DNA from: Geobacteraceae bacterium
GTDB taxonomy: Bacteria > Desulfobacterota > Desulfuromonadia > Geobacterales > Pseudopelobacteraceae
Assembly (NCBI GenBank): GCA_021286935.1
Contig: JAJTBI010000008.1
Coordinates: 1 to 64,000 of the forward strand
Reading direction: 5' to 3'
Length of the DNA: 64,000 bases
Shown here: piece after piece, positions 1-64,000 of the stretch
How the letters are laid out: each line of letters starts with the position of its first letter
How positions within the stretch are numbered: the first letter of the stretch is position 1
The notes under the pieces: model-generated
Databases searched by the model: none
Told to the model about the DNA's origin: nothing
Seen by the model: the letters and a program-made list of their open reading frames with translations, nothing else
Made by a program: the position numbers and the translations under genes

Positions 1-2359
1 GCTCACTACCGTGACCCGCAGGTGCTTGCGGAGCGTGCAGAACAGGGACTTGGCAGCAAGCCGACCGATGTGGAGCTGGAATGTCTGGCCCAGACCTGGT
101 CAGAGCACTGCAAGCACAAGATCTTTAGCGGCACGGTACAGTACGAGGATGAAAACGGCACCAAACAGGAGATCAAGTCCCTGTTCAAGTCGTACATCCA
201 GCGGGTCACCAAAGAGGTGCGCCAAAATATGGGAGACAAGGACTTCTGTCTCTCGGTCTTCAAAGACAACGCCGGGGTGATTACCTTTGATGAAAACAAC
301 TCATTGGTCTTCAAGGTAGAGACCCACAATTCACCGTCTGCCCTTGACCCGTACGGCGGTGCGCTGACCGGTATTGTGGGGGTCAACCGTGACCCGTTCG
401 GCACCGGCCAGGGCTCCAAGCTGATCTTTAATACCGATGTGTTCTGCTTTGCTGACCCGTTCTATGACAAGCCGCTGCCGTCACGCCTGCTGCACCCCCG
501 CCGGATCTTTGAAGGGGTGGTGGAAGGTGTTGAACATGGTGGCAACAAGTCCGGTATTCCTACAGTCAACGGCTCCATCGTATTTGACGAGCGTTTTGCC
601 GGCAAACCGCTGGTATTCTGCGGTACCGCCGGTATGATGCCAGCCAAAGTAAACGGTATTCCAGGCCATGAGAAGAGTATTCAGCCCGGGGATCTGATCG
701 TAATGTCCGGTGGTAGAATCGGCAAGGACGGCATCCACGGCGCCACCTTTTCCTCCGAAGAGCTGAATGAAAATTCACCGGTCACCGCCGTACAGATCGG
801 TGATCCGATTACCCAGAAGCGGATGTTCGACTTCCTGATCCGTGCCCGCGACAAGGGGCTCTACCGCTTCATTACCGACAACGGCGCAGGTGGCCTTTCC
901 TCCTCCATCGGCGAGATGGCCGGTGAATGCAACGGCTGCCGGATGGACCTGGCCAAGGCTCCCCTCAAGTATCCCGGCCTCAATCCCTGGGAGATCCTGA
1001 TCTCCGAGGCCCAGGAACGGATGTCCATGGCGGTACCGCCGGAAAAGCTGGACGAATTCATGGCCATGTCCAAACGGTTCGGGGTGGAATCAACCGTGCT
1101 GGGTGAATTCACCGACAGCGGTACCTTCCATATCCAGTATGGTGACGCAACCGTGGCTTGGCTGCCGATGGAGTTCATGCACGAAGGCCTGCCACCAATG
1201 CAGATCCCGGCCAAGTGGCAGCCACCGGTTAATCCGGAAGCACCGGCACAGCATAAGGACGACTGGACCGCTGACCTGCTGGGACTGCTGGGCCAGCTCA
1301 ACATCTGCTCCAAGGAGTCGGTGGTACGCCGTTACGACCATGAGGTGCAGGGCGGCTCGGTGGTCAAGCCGTTTACCGGCGTAACCAACGATGGTCCTTC
1401 CGATGCGGCGGTGGTCAGACCGATCCTTGATTCCTACAAAGGGGTGGTGGTTTCCCACGGCATCTGCCCCCGCTATTCTGATATTGATGCCTACCACATG
1501 GCCGCCAATGCCCTTGATGAGGCGCTGCGCAACTATGTGGCAGTGGGCGGCAACCCGGAGCACTGGGCCGGTCTGGACAACTTCTGCTGGTGTGATCCCG
1601 GTCTTGTCCGAAAAGACCCCGGACGGCCCCTACAAGATGGCCCAGCTGGTACGGGCCAACCAAGCCTTGCTGGATTACTGCGTGCCGCTCAACCTGCCGC
1701 TGATCTCCGGCAAGGACTCGATGAAAAACGATTTCTACGACGGTTCCACCAAGATCTCGATCCCGCCGACCCTGCTGTTCTCGGTGATCGGTACCATCCC
1801 GGATATCCGCAATGCCGTCACCATGGATTTCAAACGGCCCGGTGACATCATCTGCCTGCTGGGTGCCACCAAAGATGAACTGGGTGGTTCTGAATATCTG
1901 GCCATGCAGGGCTACACCGGCAACAAGGTACCGAAAGTAGATCTGACCTCTGCCCTGGCCCGCTACAAGGCGCTGCATGGGGCGATTATGAGCGGACTGG
2001 TGGCATCCTGCCATGACCTGTCCGATGGCGGCCTGGCAGTGGCCCTGGCTGAATCAGCCTTCTCCGGCGGTTTCGGCTGCCGGGTGGAACTGGGCAATGT
2101 CCGTTTTGAAGGGGACCAGCGCTACCGCAGCGATGAACTGCTGCTGTTCTCTGAATCGGCCTCCCGCCTGCTGGTAACGGTACATCCGGCCCAGTGGTCG
2201 GCCTTTGAAGAGGCTATGGCCGGTACGGTCTTCAGCCAGATCGGCCAGGTAGCAGATACTGACCTGGTCAGCATTGCCGGCCTGGAAGGCAAGACCGTGC
2301 TGCAGAGCAGCCTGGATCAACTGAAAGCGGCCTGGCAACGGCCATTGAAGGAGCTGTAA
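1..2359 (+). CDS. purL: Phosphoribosylformylglycinamidine synthase, PurL subunit (5' partial, with a 1-nt frameshift)
   Basis: This subunit catalyses the ATP-dependent amidation of FGAR to FGAM, the fourth step of purine synthesis, using ammonia from PurQ. The window opens inside the gene. The reading frame starting at base 1 contains the substrate-binding run VETHNSPSALDPYGGALTG and continues to about base 1599. The PurL sequence then continues in the next frame (VLSEKTPDGPYKMAQLVRA) to the TAA at 2357-2359. Removing one G from the CCCGG at 1597-1601 restores one continuous protein. About 780 residues are visible with the N-terminus missing, so this is the long PurL type that works with a separate PurQ. 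Nothing else looks decayed, so a sequencing error or a very recent mutation is likelier than an old pseudogene. purQ follows after 3 nt. Confidence 0.93.
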
Positions 2360-2362
2360 GCA

Positions 2363-3202
2363 ATGAGCATAACCCGCGCGATTGTTATTACCGGTAACGG
2401 CACCAACTGTGAGACGGAAGCGGCCCACGCCTGCAGGCTGGGTGGCTTTGATGAGGCAAAGATTGCCCATATTGCCGAGATCCTGTCCGGCGAGATCAGC
2501 CTGGATGATTATCATTTTCTGAACCTGACCGGTGGTTTTCTGGATGGTGACGATCTGGGCAGCGCCAAGGCCCAGGCCCATCGATTGAAGTACGCTACCG
2601 TTTATGAAACTAGCACTGGAACACCAGAAAAGCTGGTGGAACAGTTCACCCGTTTTATCAATGCCGGCAAACTGGTGCTAGGGGTCTGCAACGGCTTTCA
2701 GTTGATGGTCAAGATGGGGATGCTGCCGGCTCTGGACGGCAACAGCCTGAACCAGACCGTCACCCTCTGCCACAATGATGCCGGACGGTTTCAGGACCGC
2801 TGGTGTTACCTGAAGGCCGATCCTGCCTCTCCCTGCGTCTTCACCAAAGGGATTGAGAAGGGGATCTACCTGCCGGTTCGTCACGGCGAAGGCAAGTTCC
2901 TGACCGATAGCCCCCAGACCCTGGAGCGGCTTGAGGCCGGTCACCTGACGGTACTTAAATATTCTGAAGCTGATTACGCAGAGCCGACTATGGAATTCCC
3001 GGCCAACCCCAACGGATCAACCAATGCCATTGCCGGGCTGTGTGACCCCACCGGCCGCCTGATGGGGCTGATGCCCCACCCTGAGGCCTTTGTGCATTAC
3101 ACCCAGCATCCCCGCTGGACCCGCGAGCAGTTGCCGGAAGATGGTGACGGCCTGATTCTGTACAAAAACGCAGCCGACTTTGTGAGGAAAAACCTGCTAT
3201 GA
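2363..3202 (+). CDS. purQ: Phosphoribosylformylglycinamidine synthase, glutamine amidotransferase subunit PurQ
   Basis: PurQ hydrolyses glutamine and passes ammonia to PurL for FGAM formation. It is a class I (triad) amidotransferase. The nucleophile is Cys109 in GVCNGFQ, and the His-Glu pair is H239 and E241 in MPHPEAF. At 279 residues it is longer than the roughly 225-residue PurQ of the PurS/PurQ/PurL systems, which fits pairing with a long PurL. The ATG lies 3 nt after the purL stop, and the gene ends in an ATGA overlap with purF, so the three are co-translated. Confidence 0.95.
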
Positions 3203-4626
3203 AACTCTTCCGCCCTGAAGAAGAATGTGGCGTATTCGGCATCTATGGCCATCCTGAAGCAGCCAACCTGACCTATCTGGGGCTGTACGCCCTGCAGCAT
3301 CGTGGCCAGGAAAGCTGCGGCATTGTCTCCTCCGACGGCACCGGTCTCCATGCCCACAAACGGATGGGGTTGGTGGCCGATGTCTTCGGCAATCAGAAGG
3401 TGTTTGAAAAACTGCCCGGCAAGGCCGCCATCGGCCATGTGCGCTACTCCACTGCCGGGGCCTCGGTGGAAAAAAACGTCCAACCGATCATGGTGGATTA
3501 CTCCCGCGGTTCCATTGCCGTTGCTCACAACGGCAATCTGGTCAACGCCAACCTGCTCAAGGCAGAGCTGGAGGCCTACGGCTCCATCTTCCAGACCACC
3601 ATGGATACCGAGATCATCATCCATCTGCTGGCGATCTCACGCACCCACTCGCTGGTTGAACGGATCGGGGATGCCCTGAACCGGGTCAAAGGCGCCTACT
3701 GTCTGCTGTTCCTGACCGAGTCCCGTATGATCGCCGTGCGTGACCCCCACGGTTTCCGCCCCTTGTGCCTGGGCAAACTGGGAGATGGCTGGGTAGTGGC
3801 CTCGGAGAGCTGCGCCCTGGATCTGATTGAGGCCACCCTTGTACGGGAAGTAGAACCGGGCGAGATGCTGGTATTCACCAAAGATGGCCAGATGCAGTCC
3901 CTGTTCCCGTTCAAGAAGATCGAGCCGTGCCCCTGTGTCTTTGAATTTGTCTATTTTGCCCGGCCAGACTCAAATATCTTCGGCAGAAACGTGTATCAGG
4001 TTCGTAAAGAACTGGGACGACAACTGGCCCGTGAATATCAGGTGGATGCCGATGTGGTGATAGCAGTGCCGGACTCCGGTGTACCGGCAGCCATGGGCTA
4101 TGCCGAGCAGGCAGGCATCCCCTTTGAACTGGGGCTGATCCGCAACCATTATGTGGGCCGTACCTTTATCGAGCCAGCCCAGGCAATCCGCCACTTCGGG
4201 GTCAAGATCAAGCTGAACCCGGTACGGGAGCTGCTGGAAGGAAAGCGGGTGGTGGTCATCGACGACTCGATCGTGCGGGGCACCACCTCGCGCAAGATCG
4301 TTAAGATGGTACGCAATGCCGGGGCAAAAGAGGTGCATATGCGGATCTCCTCCCCTCCCACCAGTTATCCCTGTTTCTACGGCATCGACACACCCAACCG
4401 CAAGGAACTGATCTCATCCTCCCATACCCTGGATGAGATCCGGCGCTATATTACTGCCGACTCGCTGGGCTATCTTTCTGAAGAAGGGTTGATCAAGGCC
4501 ACCGGCCTTAAGCACAGCTTTTGTACTGCCTGTTTTACCGGAGAATACCCGATCAACTTTCCAATGCCATCACAGATTCCCCAAATGGGACTATTTACCA
4601 AAGACGAGGAGTATATTGAGCAATGA
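3199..4626 (+). CDS. purF: Amidophosphoribosyltransferase PurF
   Basis: PurF makes phosphoribosylamine from PRPP and glutamine, the first committed step of purine synthesis. The N-terminus [10 protein letters not shown] implies removal of a nine-residue propeptide to expose the Ntn nucleophile Cys10. The PRPP-binding motif [13 protein letters not shown] sits near residues 351-363. Cysteines in EPCPCVF, SYPCFYG and the C-terminal CTAC pair (C442, C445) match the ligands of the [4Fe-4S] cluster in the Bacillus-type, oxygen-sensitive enzyme, which suits an anaerobe. It overlaps purQ and pyrE by ATGA junctions. Confidence 0.96.
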
Positions 4627-5174
4627 CTGACCGCGAAAAACTGAAAGCAATCATCCTGGAACTATCCTATGAAAAACGTCTGGTAACCCTGGCTTCCGGC
4701 CGCCAGAGCGACTTCTACTTTGATGGCAAACAGACCACCCTGCATGCCGAAGGTGGCCTGCTGGTGGGCAAACTGTTCTACGAAGCGATCAAGGATGTAC
4801 CGGGCGTACAGGCCGTGGGCGGCATCACCCTGGGTGCTGATCCGATCGCCACTGCCACCTCCATTGCCGCCTGCCTGGACGGCAAACCGCTGCACGCCTT
4901 TATTATCCGCAAAGAGCCCAAGGGACACGGCACCGGCCAATGGCTGGAGGGTCGTAAAAACCTGCCCCCCGGCACCAAGGTGGTGATCGTGGAGGATGTG
5001 GTCACCACCGGCGGTTCCTCCATGAAGGCGGTTAACCGCGCCAAGGAGGAAGGTCTGGATGTGCTGGGGATCGTCTCGCTGGTGGACCGCGAAGAGGGCG
5101 GCCGCGAGAACATTGAAGCCGAAGGCTACTGGCTGAAGGCGATCTTTACCAAATCACAATTAGTCGGTGCATGA
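4623..5174 (+). CDS. pyrE: Orotate phosphoribosyltransferase
   Basis: This enzyme converts orotate and PRPP to orotidine 5'-monophosphate in pyrimidine synthesis. The type I PRPP-binding signature [13 protein letters not shown] is present near residues 120-132, and the length (183 residues) is normal for the compact PyrE class. The ATG overlaps the purF stop. This places a pyrimidine gene in the purine operon, so both drains on PRPP would be co-expressed. Confidence 0.93.
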
Positions 5175-5920
5175 GCTTAAAGCAACGACTTGACAGACTG
5201 ATGGTTGAAAAAGGCCTGGCCCCTTCCCGCGAGAAGGCCCAGGCCTTGATTATGGCCGGTCAGGTGGTAGTAGGTGACCATGCTGCGGAAAAGGCCGGTC
5301 AACAGGTACTACCTGATGTAGAGATCAGGATCAAAGGCGAAGTCCTGCCCTATGTCAGTCGTGGTGGCCTGAAGCTGGCACAAGGTCTGGATACCTTTGG
5401 GGTTGATCCGGCTGGACGGATTGCCATTGATGTTGGGGCTTCCACCGGCGGATTTACTGATTGTCTGTTGCAACGTGGCGCGACCCGGGTTTATGCGGTA
5501 GACGTGGGCTATGGCCAGTTGGCCTGGAAGCTGCGGGAGGATGCACGGGTGGTGGTGATGGAAAAGACCAATATCCGTCACCTGCAGCCTGAGCAGCTTG
5601 ATCCACTGCCAGACCTGGCGGTAATCGATGCCTCGTTCATCTCCCTCAATCTGGTACTGCCCCCTACCCTCGCGCTGTTAAAACGACCGGCCGAGGTGGT
5701 GGCGTTGGTAAAACCCCAGTTTGAGGTAGGTAAAGGTGCTGTTGGCAAAGGTGGCATTGTGCGGGATCCCAAACTGCACGAAGAGGTCTTGGCCAGCATG
5801 GAACGCCTTGCGGCAGAACTGGGAGCTGAGCTGCTTGGGATCTGTGATTCGCCGATTACCGGCGCTGACGGCAACCGTGAGTTTCTGATGGGATTACGTA
5901 TAACAGGAGCAACACCATGA
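5171..5920 (+). CDS. tlyA: TlyA-family rRNA 2'-O-ribose methyltransferase
   Basis: This is an S4-domain RNA-binding protein (residues about 6-65, with [20 protein letters not shown]) fused to an FtsJ-like SAM methyltransferase. The SAM motif [13 protein letters not shown] lies near residue 85. TlyA proteins methylate cytidines in 16S and/or 23S rRNA and are often mislabelled hemolysins. The length of 249 residues is normal. It overlaps pyrE (ATGA) and the following HIT gene (ATGA), so it sits in the same operon. Its substrate cannot be read from the sequence. Confidence 0.88.
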
Positions 5921-6261
5921 GTGATTGTTTGTTCTGCAAGATTATCGCCGGTGAGATTCCGGCAAAAAAAGTGTATGAAGACGATCTTATGGTGGCTATT
6001 GAAGATATCGCCCCCAAAGCGCCACTGCACCTGTTGTTGCTGCCCAAACGGCACTTCAGCAACTGCCTGGATATGGCAGAACAGGATGAAGCGGTTGTCG
6101 GTCATCTATTCCGTGTAGCTGGTCAACTGGCCCACGAACGGGGGCTGTCCGAAGGCGGCTTCCGGCTGGTACAAAACAATGGCGCCGATGCCGGGCAGAC
6201 GGTGTTTCACCTGCATATTCACCTGCTGGCAGGGCGAGAGCTGCAATGGCCTCCGGGTTAG
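5917..6261 (+). CDS. HIT-family nucleotide-binding protein (HINT-like)
   Basis: This is a histidine-triad hydrolase of 114 residues. The triad HLHIH (H98, H100, H102) is near the C-terminus and the N-terminus [12 protein letters not shown] is typical of HINT purine nucleoside phosphoramidases. The conserved zinc-type cysteines C4 and C7 are present. It is the last gene of the pur operon, entered by ATGA overlap with tlyA, and ends with TAG at the exact left edge of an intercistronic structured element. Confidence 0.93.
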
Positions 6262-6262
6262 T

Positions 6263-6384
6263 GTGATGATCTTTTCCCGCCCTGAGCGCAGCACGCCTCG
6301 CAATGACTTGTGCGACGTACCAATGTGTACGCCTCCGCGCCATTGCTTGCGTGCCGCACTCAAGAGCGAAAATATCCTCATCAC
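6263..6384 (+). repeat. Intercistronic palindromic element, copy A
   Basis: This 122-bp imperfect palindrome lies between the HIT gene and the next small gene. The outer arms (GTGATGATCTTTTCCCG at the left, and the matching right arm ending ATCCTCATCAC) pair with each other. The centre carries CTTGTGC (6307-6313), CGTAC, a 6-nt loop, then GTACGC followed by CTCCGCGC (to 6340). The same core recurs in copies B, C and D with different arms. It starts one nucleotide after the TAG stop of the upstream gene. It has no terminal T run, so it is not an ordinary intrinsic terminator. Confidence 0.85.
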
Positions 6385-6411
6385 CGCTGATACTGTGAAA
6401 GTGAGAGGCGT

Positions 6412-6603
6412 GTGAAAGCGACCCCTTCAAAAAAACTGAAAAGTAGCGACCCGCCGAATAAGCTCTGCGTTCGCTGCCGACGTGCCTGCAAGCAGCCAGA
6501 ATTTGCCGTGGTCTCATCCTGCCCCCGCTACTACCCGATCCGAAAAAAACAGCTGGTGGTGAAGGAGTGGAAACAGCAGGAGCTGTTCGGCGATGCCCAG
6601 TAA
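6412..6603 (+). CDS. Small Cys-rich protein of unknown function
   Basis: This reading frame has 63 codons with a GTG start and a GAGAGG sequence just upstream. It carries CVRCRRAC followed by SSCPRYY, a CxxC...C...C arrangement that could bind zinc or iron. The rest is strongly basic. It overlaps the start of the following ferredoxin by 11 nt, which suggests co-translation and perhaps a shared redox role. I do not recognise a named family. Confidence 0.6.
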   Translation: MKATPSKKLKSSDPPNKLCVRCRRACKQPEFAVVSSCPRYYPIRKKQLVVKEWKQQELFGDAQ

Positions 6604-6922
6604 CCTCTCTAAGGAGCTGTATTCGGCTGTAGAGGCAGGCGGCGAGGAACAAGCGACGCAGGCGTATATGGCAATACGTCGAGGAGCTCGTGACGCGGCC
6701 AACGAACCTATACAGCCGAAGGTAGCTCCGTTCATCGATACCAAGCGCTGCTCCGGCTGTGGCCGTTGCGTAGCAGCCTGCCCGGAGCGGATCATCACCC
6801 TGGAAACAGAAAACCACCGCAAACATGCTATCATAACTGAACCCCAGCAATGCAGTAACTGTGGTGCCTGCGTCACTGCCTGCCCGATTGAGGCCATCTC
6901 CTCCGTCCCTTTTTCCCCTTGA
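6593..6922 (+). CDS. 2[4Fe-4S] ferredoxin-type protein
   Basis: This is a small electron carrier with two complete cluster motifs, CSGCGRCVAACP and CSNCGACVTACP. They lie in the C-terminal 60 residues of a 109-residue frame. The ATG at 6593 has an AGGAG 8 nt upstream and overlaps the preceding gene. Residues about 8-46 are encoded by a palindromic element (6613-6729), so this N-terminal segment is probably not part of the ancestral protein. Translation from a later start is possible, but no in-frame ATG lies after the repeat and before the first cluster motif. Confidence 0.8.
   Translation: MPSNLSKELYSAVEAGGEEQATQAYMAIRRGARDAANEPIQPKVAPFIDTKRCSGCGRCVAACPERIITLETENHRKHAIITEPQQCSNCGACVTACPIEAISSVPFSP
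6613..6729 (-). repeat. Diverged palindromic element (copy F) inside the ferredoxin reading frame
   Basis: This 117-bp inverted repeat has the left arm GGAGCTGTATTCGGCTGTA. It pairs with the right arm (on the opposite strand GGAGCTACCTTCGGCTGTA). The centre on the minus strand reads CGACGTA, a short loop, then TACGCCTGCGTCGC. This resembles the core of copies A-D in the opposite orientation. The whole element is open in the ferredoxin frame. Confidence 0.7.
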
Positions 6923-6947
6923 TTTCCCTACTGATGTTGTGATAAAA
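6919..6947 (+). promoter_or_regulatory. Possible sigma-70 promoter for rpsB
   Basis: TTGATT at 6919-6924 is followed after 16-17 nt by GATAAA/ATAAAA at 6941-6947. An untranslated leader of about 100 nt would precede rpsB. The -10 element is weak, so this is tentative. Confidence 0.35.
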
Positions 6948-7051
6948 AATAACGCTTTTCAATTCACACGCCCCAGATAAAACCGGCGGTGTCCCTTTTG
7001 TGACGTGCGGGGATTCAAACGGGGCGGAGGAAAAACCAAAGGAGAAACACC

Positions 7052-7825
7052 ATGTCAAGTATCAGCATGAAGGAACTGCTGGAGGCCGGCGTCCATTTCG
7101 GCCACCAGACCAAGCGTTGGAACCCCAAGATGAAGCCCTATATTTTCGGGGCACGCAACGGCATCTACATCATCGACCTGCAGAAAACCGTCCGCTACTT
7201 CAAATCCGCTTACAATTTTGTCAAGGAATCTGCTGAGCAGGGTAATACCGTTCTGTTCGTTGGCACCAAGAAGCAGGCCCAGGACTCGGTTGCTGAAGAG
7301 GCAACCCGTTGTGGTCAGTACTACGTTAACCAGCGTTGGCTGGGTGGCATGCTGACCAACTTCTCCACCGTCAAGCAGAGCATTGAGCGGCTGAAGAAGC
7401 TGGATGCCATGTTTGAAGACGGCACCATTGAGGCCTACACCAAGAAGGAAGCGCTCAAGATGGACAAAGAGCGTGAAAAACTTGAAAAAGTACTGGGCGG
7501 CATTAAAAACATGCACAAACTGCCCGGTATGATGTTTGTTATTGACCCCAAGAACGAAGAAATTGCTGTTCAGGAAGCTCAGAAACTGGGCATTCCTGTT
7601 GTTGCCATCGTTGACACCAACTGTGACCCGGACGTAATTGACTATGTCATTCCCGGTAACGACGACGCCATCCGCGCCATCCGTCTGCTGACTGCCAAGA
7701 TCGCTGACGCCGTTCAGGAAGGCAATGATGCACGCAATGCCAGCCTGCAGAGCGATGCTGAAGGCTCCGACGAACTTGAAGCCGCTATGGGTGACGACGT
7801 TGTCTGCGAAGCTTCCGCTGACTAG
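7052..7825 (+). CDS. rpsB: 30S ribosomal protein S2
   Basis: S2 is a small-subunit ribosomal protein that assembles late and contacts S1. The N-terminus [24 protein letters not shown] and the run [18 protein letters not shown] are diagnostic. The length (257 residues) is standard with an acidic tail. An AAAGGAG sits 7 nt before the ATG. It heads the conserved order rpsB-tsf-pyrH-frr, and the leader of about 100 nt could hold an S2 autoregulatory site, although I cannot draw a convincing structure. Confidence 0.98.
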
Positions 7826-7861
7826 TTCCAAATTCAGCATTACCTAAAGAAAACAACAAAC

Positions 7862-7886
7862 GACCACGTAGATGTGGTCCGGAGGA
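7862..7886 (+). promoter_or_regulatory. Hairpin directly before the tsf ribosome-binding site
   Basis: GACCAC (7862-7867) and GTGGTC (7874-7879) form a perfect 6-bp stem with a 6-nt loop. It ends 1 nt before the GGAGGA Shine-Dalgarno of tsf. It could modulate tsf initiation or mark an mRNA processing point. Function is inferred only from position. Confidence 0.3.
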
Positions 7887-7894
7887 TAGAAATA

Positions 7895-8830
7895 ATGGCT
7901 ATTACCGCAGCACAAATCAATGAACTGAGAAAAGCTACCGGCGCCGGGATGCTGGATTGCAAAAAGGCCCTGGAAGAGGTTGGCGGCGATATGGAGCAGG
8001 CTGTTGACTACCTGCGTAAAAAAGGCCTAGCTGCCGCTTCCAAGAAGGCCGGTCGTGCCGCAACCGAAGGTATGGTTGCAGCCGCAGTAACCGCCAATGG
8101 CAATGCCGGTGTGCTGGTTGAGATCAACAGTGAGACCGACTTTGTTGCCAAGAACGATAAGTTTCAGGATTTTGTGAAGCAGATTGCTGACCATGTCCTG
8201 CAGAAAAACCCGGCCAACATTGAAGAACTGATGGCACAACCGTTTGTTGGCGATGCATCCAAGACAATACAAACACTGCTGAATGAGGCAATTTCCGTCA
8301 TCGGCGAGAATATGCAGATCCGTCGTTTTGTCAGCTACAACGCTGAGGGCGGCGCAGTTGGCACCTATATCCACGCTGGTGGCAAGATCGGTGTGCTGGT
8401 AGAGGCATCCTGTGACAAGGCAGATGTCTGCAGCAGTGAGGCCTTTGCCACGGTGCTGAAGGATGTGGCCATGCATACCGCTGCAGCCTCCCCCCAGTTC
8501 CTCTGCCGTGAAGATGTTGCTGCTGACGTTCTGGAGCGTGAAAAAGAGATCTATCGCGCCAAGGCACGGGAAACCGGCAAGCCGGACAACATCATCGAGA
8601 AGATCATCGGTGGTCAGATCAACAAGTTCTACGGCGACATCTGCCTGCTGGAGCAGGTCTATGTCAAGGATACCGACAAGACCGTGCAGCAGTACATTGA
8701 TGCCAGCGCCAAGCAACTGGGCTGCTCAATCGCCCTGAAGCGCTTTACCAAGTTTGTACTGGGTGAAGGGCTTGAAAAGAAGGAATCGGACTTTGCCGCC
8801 GAGGTGGCGGCAGCGGCCGGACTGAAATAA
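7895..8830 (+). CDS. tsf: Elongation factor Ts
   Basis: EF-Ts is the guanine-nucleotide exchange factor that regenerates EF-Tu-GTP. The N-terminal UBA-like segment ([26 protein letters not shown]) and the core motif [13 protein letters not shown] are clear. The ATG at 7895 is chosen over an upstream in-frame GTG because GGAGGA lies 8 nt before it. The product has 311 residues, the long form with two core subdomains. An intrinsic terminator follows at once. Confidence 0.97.
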
Positions 8831-8839
8831 GACTGAAAG

Positions 8840-8864
8840 CGCCGGCCTTCACAGCCGGCGTTTT
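8840..8864 (+). terminator. Intrinsic terminator after tsf
   Basis: A 7-bp GC stem (CGCCGGC / GCCGGCG) with a 7-nt loop is followed by TTTT. It separates rpsB-tsf from pyrH. Confidence 0.85.
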
Positions 8865-8889
8865 CGTATCAACACAGATCAACTCTTGA

Positions 8890-9669
<780 letters not shown>

Positions 9670-9671
9670 CC

Positions 9672-10229
9672 ATGTACAAATCAGTCATAACAGATATGAA
9701 AGCCCACATGGAGAAGAGCGTCGAGGATCTGCGCAAGGAATATCAGCGTATCCGTACCGGCCGTGCCAGCACCTCTCTCCTTGACGAAGTTAAAGTAGAC
9801 TATTACGGCAATCCTTCTTCCCTGTCACAGGTAGCAACACTGGCTGTGCCGGAGCCACGTACCATCACCATCACCCCCTGGGAATCAAAGATGATCGGGC
9901 CGATTGAAAAGGCAATCCTGAATGCTAATCTGGGCCTGACCCCTGGTAACGACGGCAAGCTGATCCGCCTGAATCTGCCTCCTTTGACTGAAGAACGCCG
10001 TAAAGAGATCGTCAAAGGGATGAAAAAAATGGATGAAGACCATAAGGTTGCTGTCCGCAACATCCGTCGCAAGGCGATTGACGACCTAAAAAAGCAGGAA
10101 AAAGACAAAACCATCACGGAAGATGAACTGAAGAAGGCTGAAAAAGAAGTGCAGACCGTTACTGACAGTATCATTGCAAAGCTGGATGAAATCCTGGCCC
10201 ATAAAGAAAAAGAGGTTATGGAAGTCTGA
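9672..10229 (+). CDS. frr: Ribosome recycling factor
   Basis: With EF-G, this factor splits post-termination ribosomes. The 185-residue length is canonical, as are RKEYQRIRTGRAS, the PEPRTITITPWE segment and the helical EERRKEIVKGMKKMDEDHKVAVRNIRR region. Start and stop are tightly packed against pyrH and uppS. Confidence 0.97.
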   Translation: MYKSVITDMKAHMEKSVEDLRKEYQRIRTGRASTSLLDEVKVDYYGNPSSLSQVATLAVPEPRTITITPWESKMIGPIEKAILNANLGLTPGNDGKLIRLNLPPLTEERRKEIVKGMKKMDEDHKVAVRNIRRKAIDDLKKQEKDKTITEDELKKAEKEVQTVTDSIIAKLDEILAHKEKEVMEV

Positions 10230-10230
10230 C

Positions 10231-10971
10231 ATGACCGAGCTGGATCCGACAAAAATGCCTCGCCATCTGGCGATTATTATGGATGGTAACGGACGCTGGG
10301 CCCAGCAACGGATGTTGAAGCGGATTGTCGGCCACCAACGTGGCGCTGAAACGGTGCAGATGGTGGTTGATCAGGCATCAAGCCTGGGTATCGGTTACCT
10401 GACCCTGTTTGCTTTCTCCTCAGAAAACTGGTCCCGCCCTAAGCTTGAGGTGCAGGCGTTGATGGCACTGCTTAAGAAGTATGTCCGCAACGAACTGCGC
10501 CGGATGCTGAAAAACAATATTCGTTTCAACGTCATCGGCAATCGGGCTGACCTCCCTAAAGAGGTTAATGATATCCTGGATGACGCCCTGCAGCAGACCG
10601 CAGCCAACACCGGCATGGTGCTGACTCTGGCCCTTTCCTATGGCGGGCGCCAGGAAATTATCAGGGCGGCGGCAAAAATTGCACAACAGGTCCAGGATGG
10701 TACACTGCAGCCGGATCAGATCACTGAATCGCTTTTCAGCCAGTATCTGGATACTGCCGACCTGCCGGACCCGGACCTGCTGATCCGCACCAGCGGTGAA
10801 ATGAGGATCAGTAACTTTCTGTTGTGGCAACTGGCCTATGCAGAGTTGTATTTCACTGATATCAACTGGCCTGACCTGACCATTAACGCGCTGCACGCTG
10901 CGCTGGCCGATTTCCAGGCCCGTGAACGCCGTTTTGGCAAGACCAGCGCACAGCTCGTTCAAAGGAGCTGA
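10231..10971 (+). CDS. uppS: Isoprenyl transferase (undecaprenyl diphosphate synthase)
   Basis: UppS condenses eight isopentenyl diphosphates with farnesyl diphosphate in cis to make the C55 carrier lipid for peptidoglycan and O-glycan assembly. HLAIIMDGNGRWAQQR carries the catalytic Asp18. The motif DLLIRTSGEMRISNFLLWQ is also present. The ATG is 1 nt after the frr stop and gives the usual length of about 246 residues. An open frame continues further upstream but lies inside frr. Confidence 0.96.
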   Translation: MTELDPTKMPRHLAIIMDGNGRWAQQRMLKRIVGHQRGAETVQMVVDQASSLGIGYLTLFAFSSENWSRPKLEVQALMALLKKYVRNELRRMLKNNIRFNVIGNRADLPKEVNDILDDALQQTAANTGMVLTLALSYGGRQEIIRAAAKIAQQVQDGTLQPDQITESLFSQYLDTADLPDPDLLIRTSGEMRISNFLLWQLAYAELYFTDINWPDLTINALHAALADFQARERRFGKTSAQLVQRS

Positions 10972-10973
10972 CT

Positions 10974-11771
10974 ATTCAACGACTGTTGACCGCATTGATT
11001 CTACTGCCGCTGGTACTGGCGATCATCATCAAGGGTGCTCCGTGGCTGTTTGCCCTGTTGCTCTCCCTGTTCTGCCTGATCGCTATGCTGGAGTTTTTTG
11101 GCATGGCCCTGCCCGAACGAAAGTCGGAACTGTATCCCTTTGCATTGTTGGCGGCTATTGCCCTGGCAACCCCGTTGCTGGGTGATGGACGGTTCTTTAT
11201 CATGTCCTTAGCTGTTGCCTTTCTGCTGGGCGGTTTTCACTTTTTATTCAGGCTGCGGGATATAAGCACGGTGGCGCAGGAACTGTCCCTGGTCATGACC
11301 GCTTTTCTGTACATCCCGTTTCTGTTGGCCCATCTGCTGATGATCCGCCTCTTACCCCAGGGGGTGAACTGGCTGCTGCTGATCATGCTGATTGTAATGA
11401 CCAACGACTCCACCGCCTATTATGTTGGCAGTGCCTTTGGCAAACACCGTCTGTACGAAGCGGTCAGCCCCAAGAAGAGTATAGAAGGAGCACTGGGTGG
11501 ACTGCTAGGCAGTCTGGGTGGGACTCTGCTGGCAAAGTTCACCTTTTTCCCACAGTTAAGTTATGCTGATGCCATCATCACCGCAGTGGTAATCGGCATT
11601 ATCGGTCAGCTTGGCGACCTGTTTGAGTCCCTGCTGAAGCGCAGCTTCGGGGTCAAGGATTCAGGCAGTATCTTTCCCGGTCACGGCGGCGTGCTGGACC
11701 GGATGGACAGCATCATCTTTGCGGCACCGGTCACCTATTACTACGCGGTCTACCTCTTCGGGAGGTTTTAA
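10974..11771 (+). CDS. cdsA: Phosphatidate cytidylyltransferase, probable ATT start
   Basis: CdsA is an integral membrane enzyme making CDP-diacylglycerol from phosphatidic acid and CTP. Multiple hydrophobic helices are present, with the C-terminal signature around [21 protein letters not shown] and [13 protein letters not shown]. No ATG fits the start. AAAGGAG (10961-10967) is 6 nt from an in-frame ATT (10974), which gives (M)[14 protein letters not shown], the N-terminus expected for the family. The TTG at 10986 is 18 nt from the Shine-Dalgarno and would trim it. The gene starts 2 nt after uppS. Confidence 0.9.
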
Positions 11772-11773
11772 TC

Positions 11774-12946
11774 ATGAAACAGATTGCCATTCTCGGATCA
11801 ACCGGTTCCATCGGCGTCAGCACCCTGGAGATCGTTGCTGCCCACCCTGACAAATTCCGGGTGGTCTCCCTTTCAGGTGCCAAGAACCTTGAACTGCTGG
11901 CACGCCAGATCCGTCAATTCAGACCCAAACTGGCTGCGGTTGCCGACCCTGCCGACATCCCCCAATTAAAGGAACTGCTGGCCGGTGTTGAAGTAGAATT
12001 GACCGGCGGGGTGGAAGGGCTCTGTGCAGTGGCCACGGCACCAGGTGTACAGATGGTGGTGGCTGCCATTGTGGGAGCTGCCGGTCTGGTACCGACTGCC
12101 GCAGCCATCCAGGCTGGTATTGATGTTGCCCTGGCAAACAAGGAGACCCTGGTTACTGCCGGCCACCTGTTTATGAACCTGGTAGAGCAGCACAAGGTCA
12201 AGCTCTACCCGGTTGACAGTGAACACAGCGCCATTTTTCAATCCATTGAAGGCCACCGCAGCCAGGACATCACCAAGATCATCCTGACCGCCTCCGGCGG
12301 GCCGTTCCGGGAAACCCCGCTTGAAAAACTGCAGAGCGTTACGATCCAGGATGCCCTTAACCACCCTAACTGGAGCATGGGACGCAAGATCACCATTGAT
12401 TCTGCCACCATGATGAATAAGGGGTTGGAAGTAATTGAGGCGCGTTGGCTGTTTGATGCGCCACCTGAAAAGATCAGCGTCAATATCCACCCCCAGAGCA
12501 TCATCCATTCCATGGTGGAGTATATTGACGGCTGCGTGATCGCCCAGCTGGGCACACCAGACATGAAGGCACCAATCGCCTATGCCCTCTCCTATCCCGG
12601 TCGAGTCTCAACCGGTGTCAAGCCGCTGGACCTGACTGAACTCTCCGGCCTGACCTTCTCCAAACCGGACCTGGAACGGTTCCCCTGCCTGGGGCTGGCC
12701 TATCGTGCCCTTGGCGAAGGCGAAAGCATGCCGGCTGTGATGAATGCCGCCAACGAAGTGGCAGTGGAGTCGTTCCTGGATGGCCGCATCTCCTATCTGC
12801 AGATTGCACGTTTGATTGAGAAGACCATGGACGCCCATCAGGCCCATCGCCTCGGCTCCATTGAAGAGGTGCTGGAAGCCGACCGCTGGGGTCGGGCAAC
12901 GGCACGGGATATCTGCACCACTCTCCAGACAGGCAGGTGCTTATGA
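11774..12946 (+). CDS. dxr: 1-deoxy-D-xylulose 5-phosphate reductoisomerase
   Basis: Dxr rearranges and reduces DXP to MEP with NADPH, the committed step of the MEP isoprenoid pathway. The nucleotide-binding loop GSTGSIG (residues 8-14), [11 protein letters not shown] and the TASGGPFRE loop are present. The length (390 residues) is normal. Its product ultimately feeds UppS upstream. It overlaps rseP by ATGA. Confidence 0.97.
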
Positions 12947-14073
12947 TTGTCGTTAACTTTATTATCGTGCTCGGCATCCTGATCTTTGTCCATGAATTTG
13001 GTCATTTTATTGTGGCAAAATGGATGGGGGTCAAGGTTGAGAAGTTCTCGCTTGGTTTTGGGCCGAAGCTGTTCGGGCGTCAGATCGGTGAGACCGAATA
13101 CCTGATCTCCGCCTTTCCGCTGGGTGGCTACGTCAAGATGTTTGGCGAAGGCGGCTTCAGCGAAATCGAGATGATCGAACAGGAGTATGAACGGGAGGCA
13201 CCTGGTTCAAAACCGGTCGAAGCCTATAAATTGACACCGGCTGACGAGGCACGCTCCTTTGCCCACAAGACCATCCCGCAGCGGATGGCTATCGTCTTTG
13301 CAGGTCCGTTCTTCAATATGGTCTTTGCCTGGCTGCTGCTGATCACGCTCTACATGACCGGCATGCCGATCCTGAAGGCGACCGTAGGTGAGATTTTCCC
13401 CAACCGCCCGGCAGCACTGGCAGGCATCCAAAAGGGCGACCTGATCACTGCCGTTAATGGCCAGCGCATCATCCAGTGGGAAGATTTTTCTGCCCATATG
13501 GCAACGACGTCCGATACCGTAACCCTGAGCATCACCCGTGCCGGAAAACCGCTAACAGTCCAGCTAAAACCACAGATTGGTGAAACCAAGAACCTGTTCG
13601 GTGAGATCATTAAGAAACCGATCATTGGCGTGTCGCCAGCCTATGATTTTGTCACCGAACGATTCGGTCTGGTGGATGCCTTTAGACTGGGTAATGCCAA
13701 GACCGTTGAGGTAACCAAACTGACCGTACTTTCACTGGTCAAGCTGTTTCAGGGCGTCGTGCCGTTGAACAGCCTGGGCGGTCCGATGATGATTGCCGAC
13801 ATGGCTAATAAAGCGGCCCAGACCGGTGGTGCCACCTTTTTTATGCTGCTGGCCGTGGTATCCATCAACCTGGGCATTCTGAACCTGCTGCCGGTGCCGG
13901 TACTGGATGGCGGTCACCTGATGTTCTACACCATTGAAGCGATCATCCGTCGCCCTGTTCCGCAAAAGATGCGCGAATATGCTCAGCAGGCCGGTATGGT
14001 GCTGTTGGTGGGGATGATGGTACTGGCTTTTTACAACGACATTATCCGTTATTTCTTCACCAACAAACTATGA
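12943..14073 (+). CDS. rseP: Site-2 intramembrane zinc protease RseP
   Basis: This inner-membrane metalloprotease cleaves transmembrane anti-sigma factors and remnant signal peptides. The zinc site HEFGH is at residues 17-21 in the first helix, and the second ligand motif [12 protein letters not shown] lies near residue 320. One PDZ domain lies in between (from about residue 145, [17 protein letters not shown]). The ATG at 12943 forms an ATGA overlap with dxr. A GTG 6 nt upstream is also in frame. Confidence 0.94.
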
Positions 14074-14759
14074 TCTGTCTCTGCATTGAGACCGCTACTG
14101 CCAGGGTTGGGGTAGCCCTGACCAGCAATGGCAGGCTGCTGTCAGAGTCACTGCTGGATGCTCCAGGCGGGCAACAAAACGCCCTGCTGATGCCTGAACT
14201 GCAGCGGCTGCTGGATCAAAACAACCTCACCATTAACCAGATTGATCTCTTTGCCTGTGCAACCGGCCCCGGTTCCTTTACCGGGGTCCGCACCGGCATT
14301 GCCGCCACCCAGGGGCTGGCACTGGCAGCAGGAAAACCCTGCACCGGCATCTCCACCTTGGCCATGCTGGCCATGAACCTGCCCCACGCAGCCTGGCCGG
14401 TCTGCCCCATGCTGGATGCCCGTAAGAATGAAGTCTACACCGGCCTCTATCAGACAACCGACCAAGCAATGCAACTCAAGCAAGACTGTGTCATACGCCC
14501 TGCTGATTTTTTGCAGCTACTCAGCGGACCGACGGTCTTTGTGGGTGACGGAGCCCTGCGCTATCGCGAGCTGATCCAGCAGACACTGGGTGATAACGCC
14601 CTTTTTGCACCATCCACACACCACATCCTGCGCCCTTCATCCGGCTGCCTGCTTGCAGAAACCGCCTTTTCAAACGGTACGGCAGTCCCCCCCGAACAGT
14701 TGCTTCCCACCTACCTGCGACTCTCTGAAGCAGAATTAGCCCGCCAACAAAAAATTTAA
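14070..14759 (+). CDS. tsaB: tRNA threonylcarbamoyladenosine biosynthesis protein TsaB
   Basis: TsaB is the scaffold partner of TsaD in making t6A37 in ANN-decoding tRNAs. The ASKHA-fold start [16 protein letters not shown] and the segment FACATGPGSFTGVRTGIAATQGL are diagnostic. The length is 229 residues. It overlaps rseP by ATGA and ends the long translation/envelope run. TsaD and TsaE are not in the window. Confidence 0.93.
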   Translation: MICLCIETATARVGVALTSNGRLLSESLLDAPGGQQNALLMPELQRLLDQNNLTINQIDLFACATGPGSFTGVRTGIAATQGLALAAGKPCTGISTLAMLAMNLPHAAWPVCPMLDARKNEVYTGLYQTTDQAMQLKQDCVIRPADFLQLLSGPTVFVGDGALRYRELIQQTLGDNALFAPSTHHILRPSSGCLLAETAFSNGTAVPPEQLLPTYLRLSEAELARQQKI

Positions 14760-14794
14760 CCAAACTATATATTTTCACCAGCAATAAAAAGCAC

Positions 14795-14822
14795 TTGTAG
14801 TCAGCCTAAAGACTGGTATAGT
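14795..14822 (+). promoter_or_regulatory. Probable sigma-70 promoter for sucCD
   Basis: TTGTAG (14795-14800) and TATAGT (14817-14822) are separated by 16 nt, about 30 nt before the sucC ATG. The surrounding 14760-14852 gap is AT-rich and otherwise empty. Confidence 0.5.
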
Positions 14823-14852
14823 TTCCACCATACATATCGCAGGGAGGGACCT

Positions 14853-16016
14853 ATGAATATTCATGAGTACCAGGCCAAGGAGATTCTTAGCACCTACGGC
14901 ATCCCGGTACCCCGTAACCGGGTGGCACTGACCGCCGATCAGGTTGAACGGGCTGCCAAGATGATGGGGGGCCACTGTGTGGTCAAGGCCCAGATCTATG
15001 CCGGTGGCAGAGGCAAGGCTGGCGGCGTCAAGCTGGTGCACCACCCGGAGCAGGCCAGCGACGTTGCCAAGGAACTGTTTGGCAAGCGTCTGGTTACCAA
15101 GCAGACCGGGCCCGAGGGGCTAAAGGTCCGCCGGATTCTGGTGGAGGAATCGGTTGAGATCGCCCGTGAATTCTACCTCTCCATCACTCTTGATCGAGAG
15201 ACCTCCCGCTACTGCCTGATCGCCTCGGCAGAAGGGGGTATGGATATTGAAGAGGTTGCCCAGAAGGCCCCTGACAAGATCCATGTCCTGACCATTGATC
15301 CCTTCACCGGCCTGCGCACCTACCAGGCCCGCAAGATCGCCCTGGCCCTGGGGCTCTCCGGCGCCGTCTGCGAAGACTGCGTTGACCTGATCCTGAACAC
15401 CTACAAATGCTGCCTGGAAAAAGACTGTTCGCTGATTGAGATCAACCCCCTGGTGGTGACCCGGGCCGGCTGGCTGCTGGCCATGGATGCAAAGATCTCC
15501 TTTGATGACAATGCTGTCTACCGCCACCGTGAATATCCCGACATGATGGACTACTCCCAGCTTGATCCGCTGGAGATCACCGCCGGCAAGTATGACCTGG
15601 CCTACATCAAGCTGACCGGCAATATCGGCTGTATGGTCAACGGCGCTGGTCTGGCCATGGCAACCCTTGATGTGTTGAAAGAATTTGGCGGAGAACCGGC
15701 AAACTTCCTGGATGTAGGGGGCGGCGCAACCCGCGAAAAGGTGGCTGAGGCGTTCAAGATCATCCTGCAGGACTGCGACGTCAAGGCAGTCTTTGTCAAC
15801 ATCTTCGGCGGTATCATGCGTTGCGACGTGATTGCCCAGGGAATCATAGAAGCAGCCAATGAGGTGCACTGCCCACTGCCGATTGTCGTGCGGATGGACG
15901 GCAGCAATGTTGAAGACGGCAAAAAGCTGCTGCTGGAATCCGGTCTGAATGTGCAGATTGGTGACAACCTGGGTGATGGCGCGCAGAAGATCGTTGCCAT
16001 GCTGGCCAAGGCGTAA
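14853..16016 (+). CDS. sucC: Succinate-CoA ligase (ADP-forming), beta subunit
   Basis: SucC pairs with SucD to interconvert succinyl-CoA and succinate with ATP formation, the substrate-level phosphorylation step of the TCA cycle. An ATP-grasp domain starts [21 protein letters not shown], and the CoA-ligase domain holds [13 protein letters not shown]. The 387-residue length is canonical. GGGAGGG precedes the ATG. sucD follows after 16 nt. Confidence 0.96.
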
Positions 16017-16032
16017 GGGGGGGAGCGCAACC

Positions 16033-16905
16033 ATGTCAATTTTGATCAATAAAGACTCAAAGATACTGGTCCAGGGTATCACCGGCAAGAGCGGCCTCTT
16101 TCACACCCAACAGTGCCGCGCCTACGGCAGCCAGATTGTCGCTGGGGTTACGCCGGGCAAAGGCGGCATCCACATTGAAGGGATTCCGGTTTTTAACACC
16201 GTGGCAGAGGCGGTGCAGTACACCGGCGCCACCATCTCCATGATCTTTGTACCACCGCCAGGCGCCGCCGATGCGATCCTGGAGTCCTGCGAGGCTGGCC
16301 TTGAGCTGGCAGTCTGCATCACCGAAGGGATTCCGGTGCGGGACATGGTCATAGCCCGTGCTGTACAGGCCCAGAGCAAAACCCGCCTGGTGGGTCCAAA
16401 CTGCCCCGGTATCATCACCCCGGGCCAGTGCAAACTGGGGATCATGCCGGGCTACATCCACACCCCTGGCAAGGTCGGGGTGGTCTCCCGCTCCGGCACC
16501 CTGACCTACGAGGCAGTCAAGCAACTGACCGATATCGGCTTGGGGCAGTCCACCTGCGTCGGTATTGGCGGTGACCCGATCATCGGCATGAAGTACATTG
16601 ACGTGCTGAAGATGTTTAACGAAGACCCCGGCACCGAAGCGGTCTTCATGATCGGAGAGATCGGCGGCGGCGCTGAAGAAGAGGCCGCCTACTGGATCAA
16701 GGAAAACATGAAAAAACCAGTGGCCGCCTTTATTGCCGGCAGCACCGCTCCTCCGGGCAAACGGATGGGCCATGCCGGTGCGATTATCACCGGCGGCAAA
16801 GGCAAGGCCCAGGACAAGATCCGCACCCTGCAGGAATGCGGTGTTACGGTCTCAACCTCCCCCACCCGGATGGGTGAGGCCATGGCGGAAGCATTGAAAA
16901 AATAA
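16033..16905 (+). CDS. sucD: Succinate-CoA ligase, alpha subunit
   Basis: This subunit binds CoA and carries the phosphohistidine intermediate. The active His247 sits in [13 protein letters not shown]. The N-terminal Rossmann loop is [13 protein letters not shown]. The ATG at 16033 gives the normal length of 290 residues. The longer open frame upstream overlaps sucC and is not used. A strong terminator follows. Confidence 0.96.
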
Positions 16906-16927
16906 TACCGTTTAGCTGTTTTCTTTC

Positions 16928-16960
16928 AGCCCCGCCTGTAATCACTAAGGCGGGGCTTTT
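16928..16960 (+). terminator. Intrinsic terminator after sucD
   Basis: A 10-bp stem AGCCCCGCCT / AGGCGGGGCT is closed by a 10-nt loop and followed by a T run. Confidence 0.92.
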
Positions 16961-16991
16961 CATCGCAACATCTTGCGTCAAAACCCCGACA

Positions 16992-17021
16992 TTGACACCA
17001 TATCTTGGCATGAGGCATACT
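16992..17021 (+). promoter_or_regulatory. Probable sigma-70 promoter for dnaE
   Basis: A consensus TTGACA (16992-16997) is followed after 18 nt by CATACT (17016-17021). dnaE starts 34 nt further on, after GGGAGG. Confidence 0.5.
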
Positions 17022-17055
17022 CATTGCCTCACAGTTTTGTCGGGAGGCAGCCCCC

Positions 17056-20000
17056 ATGGAAGTAGCTGAAACAACACAAACCATCACCCCCTTTGTTCAC
17101 CTGCATCTGCATTCCCAGTACTCGCTGTTGGACGGAGCGATCAGGATTGAAGACCTGGTTGCCAAGGCCAAACAGTATCAGATGCCTGCCCTGGCCATTA
17201 CTGACCACGGCAACATGTTCGGTGCGGTGGAGTTTTACCTGAAGTGCAAGAAGGCCGGGATCAAACCGATCATCGGCTGTGAGCTGTACATCGCCCCTGA
17301 TTCCCGTTTTTCAAAAGATTCCAAGGGGATTTCCGATGCTGCCTATCACATTATCCTGCTCTGCGAAAACCTTGAGGGGTACAAGAACCTCTCCTACCTG
17401 ACCTCTGCCGGCTACAAGGAAGGCTTTTACTACCGCCCCCGCATTGACCGCGCCCTGCTGGAAAAACATAGCGGTGGGCTGATCGCCCTGTCTGCCTGCC
17501 TGAAGGGTGAGGTGGCCATGCAGTGCGGCCGGGGCAAAATGGAAGATGCCTTGGAGACCGCCCGCTGGTACAGCCAACTGTTCCCCGACCGCTACTATAT
17601 CGAGATCCAGGAAAACACCCTGCCTGAACAGGACACCGTCAACCTTCGCCTGCTTGAAGTGGCCAAAGAGCTAGGCCTGCCGCTGGTGGCCACCAATGAC
17701 TGCCACTACCTGAACCGGGAAGATGCCAAGGCCCATGAGGTGCTGCTCTGCATCCAGACCGGCAAGACCATGTCTGACCCTACCCATATGAAGTTCTCGG
17801 CCGATGAGTTCTACGTCAAGACCCCTGACGAGATGGTTGCTGCCTTCCACTATGCACCCCAGGCGGTTGCCAATACCGTGGCAATTGCCGAACGTTGTAA
17901 CCTTGAGCTGCCGCTGGAGAAGGACTACTACTTCCCGCACTTTGAACCGCCTGAAGGCAAGACCCACGACGACATGCTGGAAGAACAGGCGATTGCCGGG
18001 CTACAGGAGCGCCTGATCACCATCCGGGCCAAGTACCCGGATATGACCGACGAGCAGGTCCAGGGCTACCATGACCGGCTGCGGATCGAGCTGGACTGTA
18101 TCCGCCAGATGAAGTTTCCGGCCTACTTCCTGATTGTGGCTGACTTTATCAACTGGGCCAAAAGCCAGGGGATTCCGGTCGGACCTGGCCGGGGTTCGGC
18201 TGCCGGTTCGCTGGTGGCCTACGCTATCCGAATCACCGATCTGGACCCCCTGCCCTACAACCTGCTGTTTGAGCGGTTCTTGAACCCGGAACGGATCTCC
18301 ATGCCTGATATCGACGTGGACTTCTGCCAGGATCAGCGGGAAAAGGTGATCGAGTACGTGGTGCAGAAGTACGGTCGCGAGCGGGTCTGCCAGATCATCA
18401 CCTTTGGAACCATGAAGGCCAAGGCGGTGGTGCGGGATGTGGGCCGGGCGATTGATATGGCCTACGGCGACGTGGACAAGATTGCCAAGCTGATCCCTGA
18501 CGACCTGAAGATGACCATTGAAAAGGCGATCAAACAGGAACCGCAGCTGAAAGAGATGGCTGCTGCCGATCCCAAGGTGGCGCAACTGCTGGAGACCGCC
18601 AACTGCCTGGAAGGTCTGGCCCGCCATGCCGGCACCCACGCCGCCGGGGTGGTGGTGGCCCCGGATCAGCTGGAAGAGTATCTGCCGGTCTACAAGGATC
18701 AGAAGACCGGCGGCATCAACACCCAGTATTCCATGAAGTACGTCGAGATGGTGGGACTGGTCAAGTTCGACTTCCTGGGCCTGAAAAACCTGACCGTAAT
18801 CCAGAATGCGGTGCGGATGATCCGCGAAGGCCAGAACCCTGAGTTCGATATCACCCGCCTGCGGGATGATGACCAGGCCAGCTACGACCTGATCACCGCC
18901 GGTAACACCACCGGCATCTTCCAGCTTGAATCCAGCGGCATGAAGGAGATGCTGGTCAAGCTGAAACCTTCCTGCTTTGAAGACGTGATCGCGGCCTGCG
19001 CCCTCTACCGTCCCGGCCCGTTGGGCTGCGGCATGGTGGATGAATTCATCGAGCGTAAGCATGGCCGCCAGAAGGTAGTCTACGATCTGCCCCAGCTGGA
19101 ACCGATCCTGAAGGACACCTACGGGGTCATTGTCTACCAGGAGCAGGTTATGCAGATCTCCCGTTCCCTGGCCGGGTATTCCCTGGGACGGGCCGACCTG
19201 CTGCGCCGCGCCATGGGTAAGAAAGACCCGGCGGTTATGGCCAAGGAAAAGGAGCCATTCCTTGAAGGGGCCAAGGCCCAGGGGCTGGATATCAAGAAGG
19301 CCGAGGCGATCTTTGACCAGATGGCTAAGTTTGCTGAGTACGGCTTTAACAAATCACACTCGGCCGCCTATGCCCTGATCGCCTATCAGACCGCCTACCT
19401 GAAAGCACACTACCCGGTTGAATTCATGGCTGCCCTGCTCTCCTGCGACATGGACAGTACCGACAAGGTACTGAAAAGCATCAGCGACTGTCGTGAACAG
19501 GGGATTGAGGTGCTGCCGCCGGATATCAACGCCTCGGGCCAGTCCTTTACCGTGTCAGGCAAGTCGATGCGCTTCGGTCTCGGCGCGGTTAAGGGAGTTG
19601 GCGGCGGCGCAGTGGAGTCGATTATTGAGGCCCGCGCCGATGGTCCCTTTACCGATATTTACGATTTCTGTGAACGGGTGGACCTGCGCCGGGTCAACAA
19701 GCGGGTCATGGAGGCGCTGGTCAAATGCGGTGCCTTTGATTCGTTGCACAGACATCGTGCCCCGCTGATGGCAGCCCTTGATGATGCCACTTCTGCAGGC
19801 CAGCGTTTTCAGGAAGAACGGGACAGCGCCCAGGTCTCCCTGTTTGGTGATATGCCCACTGCCACCGCCACCCGTTCCGGCCGTAAGCTGCCGGATATCG
19901 AAGAATGGCATGACAAGGAAAAGCTGGGCTATGAAAAGGAGGCGCTGGGCTTTCTGATCACCGGCCACCCACTGGACCGCTATGCCGCCGACATCAAGCG

Positions 20001-20598
20001 TCTGGCCAGCGCCGAGATAGCCCGGTTATCTGACTTCCCGGACAACTGTGAAGTAAGGGTCTGCGGTATTGTCACCTCTTTGAAGGAGATCATCACCAAG
20101 AAGGGTGACCGGATGGGCTTTGTCACCATTGAAGACCTGACCGGACAGATCGAAATCACGGTTTTTTCCGACATGTACGTACCGGCAGCCGCCCTCCTGA
20201 AATCAGATGACCCGCTGTTGTTTACCGGCAAACTGGAAAAGGGTGAAAAGGGTTGCAAACTACTGGTGATGAAACCCCAGGAAGGCAATGGCCGCAAGTT
20301 CCCCAACCAGGTCAGCGTCAATGGCGATATCAAGCTGCTGTCCGAGGCCCAGGAGCAGCAGACCACCCGCGTCAGTCTGGCGCTGCGCCTGTTGGAGCTG
20401 ACTGCGGAACAGTTGACACCGATCAAAGAACTGCTGGAAAAACACCCCGGCAACCTGCCGGTGTTGCTGCAGCTTGAGATCCCTGACCGCAGCCGGACCA
20501 CCATTAAATTACCGGATCACCTGAAAGTGGCGGCCAGTGATGAATTTAGGCTGGCGGTAGAACGCTGTGTCGGGTATAATGCCGCGATCTTTGAATAG
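17056..20598 (+). CDS. dnaE: DNA polymerase III alpha subunit
   Basis: This is the replicative polymerase catalytic subunit (1180 residues, DnaE1 type). It has an N-terminal PHP domain (HLHLHSQYSLLDGA). The polymerase core has the catalytic motifs GPGRGSAAGSLVAYA and PDIDVDFCQDQR near residue 415-430. Helix-hairpin-helix elements follow. A C-terminal OB fold (VCGIVTSLKEIITKKGDRMGF) starts near residue 1005. It ends in TAG exactly at the left edge of element copy B. Confidence 0.98.
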   Translation: MEVAETTQTITPFVHLHLHSQYSLLDGAIRIEDLVAKAKQYQMPALAITDHGNMFGAVEFYLKCKKAGIKPIIGCELYIAPDSRFSKDSKGISDAAYHIILLCENLEGYKNLSYLTSAGYKEGFYYRPRIDRALLEKHSGGLIALSACLKGEVAMQCGRGKMEDALETARWYSQLFPDRYYIEIQENTLPEQDTVNLRLLEVAKELGLPLVATNDCHYLNREDAKAHEVLLCIQTGKTMSDPTHMKFSADEFYVKTPDEMVAAFHYAPQAVANTVAIAERCNLELPLEKDYYFPHFEPPEGKTHDDMLEEQAIAGLQERLITIRAKYPDMTDEQVQGYHDRLRIELDCIRQMKFPAYFLIVADFINWAKSQGIPVGPGRGSAAGSLVAYAIRITDLDPLPYNLLFERFLNPERISMPDIDVDFCQDQREKVIEYVVQKYGRERVCQIITFGTMKAKAVVRDVGRAIDMAYGDVDKIAKLIPDDLKMTIEKAIKQEPQLKEMAAADPKVAQLLETANCLEGLARHAGTHAAGVVVAPDQLEEYLPVYKDQKTGGINTQYSMKYVEMVGLVKFDFLGLKNLTVIQNAVRMIREGQNPEFDITRLRDDDQASYDLITAGNTTGIFQLESSGMKEMLVKLKPSCFEDVIAACALYRPGPLGCGMVDEFIERKHGRQKVVYDLPQLEPILKDTYGVIVYQEQVMQISRSLAGYSLGRADLLRRAMGKKDPAVMAKEKEPFLEGAKAQGLDIKKAEAIFDQMAKFAEYGFNKSHSAAYALIAYQTAYLKAHYPVEFMAALLSCDMDSTDKVLKSISDCREQGIEVLPPDINASGQSFTVSGKSMRFGLGAVKGVGGGAVESIIEARADGPFTDIYDFCERVDLRRVNKRVMEALVKCGAFDSLHRHRAPLMAALDDATSAGQRFQEERDSAQVSLFGDMPTATATRSGRKLPDIEEWHDKEKLGYEKEALGFLITGHPLDRYAADIKRLASAEIARLSDFPDNCEVRVCGIVTSLKEIITKKGDRMGFVTIEDLTGQIEITVFSDMYVPAAALLKSDDPLLFTGKLEKGEKGCKLLVMKPQEGNGRKFPNQVSVNGDIKLLSEAQEQQTTRVSLALRLLELTAEQLTPIKELLEKHPGNLPVLLQLEIPDRSRTTIKLPDHLKVAASDEFRLAVERCVGYNAAIFE

Positions 20599-20721
20599 GA
20601 GAATGGCTCTTTTCCGCCCTGGCTGTGTTGTACTCGTTGCCGCTTGTGCGGCGTACCCCCTTAGTACGCCTCCGCGCGACGCCTCGCACACCCCAGCCAT
20701 GACGAAAAATTTCTCATTCTC
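20599..20721 (+). repeat. Intercistronic palindromic element, copy B
   Basis: This 123-bp imperfect palindrome fills most of the dnaE-accA gap. The outer arms are GAGAATGGCTCTTTTCCG and the matching CGAAAAATTTCTCATTCTC. The core is CTTGTGC (20643-20649), CGTAC, a 7-nt loop, then GTACGC and CTCCGCGC (to 20677). It begins at the base after the dnaE TAG and ends 34 nt before the accA ATG. Confidence 0.88.
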
Positions 20722-20754
20722 TTTACATTACCAATTTATTTGTGAGGTACTCTG

Positions 20755-21705
20755 ATGGCAGCTACTGTCTACATGGAGTTTGAAAAACCGATTGCCGAGC
20801 TGGAAAAGAAGATTGAGGAACTGCGCGCTCTGGGTGCTGGCGATCTAACTGCCGAGATCAATGCACTGGAAAGCAAGGTCGAAGAAAAGCGTCAGGAGAT
20901 CTTCAACAACCTGACCCGCTGGCAGAAGGCCCAGGTGGCACGCCACATCAACCGTCCCTTTACCCTTGATTACATCAAGTACCTTTTTACCGATTTCAAT
21001 GAGCTGCACGGCGACCGCAACTTCGGCGATGACCATGCCATCGTGGGTGGTCTGGCCCGTTTTGATGGCCAGCCGGTGATGGTGGTAGGACACCAGAAGG
21101 GGCGTGACACCAAGGAGAAGGTCTTCCGCAACTTCGGCATGCCCAACCCTGAAGGGTACCGTAAGGCGCTGCGTCTGTTCCAGATGGCTGAACAGTTCAA
21201 CCTGCCGATCATCACCTTTGTAGACACCCCTGGCGCCTATCCCGGAATTGGGGCAGAAGAACGGGGCCAGGCAGAAGCGATTGCCCGTAACCTGCGCGAG
21301 ATGGCCAGTCTGACCGTGCCGGTGATTGTCTGCGTGACCGGCGAGGGTGGTTCCGGCGGCGCCCTGGCAATTGCGGTGGGCAACCGGGTGCTGATGCTGG
21401 AGCATTCCGTCTATGCGGTTATCTCGCCGGAAGGCTGCGCTGCCATCCTCTGGTCCGATGGCACCAAAGGCCAGCAGGCTGCTGAGGCACTCAAACCCGC
21501 AGCCCAAGATATCATTGAACTGGGCGTGATTGATGAAATCATCCATGAGCCGGTGGGCGGCGCCCACCGCGATCACGAGGCCACTGCCCAGGCCATGGGA
21601 TCAGCCATCCGTCAACACTTGGCCGAGCTGAAGGAGATGACTCCTGATCAACTGGTTGAAGATCGCTATCAAAAGTTCCGCGCCATGACCCGCATGGCCG
21701 AGTAG
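20755..21705 (+). CDS. accA: Acetyl-CoA carboxylase carboxyltransferase, alpha subunit
   Basis: With AccD, this subunit moves CO2 from carboxybiotin to acetyl-CoA, giving malonyl-CoA for fatty acid synthesis. The crotonase-like core carries [17 protein letters not shown] and [14 protein letters not shown]. The N-terminal coiled segment [16 protein letters not shown] is typical. The length of 316 residues is standard. GAGGTA lies before the ATG. A terminator follows. Confidence 0.97.
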
Positions 21706-21743
21706 CCTGAAAGCAAACTCGATCCGTTTACCACTATCTTTAC

Positions 21744-21768
21744 AGGGGCGTTGAAACAACGCCCCTTT
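21744..21768 (+). terminator. Intrinsic terminator after accA
   Basis: A 10-bp stem AGGGGCGTTG / CAACGCCCCT with a 3-nt loop is followed by a short T run. It overlaps an alternative GTG of the next gene, which supports the later ATG there. Confidence 0.88.
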
Positions 21769-21784
21769 CGTGTTTACTGAAACT

Positions 21785-22174
21785 ATGCGCGTAAACAACC
21801 GGTTACTCAGATGGCTGCTGATCATTATTGGCCTAATATCCACGGGACTGGGGATAATCGGCATCTTTGTGCCGCTACTGCCCACCACCCCGTTTCTGCT
21901 GCTGGCAGCAGCCTGCTTTGCCCGCAGCTCAGACCGCTTTCATACCTGGCTGATTGAGCATAATCACCTGGGACCGCTGGTGCGGGGGTATCTGGACGGT
22001 TCCGGTATTCCATTGCGGGCCAAACAGACTGCAATTACATTGGTCTGGCTGACGTTGGGGTCATCCACCCTGTTATTGGTTAAAGCAATCTGGCTACAAG
22101 TAGTCTTGATACTGTTGGCACCTGCAATCACCTGGTATCTGTGGCATTTGCCGGTTCGCAAGGAAACCCAATGA
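21785..22174 (+). CDS. DUF454 (YbaN-like) small inner-membrane protein
   Basis: This 129-residue protein has the DUF454 signature GIIGIFVPLLPTTPFLLLAAACFARSS in its first hydrophobic hairpin and two further membrane segments near the C-terminus. The family's biochemical role is unknown. The ATG at 21785 is preferred over the GTG at 21770, which lies in the accA terminator. The stop overlaps the next gene's ATG (ATGA). Confidence 0.85.
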   Translation: MRVNNRLLRWLLIIIGLISTGLGIIGIFVPLLPTTPFLLLAAACFARSSDRFHTWLIEHNHLGPLVRGYLDGSGIPLRAKQTAITLVWLTLGSSTLLLVKAIWLQVVLILLAPAITWYLWHLPVRKETQ

Positions 22175-22383
22175 AGATGAAATTACTAAAGTTTATCGTA
22201 CTGATCGGCGGTGGCGCACTGGCAGGTGGTATCTTCGGCTGGATGTCAAAATGTGCCGGTGGCGGCACCTGAGCCATGATGAGCAACCCCTGGTCAGGGG
22301 CCTTGTATGGAGCAGCAGCAGGATTCTTTCTAGCCCTGGTACCGGGCGAAACCGACACAAAAAAACCCGAGGACACCCCATGA
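22171..22383 (+). CDS. Candidate selenoprotein: small membrane protein with in-frame TGA (Sec34)
   Basis: The ATG at 22171 overlaps the DUF454 stop. It encodes a hydrophobic glycine-rich helix (LLKFIVLIGGGALAGGIFGW), then KCAGGGT, then TGA at 22270-22272. The same frame continues AMMSNPWSGALYGAAAGFFLALV and ends at TGA 22381-22383, in an ATGA overlap with the next gene. From memory this matches small membrane proteins (DUF6132-like) with the pattern C..GTCPITSNP...LYGA, where the TGA falls on the second Cys. A hairpin at 22287-22300 (CCCCT, loop GGTC, AGGGG) has the loop and distance of the E. coli fdhF SECIS. The alternative is a nonsense mutation, but the intact downstream frame and coupling argue against it. 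Confidence 0.75.
22287..22300 (+). promoter_or_regulatory. Putative bacterial SECIS apical hairpin
   Basis: A 5-bp stem CCCCT/AGGGG closes a GGTC loop. Counting T of the TGA as 1, the loop is at 23-26. In E. coli fdhF the GGUC loop is at 22-25 (recalled). A lower CAA/TTG pairing with a 2-nt bulge extends the stem. Confidence 0.7.
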
Positions 22384-23204
22384 TGGAACGTCTACAAAAA
22401 ATTATTTCCGCTGCTGGTATAACCTCCCGCCGCGCCTCGGAAGAGATGATCCTGGCCGGGCGAGTCACCGTGAACGGTCAGGTGGTGACTGAACTGGGCA
22501 GCAAGGCTGATCCGGCCAAAGACCTGATCGCCCTGGATGGGCAGCCGGTCAAACCGGCCGAGAAACTCTACTACGTACTGCTGCACAAGCCGGCCGGCTA
22601 CGTCACCTCGCTGAAAGACCCACAAGGGCGGCAACTGGTAACCGAGCTGGTGAAGGATATCGGCGAGCGGCTCTTTCCGGTGGGGCGCCTGGACTATAAC
22701 TCTGAAGGACTGCTGCTGTTGACCAATGACGGCGCCTGGGCCAACCGGCTGATGCATCCCCGCCATCAGGTTGATAAGGAGTACCATGTGCGGGTGCGGG
22801 GCAAAATTGATCCGCAGCAGATCAAAAAACTGGCTGATGGGGTAGAGCTGGAGGATGGCCCCACCGGTGCCACCACGGTGCGCCTGCTGAAAAACGACCA
22901 GAGCAATGACTGGCTCTCCGTCACTATCCGCGAAGGGCGCAACCGCCAGGTACGGCGGATGTGCGCAGCAGTGGGGCTGTTTGTGGTACGGTTGCGCCGT
23001 ATCCGCTACGGCAACCTGACCCTGGGAGGCCTGCAACCGGGTGAATACCGTCTTTTGAGCAAGGAAGAGGCACAGGCGCTGGATGCACCGCCACCAATCA
23101 AACAGCGGGAACAGCGAATGGCAGCCCCGGCAAAATCATCTACGACAACTCAGCCACCTGGGCCAACCAAACGGCCACCACGCAGAAAGATCATCGGACA
23201 GTAA
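22380..23204 (+). CDS. rluB: rRNA pseudouridine synthase, RluB/RsuA family
   Basis: This enzyme isomerises a specific rRNA uridine to pseudouridine. An S4 domain (LQKIISAAGITSRRASEEMI) precedes the catalytic domain with GRLDYNSEGLLLLTNDG, where Asp105 is the catalytic residue. A basic Pro-rich C-tail ends the 274-residue protein. It starts in the ATGA overlap with the candidate selenoprotein. The exact target (RluB, RluE, RluF or RsuA type) is assigned only by family resemblance. Confidence 0.9.
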   Translation: MMERLQKIISAAGITSRRASEEMILAGRVTVNGQVVTELGSKADPAKDLIALDGQPVKPAEKLYYVLLHKPAGYVTSLKDPQGRQLVTELVKDIGERLFPVGRLDYNSEGLLLLTNDGAWANRLMHPRHQVDKEYHVRVRGKIDPQQIKKLADGVELEDGPTGATTVRLLKNDQSNDWLSVTIREGRNRQVRRMCAAVGLFVVRLRRIRYGNLTLGGLQPGEYRLLSKEEAQALDAPPPIKQREQRMAAPAKSSTTTQPPGPTKRPPRRKIIGQ

Positions 23205-23216
23205 GCGGAGTTCCCC

Positions 23217-24608
23217 ATGGCAAAACGCACACTGATCTCAGAGCTTTTGAACCGTCCTGAAGCAGGCGGTGACCATGCCGTAGCCGGTTGGGTCCGCTCC
23301 ACACGGGCCTCCGGTGATGTTGCCTTCATCATCCTGAATGACGGTTCCAACCTGTCCGGTATCCAACTGGTGCTGGAACGGACAACCGTAACCAACTTTG
23401 AAAACTACAGCAAGCTCGGTACCGGAACCGCCCTGCAGGCAACCGGCGAACTGGTCCCCTCACCGGCTGCAGGTCAACAGTACGAGCTACGGGTCACAGA
23501 GCTGACAGTAGTTGGCGAAGCCAACCCTGACTATCCGCTGCAGAAGAAACGTCACAGCTTTGAATACCTGCGCAGCATCGCCCATCTGCGTCCCCGCACC
23601 AACACCTTTGGCGCGGTATTCCGATTGCGTTCAAGGCTGGCCCAGGCGATCCACCAGTTCTTTGCCGAACATAATTTTCTGTATGTCCATACTCCGATTA
23701 TCACTGCCAGCGACTGCGAAGGGGCCGGTGAACTGTTCCGGGTCACCACCCTGCCCCCTAATGGAGCCCCCCGCAATGAAGGGGGCAGCATCGACTTTGG
23801 CCAGGATTTCTTTGGCCAAAAGACCGGCCTGACCGTCAGCGGCCAGCTGGAGGGTGAACTGTTTGCCCAGGCCTTTGGCAACATCTACACCTTCGGTCCC
23901 ACCTTCCGAGCTGAAAACTCCAATACTGCCCGCCATGCCTCGGAGTTCTGGATGATCGAGCCAGAGATGGCCTTCAGCGATCTGGCAGATGATGCCGATC
24001 TTGCCGAAGAATTTGTCCGTTACCTCTGCAGCTTTGCCTTGATAGAATGTGCTGAAGATATGGCTTTCTTTGATCAGCATATTGAGAAAGGTTTGATACA
24101 GCGGATACGCTCTGTTGCTGAGGCACAGTTTGCCCGGATGGAGTACGGCGACGCCATCACCCACCTGCAAAAGGCGCCGGTCAGCTTTAACTTTCCTGTT
24201 GAATGGGGACTTGATCTGCAGACCGAACATGAACGTTACCTGACTGAGCAGGTGGTGGGCGGACCGGTCTTTGTGCTGAACTACCCCAAGGATATCAAGG
24301 CGTTTTACATGCGTCAGAATGATGATGACAGAACCGTGGCAGCCATGGACCTGCTGGTTCCCAAAGTGGGTGAGATCATCGGCGGCAGCCAGCGGGAAGA
24401 GCGATTGGATCTCCTAGAACAGCGGATAGATGAACTGGATATCCCCAAGGAACCGCTCTGGTGGTACCTGGATTCCCGCCGTTGGGGCAGCACTCCCCAT
24501 GCCGGCTTCGGCCTGGGCTTTGAGCGGCTGATCATGTACCTCTCCGGCATGGAGAACATCCGTGACGTGATCCCGTTCCCCAGAACACCGAGGCATGCGG
24601 AGTTCTGA
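23217..24608 (+). CDS. asnS: Asparaginyl-tRNA synthetase
   Basis: This is a class IIb synthetase with an N-terminal OB fold (AGWVRSTRASGDVAFIILNDGS) and a catalytic core with motif 2 FGPTFRAENSNTARHASEFWMIEPE. Motif 3 is GFGLGFERLIMYLSGMENIRD. The residues and the 463-residue length fit AsnRS rather than AspRS. Its presence suggests direct charging of tRNA-Asn. The DUF503 gene follows after 3 nt. Confidence 0.95.
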   Translation: MAKRTLISELLNRPEAGGDHAVAGWVRSTRASGDVAFIILNDGSNLSGIQLVLERTTVTNFENYSKLGTGTALQATGELVPSPAAGQQYELRVTELTVVGEANPDYPLQKKRHSFEYLRSIAHLRPRTNTFGAVFRLRSRLAQAIHQFFAEHNFLYVHTPIITASDCEGAGELFRVTTLPPNGAPRNEGGSIDFGQDFFGQKTGLTVSGQLEGELFAQAFGNIYTFGPTFRAENSNTARHASEFWMIEPEMAFSDLADDADLAEEFVRYLCSFALIECAEDMAFFDQHIEKGLIQRIRSVAEAQFARMEYGDAITHLQKAPVSFNFPVEWGLDLQTEHERYLTEQVVGGPVFVLNYPKDIKAFYMRQNDDDRTVAAMDLLVPKVGEIIGGSQREERLDLLEQRIDELDIPKEPLWWYLDSRRWGSTPHAGFGLGFERLIMYLSGMENIRDVIPFPRTPRHAEF

Positions 24609-24611
24609 GCT

Positions 24612-24893
24612 ATGTTCATCTTCTGCTCAGAGATCCACCTCTCGCTACCAGCCTTCTCGCTGAAAGAAAAGCGGGGCATCATCAAGAGCATCCTGGGGCG
24701 GGCCCGCAACCGCTTCAACGTTTCCTGTGCCGAGGTTGACCGCCAGGACAATTGTCAGGTGGCGGTGCTCGGCTTTGTCACCGTAAGCTCGGACAAGACT
24801 ATTGCCCGCAACAGTCTGGACCGTCTGGAGGACTGGATCTATGACGGCTGGCCCGACGTGGAGATTACCGCCAGCCAGGTCACAGAACTATAA
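24612..24893 (+). CDS. DUF503 (YlxP-like) protein
   Basis: This 93-residue protein shows the DUF503 pattern SLPAFSLKEKRGIIKSILGRARNRFNVSCAEVD, with a ferredoxin-like alpha-beta layout predicted for the family. YlxP homologues sit near translation genes and are thought to be ribosome-linked, with no firm biochemistry. It closely follows asnS and ends immediately before a strong promoter. Confidence 0.85.
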   Translation: MFIFCSEIHLSLPAFSLKEKRGIIKSILGRARNRFNVSCAEVDRQDNCQVAVLGFVTVSSDKTIARNSLDRLEDWIYDGWPDVEITASQVTEL

Positions 24894-24894
24894 A

Positions 24895-24924
24895 TTGACA
24901 GTATTCATGCAGGCCGCGTATAAT
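24895..24924 (+). promoter_or_regulatory. Strong sigma-70 promoter upstream of the pgpH-like operon
   Basis: A perfect TTGACA (24895-24900) and a perfect TATAAT (24919-24924) are separated by 18 nt. The start codon is 67 nt downstream of the -10 element. Confidence 0.8.
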
Positions 24925-24990
24925 TCATCTTTCACTATGCTCACGATCCTCTACTCATACCTTGCTTCCCGCACCGCCTGACGGTACGCC

Positions 24991-27387
24991 ATGCCCGAAT
25001 CCCCCGGACATACACCCGAGCAGTCTCATCTTGCCTATCTGCCAAAACTGGTGAGCAATCTGCTTGACTCAATCGTGCGGCGTTTTTCCAATCCCGTAAC
25101 TGCCCGCCGTAATCGCGTTCTACTACTGCTGCTTACTGCTGTTCTGCTGACCCTGATCCTGCTGCCCAGCCAGCATCTGGTAACCGCCCGTTACAAGACC
25201 GGGGAAATAGCCACCTCTGATATCCGTGCCAGCCAGGACTACCTGCTGGAAGATCATGAGCTGACCAAACAGTTGCGTAGTGAAGCAGAGGCCAAAGCGC
25301 CGGTTGTCTACACTGCCAGCGAAAGCGTTGCAACAACGCTGCTTGCAAGTGTAACCCGTGCACTCAGCACCACCCAGACCGCCCGGTCAGAAAAACCAAC
25401 ACTCACAACAGCAGAACTACGCCCACTGCTTGAACCGATACTTGATGCACAACTGGCTGAAGGTGAGCTTCGCTCCCTACTGAAGACAAACAACCAGACT
25501 GCATTGCTGGCCAGCCTGAAGCTGGTTCTTGATGAGGTTTACAAACATAAGATTATTCTTGATGAGAAGGTGTTCAGATCAGATACCCAACGGGGCATCG
25601 AAATCAGCAATACTCTTGGCAAGAACGTTGGCACGGTAACCTCGAATACACCTTTTATCGAGATTGGCGAAGCACGCAGACTACTACAGACCAAACGGCT
25701 TGATGGCATACCGGGCGATGTTTCCCGTCACCTGCTGGCACTGACTGCCAAGATCCTGAAACCCAACCTGTTCTTTGACCGTGAGGCCACTGAGGCCCGT
25801 AAAAAGGCAGTGTTAAATGACATCAAGCCGGTACTGTACAAGATTCAGAAAGGTGAAATGATCGTCCGGGTGGGTGAACGGGTCAGCAGCGAACAATCCC
25901 ACAAACTGCAAATGATCTATCTGGCCAGCCGTGGCGAGGGGACACTCTACACCGTCCTGGGCATCTTTGGTCTGGTACTGGTGTTGTTCTACTTTCCGTA
26001 CCGTTTTGCCTGTAAGAACATCCGCAAATTCAACCCCAGCAATCGCGATCTGCTGGCCATAGCCATCCTGATCGTGGGCAGCTTCTTTGTCTTTAAGCTG
26101 GCCCTGCTGGTTTCTGCCAACATCGGAGCTGCCTTTCCGTCTGTATCGCCCGCTTCCTATGCCTACCTCTTCCCCTTTGCAGCAGGGGCCATGATTGTGC
26201 GGATTCTACTCAACTCAGAAGTCGCCTTGGTCTACTGCGTGATGATGGCCCCGTTGCTGGGCATCCTGTTTAACAGCAATATGTTCGTGGTGATCTACGC
26301 CCTGCTGGGCAGTGTGGTAGGCGCCCATGGCGTACGGCAGTGTCAGGACCGCAGTGTGATCTATACTGCCGGTCTCAAACTGGCGGTGGTCAACCTTGCC
26401 ATGGGGCTCTGTTTCCAGACCATGAACAGCGCCCTCTTCACCATGCAGACGCTGTATGTGATCTGCTTTACCCTGGTAGGAGCGTTGCTCTCTTCCATGC
26501 TGGTTTCAGCCTTTACGCCACTGTTTGAGTCACTGTTCCATTTCACCACCAACATTAAGCTACTGGAACTAGCCAACCTCAACTCTCCCCTGCTGCGGGA
26601 TCTGATGATCAAGGCACCGGGTACCTATCATCATAGTGTGGTGGTGGGCAATCTGGTGGAGGCCGCCGCCGAAGCGATCGGTGCCAATCCGTTGCTGGCA
26701 CGGGTGGCGGCCTACTACCACGACATCGGCAAGGCAGCCAAGCCGCTCTACTTTATTGAAAATATGCATGGTGGTGAAAACCGGCACGACAAACTATCAC
26801 CCCACATGTCAGCCCTGATCCTGATTTCCCACATCAAGGAAGGTGAAGCGCTGGCACGTGAAAAACATCTGGGACAACCGATCATTGATGTGATCCGGCA
26901 GCACCACGGCACCGCCCTGATCAAGTTTTTTTATGAAAAGGCCAAACAGCAGGCCGACGTCACGGGGCAACAGGTTGATCCCCAGGAATTCCGCTACCCC
27001 GGACCGAAACCCCAGACCCGTGAAGCCGGTCTGGTCATGCTGGCCGATGCAGTGGAGGCTGCCTCCCGCACCCTGGTTAATCCTACCCCGGACCGGATTC
27101 AGGGAATGGTGCAAAAGCTGATCAACCGGATTTTTTCCGACGGCCAACTGGATGAATGCGAACTTACCCTTAAAAACCTGCATGAGATAGCCAAGAGCTT
27201 TAACCGGATTCTGGGGGCCATCTTCCACCACCGGATTGACTACCCTGAACCGGTGCATAAAGGAAGTATCGGAGGTAAAAAGAGCAATGCACATTCTGGT
27301 ACAGAACAACCAGCGAAAACACCCGGCCCCGTTACGCCCCATCAGGGCAGCAGCAACGAGGATCTTAAACGCCTTGGGATGTCCTGA
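24991..27387 (+). CDS. PgpH-like 7TM-HD domain phosphodiesterase (probable c-di-AMP hydrolase)
   Basis: This 798-residue membrane protein has a first helix near residues 41-60 and a large extracytoplasmic 7TMR-HDED-type region to about 310. A bundle of transmembrane helices spans about 325-525. The cytoplasmic HD domain contains YHHSVVVGNLVEAA and the metal motif YYHDIGK (HD at about 577-578). Listeria PgpH of this architecture hydrolyses c-di-AMP, so that substrate is inferred. A strong sigma-70 promoter precedes it. Its last 101 nt overlap ybeY, so expression is coupled. Confidence 0.87.
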   Translation: MPESPGHTPEQSHLAYLPKLVSNLLDSIVRRFSNPVTARRNRVLLLLLTAVLLTLILLPSQHLVTARYKTGEIATSDIRASQDYLLEDHELTKQLRSEAEAKAPVVYTASESVATTLLASVTRALSTTQTARSEKPTLTTAELRPLLEPILDAQLAEGELRSLLKTNNQTALLASLKLVLDEVYKHKIILDEKVFRSDTQRGIEISNTLGKNVGTVTSNTPFIEIGEARRLLQTKRLDGIPGDVSRHLLALTAKILKPNLFFDREATEARKKAVLNDIKPVLYKIQKGEMIVRVGERVSSEQSHKLQMIYLASRGEGTLYTVLGIFGLVLVLFYFPYRFACKNIRKFNPSNRDLLAIAILIVGSFFVFKLALLVSANIGAAFPSVSPASYAYLFPFAAGAMIVRILLNSEVALVYCVMMAPLLGILFNSNMFVVIYALLGSVVGAHGVRQCQDRSVIYTAGLKLAVVNLAMGLCFQTMNSALFTMQTLYVICFTLVGALLSSMLVSAFTPLFESLFHFTTNIKLLELANLNSPLLRDLMIKAPGTYHHSVVVGNLVEAAAEAIGANPLLARVAAYYHDIGKAAKPLYFIENMHGGENRHDKLSPHMSALILISHIKEGEALAREKHLGQPIIDVIRQHHGTALIKFFYEKAKQQADVTGQQVDPQEFRYPGPKPQTREAGLVMLADAVEAASRTLVNPTPDRIQGMVQKLINRIFSDGQLDECELTLKNLHEIAKSFNRILGAIFHHRIDYPEPVHKGSIGGKKSNAHSGTEQPAKTPGPVTPHQGSSNEDLKRLGMS

Positions 27388-27751
27388 CGAGACCGAGCTA
27401 TCGATTACCATTGTTGGTGATCGCACCATACACCGGCTGAACCGTGAGTATCTGGGCAAGGACCGTCCCACCAACGTCATCTCATTTTCACTGCAGGAAG
27501 GAGAATTCGGCAACGTGGCCCGGCATGCCCTGGGCGATGTGGTCATTTCCGCTGATACTGCCACACAAGAGGCCGAGGCAGGTGGTATAAGCAGCTATGA
27601 GCGACTGATCTTTCTGCTCTTGCACGGCATCCTGCACCTGACCGGCTACGACCATGAGCGAAGCGGCGAGGTCGAGGCAGTCAGGATGGAACACAAGGAA
27701 CAGGAAATCTGGAAACTATTACAAAAAGAAGGGCTGACAGCCCTGCCCTGA
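27287..27751 (+). CDS. ybeY: Endoribonuclease YbeY
   Basis: This is a zinc-dependent RNase acting in 16S rRNA maturation and ribosome quality control. The metal motif HGILHLTGYDH (H-x3-H-x5-H) is near the C-terminus and KDRPTNVISFSL is also conserved. The ATG at 27287, 12 nt after a GGAGG, gives 154 residues. The open frame extends further upstream inside the preceding gene. The 101-nt overlap with that gene is unusually long. Confidence 0.92.
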   Translation: MHILVQNNQRKHPAPLRPIRAAATRILNALGCPDETELSITIVGDRTIHRLNREYLGKDRPTNVISFSLQEGEFGNVARHALGDVVISADTATQEAEAGGISSYERLIFLLLHGILHLTGYDHERSGEVEAVRMEHKEQEIWKLLQKEGLTALP

Positions 27752-27778
27752 TCATTTAACAGACGGAGGAAAACGAGC

Positions 27779-28633
27779 GTGGACGAAGGAAGCAGTCGCA
27801 GGCCGGCAGGTTTGCTTGACAGGGTCACCCGATTGGTAACCGGACGCAGAAAGGTTACTGAAGAGGAGATTCACGAGCTGATTGAAGCCGGCGAAGAAGA
27901 AGGGATTGTAGACGAGCAGGAACGTGAGATGATCAGCGCCATCCTGGAGCTGGACAGCACCGTGGTGCGCGAGATCATGGTGCCCCGCACCTCAATGGCA
28001 GCCATCAGTGTCGAGGCCTCGGTACGTGAAACCATTGATGCCATCATCGCCTGTGGCCACTCCCGCATCCCGGTCTATGACGGCACCCTGGACAACATCA
28101 TCGGCCTGCTATATGCCAAGGACCTGCTGAAAAGCTGGGGGATGGAAGATACTGGAATCCACCTGCGGGATCTGGTCCGGCAACCGTTTTTTACCCCTGA
28201 GACCAAGACCCTTGAACTACTGCTGCAGGAGTTCAAGAAGAAAAAGGTGCATCTGGCCATTGTAGTTGATGAATACGGCGGCACTTCCGGTCTGGTCACC
28301 ATTGAAGACCTGCTGGAACAGATTGTTGGCGATATTCAGGATGAGTATGACATGGAAGAAGAGCTGTATACCTGCAATCCTGATGGTTCTCTCACCACCG
28401 ACGCCCGCTTGCCGATAGAAGAACTGGAAGAACAGTTTCAGCTAGAAATAGAACGGGACAAATTTGATACCGTTGGCGGTCTGGTGGTCCACCTGGCAGA
28501 TGGTATCCCGGTTACCGGCACCGTCATCACCGGTGAAGGACTTGCAATCGAGATCCTGGATGCTGATCCCCGCAAGGTCAAGCGGGTCAGGATCGTTCGT
28601 CTTACCGATACAATGGAGCCGGCTACCCCGTGA
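27779..28633 (+). CDS. CorC/HlyC-type CBS-domain protein
   Basis: This cytosolic protein of 284 residues has two CBS repeats (from VREIMVPRTSMAAISVEAS and from RQPFFTPETKTLELLLQEF) and a C-terminal transporter-associated domain (DKFDTVGGLVVHLADG). It lacks the membrane DUF21 domain, matching E. coli CorC/YbeX, which is implicated in Mg/Co efflux and ribosome maturation. The order ybeY-ybeX-lnt is conserved in many bacteria and supports the call. It starts with GTG, 10 nt after CGGAGG. Confidence 0.9.
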   Translation: MDEGSSRRPAGLLDRVTRLVTGRRKVTEEEIHELIEAGEEEGIVDEQEREMISAILELDSTVVREIMVPRTSMAAISVEASVRETIDAIIACGHSRIPVYDGTLDNIIGLLYAKDLLKSWGMEDTGIHLRDLVRQPFFTPETKTLELLLQEFKKKKVHLAIVVDEYGGTSGLVTIEDLLEQIVGDIQDEYDMEEELYTCNPDGSLTTDARLPIEELEEQFQLEIERDKFDTVGGLVVHLADGIPVTGTVITGEGLAIEILDADPRKVKRVRIVRLTDTMEPATP

Positions 28634-30192
28634 ACCTGCACGATTTCCGCCTGCCGTTGATCTCCGGCACCATCCGCCCAGCGCTGCTGGCTGGCCTTTC
28701 CGGCCTGCTGATCGCCCTATCATTCCCCAAGGCAGACATTTCCTTTCTGGCCTGGATTGCCTTGGTGCCACTTCTGACCACCCTTGAAGGTCAGACACCC
28801 AAGGCCGCCTTTAAGCTCGGTTTCTTTAGTGGTCTGATCGCCTATGCCGGCCTGCTCTACTGGGTCATGATCGTCATGGGTGACTACGGACACCTGCCGT
28901 TGTTTGCCACCATCCCGCTCTGGCTGTTTCTTTCTGCCTGGCTGGCCCTGTTTTATGGACTGGCCACCTGGGCAACCGTCATGGGTGAGCGATGCGGGAT
29001 TAAATCAGCCCTGCTGATGCCGTTGGCCTGGGTCGGTGCCGATTACCTGCGCAGCTTTCTGATGACCGGCTTTCCCTGGACCATGCTGGGCCACTCCCAA
29101 TACCGGCTGCTGCCATTGATTCAGGTGGCTGATCTGACCGGCGTCTTTGGCATCACCGCCCTACTGGTGCTGGCTAACGTCGTATTTTACCGGATTATCC
29201 GAGCCCTGTCCGGAGCAGAAATCCCCTACCCTGCCAAAAGTGCCATCATCTTTGTCATGGCCCTGACCTCTGCCCTGGGCTACGGCTTTTTTCGTTTAAA
29301 TTCGCCTCTACCCCCGGCAGCACCGCTCAAAGTAGCCCTGATTCAGGGCAATATTGATCAGGCCGTCAAATGGTCACCTGCTTTCCGCGAAGCAACCCTT
29401 GACATCTACACCTCCCTCTCCCGTCAGGCTGCAACCCGTCAACAACCTGATCTGATTGTCTGGCCGGAAAGCGCGGCACCATTCTTCTTTCAGGAAAACA
29501 GCCCTTCGTCAGACCGGATTCGTAACCTGAGCCGCGAACTGAAGACCCACCTGCTGTTCGGCAGCCCGGCCATTGAACAGCGTAACGGCAAGTACAGCAA
29601 CCTGAACAGCGCCTTCCTGCTGGCGCCTAATGGCAGCGAGCTTGGTCGAGCCGACAAGATGCACCTGGTGCCGTTTGGCGAGTACGTTCCCCTGGCCCGG
29701 CTGCTACCATTTGTCAACAAGCTGGTCCATGGCATCGGCGATTTTGTGCCTGGCCAGGAAATCAAGCCGCTTAAGGCTGGTTCTACACCGCTGGGGGTGC
29801 TGGTCTGCTACGAAGTCATCTTTCCGGAACTGGCCCGGGCGCAGGTTAATGCCGGCAGCCGAGTGCTGGTTAACATCACCAACGATGCCTGGTTCGGTCG
29901 TTCCTCCGCCCCTTACCAGCACCTTTCCATGGCCGCCTTCAGGGCGGTTGAAACCCGCACCCCCCTGATTCGTGCGGCAAACACCGGCATCACCTCCATC
30001 ATTGACCAGAACGGACATATCCGCGGCATGACCTCGCTCTTCAAAGAAGCGGTCATGGTGGGTGAAGTACAACCGGGCAGCGCCAATGCCCTTTACCTGA
30101 AGATTGGCGATCTGTTTGCCCAGAGCTGTCTGGCATTAACCATTCTGCTTTTACTGCTGCGGCGGAGCCGTTTACAATCAAAGTCACCCTAA
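28630..30192 (+). CDS. lnt: Apolipoprotein N-acyltransferase
   Basis: Lnt adds the third acyl chain to the N-terminal Cys of lipoproteins in the inner membrane. About six N-terminal helices precede a periplasmic nitrilase domain whose triad is E280 (WPES), K343 (ADKMHLVPFGEY) and C393 (LVCYEVIFPE). These match the E. coli Glu-Lys-Cys triad. The GTG start overlaps the previous stop by 4 nt. A SPOR-NlpC lipoprotein encoded near 36 kb is a likely client. Confidence 0.95.
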   Translation: MNLHDFRLPLISGTIRPALLAGLSGLLIALSFPKADISFLAWIALVPLLTTLEGQTPKAAFKLGFFSGLIAYAGLLYWVMIVMGDYGHLPLFATIPLWLFLSAWLALFYGLATWATVMGERCGIKSALLMPLAWVGADYLRSFLMTGFPWTMLGHSQYRLLPLIQVADLTGVFGITALLVLANVVFYRIIRALSGAEIPYPAKSAIIFVMALTSALGYGFFRLNSPLPPAAPLKVALIQGNIDQAVKWSPAFREATLDIYTSLSRQAATRQQPDLIVWPESAAPFFFQENSPSSDRIRNLSRELKTHLLFGSPAIEQRNGKYSNLNSAFLLAPNGSELGRADKMHLVPFGEYVPLARLLPFVNKLVHGIGDFVPGQEIKPLKAGSTPLGVLVCYEVIFPELARAQVNAGSRVLVNITNDAWFGRSSAPYQHLSMAAFRAVETRTPLIRAANTGITSIIDQNGHIRGMTSLFKEAVMVGEVQPGSANALYLKIGDLFAQSCLALTILLLLLRRSRLQSKSP

Positions 30193-30211
30193 AGAACAGG
30201 AGAAAACTGCC

Positions 30212-31003
30212 ATGAAGACACGTCTGAGCACACTCATTACACTGATTTTACTCTGTTGTGCTGCCACCTCCTTTGCGGCCCACCCCTTAAGCACCGATGA
30301 TGCCGGTACCCAGGGAATGCTCAAATTCCAGGTAGAAGCAACCGGAGAATTTTCATGGGACAAGGATACCGACAACGGCGTTACCACGAAAATCAATCAG
30401 CAGGCTCTTGGACTTACTCTGACAGGCGGTATATTTGACAGCCTGGACGCCTCAATTTCGTTCCCGTATCTACTGCAACAGGTCAAACAAAATGATGTCA
30501 CGGTTCTTGACGATAGCGGTCTGGCCGATATCACCCTTGCCCTGAAGTGGCGTTTTCTGGAACTGGGACCGGTCAGCCTGGCGGTCAAACCAAGCATGAA
30601 CATTCCCAACGGCGACCGGGACAAAGGGCTGGGAGCGGGCCGCACCGGCTATGCCGCCACCCTGATCTCAACCGTTGATCTCAAGCCAGTCACAGTCCAT
30701 GCCAACCTTGGTTACGTGCATCAGGATCATATTGACGCTGACCGTCCCGACAATCGCAGTGACTTCTGGAAAATGTCGCTGGCTGCCGGAGTTGCCGTAA
30801 CGAAGAACCTGCAGATTGTTGCTGAAGTAGGTACCACCACCAGCACCCTACAGACCTCCAATGTCTGGCCCTCCTATATAACCGGTGGCCTGATCTACTC
30901 GCTGAACGACAAACTCGATCTTGATCTGGGTGTGCGTGGCGGCTTCAACAAGCCTGCTACAGACCTGACCATGCTGACCGGCGTCACCTTCCGTTTTCCG
31001 TAA
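30212..31003 (+). CDS. Outer-membrane beta-barrel protein, phenol-degradation meta-pathway (MetA-like) family
   Basis: The protein has a signal peptide (MKTRLSTLITLILLCCAATSFA), then mature HPLSTDDAGTQG and alternating hydrophobic strands ending in the aromatic terminus VTFRFP. This suggests an outer-membrane barrel. The N-terminal DDAGTQG motif and length (263) recall the family labelled phenol MetA degradation/transporter-like, though no substrate is indicated. A monocistronic look is supported by a following terminator. Confidence 0.65.
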   Translation: MKTRLSTLITLILLCCAATSFAAHPLSTDDAGTQGMLKFQVEATGEFSWDKDTDNGVTTKINQQALGLTLTGGIFDSLDASISFPYLLQQVKQNDVTVLDDSGLADITLALKWRFLELGPVSLAVKPSMNIPNGDRDKGLGAGRTGYAATLISTVDLKPVTVHANLGYVHQDHIDADRPDNRSDFWKMSLAAGVAVTKNLQIVAEVGTTTSTLQTSNVWPSYITGGLIYSLNDKLDLDLGVRGGFNKPATDLTMLTGVTFRFP

Positions 31004-31023
31004 CTCACCAACCTTCAACTAAC

Positions 31024-31058
31024 AAGTCGGTTACAGGTTCTCCCTGCAACCGACTTTG
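31024..31058 (+). terminator. Hairpin terminator after the barrel gene
   Basis: AAGTCGGTTACAGG pairs with CCCTGCAACCGACTT around a 4-nt loop with one bulge, followed by a short T-rich tail. Confidence 0.7.
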
Positions 31059-31342
31059 CGTATCTGGCCCATGGCCAACTACACCGTTGATCAACTTATC
31101 AACCTCCAGTAGGTACAAGGCCTGCTGGAGGCCCACATCCGCATTCCAGGCATTAATTCCTCGCAGTTGAACGGTTTTGTGTCGCCCCCTGAGTGTATCC
31201 AGCAGACACAACATGTCCACCCAAGGCACAATCGTCCATCAAAAATACTGATAACATATTGATTTCATGAAGCTGCTATTTTGGCATGAGCGATGCTAGA
31301 ACCTTATTGAAAGAGAGCCTAAAGCATACAAAGGGGGCAGCC
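31059..31342. other. Gap with no intact gene; possible STAS-domain relic on the minus strand
   Basis: No convincing gene is present. The minus strand (31229 towards 31060) can be read as VDMLCLLDTLRGRHKTVQLR, then a LEVDKLI run. This vaguely follows the C-terminal half of a STAS fold, but it runs into the terminator and has no clear ribosome-binding site. I treat it as a possible decayed fragment. Confidence 0.3.
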
Positions 31343-31570
31343 ATGTCACAGGGAACGATAGAACAGGTACTGGGGCGGATGTTAACTGATGACCGTTTTC
31401 GACGCCGGGCCATGTTGTCATTGGAAGAGACACTGCAGAAGGAAGGATACAACCTGAGCAGCAGAGAGCTGAAATCAATTAAACAGGTTGATATGCTCCG
31501 TCTTGAAATCGTAGCACATGATATGGATATGGTACTGAAACGTTTTAATGGGTGGCTTCCGCACTGTTAA
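31343..31570 (+). CDS. Small leader-like peptide, similar to RiPP-precursor-type domains (tentative)
   Basis: This 75-residue frame starts at the ATG after AAGGGGG. It reads TIEQVLGRMLTDDRFRRRAM, then SLEETLQKEGYNLSSRELKS. The pattern (one helix ending LTDDxFR, a spacer, then a second helix) resembles short precursor or leader domains seen in RiPP-like families such as Franean1_4349 and Nif11, from memory. No modification enzyme or exporter is nearby, so it may be an orphan or have another role. A GTG 57 nt upstream is also in frame. Confidence 0.5.
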   Translation: MSQGTIEQVLGRMLTDDRFRRRAMLSLEETLQKEGYNLSSRELKSIKQVDMLRLEIVAHDMDMVLKRFNGWLPHC

Positions 31571-31639
31571 AATTTTCGGTATACGCGTTTAAAAGTAATC
31601 TGGGTTGTCGTGGCAAGTACAGCACGAAATTGACTGCAT

Positions 31640-31815
31640 ACTTTGAGGCCTGCGAACCGCTTCTTGCATCTGCCTCGGTAGAGTTGCATGGCCTGTCAAT
31701 TGTCTACAACATTATTGTAAATAAGCATCAAGGCTCCATTGATGTGTCCAGCACCCCGGGTACCGGTACGACATTTACCATCACGCTACCGGTAAAAATG
31801 CAGCCGGCTGATTAA
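31640..31815 (+). pseudogene. C-terminal relic of a sensor histidine kinase
   Basis: The only recognisable part is GLSIVYNIIVNKHQGSIDVS followed by STPGTGTTFTITLP, the end of a HATPase_c domain. The sequence just before it (YFEACEPLLASASVELH) no longer matches the expected FEPFFTTK...GTGLG segment. No N- or G1-box or dimerisation domain is present, so this is a truncated remnant. Confidence 0.75.
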
Positions 31816-32134
31816 TGAGCTACACATAAGAACCTCTTGCAACATGTAGTGCGGAATGGATGAAACGAGCACGACGTAATGCAGTAGGCAGCCTCCGCCG
31901 TAGTTTTGCAAGAGGCTCACCATAAAATGCCCATGGTTAGGACACAGCTCGTATTTTAATTATTGCAAACGGACTTTAATTTAATTAGAGTCCGCTTGTC
32001 GCATTACATCACAGACTCCCAATTTGTTTACGTTTATCAAAAACGTATTTGATTTTAATCTTTGCCCTCATTTTTAATGCAAACAGCCGTTATCAATTGA
32101 CACTTTGAATTGATGTCCATCCCAAAGGAGGTCC
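31816..32134. other. AT-rich intergenic region upstream of the chemoreceptor
   Basis: It holds a palindromic element (31835-31915) and a second hairpin, CAAACGGACT (31966-31975) with AGTCCGCTTG (31989-31998), one mismatch and an AT loop. This is followed by AT-rich sequence leading to AGGAGG at 32126-32131. No open reading frame is convincing. Confidence 0.6.
31835..31915 (+). repeat. Short palindromic element (copy E), distant relative of A-D
   Basis: CCTCTTGCAA at the left pairs with TTGCAAGAGG at the right, and the adjoining GTAGTGCGG/CCGCCGTAG also partly pair. The centre reads GACGTAATG...GCCTCCGC, resembling the core of elements A-D but without the second GTAC. It follows the decayed kinase. 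Confidence 0.45.
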
Positions 32135-32140
32135 ATGCCT

Positions 32141-34546
32141 ATGCTTAGCTTCGGCACCATTAAGTCAAAACTGATCTTTCTTGTCGGCATCCTGTCGATC
32201 GGCATGGTAATCATCGGCCTGATTGGCATAGCTGGCACAAGAAACGCCAATCAGGGGATGCAGGATATGTACTCGCAAAACCTTATTCCGATGCAGCAGG
32301 TTGCCACATTGCGTGGCGGTATCAACACCACCCTGCGTGAATTGGCCTTTGCCGCGATTCATGACCCCTCTAACCCGGTCAGCACGTTGCACGATCACCC
32401 GGTTAACATGCATACCGATAGTATTCAGAAGAGCCTGTCTGAAATCGATAAAACCTGGAAAGAGTATGAGAAACTGATTAGCTCCCCTGAAGAAAAAAAG
32501 CTGGCACTGGAGTACAACGACGCAAAAAATATCTTTCTTGAGAAAACCGTGCAACCAGCCCTGGCTCTGTTGAATCTGGGCAAATACCAGGAGGCAAACA
32601 CCTTGATCTTCAAGGGAGGCACTGCCCAGGCAAAGCAGGCAGCCACCGCAGCCCAGCAACTTCTGGAATATCAGCTGAAGCAATCAAAATCCACCTGCGA
32701 CAACAACCAGGCCGCTTACAAGCGCCTTGTAGCCACATCAATCATCAGCATCGTGGCAGGTTTGGGGCTGGCGCTACTCATGGGGTATCTGATCAGCCGC
32801 TCCATCGTCGGTTCAGCGCAACGTCTGATGGAGACAGCAGCACGGATTGAAAGCGGTGATCTTACGGCTCGCAGTAATTTATCCGGTAAGGACGAAATGT
32901 GTCAGATTGCCGCCTCATTTGACCGGATTGCCACCACGTTTACCAAAAGCATCAACGACCTTGCCGCATTGGGTGCCGAAGTAACCGCTGCAGCCTCAAA
33001 GGTCCACATGTCCTCTGAAGAACTTTCAGAAGGGGTACAGCAGGTCGCCTCAGAGGCCACCACGGTGGCAACTGCCGGAGAAGAGATGGCAGCCACCTCC
33101 GGGGATATTGCCTGTAACTGTCAGATGGCAGCGGAGGGATCGCAGCAGGCCACTTCCCAGGCCACCGACGGGGCTGCCATTATTAAAAACAGCATTGACG
33201 TCATGCAGAAAATTGCTGAGCAGGTACGCGATTCTGCCAGAACCGTTGAAGGGCTGGGGCAGCGTTCTGATCAGATTGGCCAGATCATCGGCACCATCCA
33301 GGACATTGCTGATCAGACCAACCTGCTAGCCTTAAACGCAGCCATTGAAGCGGCCCGAGCCGGTGAGATGGGGCGGGGTTTTGCCGTGGTTGCCGATGAG
33401 GTACGCGCCCTGGCCGAGCGAACCACCAAGGCAACCCGTGAAATTGACCAGATGATCAAGGCGATCCAGCATGAAACCAGAGCGGCAGTAGGCGTTATGG
33501 AAGAAGGGGTTGCGCAGGTTCACCAGGGTAGCCAGGAAGCAGCCCGTTCAGGTGAGGTTATTGAAGGGATTCTCAATCAGATCAGCAGCCTTTCCCTTCA
33601 GATCAGCCAGATTGCCACGGCTGCAGAAGAGCAGACAGCAACCACCAGCGAAATCAGCGGTAACATGCTGCATATCACCAATGTTGTAAACCAGAGCTCC
33701 CAGAATGCCCATGATTCTGCAATTGAGGCCAGCCACCTGAATGATCTGGCAGAAACATTGATGAACACCCTGGGGCAGTTTACGGTTGAAGAATCTGTGG
33801 AGCTGACCCTTAAAAAGGCCAAAAGTGCTCACATGATCTTTACCGGCAGAATCAGGGCCCACCTTAGCGCTGCCATTACCTTGGACCCCAATAAACTGAC
33901 GACACACCTGACCTGTGCCTTTGGCAAGTGGTACCAGAGCACCGGGCAAAAGAGCTGCGGACATCTCCCGATCTTCAAAGAGATTGATGCCCCCCATGCC
34001 AAGGTACATGACCTGGGTAAGCAGGCCATCCTGGCCTACAATGCCGGAGACAAGCAACGCGCCCATGATCTCAGTAAAGAGATGCAGAACCAATCCGACA
34101 AGTTAATGGGCATGATTGACCAGATGATGGGTGAGTCTGTTTCCCTGATGCAGTGGGGACCTCAGTTCAGCGTAAATATCCGTCAGTTTGATGACCAGCA
34201 TAAGCGGCTGATCGATATCGTGAACCAACTTAACGATGCCATCAACCAGGGCAAGGGACATGCAGCCCTGAAGTCGATCCTTGACAACCTGATCCAGTAC
34301 ACCGTGACCCACTTTAATGACGAAGAAAAGGTTATGTCACAGCACAATTACCCGGGACTTGATCAGCACATTAAACTGCACAATGAGTTAAAAAAGACCG
34401 CCGTAGAGCTGCAAAAGAAGTTTCAGAACAACAACACGGCCCTGAGTTCAGAGGTTATGGACTTTTTGCGTGGCTGGCTGATTAACCATATTCAGGGTGC
34501 TGACAAACAGTATGGCGTCTATCTAAACAGCAAAGGGCTTAACTAG
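32141..34546 (+). CDS. Methyl-accepting chemotaxis protein with CZB and C-terminal hemerythrin domains
   Basis: This is a transmembrane chemoreceptor of about 800 residues. TM1 is at about 10-32. A periplasmic four-helix-bundle sensor reaches about 195, TM2 is at about 196-220, and HAMP follows to about 275. The signalling hairpin tip (EMGRGFAVVADEVRALAERT) is near 410-430. After it comes a chemoreceptor zinc-binding segment (HLTCAFGKWYQSTG, about 590). A hemerythrin domain follows (about 665-800) with FDDQHKR, THFNDEE, HIKLH and NHIQGAD supplying di-iron ligands. It may sense redox/oxygen and zinc together. The second ATG (32141) is 9 nt from AGGAGG; the first (32135) is only 3 nt away. Confidence 0.93.
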   Translation: MLSFGTIKSKLIFLVGILSIGMVIIGLIGIAGTRNANQGMQDMYSQNLIPMQQVATLRGGINTTLRELAFAAIHDPSNPVSTLHDHPVNMHTDSIQKSLSEIDKTWKEYEKLISSPEEKKLALEYNDAKNIFLEKTVQPALALLNLGKYQEANTLIFKGGTAQAKQAATAAQQLLEYQLKQSKSTCDNNQAAYKRLVATSIISIVAGLGLALLMGYLISRSIVGSAQRLMETAARIESGDLTARSNLSGKDEMCQIAASFDRIATTFTKSINDLAALGAEVTAAASKVHMSSEELSEGVQQVASEATTVATAGEEMAATSGDIACNCQMAAEGSQQATSQATDGAAIIKNSIDVMQKIAEQVRDSARTVEGLGQRSDQIGQIIGTIQDIADQTNLLALNAAIEAARAGEMGRGFAVVADEVRALAERTTKATREIDQMIKAIQHETRAAVGVMEEGVAQVHQGSQEAARSGEVIEGILNQISSLSLQISQIATAAEEQTATTSEISGNMLHITNVVNQSSQNAHDSAIEASHLNDLAETLMNTLGQFTVEESVELTLKKAKSAHMIFTGRIRAHLSAAITLDPNKLTTHLTCAFGKWYQSTGQKSCGHLPIFKEIDAPHAKVHDLGKQAILAYNAGDKQRAHDLSKEMQNQSDKLMGMIDQMMGESVSLMQWGPQFSVNIRQFDDQHKRLIDIVNQLNDAINQGKGHAALKSILDNLIQYTVTHFNDEEKVMSQHNYPGLDQHIKLHNELKKTAVELQKKFQNNNTALSSEVMDFLRGWLINHIQGADKQYGVYLNSKGLN

Positions 34547-34577
34547 CCGAAGCGTTAGATCACAACTTTAGCAGCGC

Positions 34578-34612
34578 CGGTGGCCCCTTTGCTTCTGAAA
34601 GGGGCCACCGTT
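34578..34612 (+). terminator. Intrinsic terminator after the chemoreceptor
   Basis: A 13-bp stem CGGTGGCCCCTTT / AAAGGGGCCACCG with a 7-nt loop is followed by TTGT. Confidence 0.9.
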
Positions 34613-34757
34613 GTATCAGCATGGCACCTGCCATGAGTTAACGAAACAGATTCATGGCATCATACCGTTTAGCAGGATTCTGCTGTTGCAGAGGTTGCCG
34701 AAAAAAGGTACAAAAGGGCCTTAAAAGAAACGTACACCTGACTGAAATGAGAGCACC

Positions 34758-35877
34758 ATGTACCGCGAAGAAGTTACACAGCTTGATGATCTGACCAACC
34801 GCATCTCCTCCCTTCGGAGGTCTCTTTGACCTGGATAGCAAACGGGAAGAGCTGCAGGAGCTTGATGCCCGTATCGCTGCCCCCGGTTTCTGGGATGACC
34901 CCTCCGGCTCTCAGGATATCCTGAAGAAACGCACCGTTATAGAAAAAATGCTGCAGTCGTGGGACTCACTCAACCGCCAGGCCGATGATGTACGGGTGAT
35001 GATTGAGCTGGGAGCGGAGGCTGAGGACGAAGATACTCTGGCCGAAGTCCACGGCATGAATGAGCGCCTGAAAACCGGCGTTGAGGAGGCCGAGTTCCAG
35101 CGGATGCTCTCCGGCACCCATGACCGCAACGGCTGTTTCGTATCAGTCAACTCCGGTGCTGGCGGCACAGAATCCCAGGACTGGGCCAATATGCTGCTGC
35201 GGATGCTGCTGCGCTACTGTGAGAAAAAGGGGTGGAAGACCGCCATTACCGATTATCAGGATGGTGAAGAGGCAGGACTTAAATCTGCCACCTTTAGCGT
35301 TTCCGGCGAATTTGCCTATGGCCACCTCAAGGCCGAGGCCGGCGTACATCGCCTGGTACGGCTTTCTCCCTTTGACAGCAACAACCGCCGCCACACCTCC
35401 TTTGCCTCGGTCTTTGTCTTTCCTGAGATTGAAGAAGAGGATATCGACATCCGCATTGCAGATTCTGACCTGCGGGTAGACACCTACCGCTCCAGCGGAT
35501 CAGGTGGTCAGCACGTTAACACCACCGATTCTGCGGTACGGATCACCCACCTCCCCACCAACATTGTGGTTGCCTGCCAGTCTGAGCGGAGCCAGATCCT
35601 GAACCGTGCCACTGCCATGAAGGTGCTGCGGGCCAAGCTGTATGAGAAGGAGATGGAAGAGCGTAACGCCAAGGCATCAGAGATTGCCGGTGAAAAGCGG
35701 GAGATCGGCTGGGGCAGCCAGATCCGCTCCTATGTGCTGCATCCCTACAAAATGGTAAAAGATCTGCGAACCGGCGTCGAATCAGGCAACCCGGATTCAG
35801 TGCTTGATGGCGCCTTGGACGATTTTGTGATTCCGTTTCTGATGGGTGTTCGACGTGATGTCAAGGATGAGGACTAG
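34758..35877 (+). CDS. prfB: Peptide chain release factor 2, with programmed +1 frameshift
   Basis: RF2 reads UAA and UGA. The zero frame from ATG 34758 gives MYREEVTQLDDLTNRISSLR, three more codons (AGG TCT CTT), then TGA at 34827-34829. A +1 slip on CTTTGAC continues into the main frame (DLDSKREELQELDARI) to 35877, giving about 372 residues. CGGAGG lies 3 nt before the slip codon, as in E. coli. The codon-recognition tripeptide SPF (RLSPFDSNN) and the catalytic GGQ (SSGSGGQHVN) confirm RF2 rather than RF1. Confidence 0.97.
34815..34830 (+). promoter_or_regulatory. prfB autoregulatory frameshift site
   Basis: An internal Shine-Dalgarno CGGAGG (34815-34820), a 3-nt spacer and CTT TGA C (34824-34830) make the classical RF2 recoding site. 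When RF2 is scarce the ribosome slips +1 at the UGA and makes the full protein. Confidence 0.95.
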
Positions 35878-35880
35878 GCC

Positions 35881-36786
35881 ATGAAACATCTCTTGCATAT
35901 CTGCTATCTTATTGTATTAACATTGCTATTCACTGCCACCCAGGGCTGTGCATCGCCACATACAACCAAAAAACGGACAGAGCCACTTAAAACCGGCAGT
36001 AGTGTTAAATACGCCAAAGGGGTGAGCCGGCTGGGATTTGCGATCCAGATGGGGGCCTTTTCCGATGTAAAAAATGCCGAGCGTTTTGCCAATCGGTTGC
36101 AGGATAAGGGACTTGAGGCGTTCTACTACCGCAAGGACAACGGCATCTATGCGGTACGATTTGGTGATTTTCCCACCAAAGAGAAGGCTCGTACCGCTGC
36201 CAATCGGCTGGTGGCGGACAAGCTGATTGACAGCTTCTACATCGCCCCACCTAATGAGGTGGTGTTTGCCAATTCCAAAGAGCCGGTCATTAAACAGAAT
36301 CGTCCCGAGCTGCATAAGCCGCTCAAGCCCTATCCGCCGCCAACCAATGAGCTGGGCCTGCCGGTTGAGGAGCCCACTGCCAAGCCACCAGCAACCAAAC
36401 CGGGAGAGCGGGACCTGGGCTTCATCGCCGCCCGCACCGCAGAACGGTTTGTGGGTATCCCGTACCAGTGGGGCGGCAACACCGTGGTGGATGGCCTGGA
36501 CTGCAGCGGCTTTACCAAGGCGGTCTATAATCTCTGCGGCATCAACATCCCCCGTACTTCACGGGAACAGTACAAGGCCGGCAACCCGATCAACAAAGCT
36601 GAACTACGGGATGGTGACCTGGTCTTTTTTGGTGCTTCAGAATCATCCATTACCCATGTCGGTATCTATGTCGGCAATGGCAAATTTGTGCATGCCCCCA
36701 AGCGGGGTGAAGATATCAAAACCGCATCCGTTGAAGAATCCTACTTCGAGCGCCGTTTTGTGGGCGCCCGACGCTATATTCAATAA
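35881..36786 (+). CDS. SPOR and NlpC/P60 domain lipoprotein (peptidoglycan endopeptidase)
   Basis: This is a predicted lipoprotein with a lipobox ending at Cys23 (TQGC). A SPOR domain (about 50-125, FAIQMGAFSDVKNAERFANR) would target it to septal denuded glycan. After a Pro-rich linker comes an NlpC/P60 peptidase. Its nucleophile is Cys208 (GLDCSGF), with His in THVGIYVG and FVHAP. It probably cleaves stem peptides during division or remodelling. It starts 3 nt after prfB. Confidence 0.9.
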   Translation: MKHLLHICYLIVLTLLFTATQGCASPHTTKKRTEPLKTGSSVKYAKGVSRLGFAIQMGAFSDVKNAERFANRLQDKGLEAFYYRKDNGIYAVRFGDFPTKEKARTAANRLVADKLIDSFYIAPPNEVVFANSKEPVIKQNRPELHKPLKPYPPPTNELGLPVEEPTAKPPATKPGERDLGFIAARTAERFVGIPYQWGGNTVVDGLDCSGFTKAVYNLCGINIPRTSREQYKAGNPINKAELRDGDLVFFGASESSITHVGIYVGNGKFVHAPKRGEDIKTASVEESYFERRFVGARRYIQ

Positions 36787-36800
36787 GGCAGGAGCAAATC

Positions 36801-38042
36801 ATGGCAATTATCAAACCGTTTGAGGCCCTGCGGCCTCCTGTACACCTGGCCCCCCGCGTGGCCGCCCTCCCCTATGATGTGATGGATGTGGAAGAGGCCC
36901 GCCAGATGGCTGGCGAAAATAGCGATTCATTTCTGCATATCTCCAGACCGGAGATTGATCTGCCTGCCTCAGTTGACCCCCATGCCGACGAGGTGCACCG
37001 CCAGGGCAAGCTGAATCTGCAGAGTTTTATTGAACGCAAGGTACTGATTCAGGAGGATGCCCCCTGCTACTACATCTATCGTCAGAGAATGGGTTCCATC
37101 ATCCAGACCGGGCTGGTGGCCTGCGCAGCGGTTGATGATTATGTGACCGGCGCCATCAAGAAGCATGAGCACACCAGGGCAGACAAGGAAGAGGACCGGA
37201 TCAAGCATATTGATACCCTTGATGCCAATGACGAACCGGTCTTCTACATCTTCCGCGATAATCCGGAGGTAGAGACCATATTGTCTGACGCCTCGTACGA
37301 GCCACCGGATTACAACTTCACTACCAATGACGGAGTTTCCCACAAGCTCTGGGTGGTTGCGGATCCGTATCTGATTGACCACCTGACCAAACTGTTTAGT
37401 GAGATACCAACCCTGTATGTTGCTGACGGGCACCACCGTAGTGCGGCCGCAGCAAAGGTACGCGACCTGCGTAAGGCTGCCAACCCCAACCATACCGGTA
37501 CTGAAGAATACAACTTCTTCCTGACGGTGATCTTCCCGGAAAGCCAACTGAACATCATGCCGTACAACCGGGTGGTTAAGGACCTGAACGGACTTGATGC
37601 TGCACAGTTTCTGGCCAGCGTTGCAACATGCTTTGAGGTTGCCCCGGCATCTGAAGCACTGGCACCAGAATCCCGGCATCAGTTCGGCATGTACCTTGGC
37701 GGCCAGTGGTACCAGCTACAGGCCAAGCCAGAACTGACTGACGAAGCCAACACCGTGGGACGACTGGATGTCTCGATCCTGCAGAACCACCTGTTGCATC
37801 CGGTACTGGGGATTGAAAATCCCCGCACGGATAAGCGGATCAGCTTTGTGGGTGGTATCCGCGGTCTGGATGAGCTGGTGCGGCTGGTGGACAGTGATGA
37901 GTATGCCGTTGCCTTTTCCATGTATCCCACCGGCATCAAAGAGTTGATGGATCTGGCTGATGACGACCAGATCATGCCGCCCAAGTCAACATGGTTTGAG
38001 CCGAAGCTGAGAAGCGGATTGTTTGTGCATCTGCTATCGTAG
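36801..38042 (+). CDS. DUF1015 family protein
   Basis: This 413-residue cytosolic protein has the DUF1015 hallmarks KPFEALRPPVHLAPRVAALPYDVM at the N-terminus and YVADGHHRSAAAAKVRD in the middle. The GHHR motif recalls a ParB/Srx-like nucleotide-binding signature, but no activity is established for the family that I know of. It follows the lipoprotein gene after 14 nt. Its TAG stop coincides with the left edge of element copy C. Confidence 0.88.
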   Translation: MAIIKPFEALRPPVHLAPRVAALPYDVMDVEEARQMAGENSDSFLHISRPEIDLPASVDPHADEVHRQGKLNLQSFIERKVLIQEDAPCYYIYRQRMGSIIQTGLVACAAVDDYVTGAIKKHEHTRADKEEDRIKHIDTLDANDEPVFYIFRDNPEVETILSDASYEPPDYNFTTNDGVSHKLWVVADPYLIDHLTKLFSEIPTLYVADGHHRSAAAAKVRDLRKAANPNHTGTEEYNFFLTVIFPESQLNIMPYNRVVKDLNGLDAAQFLASVATCFEVAPASEALAPESRHQFGMYLGGQWYQLQAKPELTDEANTVGRLDVSILQNHLLHPVLGIENPRTDKRISFVGGIRGLDELVRLVDSDEYAVAFSMYPTGIKELMDLADDDQIMPPKSTWFEPKLRSGLFVHLLS

Positions 38043-38164
38043 AAAACGGTCTTTTACCGTGATATCTGTGTAAGTCTTCAGTCGTTCTTGTGCAGCGTAC
38101 TCATAGGGTACGCCTCCGCGCACTCCTTCGACAGCCTTGATCTCACGAAAAAATCCTCGTTTTC
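38042..38164 (+). repeat. Intercistronic palindromic element, copy C
   Basis: This 123-bp imperfect palindrome overlaps the last base of the upstream TAG stop. Its right end abuts the GGAGG of the next gene. The outer arms are GAAAACGGTCTTTTACCG and CACGAAAAAATCCTCGTTTTC. The core is CTTGTGC (38087-38093), CGTAC, a 7-nt loop, then GTACGC and CTCCGCGC (to 38121). Confidence 0.88.
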
Positions 38165-38176
38165 GGAGGTTTATTT

Positions 38177-38641
38177 ATGCGTTACTGGCTCTTCAAATCA
38201 GAACCGGGTTGTTTTTCGTTCCAGGATCTGCAAGCCCGTCCCAACGCAACTGAGCATTGGGACGGGGTGCGCAACTTCCAGGCCCGCAACTTCCTAAGGG
38301 ATGAGATCAAGCCCGGTGACCGGGTACTGTTTTACCACAGCTCCATCCCTGAACCGGCAGTTGTTGGTCTCTGCACCGTAGTACGTGAAGGGTACCCGGA
38401 CCATACCGCACTTGATCCCCATGCTGACCATTTTGATCCCAAGGCAACGCCAGACAAACCGATCTGGTATATGGTTGATGTCCGGGCTGATCAAAAACTT
38501 CCCTCCGAAGTTCCGCTGGCTGTAATCCGTGAACATCCACTGCTGACCGGCATGCCGCTGGTTAATCGCAGCCGCCTTTCTATCCAGCCCATCACAGAAG
38601 AGCAGTACACCACTATTTTGCAGCTGGGAGGTCTGCCATGA
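38177..38641 (+). CDS. EVE domain protein
   Basis: This 154-residue stand-alone EVE (YTH-related PUA-like) domain has YWLFKSEPGCFSFQDL at the start, WDGVRNFQARNFLRDEIKPGD, and YHSSIPEPAVVGLCTV. EVE domains are thought to bind modified bases in DNA or RNA. GGAGG lies 7 nt before the ATG, directly after element copy C. It overlaps the following gene by ATGA. Confidence 0.92.
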   Translation: MRYWLFKSEPGCFSFQDLQARPNATEHWDGVRNFQARNFLRDEIKPGDRVLFYHSSIPEPAVVGLCTVVREGYPDHTALDPHADHFDPKATPDKPIWYMVDVRADQKLPSEVPLAVIREHPLLTGMPLVNRSRLSIQPITEEQYTTILQLGGLP

Positions 38642-39621
38642 TCATACGCGGTCTGGTACTCTGCCTGACACTGCTTGCTGCTACTTCTCTGGTCCATGCT
38701 GCCCCACGGCAGCTCACCCTGTTTTCCGATGCCAGTCTGCTTGAAGTTGAGGTAGCGGCTAAAAAGGGAATTGCAGATTTTTCATTTCCGGCACCAATCA
38801 GAGAAGGAACCCTGCGAATTAAGCCACTGGATAACGGTAGTATAGCCCGTGTAGAGCTGCTCCCGTTCAAGACATCAGATAAACTCCAGAAAGAGCTGGA
38901 TAGTCTGTCAGAGCAGAAACATCGGCTTGAAGATCGTCTGAAGGCGCTGGATACCCGTGAAGGGATCTTTGCTGCTGCTGCAAAATCACAAAGTTCCAAG
39001 GCCCCCCGCAAGACCAAGACCAATCCGGACCCGATGACCTCAGTTCGTCAGGGCACCGACTTTGCCATTGCCCAACTGGAAGCGGTCTTTACCGCTCGTC
39101 GCCGCGCAGAACAGGACCTGAAACGGATTGAGGGACGACTGGTGAACCTGCAGAAAACCACTTTTGGTGGACCAACGGTGCAGGTTTCAGTAACACCGGC
39201 AACAGCCCGTCTCAGGATAGCTGCCGTACTGAAAGATGGTGGCTGGACACCAAGTTACGACATCCACATCCAAGGAAACGGCACTGCACTGCTAGCATTG
39301 GTGCCGCACACAAGCAGTTGGTTGCCGGACGGCTATGCTATCAGTGTCACACCTGCTGCAATCAGTGCCGGGCAACCAACACAGCTTTACCCTTTCGCAA
39401 CTGCCGGTTCTCCACGTCTGGCTGAGTGGCAGCTACCAACCGAAAAAGAGCAGGTCATCACCAACCCGATTCCCAGTTTTTCCCTTACGCTGAAGAACAC
39501 CAGTGCTACACCGCTTGCCGCAGGCAAGGCAGCCATCTACTATCATGGCGAATTCCTTGGCGTCACTGACTTCCAAGGTTTGGCAGCAGGCGCGTCAACA
39601 ACGGTGTCTGGCCCGAAATAA
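38638..39621 (+). CDS. DUF4139-like secreted protein, short form
   Basis: The protein has a signal peptide (MIIRGLVLCLTLLAATSLVHA), then beta-rich sequence and a long coiled coil (about 85-115, KLQKELDSLSEQKHRLEDRLK). A second helical stretch at about 145-180 is followed by beta sequence (WTPSYDIHIQGNGTALL) like the DUF4139 mucoidy-inhibitor-A family. It is only 327 residues and ends soon after IYYHGEFLGVTDFQG, where I would expect a longer C-terminal beta domain. It is therefore either a compact variant or a truncation. It overlaps the EVE gene by ATGA. Confidence 0.65.
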   Translation: MIIRGLVLCLTLLAATSLVHAAPRQLTLFSDASLLEVEVAAKKGIADFSFPAPIREGTLRIKPLDNGSIARVELLPFKTSDKLQKELDSLSEQKHRLEDRLKALDTREGIFAAAAKSQSSKAPRKTKTNPDPMTSVRQGTDFAIAQLEAVFTARRRAEQDLKRIEGRLVNLQKTTFGGPTVQVSVTPATARLRIAAVLKDGGWTPSYDIHIQGNGTALLALVPHTSSWLPDGYAISVTPAAISAGQPTQLYPFATAGSPRLAEWQLPTEKEQVITNPIPSFSLTLKNTSATPLAAGKAAIYYHGEFLGVTDFQGLAAGASTTVSGPK

Positions 39622-39624
39622 GAA

Positions 39625-39656
39625 AAGGCCGGTTCCTTCAGCAGGAACCGGCCTTA
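39625..39656. terminator. Bidirectional terminator between convergent genes
   Basis: A 13-bp stem AAGGCCGGTTCCT / AGGAACCGGCCTT with a 5-nt loop has an A-rich run on one side and a short T run on the other. It can serve both the DUF4139-like gene and the leftward parvulin gene. Confidence 0.85.
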
Positions 39657-39684
39657 CACCGTACTGAAATGAGTTGTACCGCGC

Positions 39685-40698
39685 TTACTTCAGGTACACT
39701 TCTATTTTGGCCTTCTTCTTGGCATCTTCCATAATTTCGTTAATAGCTTCACTCACTTTTTTACGTTTCAGTGAATCAGCTATTTTGGCTTTTACATCAT
39801 CAAAGGCAACTTTTGTTGGGGCCTTTCTCTCCGTTAGCTTGATGATATGATACCCGAACTGGGTTTCCACCACGCCGCTTACCTCACCCGGTTTCATGGC
39901 AAAGGCAGTTTCTTCAAACGGTTTCACCATCTGGCCTTTGCCAAAATAGCCAAGGTCTCCACCCTGCTTACTACTGGGGCATCCTGAATTTTCCTGAGCC
40001 AGCTTGGCAAAATCAGCTCCAGCCTTGATCTGCTTTAACAGGTCTTCCGCCTTCTCTTTAGCCTTCTTTTTGTCGGCATCGGTTGCTTTGGCATCCAGCG
40101 TAATCAGAATATGGCTGGCACGAACCTGCTCAGGCTGGGTAAAGGTCTCAGGGTTCTTGTCGTAGAACGCCTTCACCTCTGCATCGGACACGGTCTGTTT
40201 TGGCACAACCGCCTGCTCAATATAATTTTCAATAATCACATTACGCCGGATCAATTCACGCAGGTCTTTCTCATTTAACCCCTGCTCTTGCAGCCCTTTT
40301 TTGTAGTCTTCGTCTGTCTTAAAACGAGTCTTCAACCTACCAAGAGCATCATTAATCTGCTTATCCTGATCCTTAACTGGGGTATTTTTGGCGACCTGAT
40401 ACATCAGCTCTCCGCCGATCATCTGATTCAACAAAAACTGCTGCACAGCCTTTTCCTGACCTGGCGGTACCTGAGCAGCTGAAGGTGATTTACTAAAGGC
40501 GGTTAAGGCCTTCTGCAAATCAGCAGCAGGAATGGCAACCCCGTTCACCCGTGCCACCGGATCTGGCAGCGGTTTAGCCTTTTCAGCAGCCGCTGGTGCA
40601 GGTGCTGGCTTTTTATCTGCAGCTAAGGCCCCGGCACTACCCATCATGGATACAGCAGCCACCAGTACCGCAATGGTTACATTACGCTTGAACATCAT
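39685..40698 (-). CDS. Periplasmic parvulin-type peptidyl-prolyl isomerase (PpiC/SurA/PrsA-like)
   Basis: The protein has a signal peptide (ending GSAGALA, about residue 27) and a Pro/Ala linker. A SurA_N-like helical chaperone region spans about 50-190. The parvulin domain is about 195-290 (VRASHILITLDAK to GYHIIKLTERKAP). It probably folds or isomerises exported proteins and perhaps outer-membrane proteins or secreted cytochromes. It is a single gene transcribed against its neighbours. Confidence 0.9.
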   Translation of the reverse strand: MMFKRNVTIAVLVAAVSMMGSAGALAADKKPAPAPAAAEKAKPLPDPVARVNGVAIPAADLQKALTAFSKSPSAAQVPPGQEKAVQQFLLNQMIGGELMYQVAKNTPVKDQDKQINDALGRLKTRFKTDEDYKKGLQEQGLNEKDLRELIRRNVIIENYIEQAVVPKQTVSDAEVKAFYDKNPETFTQPEQVRASHILITLDAKATDADKKKAKEKAEDLLKQIKAGADFAKLAQENSGCPSSKQGGDLGYFGKGQMVKPFEETAFAMKPGEVSGVVETQFGYHIIKLTERKAPTKVAFDDVKAKIADSLKRKKVSEAINEIMEDAKKKAKIEVYLK

Positions 40699-40789
40699 GA
40701 CAGTACAATCTCCTTTGGCAATGATTTGATCGATAATTTATAACACGGCGTGAATCAAGGAAGAAGCGGAAATTTATACAGAATCATTT

Positions 40790-40818
40790 TTGACATTTTA
40801 CCAACTTTCGAGTACAGT
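40790..40818 (+). promoter_or_regulatory. Sigma-70 promoter for the cheY-like gene
   Basis: TTGACA (40790-40795), a 17-nt spacer and TACAGT (40813-40818) are followed by a small leader hairpin (ACCTGCC, loop TTTG, GGCAGGT-like, 40832-40850) before the GGAGG. Confidence 0.7.
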
Positions 40819-40880
40819 TCCCGCATACTAAACCTGCCTTTGGGCAGGGTCACCACGCCACACTTGGAGGTAAGGTGTCT

Positions 40881-41240
40881 ATGAAGAAGGTGCTTGTCGT
40901 TGATGACAGCCTCTCCGTAACCCGCCAGCTGGAAAAGATTATTAACGATTCCGGCGATTTCGTTTGTGTTGGTCATGCGAAAAACGGGGCTGAAGCCATC
41001 AAAATGAACCACAGTGAAGATCCTGACATCATCTGCATGGATATGAACATGCCAGGTATGGATGGTCTGACCGCATTGCGTAGCTTGGTAATGCTGGACA
41101 AAGCGGTGCAGGTGGTCATGGTAACCTCTCTGGGCGGTGTCGGTGATAAATTTACCGAGGCCATCAAGCTTGGGGCAAAAAATGTTATTTCAAAGCCGTT
41201 TGAAACGGAAAACGTGCTGCGTATCCTGCGGGCGCTCTAA
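40881..41240 (+). CDS. CheY-like single-domain response regulator
   Basis: This 119-residue receiver domain has no output domain. The acidic pocket is D8, D9, the phosphoacceptor is D54 (MDMNMPGMDG), and T83 and K106 (SKPF) are conserved. The ATG at 40881 follows GGAGG; an upstream in-frame GTG is less well placed. The next gene, 21 nt on, has a CheX-like phosphatase domain that may dephosphorylate it. No kinase is adjacent. Confidence 0.93.
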   Translation: MKKVLVVDDSLSVTRQLEKIINDSGDFVCVGHAKNGAEAIKMNHSEDPDIICMDMNMPGMDGLTALRSLVMLDKAVQVVMVTSLGGVGDKFTEAIKLGAKNVISKPFETENVLRILRAL

Positions 41241-41261
41241 CAGGGCTGGGGGGCTAAGCCA

Positions 41262-42131
41262 ATGGCAGTAAAATTCTTTGGACAATTTTTGGTGGAGCAG
41301 GATGCGGTAACCGGCGAGTCACTGCTCCACGCAATAGAGCTGCAGGAGCGGACCAACCTGAAGCTGGGTGAAATGGCCGTAGCCATGGGATTTATTACCC
41401 AGCAGGACATTGAAACGGCACACTCTGCCCAGCTCTCAAAGGACATGAAGCTGGGTGACCTGCTGGTTGATCTTGGCTTTCTTTCACCACTCCAATTGGA
41501 TGAGGTTATTGCGCATCAAAAGGCGACCCATCTCTACATCGGCGAAGCACTGGTTAAAGTTGGCGCATTAACTCCTGAAAAATTGGAGCATTACCTAGAA
41601 GCGTTCAAGACTGATCAGGCTCCGTATGTTGCCAACCGTGTTGAACTTCCGGCCTGGCTGAACGAAAACACTGCTGCCTGGGAAATGACGGTTGATCTGA
41701 CCTACAAGATGATTACCCGCGTGCTTGGCATTCAGTTCCGGCCCGGCAAATTCGTTGAGAGCAATGTACTTTCCTGCAATCACATGATTGCAGCCATGGA
41801 CTTAAGTGGAGACCTGACCGCCCGCTATCTGCTTTCGGTTTCAGCCGGTATTCAGAAGACAATCGCCAAGGCGATTCTGAAAGAAGATGACGTTGAAAAT
41901 GAGGATGATGAGATCCTTGAAGATACGGTCATGGAGTTTGTCAACATCGTCTGCGGCAACGTTGTGGCCAAGGCATCACAGATGGGGGTTACGCTTGATA
42001 TCAATCCCCCGATTACACTGCACCCTTCAACCAGTGGACTGTCAGTACCGGACCACTACCGCTGTGTGATTTTCCCTATTCATGTGGGTGATAACGAGAC
42101 AATGGAAATGGCACTATTTATCAAACAGTAG
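41262..42131 (+). CDS. MshEN/GspE-N-like repeats fused to a CheX-like phosphatase domain
   Basis: Residues about 1-120 contain three helical repeats (KLGEMAVAMGFITQQDIE, KLGDLLVDLGFLSPLQLDE, YIGEALVKVGALTPEKLE) like the N-terminal domain of GspE/MshE ATPases, which in some cases binds c-di-GMP. Residues about 140-289 look like CheX: the motif DTVMEFVN gives the D-x3-E-x2-N signature with E225 and N228, the residues that attack phospho-CheY in this family. Pairing with the preceding CheY-like gene suggests a regulator-phosphatase module, possibly c-di-GMP responsive. This is inferred. Confidence 0.78.
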   Translation: MAVKFFGQFLVEQDAVTGESLLHAIELQERTNLKLGEMAVAMGFITQQDIETAHSAQLSKDMKLGDLLVDLGFLSPLQLDEVIAHQKATHLYIGEALVKVGALTPEKLEHYLEAFKTDQAPYVANRVELPAWLNENTAAWEMTVDLTYKMITRVLGIQFRPGKFVESNVLSCNHMIAAMDLSGDLTARYLLSVSAGIQKTIAKAILKEDDVENEDDEILEDTVMEFVNIVCGNVVAKASQMGVTLDINPPITLHPSTSGLSVPDHYRCVIFPIHVGDNETMEMALFIKQ

Positions 42132-42155
42132 ACTGATGCTTAAACTCGATGCAGT

Positions 42156-42181
42156 AAAAAGGCGCCCTATGGCGCCTTTTT
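42156..42181. terminator. Bidirectional terminator, convergent genes
   Basis: AAAAAGGCGCC, a 4-nt loop and GGCGCCTTTT give a perfect stem with A and T runs on both sides. It overlaps the stop codon of the leftward methyltransferase gene. Confidence 0.92.
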
Positions 42182-42920
42182 ACATTCCTGTAAGGATACG
42201 ACTTACCTCATCCGTATACCTATCGGTATCACTGCGTACTATCAACGGTGGCAAAATCTGCAGATCTGCATTTTTTCTCCCCTTTACGAGCTCCACCAGA
42301 AACACCTTGGCCGGCGCATCAGGCAGACCATGCACCATCCGTAGCCGTACCACCGCAAGCTTTTGTGTCACAGCCTCCACCATTAAATCCGGTAAGCGAT
42401 CAGTGTGGTACACTAGGCAGATGCGCCCTGTTACCGGCTTAACCAGGTACTTAGCTGCTGCCAAAAAATCTGCCAGACCAGCCGATGTTTCATGACGTGC
42501 TGCCAGTTTGCCGGGATGGGGGTTCAGCCTGCCCCTGCCCTGCTTGCGATAGGGAGGGTTACTGACCACCAGATCGCAGCTTGAAACCGGCAGGTGACAC
42601 CGGACATGCAGCACATCATCGTGAAGTACGGTTATCCGACCAGACACCCCATTCAAAGCCACATTCTGCTGTGCTAACTTAGCAGTTTCACTATCCTGTT
42701 CAAAGGCGGTCACCTGAGCATGTGACGCCATCCTCGCTAGTACCAGCGCCATCACTCCGCAGCCGGTGCCAAGGTCAACAATCTGTTGTTCATCTTGCGC
42801 TCCCGCGAAGTCACACAAAAGAAGCGGATCAAGGGTAAATCGATAGCCGTCCCTGGGCTGTAGCAGCGTCAGCCCAAACCTTTTCAACTCATCTTTGGTA
42901 AGATCAGACCGTTCCTGCAT
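42180..42920 (-). CDS. tRNA1(Val) adenine-37 N6-methyltransferase-like protein (TrmN6/YfiC family)
   Basis: This is a class I SAM methyltransferase. The SAM loop is VDLGTGCGVMALVLA and the amino-methylation motif is VVSNPPYRK, characteristic of N6-adenine or N5-glutamine enzymes. GYRFTLDPLLLCDFA at the N-terminus matches the YfiC family. The Met at 42920 gives 246 residues; the open frame extends 54 nt further inside the upstream gene. It overlaps the YfhO-type gene by 17 nt and so rides on the polysaccharide operon. Confidence 0.85.
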   Translation of the reverse strand: MQERSDLTKDELKRFGLTLLQPRDGYRFTLDPLLLCDFAGAQDEQQIVDLGTGCGVMALVLARMASHAQVTAFEQDSETAKLAQQNVALNGVSGRITVLHDDVLHVRCHLPVSSCDLVVSNPPYRKQGRGRLNPHPGKLAARHETSAGLADFLAAAKYLVKPVTGRICLVYHTDRLPDLMVEAVTQKLAVVRLRMVHGLPDAPAKVFLVELVKGRKNADLQILPPLIVRSDTDRYTDEVSRILTGM

Positions 42921-45312
42921 GTTCCCGTTTCCGCAACAGCCATTCCCGAACTGCCACAACTCCAAACAGAGCAAAAGAGCCCAAGGTCAGCCCTTTACCG
43001 ATCTTGAACGGCAAAGGGTCAAATCGGAACTCAACCGTATGTTTTCCGGGTGTGAGGTAAACGCCACGCAGGATATGATCGACCGGGACGATGGTAGTTG
43101 GCTTGCCGTCAACCGTTGCCTTCCAGCCCTTATGGTATTTTTCGCCCAATACCAACAGGCTGTTGGAGCTGACAGAAGCAGATAACCGAAGTCTCTCATT
43201 TGCATACTGTTGCAGCAGCACTTCTCCGGACTTTAGAGGCGGACTGAGTACAAACGGCGGTGCAGATTCAACCAGAGCGATCCGGGATGGATCAAAGGTC
43301 GCCTCCTGCATTTGCTTAAGCCTCTGTTGCGGGTCTGTCTCTACTTTGACCTGACTCACCAGCCAAGCCTTGGGAAGCACGTGCCGGTTTTCCAATACCA
43401 CCTCATTTCCACCCTTGAAAACAAGTTGATAACGGTCACCCAAATGTCCCCTATTTTGTTCATACATCTTTTCATCTGCCACAAGCCAACGCACATTCAT
43501 AATATCCGGTAGGCGGGACTGTAACGAAAGGGCATCAAGATATTCCTGCCAGCGTCTTTTCTGGACCGGCATAGAGGTATACAGTACCGGTATCTTATGC
43601 AGCGCGTACTGTTCACTGCCTGAAGCAAGCGGAAGCACCCGATACTGCTTTGACGTTGCGGCAAGGTACTCAACCGCCGGAGAACGGTGATCGCGGCGGT
43701 TGGTCTGAGGCAGCGAGGTCGTCACCAGCATGGCACTGTTAATCCGCCAGACATCAAACAAAAAGAGCAGCAGCAGCAGATACGGCATCAACGCACGAAA
43801 ACGCTCCACTTTCACAGTCTGATAGATCAGGAGTGCATAACCGGCTGCAAACATGACGGCAATCTTTGTTTCGTCAATCAGATGCATCCAGCGCTGTGTG
43901 GCAAGTTCAATTCCCTGCTGGTAGCGGGTCGGCTGCAGCAGCTGTGCCGATAACAGCGACAGCCAGCCGGAAGACCAGATCAGCTCAACGGCAAGCAGTC
44001 CTCCCAACAGCAACGGCAACGATACGACCGCAGTGAGATAGCGCTGAACCATCGGCGTTTCAAGCAATTCCTGCCTGCGCAGCAGATCAATCCCGCGGGC
44101 AGCCGACAGGCAGAGGGCGGCAAGCGGGACAAACAGGAACATCTTGGGTACCCGGAAACGGTTCATGCCTGGGAAATAATCAAACAGCCAGTGATAGACC
44201 GGCGTATACTTGCCCATCGCAATCAACAGGCCAATAACGATGATGGCACCACAAAACCAGGTCTGGCGGTCACGCAGCAACAACAGCGGCAGCGGCAGCA
44301 GCAACCAGGGTAACAGGCCGATATAGCTTGATGTCTGGGTGAAGACCATCCTGCCCCAGTAGTAGACCTCACCCTGCCTGGGCCGGTCTCCGGCCTCCTG
44401 GCGGGAAAGGCCGAACATCCCCGGTATCAGGTAGGTGGCCAGCTCCTCCGGCGGCATCGACCACTGCATCGCCTCTTCCCGATCAAGCCCCCCCTTGCCC
44501 TGGTTGGAACCGGACTGTACACCACGGTTGGTATCCTGCGACCAGGACTTGAGCGGCAACAGATCCATAGCCACTGCCGAAAGGAAAAACAGCGGCACCA
44601 GCAGCGTCATCAGCAGTATCCGCATCCTGCTCCAACCACCGTTTTTCCGGTCCTGCCGCCACTCGGCAACCAGATGAAACAGTCCGTAAAGACCGATTGC
44701 AAGGCAGGTATAGTAGGCGATCTGCCAGTGGGTATGAAAAAACTGGAGGGCCAGCACACAACCGGTGGCCAGGAACCAGACCAGCCGTTTTTCCTGGTAG
44801 CCTTTAGCAAGACAGAAAAAGGCCCAGGGGGCAAAGCTGATGGTGGCGATCTTCAGGACATGACCGGCATTGATCAGGGTGGCCATTTCGGGAGCCAGGG
44901 CAAAGATCAGGCCGGCAATCAGCGCCGCCAGCCGACTGGTTCCCACTGCCCTGCACCAGGCATAGATGCCGCTTGCCGCAACAAACAGGTACAGCAGGAT
45001 GAACCAGGCCACAGCTGCCGGCAGCGGCAGCAGCTTGTACAGCAGCCCCTGCCAGATCAGAAACTGATTGGCCTGCCCCCCGCCATCCAGCGTATTGCCG
45101 CCATTGCCGTAGATATCCCAGATCGCCTGCAGCTTGAAATTGAACAGCTCCGCCAGCGGCTGTTGAGCAAGTCGCAGGGCAGACCAGTAGTACTCATTCA
45201 GAATATCCGGCGCTCGGATCACCTGATCGGTAAACAGGATCGGCCAGAGGGATACAACCAGACAGAACAGCATCCCGGCCATTGCCGCAAAATCAGTGTT
45301 TCTCGCCTTCAT
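42904..45312 (-). CDS. YfhO-family integral membrane protein
   Basis: This 802-residue protein has about twelve transmembrane helices in the N-terminal two thirds and a C-terminal soluble beta region (from about 600), ending with two helices and a basic tail. The topology and motifs such as RVPKMFLFVPLAALCLSAARG and the C-terminal GWKATVDGKPTTIVPVDHILRGVYL match YfhO (PF09586). Gram-positive YfhO is needed for glycosylating lipoteichoic acid. Here it probably acts as a lipid-linked-sugar glycosyltransferase on the periplasmic side for the cluster's glycan. Confidence 0.85.
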   Translation of the reverse strand: MKARNTDFAAMAGMLFCLVVSLWPILFTDQVIRAPDILNEYYWSALRLAQQPLAELFNFKLQAIWDIYGNGGNTLDGGGQANQFLIWQGLLYKLLPLPAAVAWFILLYLFVAASGIYAWCRAVGTSRLAALIAGLIFALAPEMATLINAGHVLKIATISFAPWAFFCLAKGYQEKRLVWFLATGCVLALQFFHTHWQIAYYTCLAIGLYGLFHLVAEWRQDRKNGGWSRMRILLMTLLVPLFFLSAVAMDLLPLKSWSQDTNRGVQSGSNQGKGGLDREEAMQWSMPPEELATYLIPGMFGLSRQEAGDRPRQGEVYYWGRMVFTQTSSYIGLLPWLLLPLPLLLLRDRQTWFCGAIIVIGLLIAMGKYTPVYHWLFDYFPGMNRFRVPKMFLFVPLAALCLSAARGIDLLRRQELLETPMVQRYLTAVVSLPLLLGGLLAVELIWSSGWLSLLSAQLLQPTRYQQGIELATQRWMHLIDETKIAVMFAAGYALLIYQTVKVERFRALMPYLLLLLFLFDVWRINSAMLVTTSLPQTNRRDHRSPAVEYLAATSKQYRVLPLASGSEQYALHKIPVLYTSMPVQKRRWQEYLDALSLQSRLPDIMNVRWLVADEKMYEQNRGHLGDRYQLVFKGGNEVVLENRHVLPKAWLVSQVKVETDPQQRLKQMQEATFDPSRIALVESAPPFVLSPPLKSGEVLLQQYANERLRLSASVSSNSLLVLGEKYHKGWKATVDGKPTTIVPVDHILRGVYLTPGKHTVEFRFDPLPFKIGKGLTLGSFALFGVVAVREWLLRKREHAGTV

Positions 45313-46424
45313 TGCTTCCTCGCTGTTGCCTGATAACTGCGGATTGTCTGAAGGGCCGCCTCATCCCAGTCAAATAGGCGCGCCCGTTCTCGGCCCTTGT
45401 GACGCAGCTGCCCCGCAAGGCCATGATCCGTGAGGATACGGGTCAGTGCCGCACTTACGGCACTGTTACTGGTATGGTCCACCGTCAGACCGGCATCGCC
45501 AACCACTTCGGGAATCGCTCCGGTATCCGACACCACTACCGGAATACCGCAGGTCATCGCCTCAAGCGGAGGCCGCCCGAAACCCTCGCAGTGCGAAAGA
45601 TAGGCGGCAACCGCGGCGCCGTCGTAGAGGTGGGGCAGTTCTTCATCCGGCACAAACCCGGTAAAGATCACCTCCTGCTCAATCCGGTGCCGGGCTATGG
45701 CCTTGTCCAGCTCTTCGGTCATCCAGCCGCGCCTGCCGACAATGACCAGCGGGCGTCCTTGCCTCAGTTGTGGATCAAGGGCAGCATAGGCCGCTACCAG
45801 TGTTGTCAGATTTTTGCGGGGCTGAATGGTGCCGACATACAGGATATAACCACTTTCAAGACCGTAACGACTGCGAATCAGTGTTCCTTCTGCCGCATTA
45901 CGCTGCTGGCCCATGCTGCGGTCAATCCCCTGCATAATGACATCAATCCGATCCGAGGCTACACCGAACCGCTCCATGATCCCCCTGCGGGCATACTCGG
46001 AGATGGTAATGATCCGGCTGCTTTTGCAGGCAGCCAGCGGAATATGCATCCGCCAGTAGCACCGGGCTGCAAAGGTCTCAAATTGCGGAAAATCGAGAGG
46101 TATCAGATCATGTAGCGTCACCACCACCGGGCAGGGAGAGAACAGAGGAATAGAACTTTTGGGACAGTGCAGCAGATCAACCCGCTCTCTTTTACAGAGG
46201 GCAGGCAGCAGGAGATGTTCACGCCGAAGCCTTGCCAGAGGGGATTTGCCGGGCAGCACCAGTTCTCGGGCAGCCGGAAAGCGGCCCAGATGGACCGGAT
46301 CATTGTAGATCAGCAGGTACTGATGTTCTGTATCGATCCGCAGAAGGGCATCCACCAACCCCAGCAGGTACGACCGGGGCCCCCCCTGGGTGGAAAGTGT
46401 CGAGGCATCTATGGCAATCTTCAT
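45309..46424 (-). CDS. Glycosyltransferase family 4 protein
   Basis: This is a GT-B fold enzyme of 371 residues. The N-terminal acceptor domain starts MKIAIDASTLSTQGGPRSYL. The donor domain has YVGTIQPRKNLTTLVAAY and the E-x7-E motif region CEGFGRPPLEAMTCGIPVV. It resembles mannosyltransferases of O-antigen and capsule loci; the sugar is not predictable. It overlaps the neighbouring genes by 4 nt on each side. Confidence 0.9.
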   Translation of the reverse strand: MKIAIDASTLSTQGGPRSYLLGLVDALLRIDTEHQYLLIYNDPVHLGRFPAARELVLPGKSPLARLRREHLLLPALCKRERVDLLHCPKSSIPLFSPCPVVVTLHDLIPLDFPQFETFAARCYWRMHIPLAACKSSRIITISEYARRGIMERFGVASDRIDVIMQGIDRSMGQQRNAAEGTLIRSRYGLESGYILYVGTIQPRKNLTTLVAAYAALDPQLRQGRPLVIVGRRGWMTEELDKAIARHRIEQEVIFTGFVPDEELPHLYDGAAVAAYLSHCEGFGRPPLEAMTCGIPVVVSDTGAIPEVVGDAGLTVDHTSNSAVSAALTRILTDHGLAGQLRHKGRERARLFDWDEAALQTIRSYQATARKQ

Positions 46425-47224
46425 GGCTGGTCACCGGGCAAAGGTCGAAATTTGGGGTGCAGCCGCATCAGGGAATACAGGCCAGTACGGCGCAGCAACA
46501 GCTTGATACTACCCGCAGCAGCATAACGCAGGAACCAGACAGCGGCCTTCCAGTGTGGATAACCGGCTGCCGTCGTTACCCGGAACAGCTCTGTGCGTAC
46601 TGCTAGAAAATGGTTGTCACTGGCGCCGCCGTAGCGCATCCGGGCCAGGATACGGGGCAGATAGCAGAAGCGACACCCGGCACGATAATAGCGCAGCACC
46701 AGCTCGTAATCCATGGTCAGTCGAAGCGCGACATCAAATCCGCCCAGCTCTTGATACCGCGCTGCCTTGACAAAGACCGTTGGATGATTGAGCGGCATCT
46801 CGCGCCAGATCGTTTCAGCCACCGGACCCGGCACCATCCTGAAGAGCGGCTGATCCCCTTCCAGACGCAGCATGTCGCCATGCACCAGATCACAGTCCGG
46901 ATCGGCCTGGAACTGATCCCGAACAGCCGCCAGCGCCCCGCTCTCATACAGGTCATCGGAATTGATAATGCCGATCACGTCCCCCCCCGCCAACGCAATC
47001 CCTTTGTTAAAGGCATCGGCAATCCCCTGGTCAGGTCCGGACATCCAGCGGATACGATCGTCCGCTGCAGCATGGCGCTTGATGATGTCAAGCGTTGCAT
47101 CTGTCGAGCCACCATCGATCAGCAGGTATTCAAGCGCTACATCAGTCTGTCCAAGCACACTGCGGATGGTCTCTTCCAGGCTGGCGGCACTGTTCATGGT
47201 GGGAGTGATAATACTGAACCGCAT
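46421..47224 (-). CDS. Glycosyltransferase family 2 protein
   Basis: This is a GT-A fold enzyme of 267 residues. FSIITPTMNSAASLEETIRS opens the nucleotide-binding domain. IDGGSTDATLDI and the DxD-type GIINSDDLYESGAL follow. The Met at 47224 forms a TGATG overlap with the upstream gene's stop and is preferred over the longer open frame. It is probably an inverting transferase adding one sugar of the repeat unit. Confidence 0.9.
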   Translation of the reverse strand: MRFSIITPTMNSAASLEETIRSVLGQTDVALEYLLIDGGSTDATLDIIKRHAAADDRIRWMSGPDQGIADAFNKGIALAGGDVIGIINSDDLYESGALAAVRDQFQADPDCDLVHGDMLRLEGDQPLFRMVPGPVAETIWREMPLNHPTVFVKAARYQELGGFDVALRLTMDYELVLRYYRAGCRFCYLPRILARMRYGGASDNHFLAVRTELFRVTTAAGYPHWKAAVWFLRYAAAGSIKLLLRRTGLYSLMRLHPKFRPLPGDQP

Positions 47225-48384
47225 CAGGACGGCTCCTCCAGCACTGCATGGTAGAGTGCCAGCGTTTCCCGGGCAGTCCGCTGCCAACTGAAACAGGCCG
47301 CCCGTTCCAGTCCGGCCTGATGCAGGCTGCTGCGCAGGGAGCTGTCCTCCAGCACCCGCTGCATCTGCAGGGCCAACGCAGCTGCATCCCGGGGAGGAAA
47401 CAACAGGGCCGCGCCACCGGCGATTTCTGGTAACGATGTAGCATCGGCGCAGACCACCGGGCAGCCGCAGGCCATCGCCTCAAGCAGCGGCAGGCCAAAC
47501 CCCTCAAACAACGATGGAAAGGCCAGCAGCTCGGCACGGCGATAGAAAGCGGGAAGGTCCTGCATCGGGAAATAGCCGATCATCCTGACGCAGTCCGCCA
47601 GTTTCAGCCGCTCAATCTCCTGCTGTACAGTAGTATGCCCCTGTTTGGCAATACCGCTCAGCACCAGATCACCGTCAAAACCGGTTGCGTCACGTAACAA
47701 TCTGAAGGCTGCCAACAGTGTTGCATGGTTTTTGTGGGGCCAGGTAGCAGCCGGATAGAAAATGAACGGACGCTCAACACCGTAACGCCTCAGCTGCAGC
47801 CGATCCTGTTCCGGATCGCCCTGACGGCTGAAGAGCGGTGAGGAGGCTAGGTAGACGGTTGTGACCTTTTCAGACGGCAGACCATAGCATTCCAACAGGG
47901 TCCGGCGGACATGGTTCGAGATGGTGATGATCCCTGCAGCCCCCTCGGCTGCACGGCGATACTCCCTGCGCTTCTTGCGCACGACCCAGGGAGAGAAGAA
48001 TTCAGGGAAAAACTCGTGCTGCAGGTCATGGATGGTTACCACCGAGGGACAGGCTGCTCCCGGCGTCAGCAACGAAAATGGGTGATGCACCAGATCGGCC
48101 CGTATCCGTCCCATGCAGCGGGCAGCAAGATCCAGGCCGGTCAGGTTTCTGATGATACCCCGGGCAAGCCATCCGGTCGAACGGGGGGCAAAGCCGTTGC
48201 ACGCCTTTACCTCAAAGCGTGCATCGTCAGGCATCAGCCCTGAAAGATAGCGGTTATCGCCAAACAGCTGATAGCAATCATCGCCGGGAAGCGACGCAAA
48301 CGCACTGATCAGGCTGCGGAAATAGGTCTCCATGCCGCCGATGGTTCCCGGTGCAAAGCTGACGGCGTTCAGGGCCACACGCAT
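47224..48384 (-). CDS. Glycosyltransferase family 4 protein
   Basis: This 386-residue GT-B enzyme starts MRVALNAVSFAPGTIGGMETYFRSL. The donor-site segments are FIFYPAATWPHKNHATLLAAFRLL and FEGFGLPLLEAMACGCPVVCAD. It is similar in layout to the GT4 enzyme two genes downstream, and the pair may be paralogues. It shares one base with the preceding methyltransferase gene at the junction. Confidence 0.9.
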   Translation of the reverse strand: MRVALNAVSFAPGTIGGMETYFRSLISAFASLPGDDCYQLFGDNRYLSGLMPDDARFEVKACNGFAPRSTGWLARGIIRNLTGLDLAARCMGRIRADLVHHPFSLLTPGAACPSVVTIHDLQHEFFPEFFSPWVVRKKRREYRRAAEGAAGIITISNHVRRTLLECYGLPSEKVTTVYLASSPLFSRQGDPEQDRLQLRRYGVERPFIFYPAATWPHKNHATLLAAFRLLRDATGFDGDLVLSGIAKQGHTTVQQEIERLKLADCVRMIGYFPMQDLPAFYRRAELLAFPSLFEGFGLPLLEAMACGCPVVCADATSLPEIAGGAALLFPPRDAAALALQMQRVLEDSSLRSSLHQAGLERAACFSWQRTARETLALYHAVLEEPS

Positions 48385-49163
48385 CAGAGCTGCAGCCCCT
48401 TCCCGAGCATATCCTGCTGCAGCAACGATCTGCGCCGTACAAACGGTGCCAGCATGGCAGCCCCTTTACGTCGGGCCAGCAACCGGAAAACTGCTGCCGG
48501 AATTTTTTTACGTGTCAAAAGATGCATGGTGGAACCGTTTGAATACAGTCTGCAGCCGAACCGTTCAGCGAGCAGTTCCAGTGATTTCAGACTGTAAAAG
48601 GTGATATGCTGGCCGTGCTCAAGGCCGTAATACCACCAGTCACCTGGTTTTGGAGCAGGCTCCGGCAACAGATTCGTGGTAAACAGGACCGCATCCGACA
48701 GAGCCAGCATCTGTTCCAGTTCCTGCAGCGGATTCTCAAGGTGTTCCAGCAGCTCAAAGGCGGTCATCAGCTCATAACGGCTTTTTGCACCAGCATCATG
48801 AATAAACGGTCCGGCAAACAGGTTGCTGCAGTAGGGGTCATACCAGCAGAAGTCATACCCCGCATCCCGCATCAACCGCACCAGCAGGCCGTACCCGCCT
48901 GCATAATCAAGAAAACGTCCGGCAGGATTGAAGAACAGACTGATCAGCACACCGGTTATCCGTGCAAGCTGCACATTACGCGCTACCAGACCCATGTCGG
49001 AGCTTGTTATGGCTTGACTGTAGGCCTCATCGAGCCAGTGAGGTGCATCGATGGCAACAGTACCGCAATAATCACAACGAAGAAATGTAGCCTGTTGGCG
49101 CCCCAGCACGACCGCCTCGCCCAACAGCTCTGTCGGCGCATGACAGACCCTACAGGCTGTCAC
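48384..49163 (-). CDS. Zinc-binding class I SAM-dependent methyltransferase
   Basis: This enzyme has about 259 residues. Two CxxC pairs near the N-terminus (CRVCHAP and CDYCGTV) form a zinc-ribbon, as in sugar C-methyltransferases. A degenerate SAM motif RFLDYAGGYGLLVRLMRDAG and FELLEHLENPLQELEQM follow. The GTG at 49163 is chosen because GGAGG lies 6 nt upstream; the longer open frame lies inside the previous gene. It probably methylates a sugar or sugar-nucleotide of the glycan. Confidence 0.8.
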   Translation of the reverse strand: MTACRVCHAPTELLGEAVVLGRQQATFLRCDYCGTVAIDAPHWLDEAYSQAITSSDMGLVARNVQLARITGVLISLFFNPAGRFLDYAGGYGLLVRLMRDAGYDFCWYDPYCSNLFAGPFIHDAGAKSRYELMTAFELLEHLENPLQELEQMLALSDAVLFTTNLLPEPAPKPGDWWYYGLEHGQHITFYSLKSLELLAERFGCRLYSNGSTMHLLTRKKIPAAVFRLLARRKGAAMLAPFVRRRSLLQQDMLGKGLQL

Positions 49164-50286
49164 GGAGCACCTCCGCAAAGGCTTGGCTAATTCGTTTCGA
49201 GAAGCAGGCTGTAGCATAACGTTCCTCTGCCAGCTTCAGCGCTTTTTCACGCTGGTCGGCCACTTGATCTGCGGGCATGGAAGACACTGCAAGCACAGTC
49301 CTTTCGATGGCTTCCAGGCTGCAATCAGGCAGCAGAATCACCTCATCATCTTCAAAACCACAGGCCGTGCTGACAACCGAGACCATCCCGGCAGACATGG
49401 CTGCCGTCACACTGCCGGACATCCCCTCGGCGCAGGAGGGGAGCAGCATCCAGGCGCAACGCCCGGCCAGCTCCTGAAAACGATGGCCGGTAATATCCAG
49501 AAACCCTTCAGGGTGAATATTGGGCGTTGCAAACAGCTCTCGGTGATACAGCTTACAGAAGTCATGTTCTGACCTGAAACTGCTGCAAACATGGAGTTGC
49601 AACTGGGGATGACGAGGGAACAGTTCCAGCAGCAAATCCAGCCCTTTATGCACTTGACCGCCACTGGCCAGAAACAGAAAGTTCTGCGTCGAGCGTCCGG
49701 AGCCGGCCGGATTGATACCGGCAACCGCCGTATTGGGCAGCAAAAAGACCGGCGGCAGGTTAAACTCATCATAGGTTGCAAGGGTCCGACTATTGCCGAT
49801 CAGAAAAAAGGCATTAAATCGTTCCAACGCCTCAGCGGGAAACGGGTCTGCCTGACGGAGCGGCGCAAGCCGCACCCCTCTCCGCTCAAAAAGGTCATCC
49901 AACCGTTTCAGTTCAGCCTGATTGGCAACCACAGGATTTGAGCCGGTAATATAGGCGATCTTTTTGCCTCCCGGCTTCAAAAACGGCAAATAGGGACGGT
50001 CGTTGCCGGGGTGAATATCGATGACCAGATCGTACTGATGACGCAGCCGCGGCGTACGATTATCGTAATTGATCACATCTACGCAGAATCCCAGCCGGTC
50101 CAGCTGTCGGGCTATCTCCCGGGCCTGCCACTGGTTCTGGTGGGCCGGATTCGGTTCTCCGTCATGCAGAAACGGGGCAACCACGTAACAGAGCAGACAA
50201 CGCCGCGTATGCATTGAGTGACAGACGTTTTCCAGAGTACGCCGTCTGCCCAGCCGGTCGCGAATTTTTCGTATGATGGTTACCAT
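49150..50286 (-). CDS. Glycosyltransferase (GT-B type)
   Basis: This is a 378-residue protein with a basic N-terminus. The donor-domain patterns are FLFLASGGQVHKGLDLLLELF and SCAEGMSGSVTAAMSAGMVSV, matching the E-x7-E region of GT4-like enzymes loosely. HDFCKLYHREL and PNIHPEGFLDI precede it. It has the least typical sequence of the cluster's GT-B proteins, so the family number is uncertain. Confidence 0.78.
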   Translation of the reverse strand: MVTIIRKIRDRLGRRRTLENVCHSMHTRRCLLCYVVAPFLHDGEPNPAHQNQWQAREIARQLDRLGFCVDVINYDNRTPRLRHQYDLVIDIHPGNDRPYLPFLKPGGKKIAYITGSNPVVANQAELKRLDDLFERRGVRLAPLRQADPFPAEALERFNAFFLIGNSRTLATYDEFNLPPVFLLPNTAVAGINPAGSGRSTQNFLFLASGGQVHKGLDLLLELFPRHPQLQLHVCSSFRSEHDFCKLYHRELFATPNIHPEGFLDITGHRFQELAGRCAWMLLPSCAEGMSGSVTAAMSAGMVSVVSTACGFEDDEVILLPDCSLEAIERTVLAVSSMPADQVADQREKALKLAEERYATACFSKRISQAFAEVLRDSL

Positions 50287-51209
50287 CAGCTGAAGCGACC
50301 TTTAACCCTGTCGATGATGGTAGCCAGATGTCCCTTTACGACGGACCGGCCAGCGGGATGGAAGGTCATACGGAAAAACGGTGCATCGTACCGACTGTCC
50401 GGGTAGACCAGTGACGGGTGGCGCAACCCATCAAGCTGCAGCGGAAAAACAGGAAAGAATTGATGGGTCGTATCAGCACCGGTATGGGTACCGCTAACGC
50501 CGATATTGCTGATCAGATTCATACCGGGCACGATGCTTAAACCGTTGTTGAACAGGCAGCTGTAAAACCACTGCACATCCCAGGTATCCAGCCTACCGGA
50601 AAAAACGGTATCAAACAGCCTGGTCAGGTGACGCACCATAAACTGTTGACTGTAGAGTGAGGACAACTGCTTCTCGCCACGCAGCCGAGGCCAGTCTGCC
50701 ATAGTCCGATCATAGCGCTGCCATGCACGACGCCAGGTTGCCCAGCCCCAGATGGCAAAATAGCGGGAAAACAGGTAACTGTCCGGCAGGGCAAGGCGAT
50801 CAAGCAGGTAATTGGTGCCCCCCACCATCATCACCCGCTGATCCTCACGGTAACGCTCAAGCATCATGGTGCAGAACCTGAAAAAATCCGGGTGCGGCAG
50901 ACAATCGTCCTCCAGGATAATCGCCTCTTCTACGAGACTGAAGACCCAGTCAACCCCTGATGAAACCCGCTCCCCACACCCCATGTTCTGCTCTGCATAA
51001 TTTCGTTCAACCGTACAGGGCCAGTCCACCTGTTCCGTAATCCGGCGTACTGCTGCACAGAGCTGATCCTCACCCGCTCGGTCCGACCGGGGGCCATCGG
51101 CCACCACCAGTAGCCGGGATGGTCGTGCTGCCCGGATGGCGTCGAAGACCCGTGTCGTTGTCTCAGGTCGGTTAAAGACCAGGAACGCTATCGGTACGCT
51201 ACAGCCCAT
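50286..51209 (-). CDS. Glycosyltransferase, GT2-like (HlpA-type)
   Basis: This is a 307-residue GT-A protein. VPIAFLVFNRPETTTRVFDAI, then VVADGPRSDRAGE, and the acidic metal motif VEEAIILEDDCLPHPDFFRF are characteristic of the group often named hemolytic protein HlpA-like. The WGWATWRRAW motif after it is typical of this subfamily. It probably transfers a sugar in the exported glycan. It overlaps the FkbM gene by one base. Confidence 0.83.
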   Translation of the reverse strand: MGCSVPIAFLVFNRPETTTRVFDAIRAARPSRLLVVADGPRSDRAGEDQLCAAVRRITEQVDWPCTVERNYAEQNMGCGERVSSGVDWVFSLVEEAIILEDDCLPHPDFFRFCTMMLERYREDQRVMMVGGTNYLLDRLALPDSYLFSRYFAIWGWATWRRAWQRYDRTMADWPRLRGEKQLSSLYSQQFMVRHLTRLFDTVFSGRLDTWDVQWFYSCLFNNGLSIVPGMNLISNIGVSGTHTGADTTHQFFPVFPLQLDGLRHPSLVYPDSRYDAPFFRMTFHPAGRSVVKGHLATIIDRVKGRFS

Positions 51210-52048
51210 CAGTCAGCTTCCGGCCACAACTGCGGCAGCAGGTTGTTACGAATAAACACCAGATTCTGAAATCCAAACAGTTCATGACGTAGAGGGCGGT
51301 AGGGAGTCAGCGGCAACAAACTGACGGGTAGCAGGCGGAACGGGGCGTACCCTTTCAGAAGTTCGATGAAATCACGGCAGAAAACCCTGCTGACCGTATT
51401 CATCTCATTGAACTCAATCTGGATCATGGCAATCTTACCGGCTTCCAAAGTCTTTTGAGCCCCTTGCAGTACCTGGTACTCATGCCCCTCGGTATCAATT
51501 TTCAACAGCCCTATCTCGCTTATTCCCTGTTCTGCCATAAAGCTGTCAATGGTGGTTACGACCACCTCAACAGATACCGCATCTCGGGCATGAATTCCCT
51601 CAATCACATCACGGTACAATGACGCATGCTCGGTACCATCACCGCTCTGGCGATCATACAGGTTAAAACTGCCGGCCGTATTCCCCATACCGCACGGCAC
51701 AGCCTGGAAAGCAAACGTTTTCGATGCTACGGCCAGATGGCGGAAGGTTGCAGGGTGCGGCTCAAATGCCCACACTGTTGAAGAGGGTATCCGTTGTCTG
51801 ACCATGGTTGAGTAACGCCCCTGATTCGCGCCAACATCTAACACGACAGGTGCAGGCAGACGAGCGAGCAGTTGATCAATCAGAAACAGCTCTCCGCTGG
51901 CCTGTTCATCCTCAGAATTTAAAAGCCCCAAGCCACGCAGCGAAAGCTCAAACAAAAGGCGGTTCAGATAATAACAGGCCGGCCGGGCAAACAGACGCCT
52001 GTACAGGCCGAACAGTGTTGATTGCAGAACGTGTGCTACGCTCCCCAT
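51209..52048 (-). CDS. FkbM-family methyltransferase
   Basis: This 279-residue class I methyltransferase has VVLDVGANQGRYSTMVRQRI as its SAM-binding loop, VWAFEPHPATF, and the FkbM hallmark LLKIDTEGHEYQVLQGA. FkbM enzymes O-methylate hydroxyls of polyketides and sugars, and a glycan decoration role fits here. The Met at 52048 is 2 nt from the flippase stop. A longer open frame continues upstream inside the flippase gene and is rejected. Confidence 0.87.
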   Translation of the reverse strand: MGSVAHVLQSTLFGLYRRLFARPACYYLNRLLFELSLRGLGLLNSEDEQASGELFLIDQLLARLPAPVVLDVGANQGRYSTMVRQRIPSSTVWAFEPHPATFRHLAVASKTFAFQAVPCGMGNTAGSFNLYDRQSGDGTEHASLYRDVIEGIHARDAVSVEVVVTTIDSFMAEQGISEIGLLKIDTEGHEYQVLQGAQKTLEAGKIAMIQIEFNEMNTVSRVFCRDFIELLKGYAPFRLLPVSLLPLTPYRPLRHELFGFQNLVFIRNNLLPQLWPEAD

Positions 52049-52050
52049 AC

Positions 52051-53370
52051 CTATATCCCCTTCAGGGTTCTTACAAATAAAAGAGCTCGTATCTGACAAC
52101 GAAAGACCGGCCGTGTGCGGGGGTGCAGCAGATTCATAAAGACCGCAGCCGTTGCCTGTGCAATCACTGTTGCAATGGCTGCCCCTACAGCACCATAACG
52201 GGGAATCAACCAGAGGTTGAGTGCCACGTTGAGTAACGCTCCGCACAGCACCCGCACAAGCGCCAGCTGAGCCAGATTTTCCGCAATGTCCCAGGCCCCC
52301 TGTACCACGCCGTAGAACACAAAGAATGCCGCCCAGATATGGATGGCAAGGACCGGAGCTGCCGCTTCATACCCGGAACCGAGCAGCAGACTAATGATTG
52401 GACCGGCAAGCAGGGTAACCGGCAGGGCAAGGGCAAGCGACATGGCAGCCATCAGGGCAAACAGCCGCTCAAGACGGCGGTAATAGAGTCCCTCGTCCAG
52501 CTCTCTGGTCTTGACCACCGTAGGAAAGAGCGCTGTGACGGCAACAGTCGGCAGGACATACCAGATCTCTGAAAGCTTGGTTGCTGCGGCATAAAGGCCC
52601 ACCACCTGCGCACCTCCCATCGTCCCCAGCATGACCTGATCAATCTTCATGTAGACCGCGATGGAAAGTCCGCTGAGAATCATGGGCCAACTGTCCGCCA
52701 GGAGTGCTTTACAACGTTCGGCAGACGCCTTCCAGCGGACCTCCCCCCTCCCCTGCCGCCTGCGGATCACCACCAGCGCAGTTGCTGTCAAGGCAGCTTC
52801 AACCGGTATAACGGCAATAAAAGCAACCAGAGGGGCACCGGTCAACAGAAGGCCAACCTTAACTACAGAGATACTAAAAAAAGAAACAGAGCGTGCAATA
52901 ACCCCCAAGCGTGGCCGGTTTTGGGCCTGAAACCCCAGGTCAATAACATCAACGGCCTGAAACAGACCGGAGACAGCAATACACAGCACCAGCAACGCAC
53001 CGGCTCTGTCCAGAGGACGCATGGTCAGATAGGCGGAGACCGAGGCCAGTATCGCCAGCAACGCTCCGGCAATCCTGAGTAAAAAGGAAGATCCGGCTAT
53101 AATGCCTTCGTCATCCGGGTGACGTACCAGTTCCCGCACGACAATGCTGTCAAGCCCCAGGGTCATCAGTGAGCCAAACAATGCAACAAAGGCTGTAAAA
53201 AAGCTTAAACGCCCGAACTGCTCTGGTCCCAGATAACGGACGACCCAGAGGGTTATCACCAGCCCCATCCCCATCCGGATCAGACGGTCAGCCATCAGCC
53301 AGGCCACGTTGCCGGTCAGCAGCCTGACATCATCACGTGCAGCAAGCCTTTGCAAAAAAGGTAAAGACAT
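52051..53370 (-). CDS. Wzx-type polysaccharide flippase
   Basis: This integral membrane protein of 439 residues has about twelve to fourteen helices and belongs to the MOP superfamily. NVAWLMADRLIRMGMGLVIT and WVVRYLGPEQFGRLSFFTAFVALF at the N-terminus are typical of O-antigen and exopolysaccharide flippases. It should move the undecaprenyl-linked repeat unit across the inner membrane. No Wzy polymerase or Wzz is clearly present in the window. Confidence 0.9.
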   Translation of the reverse strand: MSLPFLQRLAARDDVRLLTGNVAWLMADRLIRMGMGLVITLWVVRYLGPEQFGRLSFFTAFVALFGSLMTLGLDSIVVRELVRHPDDEGIIAGSSFLLRIAGALLAILASVSAYLTMRPLDRAGALLVLCIAVSGLFQAVDVIDLGFQAQNRPRLGVIARSVSFFSISVVKVGLLLTGAPLVAFIAVIPVEAALTATALVVIRRRQGRGEVRWKASAERCKALLADSWPMILSGLSIAVYMKIDQVMLGTMGGAQVVGLYAAATKLSEIWYVLPTVAVTALFPTVVKTRELDEGLYYRRLERLFALMAAMSLALALPVTLLAGPIISLLLGSGYEAAAPVLAIHIWAAFFVFYGVVQGAWDIAENLAQLALVRVLCGALLNVALNLWLIPRYGAVGAAIATVIAQATAAVFMNLLHPRTRPVFRCQIRALLFVRTLKGI

Positions 53371-53375
53371 TAACT

Positions 53376-54362
53376 CTATTTTTCACCAGGATTTGAAACT
53401 GCACTAACCTGCCGCACAAACCACCTGTACGCATCCCGAACGCCATCTTCAAGCTCTATCCGATGTTTCCAGCCCAAGGCATGCAGACGGGAGGAATCAG
53501 CCAGTTTACGGGGCGTGCCGTCCGGCTTGGTGGTGTCAAAGACCAACTCACCTTCGTAGCCTACCACTTGTTGCACCAGACGGGCCAAGTCGGCAATGCT
53601 AATCTCCTGCCCGGATCCGACATTGATAAGAGCTGGCGCATCAGTATCAGCCAGGAGACCCTTATACAGCTCTTCAGACAGGTTCATAAGGAAAAGCGAG
53701 GCATCAGCCAGATCATCCACATGCATGAATTCACGCAACGGGGTGCCGGTACCCCAGACGGTGACATTGGGAGAGCTGGATTGCATCGCCTCGTGAAACT
53801 TGCGCAGCAGGGCCGGCAGGACATGGGAACCGGTCAGGTCGTAGTTGTCACCGGGGCCGTAGAGGTTATTGGGCATGGCGGCCAGAAAACGGGTGCCGTA
53901 CTGCTGGTTGTAGGAGCGGCACTGGACAATACCGGCAATCTTGGCGATGGCATAGGCGTCATTACTTGGTTCAAGCGGAGAGGTCAGCAGGTCCGTCTCA
54001 CGGATCGGCTGGGGGGCAAACTTGGGATAGATGCAGGTGCTTCCCAGAAACAACAGCCGCTTAACATTGTTTTTCCATGCTTCGTGAATCACGTTGGTCT
54101 GGATCATCAGGTTATCGTAGATAAATTCTGCCTTGCGGGTACTATTGGCGATAATACCACCGACCCGTGCTGCAGCCAGAAAGACATAGTCAGGTTGTTC
54201 CTGCTCAAAAAAAGCTGCAACTGCGGCCTGATTGCGCAGATCCAGTTCTGCAGAGGTCTTTAGCACCAGGTTGTAGTAGCCGGCCTGTTCCAGCTTCCTG
54301 ACAATGGCAGAACCAACCATACCCCGATGGCCCGCCACAAATATTTTTGCACCATGTTCCAT
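53376..54362 (-). CDS. fcl: GDP-L-fucose synthase
   Basis: Fcl epimerises and reduces GDP-4-keto-6-deoxymannose to GDP-L-fucose with NADPH. This extended SDR has [17 protein letters not shown] at the N-terminus and the catalytic S108, Y137 and K141 (STCIYP; YAIAK). [13 protein letters not shown] is diagnostic for Fcl. It indicates that fucose or a related deoxy-sugar is in the glycan. The partner GDP-mannose 4,6-dehydratase (gmd) is not in this window. Confidence 0.95.
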
Positions 54363-54979
54363 TATCTGTTCTCCAAAAATATAACCGGAACCTTGATCGA
54401 CATTGGATCAGTTCCAAGATCCAACAGGGCGTGATAGAGCAGATCAGCCCGATTTCGGGAGCTGATCAACACCTTGTACATACCGCTTAACATGGCTCGG
54501 GCCAGCGACACGACCTCACGCCCCATAAACGTTTCATCAGACACATCCATATCCATCACCAACACTACCTCAATACCTGCCTCATGCAGTGCTAACCAGG
54601 CCAGTTCAGCACACCCGTCAATGCCACACAGGGCAACCCGCTCTACCCCTTCATCCTTAAACTGCATGCACAGCTGGCGGTATTCCTGCAGGACAAGTGG
54701 AACCATACGGTTCAGATAACGGCTGTGTAGCAGAGTCAAACGCCGCAACTCTGCCACTCCCTTAGCGGTAAGATGGTAGCTGCAGCGATTACCAGACAAC
54801 TCCTTGACCCGGACCCACCCTTTGACAGATGCAGTCTTCAGGTAATTATTGACCAGCCCCAGAGCACTATCCAACCTGTGGGCCAGTTCCCGCTGAGAAC
54901 TGACAGAACCCTGCTCTAACTCGCAGAGCAGACGAAACAGGGTGTAGTCATCAAGTGATACCGCTGTTGTTTTGTTCAT
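54362..54979 (-). CDS. Winged-helix regulator with a Rossmann-like C-terminal domain
   Basis: This is a 205-residue protein. Residues 1-75 look like a MarR-type winged helix ([39 protein letters not shown]). The remainder ([20 protein letters not shown], then [16 protein letters not shown]) resembles the nucleotide-sugar-binding Rossmann domain of PglD-type acetyltransferases. It may couple locus transcription to a sugar-nucleotide signal; this is inferred. It overlaps fcl by one base. The ATG at 54979 is preferred over an upstream TTG at 55015. Confidence 0.72.
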
Positions 54980-55004
54980 GACCTGAACCGTACTCCAGGA
55001 CAGA

Positions 55005-56195
55005 TTATTTTTCAACCTTGAGTAACTGTTGATAAACCGCTTCCAACTCTTTTACCCGCACATCCCAGGCAAGCTGTTCAACAGCCCGTGTACGCAATCG
55101 CTTGCCCCGTTGCCGCAACGCCTCCCGATCAGTCAGGGCAGTGGAAAGACAACGGGCAAGATCAACCACATCGCCAAAGGCAGCATAGATGCCATCATCA
55201 CCTAACAGTTCCCAGTTGACCGGCGCGTCAAAAGCCACCACCGGCAGGCCGCAGGCCATGTAATTCAACAGTTTACCATTGGCTTCAGTGTCAGAAATCT
55301 TGGGTGAAACTGTAAGATCTGCGGCAGCTAGCAGCATCGGAGCCTCAGCATAGTCAACCCGACCAGTAAAGCTGACAAAACTGCCCATATTAAGCTCATC
55401 CACCAGCTGACGATACTCCTGCTCCGGGTAGCCCATCAGCAACAGATGGAAGTTCCTGCCTTGCTGGATCATTAACCGTGCAGCATGGATCAGCAGATCA
55501 ACCCCCTGGTACTGATTGAACAGGCCCAGATAGGCGATCACCGGCACCTGATCATCAAGTCCCAGACGCTCACGGGCTGCAGCACGGGGAAAGTAGCGGA
55601 ACACCGTGGTATCAACCCCGTCCGGCAAGGAAATCACCTGTTGTAAAGGCATCTGCCAAAAGCGGGTTAATTCCTGTCTGCCCGGCGTTGAGCTGGTGAT
55701 GATCAGATCTGCCAAACGGTTAATGCGTTTTTCAGCCCAACGGAACAGACGATGTAACAAGGAACCGGTTCCAAAAAATCCGTGGTTGAGTGACTCACCA
55801 CTCAGGCTACCCTGATAATCAAACAGCAACGGCATCCTGCGCAGCCTGGCAACCAGCCAGCCGATCAACACCCCTTCGTGGAGATGGGCATGAATGAGGT
55901 CAGGCTTGAATTGACGGGCAACACGTAATGACGTGCAGAGCAACAACAGGTCCAGGTAGGGCTTATGCCAGGAAGGTCCGGCCTCCCGCTTGCTGTACCA
56001 GGGAACGCTAACTGTACGTTCAACCGGCACCGGTTCAAGGTCGCGCCCCAGGTGATAGCAGGCGATCTTCACCTGGTGCCCCAGAGCCATCAACGCCTTG
56101 GCCTCCTCATAGATCCTGACATGACAACCACGGTCTGAAAAGTACGGCGTGGGGGCGATCATCAGGATACGCAACGGTTTTTCAGGCATGCTCAT
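55005..56195 (-). CDS. Glycosyltransferase family 4 protein
   Basis: This 396-residue GT-B enzyme starts LRILMIAPTPYFSDRGCHVRIYEEAKAL. VIAYLGLFNQYQGVDLLIHAA begins the donor domain and ISDTEANGKLLNYMACGLPVVAFD holds the conserved acidic motif. The N-terminal layout resembles alpha-mannosyl or glucosyl transferases acting on lipid-linked glycans. It overlaps the next upstream gene by 14 nt. Confidence 0.9.
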   Translation of the reverse strand: MSMPEKPLRILMIAPTPYFSDRGCHVRIYEEAKALMALGHQVKIACYHLGRDLEPVPVERTVSVPWYSKREAGPSWHKPYLDLLLLCTSLRVARQFKPDLIHAHLHEGVLIGWLVARLRRMPLLFDYQGSLSGESLNHGFFGTGSLLHRLFRWAEKRINRLADLIITSSTPGRQELTRFWQMPLQQVISLPDGVDTTVFRYFPRAAARERLGLDDQVPVIAYLGLFNQYQGVDLLIHAARLMIQQGRNFHLLLMGYPEQEYRQLVDELNMGSFVSFTGRVDYAEAPMLLAAADLTVSPKISDTEANGKLLNYMACGLPVVAFDAPVNWELLGDDGIYAAFGDVVDLARCLSTALTDREALRQRGKRLRTRAVEQLAWDVRVKELEAVYQQLLKVEK

Positions 56196-57138
56196 CGGGA
56201 TCGTTCAGGCGTTCACGAACGGAGTAGATCGGCTTGCCCTGGGATTCATAGTAGGTGCGGGCGTTCAGTTCTCCCAGAAGACCCAGGGTAATGAACTGGA
56301 TCCCCATGAACATCAGGAAGGCGGTCAGGATCAGGAGCGGATTACGGTTCATACTGGTGTTGGCAAACAGTTTCATATAAACCGTAGCGCCACCGGTACC
56401 GCAGGCCAATATCAGTGAGTAGATTCCCCATTTACCGAACAGCTGAATCGGTTTAGTGGCGTAGGAGAGCAGAAATTTAACGGTAAGCAGGTCCAGTACC
56501 ACCCGTACGGTGCGGGAGATTCCGTACTTACTGGTACCATGCAGTCGGGGATGATGGCGCACCGGCAGCTCTGCCACCCTGGCGCCGATCCGCGAGGCAA
56601 GGGCCGGCACAAAGCGGTGCATCTCGCCGTACAGACCGATCCCCTCCAGCACCTCACGCCGATAGGCCTTAAGCGTACAACCATAGTCGTGCAGATGAAC
56701 ATCAGTCAGGCGAGAGATCAGGCCATTGGCAATCATGGAGGGCAGTTTCCGGTTGATGAAGGTATCCTGCCTATCCTTACGCCAGCCGGAAACCACATCA
56801 TAGCCTTCCTTAATCTTTTCAAGCAGTAGCGGAATATCAGCAGGATCATTCTGCAGATCACCATCCATCGGCACAATCACCGCACCGCGAGCAGCCTCAA
56901 AACCGGCAGCCATGGCTGCTGTCTGGCCAAAGTTACGGCGGAAACGGATCACACGCAGGCGTTGGTCAGTGGCCGCAAGCTCCCTGAGCAGTGAAAAGGA
57001 GGTATCACCTGAGCCATCATCCACGCAGATGATCTCATAGGAAAAACCGGTGGGATCCAGGGCGACGGTTATTGCCTCATACAGCGGCCTGATATTATCT
57101 TCTTCAAAATAGATCGGGACAACAACACTCAGGTCCAT
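56182..57138 (-). CDS. GT2 polyprenyl-phosphate glycosyltransferase (DPM1/GtrB/ArnC type)
   Basis: The GT-A catalytic domain has LSVVVPIYFEEDNIRPLYEAI, CVDDGSGDTSF and VIVPMDGDLQNDPADIPLLLEK. About 230 residues in, two transmembrane helices follow (YSLILACGTGGATVYMKLF, LLILTAFLMFMGIQFITLGLL). Such enzymes load a sugar onto undecaprenyl phosphate at the cytoplasmic face. That product could be the donor for the YfhO-type protein encoded in the same cluster. This link is an inference. Confidence 0.9.
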   Translation of the reverse strand: MDLSVVVPIYFEEDNIRPLYEAITVALDPTGFSYEIICVDDGSGDTSFSLLRELAATDQRLRVIRFRRNFGQTAAMAAGFEAARGAVIVPMDGDLQNDPADIPLLLEKIKEGYDVVSGWRKDRQDTFINRKLPSMIANGLISRLTDVHLHDYGCTLKAYRREVLEGIGLYGEMHRFVPALASRIGARVAELPVRHHPRLHGTSKYGISRTVRVVLDLLTVKFLLSYATKPIQLFGKWGIYSLILACGTGGATVYMKLFANTSMNRNPLLILTAFLMFMGIQFITLGLLGELNARTYYESQGKPIYSVRERLNDPDEHA

Positions 57139-57156
57139 CAGAAACTCCAGAATAGG

Positions 57157-58098
57157 TTACGGCTGCATACGGCGTATTGCTACCGGTTGTTGCTTATAGC
57201 ACAAATTGCGCTTGCCGGGGAACAGAAAGCCGGATAACAGGCCAACACCGTTGGCTATGTGCAAGAGTGGCAACAGTAGCGGAACCAGCAGCAAAAACAA
57301 CGGCTGCCGCTGCTGCAGAGCCACACGTAACGAACAGAGACAACCAGCACAGACATATACCAGCAATGGCAACCACCAACCGGGAATGGACACAAACGGC
57401 AGCGTCAGCAGGTAGACCACAAAGGCCAGCGGCACAAACGGCATCAGGCCGTTAAAACCGGCTATTCTGGTCTGTTCTGCCCTGCCGCGTCCATAGCGAT
57501 ACATCTGCTTGGTAAAAGCGGGTATAGAGGACCTCTGACTGCGCTCAACAGCCAGTAGCGGATCATGCAGCAGTTTGCCACCATCCTTCTTTAAACGGTC
57601 AAGCAGCTCGTTTTCTTCATTGGGATACAGGCGTTCATCCAGGCCACCGGCGGCCAGGAATGCGTCCCGCCGGATGGCAAGATTACAGAGGATCAGCTCC
57701 CGCTCAGTGGTTTCCCGGAGCGTGCCAACAGCCCGGTAGCGGTTACGCACTCCTCCTGCTCCGAGCACAGAGCCAAGCACTGCGCCAATCCCACGCTGTA
57801 ACAGGCTATCCGTTACCGGTGTTAGTGAGGGGCCACCAACAGCAACCACCAGCGGATCAGCAAAATGCTGTCCAAGCCGCTGCAGGGCATCAGGAGCCAC
57901 CAGCGAATCATCATCCAGAAAATAGATGATAGCACCGTTAGCCTGTTGCACTGCCTGATTCCGCTGACAACTGGGGTTAGTCCCTTCTGCGACCAGCAGT
58001 TCACAGTGATCAGACAACCACCCCAGCGATGCTATCCGCCCTGCTGCCTGTGGCATCAGGCCAGGTTTGATTGGTATAATGACGGAGACAGTCAGCAC
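57157..58098 (-). CDS. Glycosyltransferase family 2 membrane protein
   Basis: This 313-residue enzyme starts with GTG. VSVIIPIKPG and QQANGAIIYFLDDDSLVAPDALQRL show the GT-A fold with a DDD metal motif. Two or three hydrophobic helices fill residues 225-290. It is the first gene of the polysaccharide operon, only 17 nt after a terminator-like hairpin, so transcription must either read through from ccsB or start inside this gap. Confidence 0.85.
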   Translation of the reverse strand: MLTVSVIIPIKPGLMPQAAGRIASLGWLSDHCELLVAEGTNPSCQRNQAVQQANGAIIYFLDDDSLVAPDALQRLGQHFADPLVVAVGGPSLTPVTDSLLQRGIGAVLGSVLGAGGVRNRYRAVGTLRETTERELILCNLAIRRDAFLAAGGLDERLYPNEENELLDRLKKDGGKLLHDPLLAVERSQRSSIPAFTKQMYRYGRGRAEQTRIAGFNGLMPFVPLAFVVYLLTLPFVSIPGWWLPLLVYVCAGCLCSLRVALQQRQPLFLLLVPLLLPLLHIANGVGLLSGFLFPGKRNLCYKQQPVAIRRMQP

Positions 58099-58114
58099 GA
58101 TAACCCCATAAACA

Positions 58115-58141
58115 GAAAAAACCGGGTGAACCCGGTTTTTT
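58115..58141. terminator. Intrinsic terminator between ccsB and the polysaccharide genes
   Basis: GAAAAAACCGGG, a TGAA loop and CCCGGTTTTTTC make a 12-bp stem with A and T runs, usable on either strand. On the minus strand it follows ccsB. Confidence 0.9.
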
Positions 58142-58164
58142 CAAGCAGTATCAAGCTATGAAAA

Positions 58165-59016
58165 CTAGTTTAAATTACCATAGCTATGCAGACCTGACAA
58201 CAACAGGTTTACTCCCAGATAGCAGAAAATGGTGGCAGCAAAACCGATGATCGAGAGCCATGCAGCCCGCTTGCCAACCCATCCTTTGGTAAAACGGGCA
58301 TGCAGAAAAGCAGCATAGACAAACCAGACAATCAGCGACCAGGTTTCTTTGGGATCCCAGCTCCAGTAGGTTCCCCAGGCATAGTTGGCCCAGGCAGCGC
58401 CGGTAATAATTCCCAGCGTTAAAAGCGGAAAGCCAACCATGATCGCCTTGTAGTTCAGGTCATCCAGCACCCTGGTCGGAGGAAACTGTGACATCAGGCC
58501 ACCGGCGGCCTCATTTCCCTTCTCTTCACTCTTGGCCTTGATCAGGTACATAATCGAGACACCGCAGGCCACAGCAAAGGCTGCATACCCAAGGAAGCAG
58601 GTAATAACGTGGTAAAGCAGCCAGTTGCTCTGCAGGGCAGGCATCAGCGGATTGATATCAGTGGGCAGATAGAGCTGCGCCCAGGCCATCCCCATCAAGG
58701 CAAACGGCATGACAAAGGCACCAATGATCCGGTACCGGTACTTGATATCAATAATGCCGAAGATCAGCACAATGCTCCAGGCAAAGAAGACAACTGATTC
58801 ATACAGGTTGGACATTGGGGCATGGCCGAGTCCGATATCATAGGACTCTTTCCAACGCAGACCGATCGCTGCGGTCTGGACGGCAAAGCCGATCCAGGCC
58901 AGACCAGTACCGATGAGCCCTACCGTCTTATTCCGGCTGGCAAGAAAGCCAATAAAGGCCAGAGTAGATGCCATATAAAAGATAGTGGTTGCATTAAAGA
59001 GTTTTGCACTCAACAT
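58165..59016 (-). CDS. ccsB: System II cytochrome c biogenesis protein CcsB/CcsA (heme delivery)
   Basis: This 283-residue polytopic protein has the tryptophan-rich heme motif WGTYWSWDPKETW, plus conserved His residues in helices. It handles heme transport to the periplasm and, with ResB, its ligation to CxxCH motifs. The downstream half of the pair resB-ccsB is transcribed leftward. This machinery is needed for the multiheme cytochrome encoded next to it. Confidence 0.93.
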   Translation of the reverse strand: MLSAKLFNATTIFYMASTLAFIGFLASRNKTVGLIGTGLAWIGFAVQTAAIGLRWKESYDIGLGHAPMSNLYESVVFFAWSIVLIFGIIDIKYRYRIIGAFVMPFALMGMAWAQLYLPTDINPLMPALQSNWLLYHVITCFLGYAAFAVACGVSIMYLIKAKSEEKGNEAAGGLMSQFPPTRVLDDLNYKAIMVGFPLLTLGIITGAAWANYAWGTYWSWDPKETWSLIVWFVYAAFLHARFTKGWVGKRAAWLSIIGFAATIFCYLGVNLLLSGLHSYGNLN

Positions 59017-59033
59017 TATGATTATTCCTCCAC

Positions 59034-60413
59034 TCAGATATTCTGTTTCTGGAGTTCCTCGGCCAACGCCTCAAACTCAGTCATGAATGCCGGCTGATTC
59101 TTGCTGGCATTGCCATAGATGCGCGCATAGCCGTGTTGCACCACAATCCAGACCCGCTTATGGGACATGAAGAAGGCAATGCAGAGGCCAAGACACATCA
59201 TGATACAGCCGGTCCAGACCACCCAGACACCGGGATCTTTGTTAACCTGCAGTCCTGTGTACATCCGGGCATCGGTTCCAACAAAAGTAAAGATAAAGCT
59301 ATCTCCACGCAGGTCATCCAGACCAGGATTGTTTTTGAACACCTTGAAAAACTTAGGTTCTGTACCTTTATCAGTCACACTCAATACTGCAGCCGTACCC
59401 TCTCCCGGATTGTCAGTCAGGTCCACGATGGAGATCAGGCGCCCATCAGACAGTCGGGTCTGGCTACCAGGTCTCAGCGCAATCTGATCAGTTTTACCGT
59501 TTGCACGGTTTTTCACCGTGAAGAAGAAGGTACTGGGATCATTAGCCTGACCATAGCTGGACTGATAAAAGGTGATCCCTTTATAACTGAGGGGTTCATT
59601 CACCACCACCCGGGCATGTTTGTAACCGGGGACCTCTTTACCGTTTTCAGTCAGTGTCAGGATACTCTTGAACTCCTTTGGCATCTGGCTTGGTCCGCCA
59701 CCGCCAGGAGCATCATAGAAGGAAACGGTAAATTGGTCGCACTTGACCTCAAAGCCCAGCGCAATGTCTTTACCATTACGAGCCTTAATGGTGTTAACCG
59801 TCTCTCCTTCAACAATTGCCACAAACCCCTTATAGCCCCAGACATTACCAATGATGGTTCCAGCCATGATTACCAGAATACTGAAATGGACAACATAGAC
59901 ACCAAGACGGCACCAGGCATTTTTCTGGGCAAAAAGATGATACTGGTTACCAACCTGCGTAATAGTGGGCGATGAAAAATGCGATGAAAGAAACGCGGCA
60001 AGTGTATCCCGTGACTCATCAAGAGAGCCGCTCAGCTTGAGATCTTTACTGGGGAAAATCTTCTGCTGGGTTTCTGATATCGTTAAAGCCGGCTCAGAAA
60101 CAAACTTGAAGACATGGGGCAAACGCTTGATAGAACAGGCGATCAGGTTCACGCTAAACAGGGTAAGCAGTGCCAAAAACCACCAGGAGTGATACATATC
60201 AAAGAAGCCAAGCCTCTCGTACAGCAGTTTGCGGCCTGCACTGATAGTAGCCCAGTAGCGTTCATCAATATTCGGATACTGAGGTATAACCGTACCGATG
60301 ATTGAAGTAATAGCCAAGGTAATCAGCACAAAGAGGGTCAGCTTAAGTGAACAAAAGAAATCCCAGACCTGTTGCACAAAACCACGCTGATTGGTACTCA
60401 CAGAAAGCTCCAT
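59034..60413 (-). CDS. resB: ResB-family cytochrome c biogenesis protein
   Basis: This 459-residue membrane protein has LTLFVLITLAITSIIGTVIPQ in the first helix, HVFKFVSEPALTISE, a long periplasmic domain (about 215-400) and a last helix WVVWTGCIMMCLGLCIAFF. It forms the System II heme lyase with CcsB, whose gene lies 17 nt downstream. A 190-bp gap with the cytochrome terminator lies upstream. Confidence 0.92.
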   Translation of the reverse strand: MELSVSTNQRGFVQQVWDFFCSLKLTLFVLITLAITSIIGTVIPQYPNIDERYWATISAGRKLLYERLGFFDMYHSWWFLALLTLFSVNLIACSIKRLPHVFKFVSEPALTISETQQKIFPSKDLKLSGSLDESRDTLAAFLSSHFSSPTITQVGNQYHLFAQKNAWCRLGVYVVHFSILVIMAGTIIGNVWGYKGFVAIVEGETVNTIKARNGKDIALGFEVKCDQFTVSFYDAPGGGGPSQMPKEFKSILTLTENGKEVPGYKHARVVVNEPLSYKGITFYQSSYGQANDPSTFFFTVKNRANGKTDQIALRPGSQTRLSDGRLISIVDLTDNPGEGTAAVLSVTDKGTEPKFFKVFKNNPGLDDLRGDSFIFTFVGTDARMYTGLQVNKDPGVWVVWTGCIMMCLGLCIAFFMSHKRVWIVVQHGYARIYGNASKNQPAFMTEFEALAEELQKQNI

Positions 60414-60551
60414 TAAAACCGTGTTAAAAAGGTAACATAAGGAAGATAAAATTCACGACTATTTCTGTATTGTATGATTTGTTATAGCGTATCCCCAAAA
60501 AAATGGGTAGCGCTTTTTACTAGAGGGCTTTGACAAAAATCAAATAAACCA

Positions 60552-60582
60552 AAAAAGGGCCAGCAACTGCTGACCCTTTTTT
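60552..60582 (-). terminator. Terminator of the triheme cytochrome gene
   Basis: A-rich AAAAAGGGCCAGC pairs with GCTGACCCTTTTTT around an AACT loop, with one mismatch. On the minus strand it is a hairpin followed by a U run, just after the cytochrome stop. Confidence 0.85.
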
Positions 60583-60603
60583 ACTACACTCGTTAAGAAA
60601 AAA

Positions 60604-60873
60604 TTATTTCTTGTGGCAATCCTTGCAGCCCTGAGGACCCTTTTTCTCAGCTTTGTGACACTTGACACAGAGCTTGTTGTGGGCAACATCCTTGTTCATT
60701 TCAATCTTCTTGGGAGCGCCTTCATGGCACTTGGCACAGCCCAGCTTCATGTGGGCCTTGTGAGGGAAGGTAACCTTACCCATTGCGCCGCCCTTATACT
60801 CATAGCTGTCAGCAGCAAATGCAGCGCCAGAGAAAGCGACCAGGGCAAACAGAGCGATAATAGCTTTTTTCAT
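60604..60873 (-). CDS. Periplasmic triheme cytochrome c7 (PpcA family)
   Basis: After a signal peptide (cleavage after AAFA, about residue 20) the 69-residue mature protein has three CxxCH motifs at 46-50, 69-73 and 83-87. Three further His (H38, H41, H65) serve as distal ligands, the exact layout of Geobacter PpcA-PpcE. FPHKAH and the KKGP spacer are typical. It carries electrons across the periplasm towards outer-membrane conduits. Lys-rich surfaces match the basic PpcA type. resB and ccsB are immediately downstream. Confidence 0.94.
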   Translation of the reverse strand: MKKAIIALFALVAFSGAAFAADSYEYKGGAMGKVTFPHKAHMKLGCAKCHEGAPKKIEMNKDVAHNKLCVKCHKAEKKGPQGCKDCHKK

Positions 60874-60938
60874 CGTTACAACCTCCTTGATGGTGTATAA
60901 AAGATGTGGAACTAAATCATAGCCCCTAAAGTCATGTC

Positions 60939-60956
60939 AAGCATTATGCATACCAA
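60939..60956 (-). promoter_or_regulatory. Candidate sigma-54 promoter of the triheme cytochrome
   Basis: On the minus strand TTGGTATGCATAATGCTT has the -24 GG and -12 GC spaced by 10 nt and agrees at most positions with the YTGGCACG-N4-TTGCW consensus. It lies about 65-85 nt before the start codon. A TTGACA overlaps it (60935-60940), so a sigma-70 start is also possible, although no good -10 follows. Confidence 0.4.
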
Positions 60957-60964
60957 CCCCGCAA

Positions 60965-62239
60965 TCAAATACGGCCAAGGGCCTTTTTACCGATATCCCG
61001 GCGGAACTGCACACCACGCCAGGAAATCTTATCAACCCCTTGATAGGCCCGCTCAATCGCCGCTGCCACGGTAGTACCCAAGGCGGTAACCCCCAGCACA
61101 CGTCCCCCAGCCGTTACAATCCGGCCGTCCTTTTCGACGGTCCCGGCATGGAAGACCGTTACATCAGTCAGCTGTTCCGCTGCCTCAATTCCGGTAATGA
61201 CATCCCCTTTCGGGTAATCACCGGGATAGCCTTCAGCAGCCATAACCACACAGATCGCTGCCTGATCATGCCATTCAATAGTATGCTTTGACAAATCACC
61301 TTCAGCTACTGCCAACAGCAGCGGCACCAGATCAGATTTCATACGCATCAGCAAAGGCTGACACTCTGGATCACCAAAACGGGCATTAAACTCCAGGGTC
61401 TTGACCTCGCCATCCTTGACCATCAGGCCGGCATAGACGATCCCCTGGTAGGCACAGCCCTCAGCAGCCATGCCGTCAACCGCCCGCTGCACCACCTGTT
61501 CCATCGCCTTTTGATGCACTTCAGCAGTCACCACCGGAGCAGGCGAGTAGGCCCCCATGCCGCCGGTATTAGGCCCCTGGTCACCATCAAAGATCGCCTT
61601 GTGGTCCTGTGCCGAGGCCAGCGGAATCACAAACTTTCCATCGGTAATGGCAAGGAAGGAGGCCTCTTCACCGGTCAGAAACTCTTCAACCACCACCCGT
61701 GAACCGGCATCGCCAAAGGCATTACCAGAGAGCATATCCTGGACCGCAGCAATCGCTTCAGCCTCAGTCTGTGCAATGATCACCCCTTTGCCGGCAGCCA
61801 GGCCATCGGCCTTGACCACAATCGGTGCGCCGGTCTTACGAATAAATGCCTCAGCTTCAGGAATCTCAGTAAAAACACCATAAGCAGCGGTCGGAATATT
61901 GTATTTATGCATCAAGTCCTTGGAAAATGCCTTGCTGGCCTCAATCCGTGCAGCAGCCCGACTGGGACCAAAGATCTTGACACCATATTCGCGGAACAGA
62001 TCCACAATCCCCAGCGACAGCGGCAGCTCTGGCCCCACCACCGCCAGATCAATCCCCTCTGACTTGGCAAAGCCCAACAGCTTGTCGATCTCTTCCACCT
62101 TGATCGGCAGATTGGTGGCCAATTGTGCAGTACCAGGGTTGCCAGGGGCACAGAAAATCTGCGTCACCAACGGTGATTGTGCGATCTTCCAGACCAGAGC
62201 ATGTTCGCGGCCACCGCCGCCGATTACCAGAATTTTCAT
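60965..62239 (-). CDS. purD: Phosphoribosylamine-glycine ligase
   Basis: PurD joins phosphoribosylamine and glycine with ATP to make GAR, the second step of purine synthesis. It is an ATP-grasp protein of 424 residues with MKILVIGGGGREHALVWK at the N-terminus, the ATP-site run VVKADGLAAGKGV, and FNARFGDPECQP. It lies downstream of purH across element copy D and uses product from PurF, encoded at the other end of the window. Confidence 0.97.
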   Translation of the reverse strand: MKILVIGGGGREHALVWKIAQSPLVTQIFCAPGNPGTAQLATNLPIKVEEIDKLLGFAKSEGIDLAVVGPELPLSLGIVDLFREYGVKIFGPSRAAARIEASKAFSKDLMHKYNIPTAAYGVFTEIPEAEAFIRKTGAPIVVKADGLAAGKGVIIAQTEAEAIAAVQDMLSGNAFGDAGSRVVVEEFLTGEEASFLAITDGKFVIPLASAQDHKAIFDGDQGPNTGGMGAYSPAPVVTAEVHQKAMEQVVQRAVDGMAAEGCAYQGIVYAGLMVKDGEVKTLEFNARFGDPECQPLLMRMKSDLVPLLLAVAEGDLSKHTIEWHDQAAICVVMAAEGYPGDYPKGDVITGIEAAEQLTDVTVFHAGTVEKDGRIVTAGGRVLGVTALGTTVAAAIERAYQGVDKISWRGVQFRRDIGKKALGRI

Positions 62240-62267
62240 TTCAAACCCCTCAATGCGAAGCCCGTTA

Positions 62268-62387
62268 AAGGCCGTTCAATTTTTCGTGAGGTCAAGGAAG
62301 ATAAGCAAATGTGCGGAAGCGTACAATTAGTACGTTGCACAAGCATTTGCGACATCTGACGCCGAGATCGCGGAAAAGGGGACAGCC
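62268..62387 (-). repeat. Intercistronic palindromic element, copy D
   Basis: This element of about 120 bp lies between purH and purD, read on the minus strand. It starts at the purH TAG with GCTGTCCCCTTTTCCG. It then carries CTTGTGC, CGTAC, a 5-nt loop, then GTACGC and TTCCGCAC, and ends CTCACGAAAAATTGAACGG. Its internal arms (for example GCAAATG with CATTTGC) pair within the copy but differ from those of A-C. Confidence 0.85.
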
Positions 62388-63946
62388 TAGTGCCTGAAGT
62401 GGCGCATATTGGTAAACACCATCGCCATCCCATGCTCATTGGCCGCCTGAATCACCTCTTCGTCCCGCACTGAGCCACCCGGCTGAATGATCGCCGTGAC
62501 ACCTGCCTCGGCAGCAGCATCAACACCATCACGGAACGGGAAGAAGGCGTCGGAAGCCAACACTGTGCCTTTAATCGGTAACAGTGCCTTCTGGACAGCG
62601 ATCTTGGAAGAGTCTACCCGTGACATCTGGCCAGCGCCGATCCCGACAGTCTGGTCAGCATTGGTAAAGACAATGGCATTGGATTTGACATGCTTGCAGA
62701 CCCGCCAGGCGAAATCAAGGGCTGCCAGTTCCTGTGCGGTTGGTTGACGTTGAGAAACCACCTTACAGTCAGGTGCAGCAACCATTCCCAGATCACGTCC
62801 CTGCAGCAGCAGACCGCCCACTACCCGCTTCAGGTCATAACCGGTCTGCAGATGTCCGGCCAACAGCGGCACCTGCATAACCCGCACATTCTTTTTAGCG
62901 GTAAAGATGGCCAGCGCCTCCTCGTCATAGCCAGGGGCGATGACCGCCTCCAGGAAGGTTGAGGTCAGCTCACGGGCAGCAGCAGCATCAACAATACGGT
63001 TAAAGCCGACAATACCGCCAAAGGCAGAGACCGGGTCACACTCGCGGGCCTTGAGATAGGCGGAGATGGGAGAATCCCCCAGGGCCACACCACAAGGGTT
63101 GGTGTGCTTGATAATGACTGCAGCAGGCTTGTCCGTAAACTCCTTGACGGTCTCAATGGCAGCATCAAGGTCAATAATGTTGTTAAAGGAAAGTTCTTTG
63201 CCCTGCAGCTGAACCGCATTGGAAACACAGGGCTCCGTTATGCCGCGCTCTACATAGAAGGCGGCTGACTGGTGGGGGTTCTCACCATAACGCAGGTCCT
63301 GAGCCTTTTTAACCTGAATGGTAAACGTATCGGGATATTCAGCGACCGTCTCATCCAGACGAGCCCCCAGCCAGTTTGAAATGGCACCGTCATAGGCTGC
63401 GGTATGCTGATACACCTTAACCGCCAGACGGAAGTTGGTCTTAACTGAAACGCAACCGGCATTGGCAGCCATCTCTTCCAGAACCGTGGCGTAATCGGCA
63501 GCATCAACCAGCACGGTCACATCATGGTTGTTCTTGGCAGCAGAACGCAGCATGGTGGGGCCACCAATATCAATGTTTTCAATGGCATCTTCCAGGGTGC
63601 AGTCCGGCTTGGCTACGGTTGCCTCAAAGGGGTAAAGGTTTACCACCACCATGTCAATCGGCTCTATGCCATGCTCCTTCATTTTGGCCTGGTGCTCTGC
63701 ATTGTCACGGATACCCAACAGACCGCCATGTACCTTGGGGTGCAGGGTCTTGACCCGGCCATCCAGCATCTCAGGGAACCCGGTAAACTCAGACACATCC
63801 TTCACCGTCAAGCCTGCCTCACGCAGCAGCTTGGCGGTCCCGCCCGTAGAAAGGATCTCCACCCCGTAGCCTGCCAGGGCTTTAGAAAGTTCTACAATAC
63901 CGGTCTTGTCGGAAACACTGATCAGCGCCCGCGTAATTTTGGCCAT
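62387..63946 (-). CDS. purH: Bifunctional AICAR transformylase / IMP cyclohydrolase
   Basis: PurH carries out the last two steps of IMP synthesis. The N-terminal MGS-like cyclohydrolase domain (about 1-200) begins [21 protein letters not shown], with [14 protein letters not shown]. The transformylase domain (about 200-519) contains [12 protein letters not shown] with the catalytic Lys-His pair. It ends in the family-typical NMRHFRH, so the TAG at the edge of element D is at the natural end. GAGGTG precedes the ATG. Confidence 0.97.
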
Positions 63947-64000
63947 GATGACACCTCGATGTATGTTGGTTTGAATATCTTAATGATCTGCGGTCAGGAG

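Follow-up and report, generated by a model that had tools for sequence, protein, structure and literature searches.

A candidate selenocysteine form of the DUF6132 membrane protein family in Desulfuromonadia, other Desulfobacterota and Chloroflexota

The SECIS element of Escherichia coli fdhF lies directly after the UGA codon, at a spacing of about 18 nt, and contains a GGUC loop. In our study, a hairpin with the same position and the same loop, whose stem is short (5–8 bp), was found in a small gene of a Geobacteraceae bacterium (contig JAJTBI010000008.1, positions 1 to 64,000; this stretch of 64,000 nucleotides is called the window hereafter). The gene, named Sec-DUF6132 here, encodes a protein of PF19628 (DUF6132). 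The Cys forms of PF19628 (e.g., WP_004920480.1) belong to the same family by the Pfam cut-off and have in common with it the C-x3/4-C/U pair, the following Pro and the glycines of the second helix, whereas in Sec-DUF6132 a Sec would stand in place of the second Cys, the PWSG residues also encode the putative SECIS and the gene neighbours differ. The pneumococcal CcdA-Etrx-MsrAB2 pathway is an envelope thiol relay (PMC3914529). In CcdA/DsbD relays, as in the DUF6132 Cys homologues, a membrane redox-pair protein is encoded beside TlpA/Etrx-type thioredoxins and MsrAB, whereas Sec-DUF6132 has two predicted helices and about 70 residues. The Pfam search gave no CcdA/DsbD homology, only DUF6132 and weak glycine-zipper matches, and CcdA/DsbD is used here as a works-like comparison only. 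Sec is also found in the integral membrane proteins YeeE/YedE, the mercuric transport protein and the SO_0444 efflux transporter (PMC13188914). These catalogued membrane selenoproteins handle sulfur or soft metals, and their families differ from DUF6132.

The Sec-DUF6132 gene (22171–22383, + strand) was found between a DUF454 gene (21785–22174, +; PF04304, 135.5 bits) and a gene encoding an RluB-like pseudouridine synthase (22380–23204, +; PF00849 and PF01479). The frame contained 70 codons (22171–22380) followed by a terminal TGA (22381–22383), with a TGA, very probably read as selenocysteine, at codon 34 (22270–22272, +); the coordinates were rechecked on the window, and the 70-codon frame claimed in an earlier note on this DNA was exact. 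With TGA34 as U, the product would be MKMKLLKFIVLIGGGALAGGIFGWMSKCAGGGTUAMMSNPWSGALYGAAAGFFLALVPGETDTKKPEDTP. The stop of the DUF454 gene overlapped the start of the Sec-DUF6132 gene as ATGA (22171–22174) and the start of the rluB-like gene overlapped its terminal TGA, again as ATGA (22380–22383). Both overlaps, which the same note had claimed, were real and were kept in 10/10 members of the window's genus, one of which contained GTGA at the start. The PF19628 match extended across the TGA, from residue 2 to 57 (35.7 bits vs. a gathering cut-off of 23.2), and the family was matched by all 44 aligned members with an E-value of 0.001 or better. Cys28 (codon 22252–22254, +), the presumed partner of U34, was conserved in all 44 aligned members. 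The spacing proposed earlier for this pair, CxxxxxU, held for most of the window's genus, where five residues lie between the two, whereas nearly all other members contained CxxxxU. The neighbours of the Sec form varied, being DUF454 and rluB in the window's genus, a cation-exchanger-like gene (recognised by eye) in several relatives, an MsrB gene in one Dehalococcoidia MAG and a gene for a CGGC-domain protein in another lineage. No conserved neighbour was found across the Sec clade; the synteny was lineage-specific, and most neighbours had no thiol-redox link.

A class-level search for PF19628 in 277 genomes yielded genuine copies in 44 of them, with a single copy in each. Every copy (44/44) contained exactly one in-frame stop, which was always TGA and always at the same aligned codon. 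The phylum-wide sample added 8 copies from 6 genomes, all with TGA, and the genomes G356 and G385 were found to hold two copies each. To remove ascertainment bias, the TGA codon was left unspecified in a DNA pattern that was scanned against one genome per species (84,980 species). This codon-blind scan gave 30 matches; 22 were DUF6132 genes, with TGA in 22/22, and the other 8 were chance matches with assorted codons at the site. Three Chloroflexota MAGs were among the 22 matches, one MAG having a second copy. In total, TGA was present in 56/56 copies from 53 genomes of the window's class, other Desulfobacterota and Chloroflexota. No Cys, TAA or TAG form at codon 34 was found among these 56 copies in Sec-using groups; TAA or TAG in close relatives had been set as a refutation, and every genuine relative found in these groups contained TGA.

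The weak PF19628 matches L060–L066 and most of the Chloroflexota matches (L115–L118) were judged to be non-homologues. The second DUF6132 copy of a Chloroflexota genome (L114 in G657) kept the TGA and the PWSG motif, and its partner Cys was missing. The protein encoded by L091, a contig filed as Candidatus Cloacimonadota, is almost the same as the one from Geobacter sp. UBA4074 (L103), and the contig is probably a contamination or a misnaming. The genome G006 was identified as Trichlorobacter lovleyi SZ by the 100% identity of an 8-kb part of the second contig to NC_010815.1 of this strain.

Four homologues from outside the Sec-using groups, in Bacteroidota and Clostridia, were found to contain Cys exactly at the U column. 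These were the Riemerella protein WP_004920480.1 (GCSTGTCAITSKP), the proteins encoded by two gut contigs (GCATGTCAVTSSPW and RCPTGACPLTSNP) and the product of an unannotated gene of Pusillibacter faecalis (GCGSGCAIASSP). The first of the Cys homologues were reached with a hand-written consensus query, the matches themselves being database sequences. The Cys type given in the earlier note, GTCPITSNP, was essentially right (GTCAITSKP in Riemerella), and the check that it proposed, for Cys at position 34 of translated homologues, found Cys aligned there in the four. It had also set an unrelated or absent C-terminal half as a refutation; the homologues share the C-terminal half. The Pfam score of a family member changed by −4.8, −4.8 and −6.7 bits when Cys at the U column was replaced by Ser, Ala and Trp, respectively, and in the Pfam profile, which has Cys at this column, the Pro after Cys gained 5.7 bits. 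No Cys homologues were found in the viral contig scans. The two gut contigs, L138 (MT839126.1) and L139 (MT839617.1), are recorded as Bacteriophage sp.; with their genes for MsrAB, TrxR and ferredoxin they seem to be fragments of bacterial chromosomes. On the Pusillibacter faecalis plasmid pMM59_01 (L140:5001–5177), the Cys-type DUF6132 gene was located between the genes of an FAD-dependent disulfide reductase and ccdA.

The putative SECIS hairpin (22287–22300, +; CCCCT-GGTC-AGGGG) contained a 5-bp stem and a GGUC loop (22292–22295) that sits 19 nt after the TGA. The hairpin with the GGTC loop that had been claimed at this place was present, its spacing being 19 nt vs. the about 18 nt of fdhF. 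Its CCC-UGGUCA-GGG core corresponds to the codons of P-W-S-G, which double as the SECIS apex (22288–22299, +), and P40, W41 and G43 were the same in all 44 aligned members. The window has 1,328 TGA triplets on its + strand, and TGA34 alone was followed by a GGTC loop at 17–21 nt with a stem of 4 bp or more; the shuffled expectation for a GGTC-loop hairpin after TGA was about 0.3 per strand. The hairpin after TGA34 exceeds chance. Among 55 copies, the third-base entropy of 4-fold sites was low at the hairpin only, at 0.61 bits for Pro, 0.45 bits for Ser and 0.28 bits for Gly, and it was 1.9 at the Ala codon just past the hairpin and at the next Gly codon. Within the PWSG codons, Ser was encoded by TCA in 47/50 and Gly by GGG in 48/50, and the GG of the loop was invariant across the copies.

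The paired positions of the stem were found to change together. Two paralogue pairs of Sec-DUF6132 were found, L067/L078 in G385 and L068/L077 in G356, and in one paralogue of each pair PWSW replaces PWSG. In the PWSW copies the stem change is compensatory, CCA...TGG replacing CCC...GGG. The stem pair 18-31 varied as C-G, U-G and U-A. The covariation of the stem was higher than in any of the 500 shuffles or any slid register, the kinship of the sequences weakening the shuffle test. The bSECIS model (PMC13188914, Fig. 2A) has a loop of 3–9 nt, a stem of 4–16 bp, a distance of 16–37 nt from the UGA, G in the first two loop positions and an energy of at most −7.5 kcal/mol. The hairpin of the window agrees with this model (loop 4, stem 5, GGUC, 19 nt, −14.2 to −15.0 kcal/mol); when the constraints were taken literally, 51/55 copies passed and 4/55 missed the geometry. 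Its folding energy was no better than that of shuffles (z 0.18, single sequence), and no Rfam match was found in the window at the gathering thresholds.

Selection on the two halves of the gene was compared in eight genus members. The pN/pS was 0.27 for the codons that precede the TGA and 0.30 for those that follow it, vs. 1.0 and 2.9 when the frame was shifted. Purifying selection is thus equal on both sides of TGA34, and the shifted frames are free of it. The genome of the window was found to contain selA (615 bits), selB (360 bits), selD (283 bits) and tRNA-Sec (74.9 bits), so that everything named in the earlier proposal to confirm selA, selB, selC and selD was present. The selD gene lies past the window end (64000), at C25:64175–64873, and is cut by the contig end, its own Sec/Cys site being outside the sequence. 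No in-frame TGA was found in the formate dehydrogenase-like matches of this genome. Among the 44 carriers of the class, tRNA-Sec (E below 1e-8) was found in 36 and selB in 4 more; the remaining 4/44, without selB or tRNA-Sec, were MAGs of 63–85% completeness. This overlap of carriers and machinery is a consistency and not a strong association, because tRNA-Sec occurs in 221/277 genomes of the class in any case.

Bacterial selenoproteins are recognised by a conserved TGA with Cys elsewhere at the same site, by coding conserved on both sides of the TGA and by Sec machinery in the genome, and all three were found here (TGA in 56/56 copies, Cys in four homologues). The reading of TGA34 as Sec, proposed in the earlier note, is strongly supported by several independent comparisons of sequence, none of the refutations set in that note occurred, and Sec-DUF6132 is very probably a selenoprotein. 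If instead the locus were two overlapping small genes, translation would stop at TGA34 and restart at the ATG at 22276 or 22279, and the products would be two peptides of one helix each. The window does contain these two in-frame ATG codons after the TGA, and the ATGA overlaps are coupled restarts used in the operon. In 35/55 copies, however, no ATG, GTG or TTG was found within six codons after the TGA, and on this ground the stop and restart was rejected. Moreover, TAA or TAG never replaces the TGA, the Cys homologues are single uninterrupted proteins and a restart leaves the frozen GGUC hairpin unexplained; we regard two genes as very improbable.

The UGA could also be read through as another residue, by a code change or by leaky read-through, since the frame is open whichever residue enters. 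However, TGA ends genes here, Sec-DUF6132 included, the homologues contain Cys at the column, where Trp costs the Pfam match 6.7 bits, and a SECIS-like hairpin is found together with the Sec machinery, which makes this reading more improbable still. A pseudogene or a sequencing error, with the TGA as an inactivating nonsense mutation, has the lowest probability of all. A decayed copy of the gene does exist (L133:1140–1320 in G250), which is frameshifted and has its TGA deleted, but the identical TGA occurs in 53 genomes and purifying selection acts equally before and after it, and a pseudogene was rejected on selection and distribution. The genome G250 retains tRNA-Sec.

In the selenoprotein reading, UGA34 would be read as Sec by SelB, guided by the GGUC-loop SECIS hairpin inside the conserved PWSG codons. 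The 70-residue product would fold into a hairpin, in which two membrane helices with glycine zippers are joined by a loop that holds C28 and U34. The AlphaFold2 model (alignment A1; pLDDT 61) was a weak model and contained two helices, both of low confidence: the first, hydrophobic and with a glycine zipper, at residues 2–29 (22174–22257, +) and the second at residues 40–56 (22288–22338, +). No related solved structure was found. All 44 aligned members contained G19, G23, G43, G47 and G51, which suggests that the helices are closely packed, and the C28/U34 loop would lie at one membrane face.

The gene contexts of the Cys homologues were examined with regard to function. L138 contained genes for a ferredoxin, a TlpA-like lipoprotein, DUF6132 and an MsrA-MsrB lipoprotein; L139 contained a Trx-TrxR fusion followed by DUF6132; and L140 contained trxA, a rhodanese, a CoADR-like disulfide reductase with a rhodanese domain, DUF6132, ccdA and TlpA. 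In Riemerella (L137), a TonB receptor gene and an HMA metal-binding protein were found directly before DUF6132. Three of the four contexts hold thiol or persulfide redox genes and point to membrane thiol or persulfide electron transfer, for which the MsrB gene beside one Sec form also speaks. C28 and U34 would then most likely cycle between a selenenyl-sulfide bond and the free thiol/selenol. The protein would in this way form the membrane stage of an electron relay, of thiol or persulfide type, to extracytoplasmic thioredoxins and methionine sulfoxide reductases. We infer both this relay function and the topology of Sec-DUF6132; given a selenoprotein, the relay has about an even chance of being right, as judged from four Cys contexts, of which the one with HMA speaks for metals. 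Since ccdA is present in L140, DUF6132 may assist CcdA and not replace it. If the C28/U34 pair of the selenoprotein instead served to bind or hand on a soft metal such as copper or mercury, it would carry no electrons. The position of the Riemerella homologue directly after the HMA protein and TonB receptor genes favours this role, as does the Sec catalogued in the mercuric transport protein and the SO_0444 Cu/Zn transporter (PMC13188914), whereas the other three contexts are of thiol/persulfide redox without metal genes; a metal role is possible but rather unlikely. More speculatively, and with a slightly lower probability than the metal role, the electron-carrying protein may be a minimal membrane thiol/selenol conduit, i.e., a two-helix glycine-zipper hairpin, probably oligomeric, that would bring reducing equivalents to the anaerobe envelope.

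The 2026 catalogue of selenoproteins, which lists 119 families, does not include PF19628 (PMC13188914), and no NCBIfam model, the selenoprotein ones included, matched any of the 44 members; NCBIfam matches to unrelated families at E 0.002–0.07 were regarded as chance. In the literature searched (subscription papers and RefSeq lay outside the search), DUF6132 was not named in a selenoprotein sense. As judged from sequence comparison, Sec-DUF6132 appears to be a previously unreported selenoprotein family, the Sec form of DUF6132. The test set of deep-Sep included Desulfuromonas soudanensis WTL (3,958,620 bp), for which no new selenoprotein gene was reported (PMC12013277). G154, which is apparently this strain, carries the Sec-DUF6132 gene, so that the predictor gave no new gene in a genome apparently carrying it.

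The list of selenoproteins would thus gain a family widespread in Desulfuromonadia, other Desulfobacterota and Chloroflexota, and with it an example of a SECIS fixed within a conserved protein motif. For the Cys-containing DUF6132 proteins, the finding gives a first functional lead, which may be thiol or persulfide redox at the membrane. If the conduit proposal is true, one C/U pair would do part of the work of CcdA/DsbD. Trichlorobacter lovleyi SZ is a cultured carrier, and Sec-DUF6132 is therefore directly testable.
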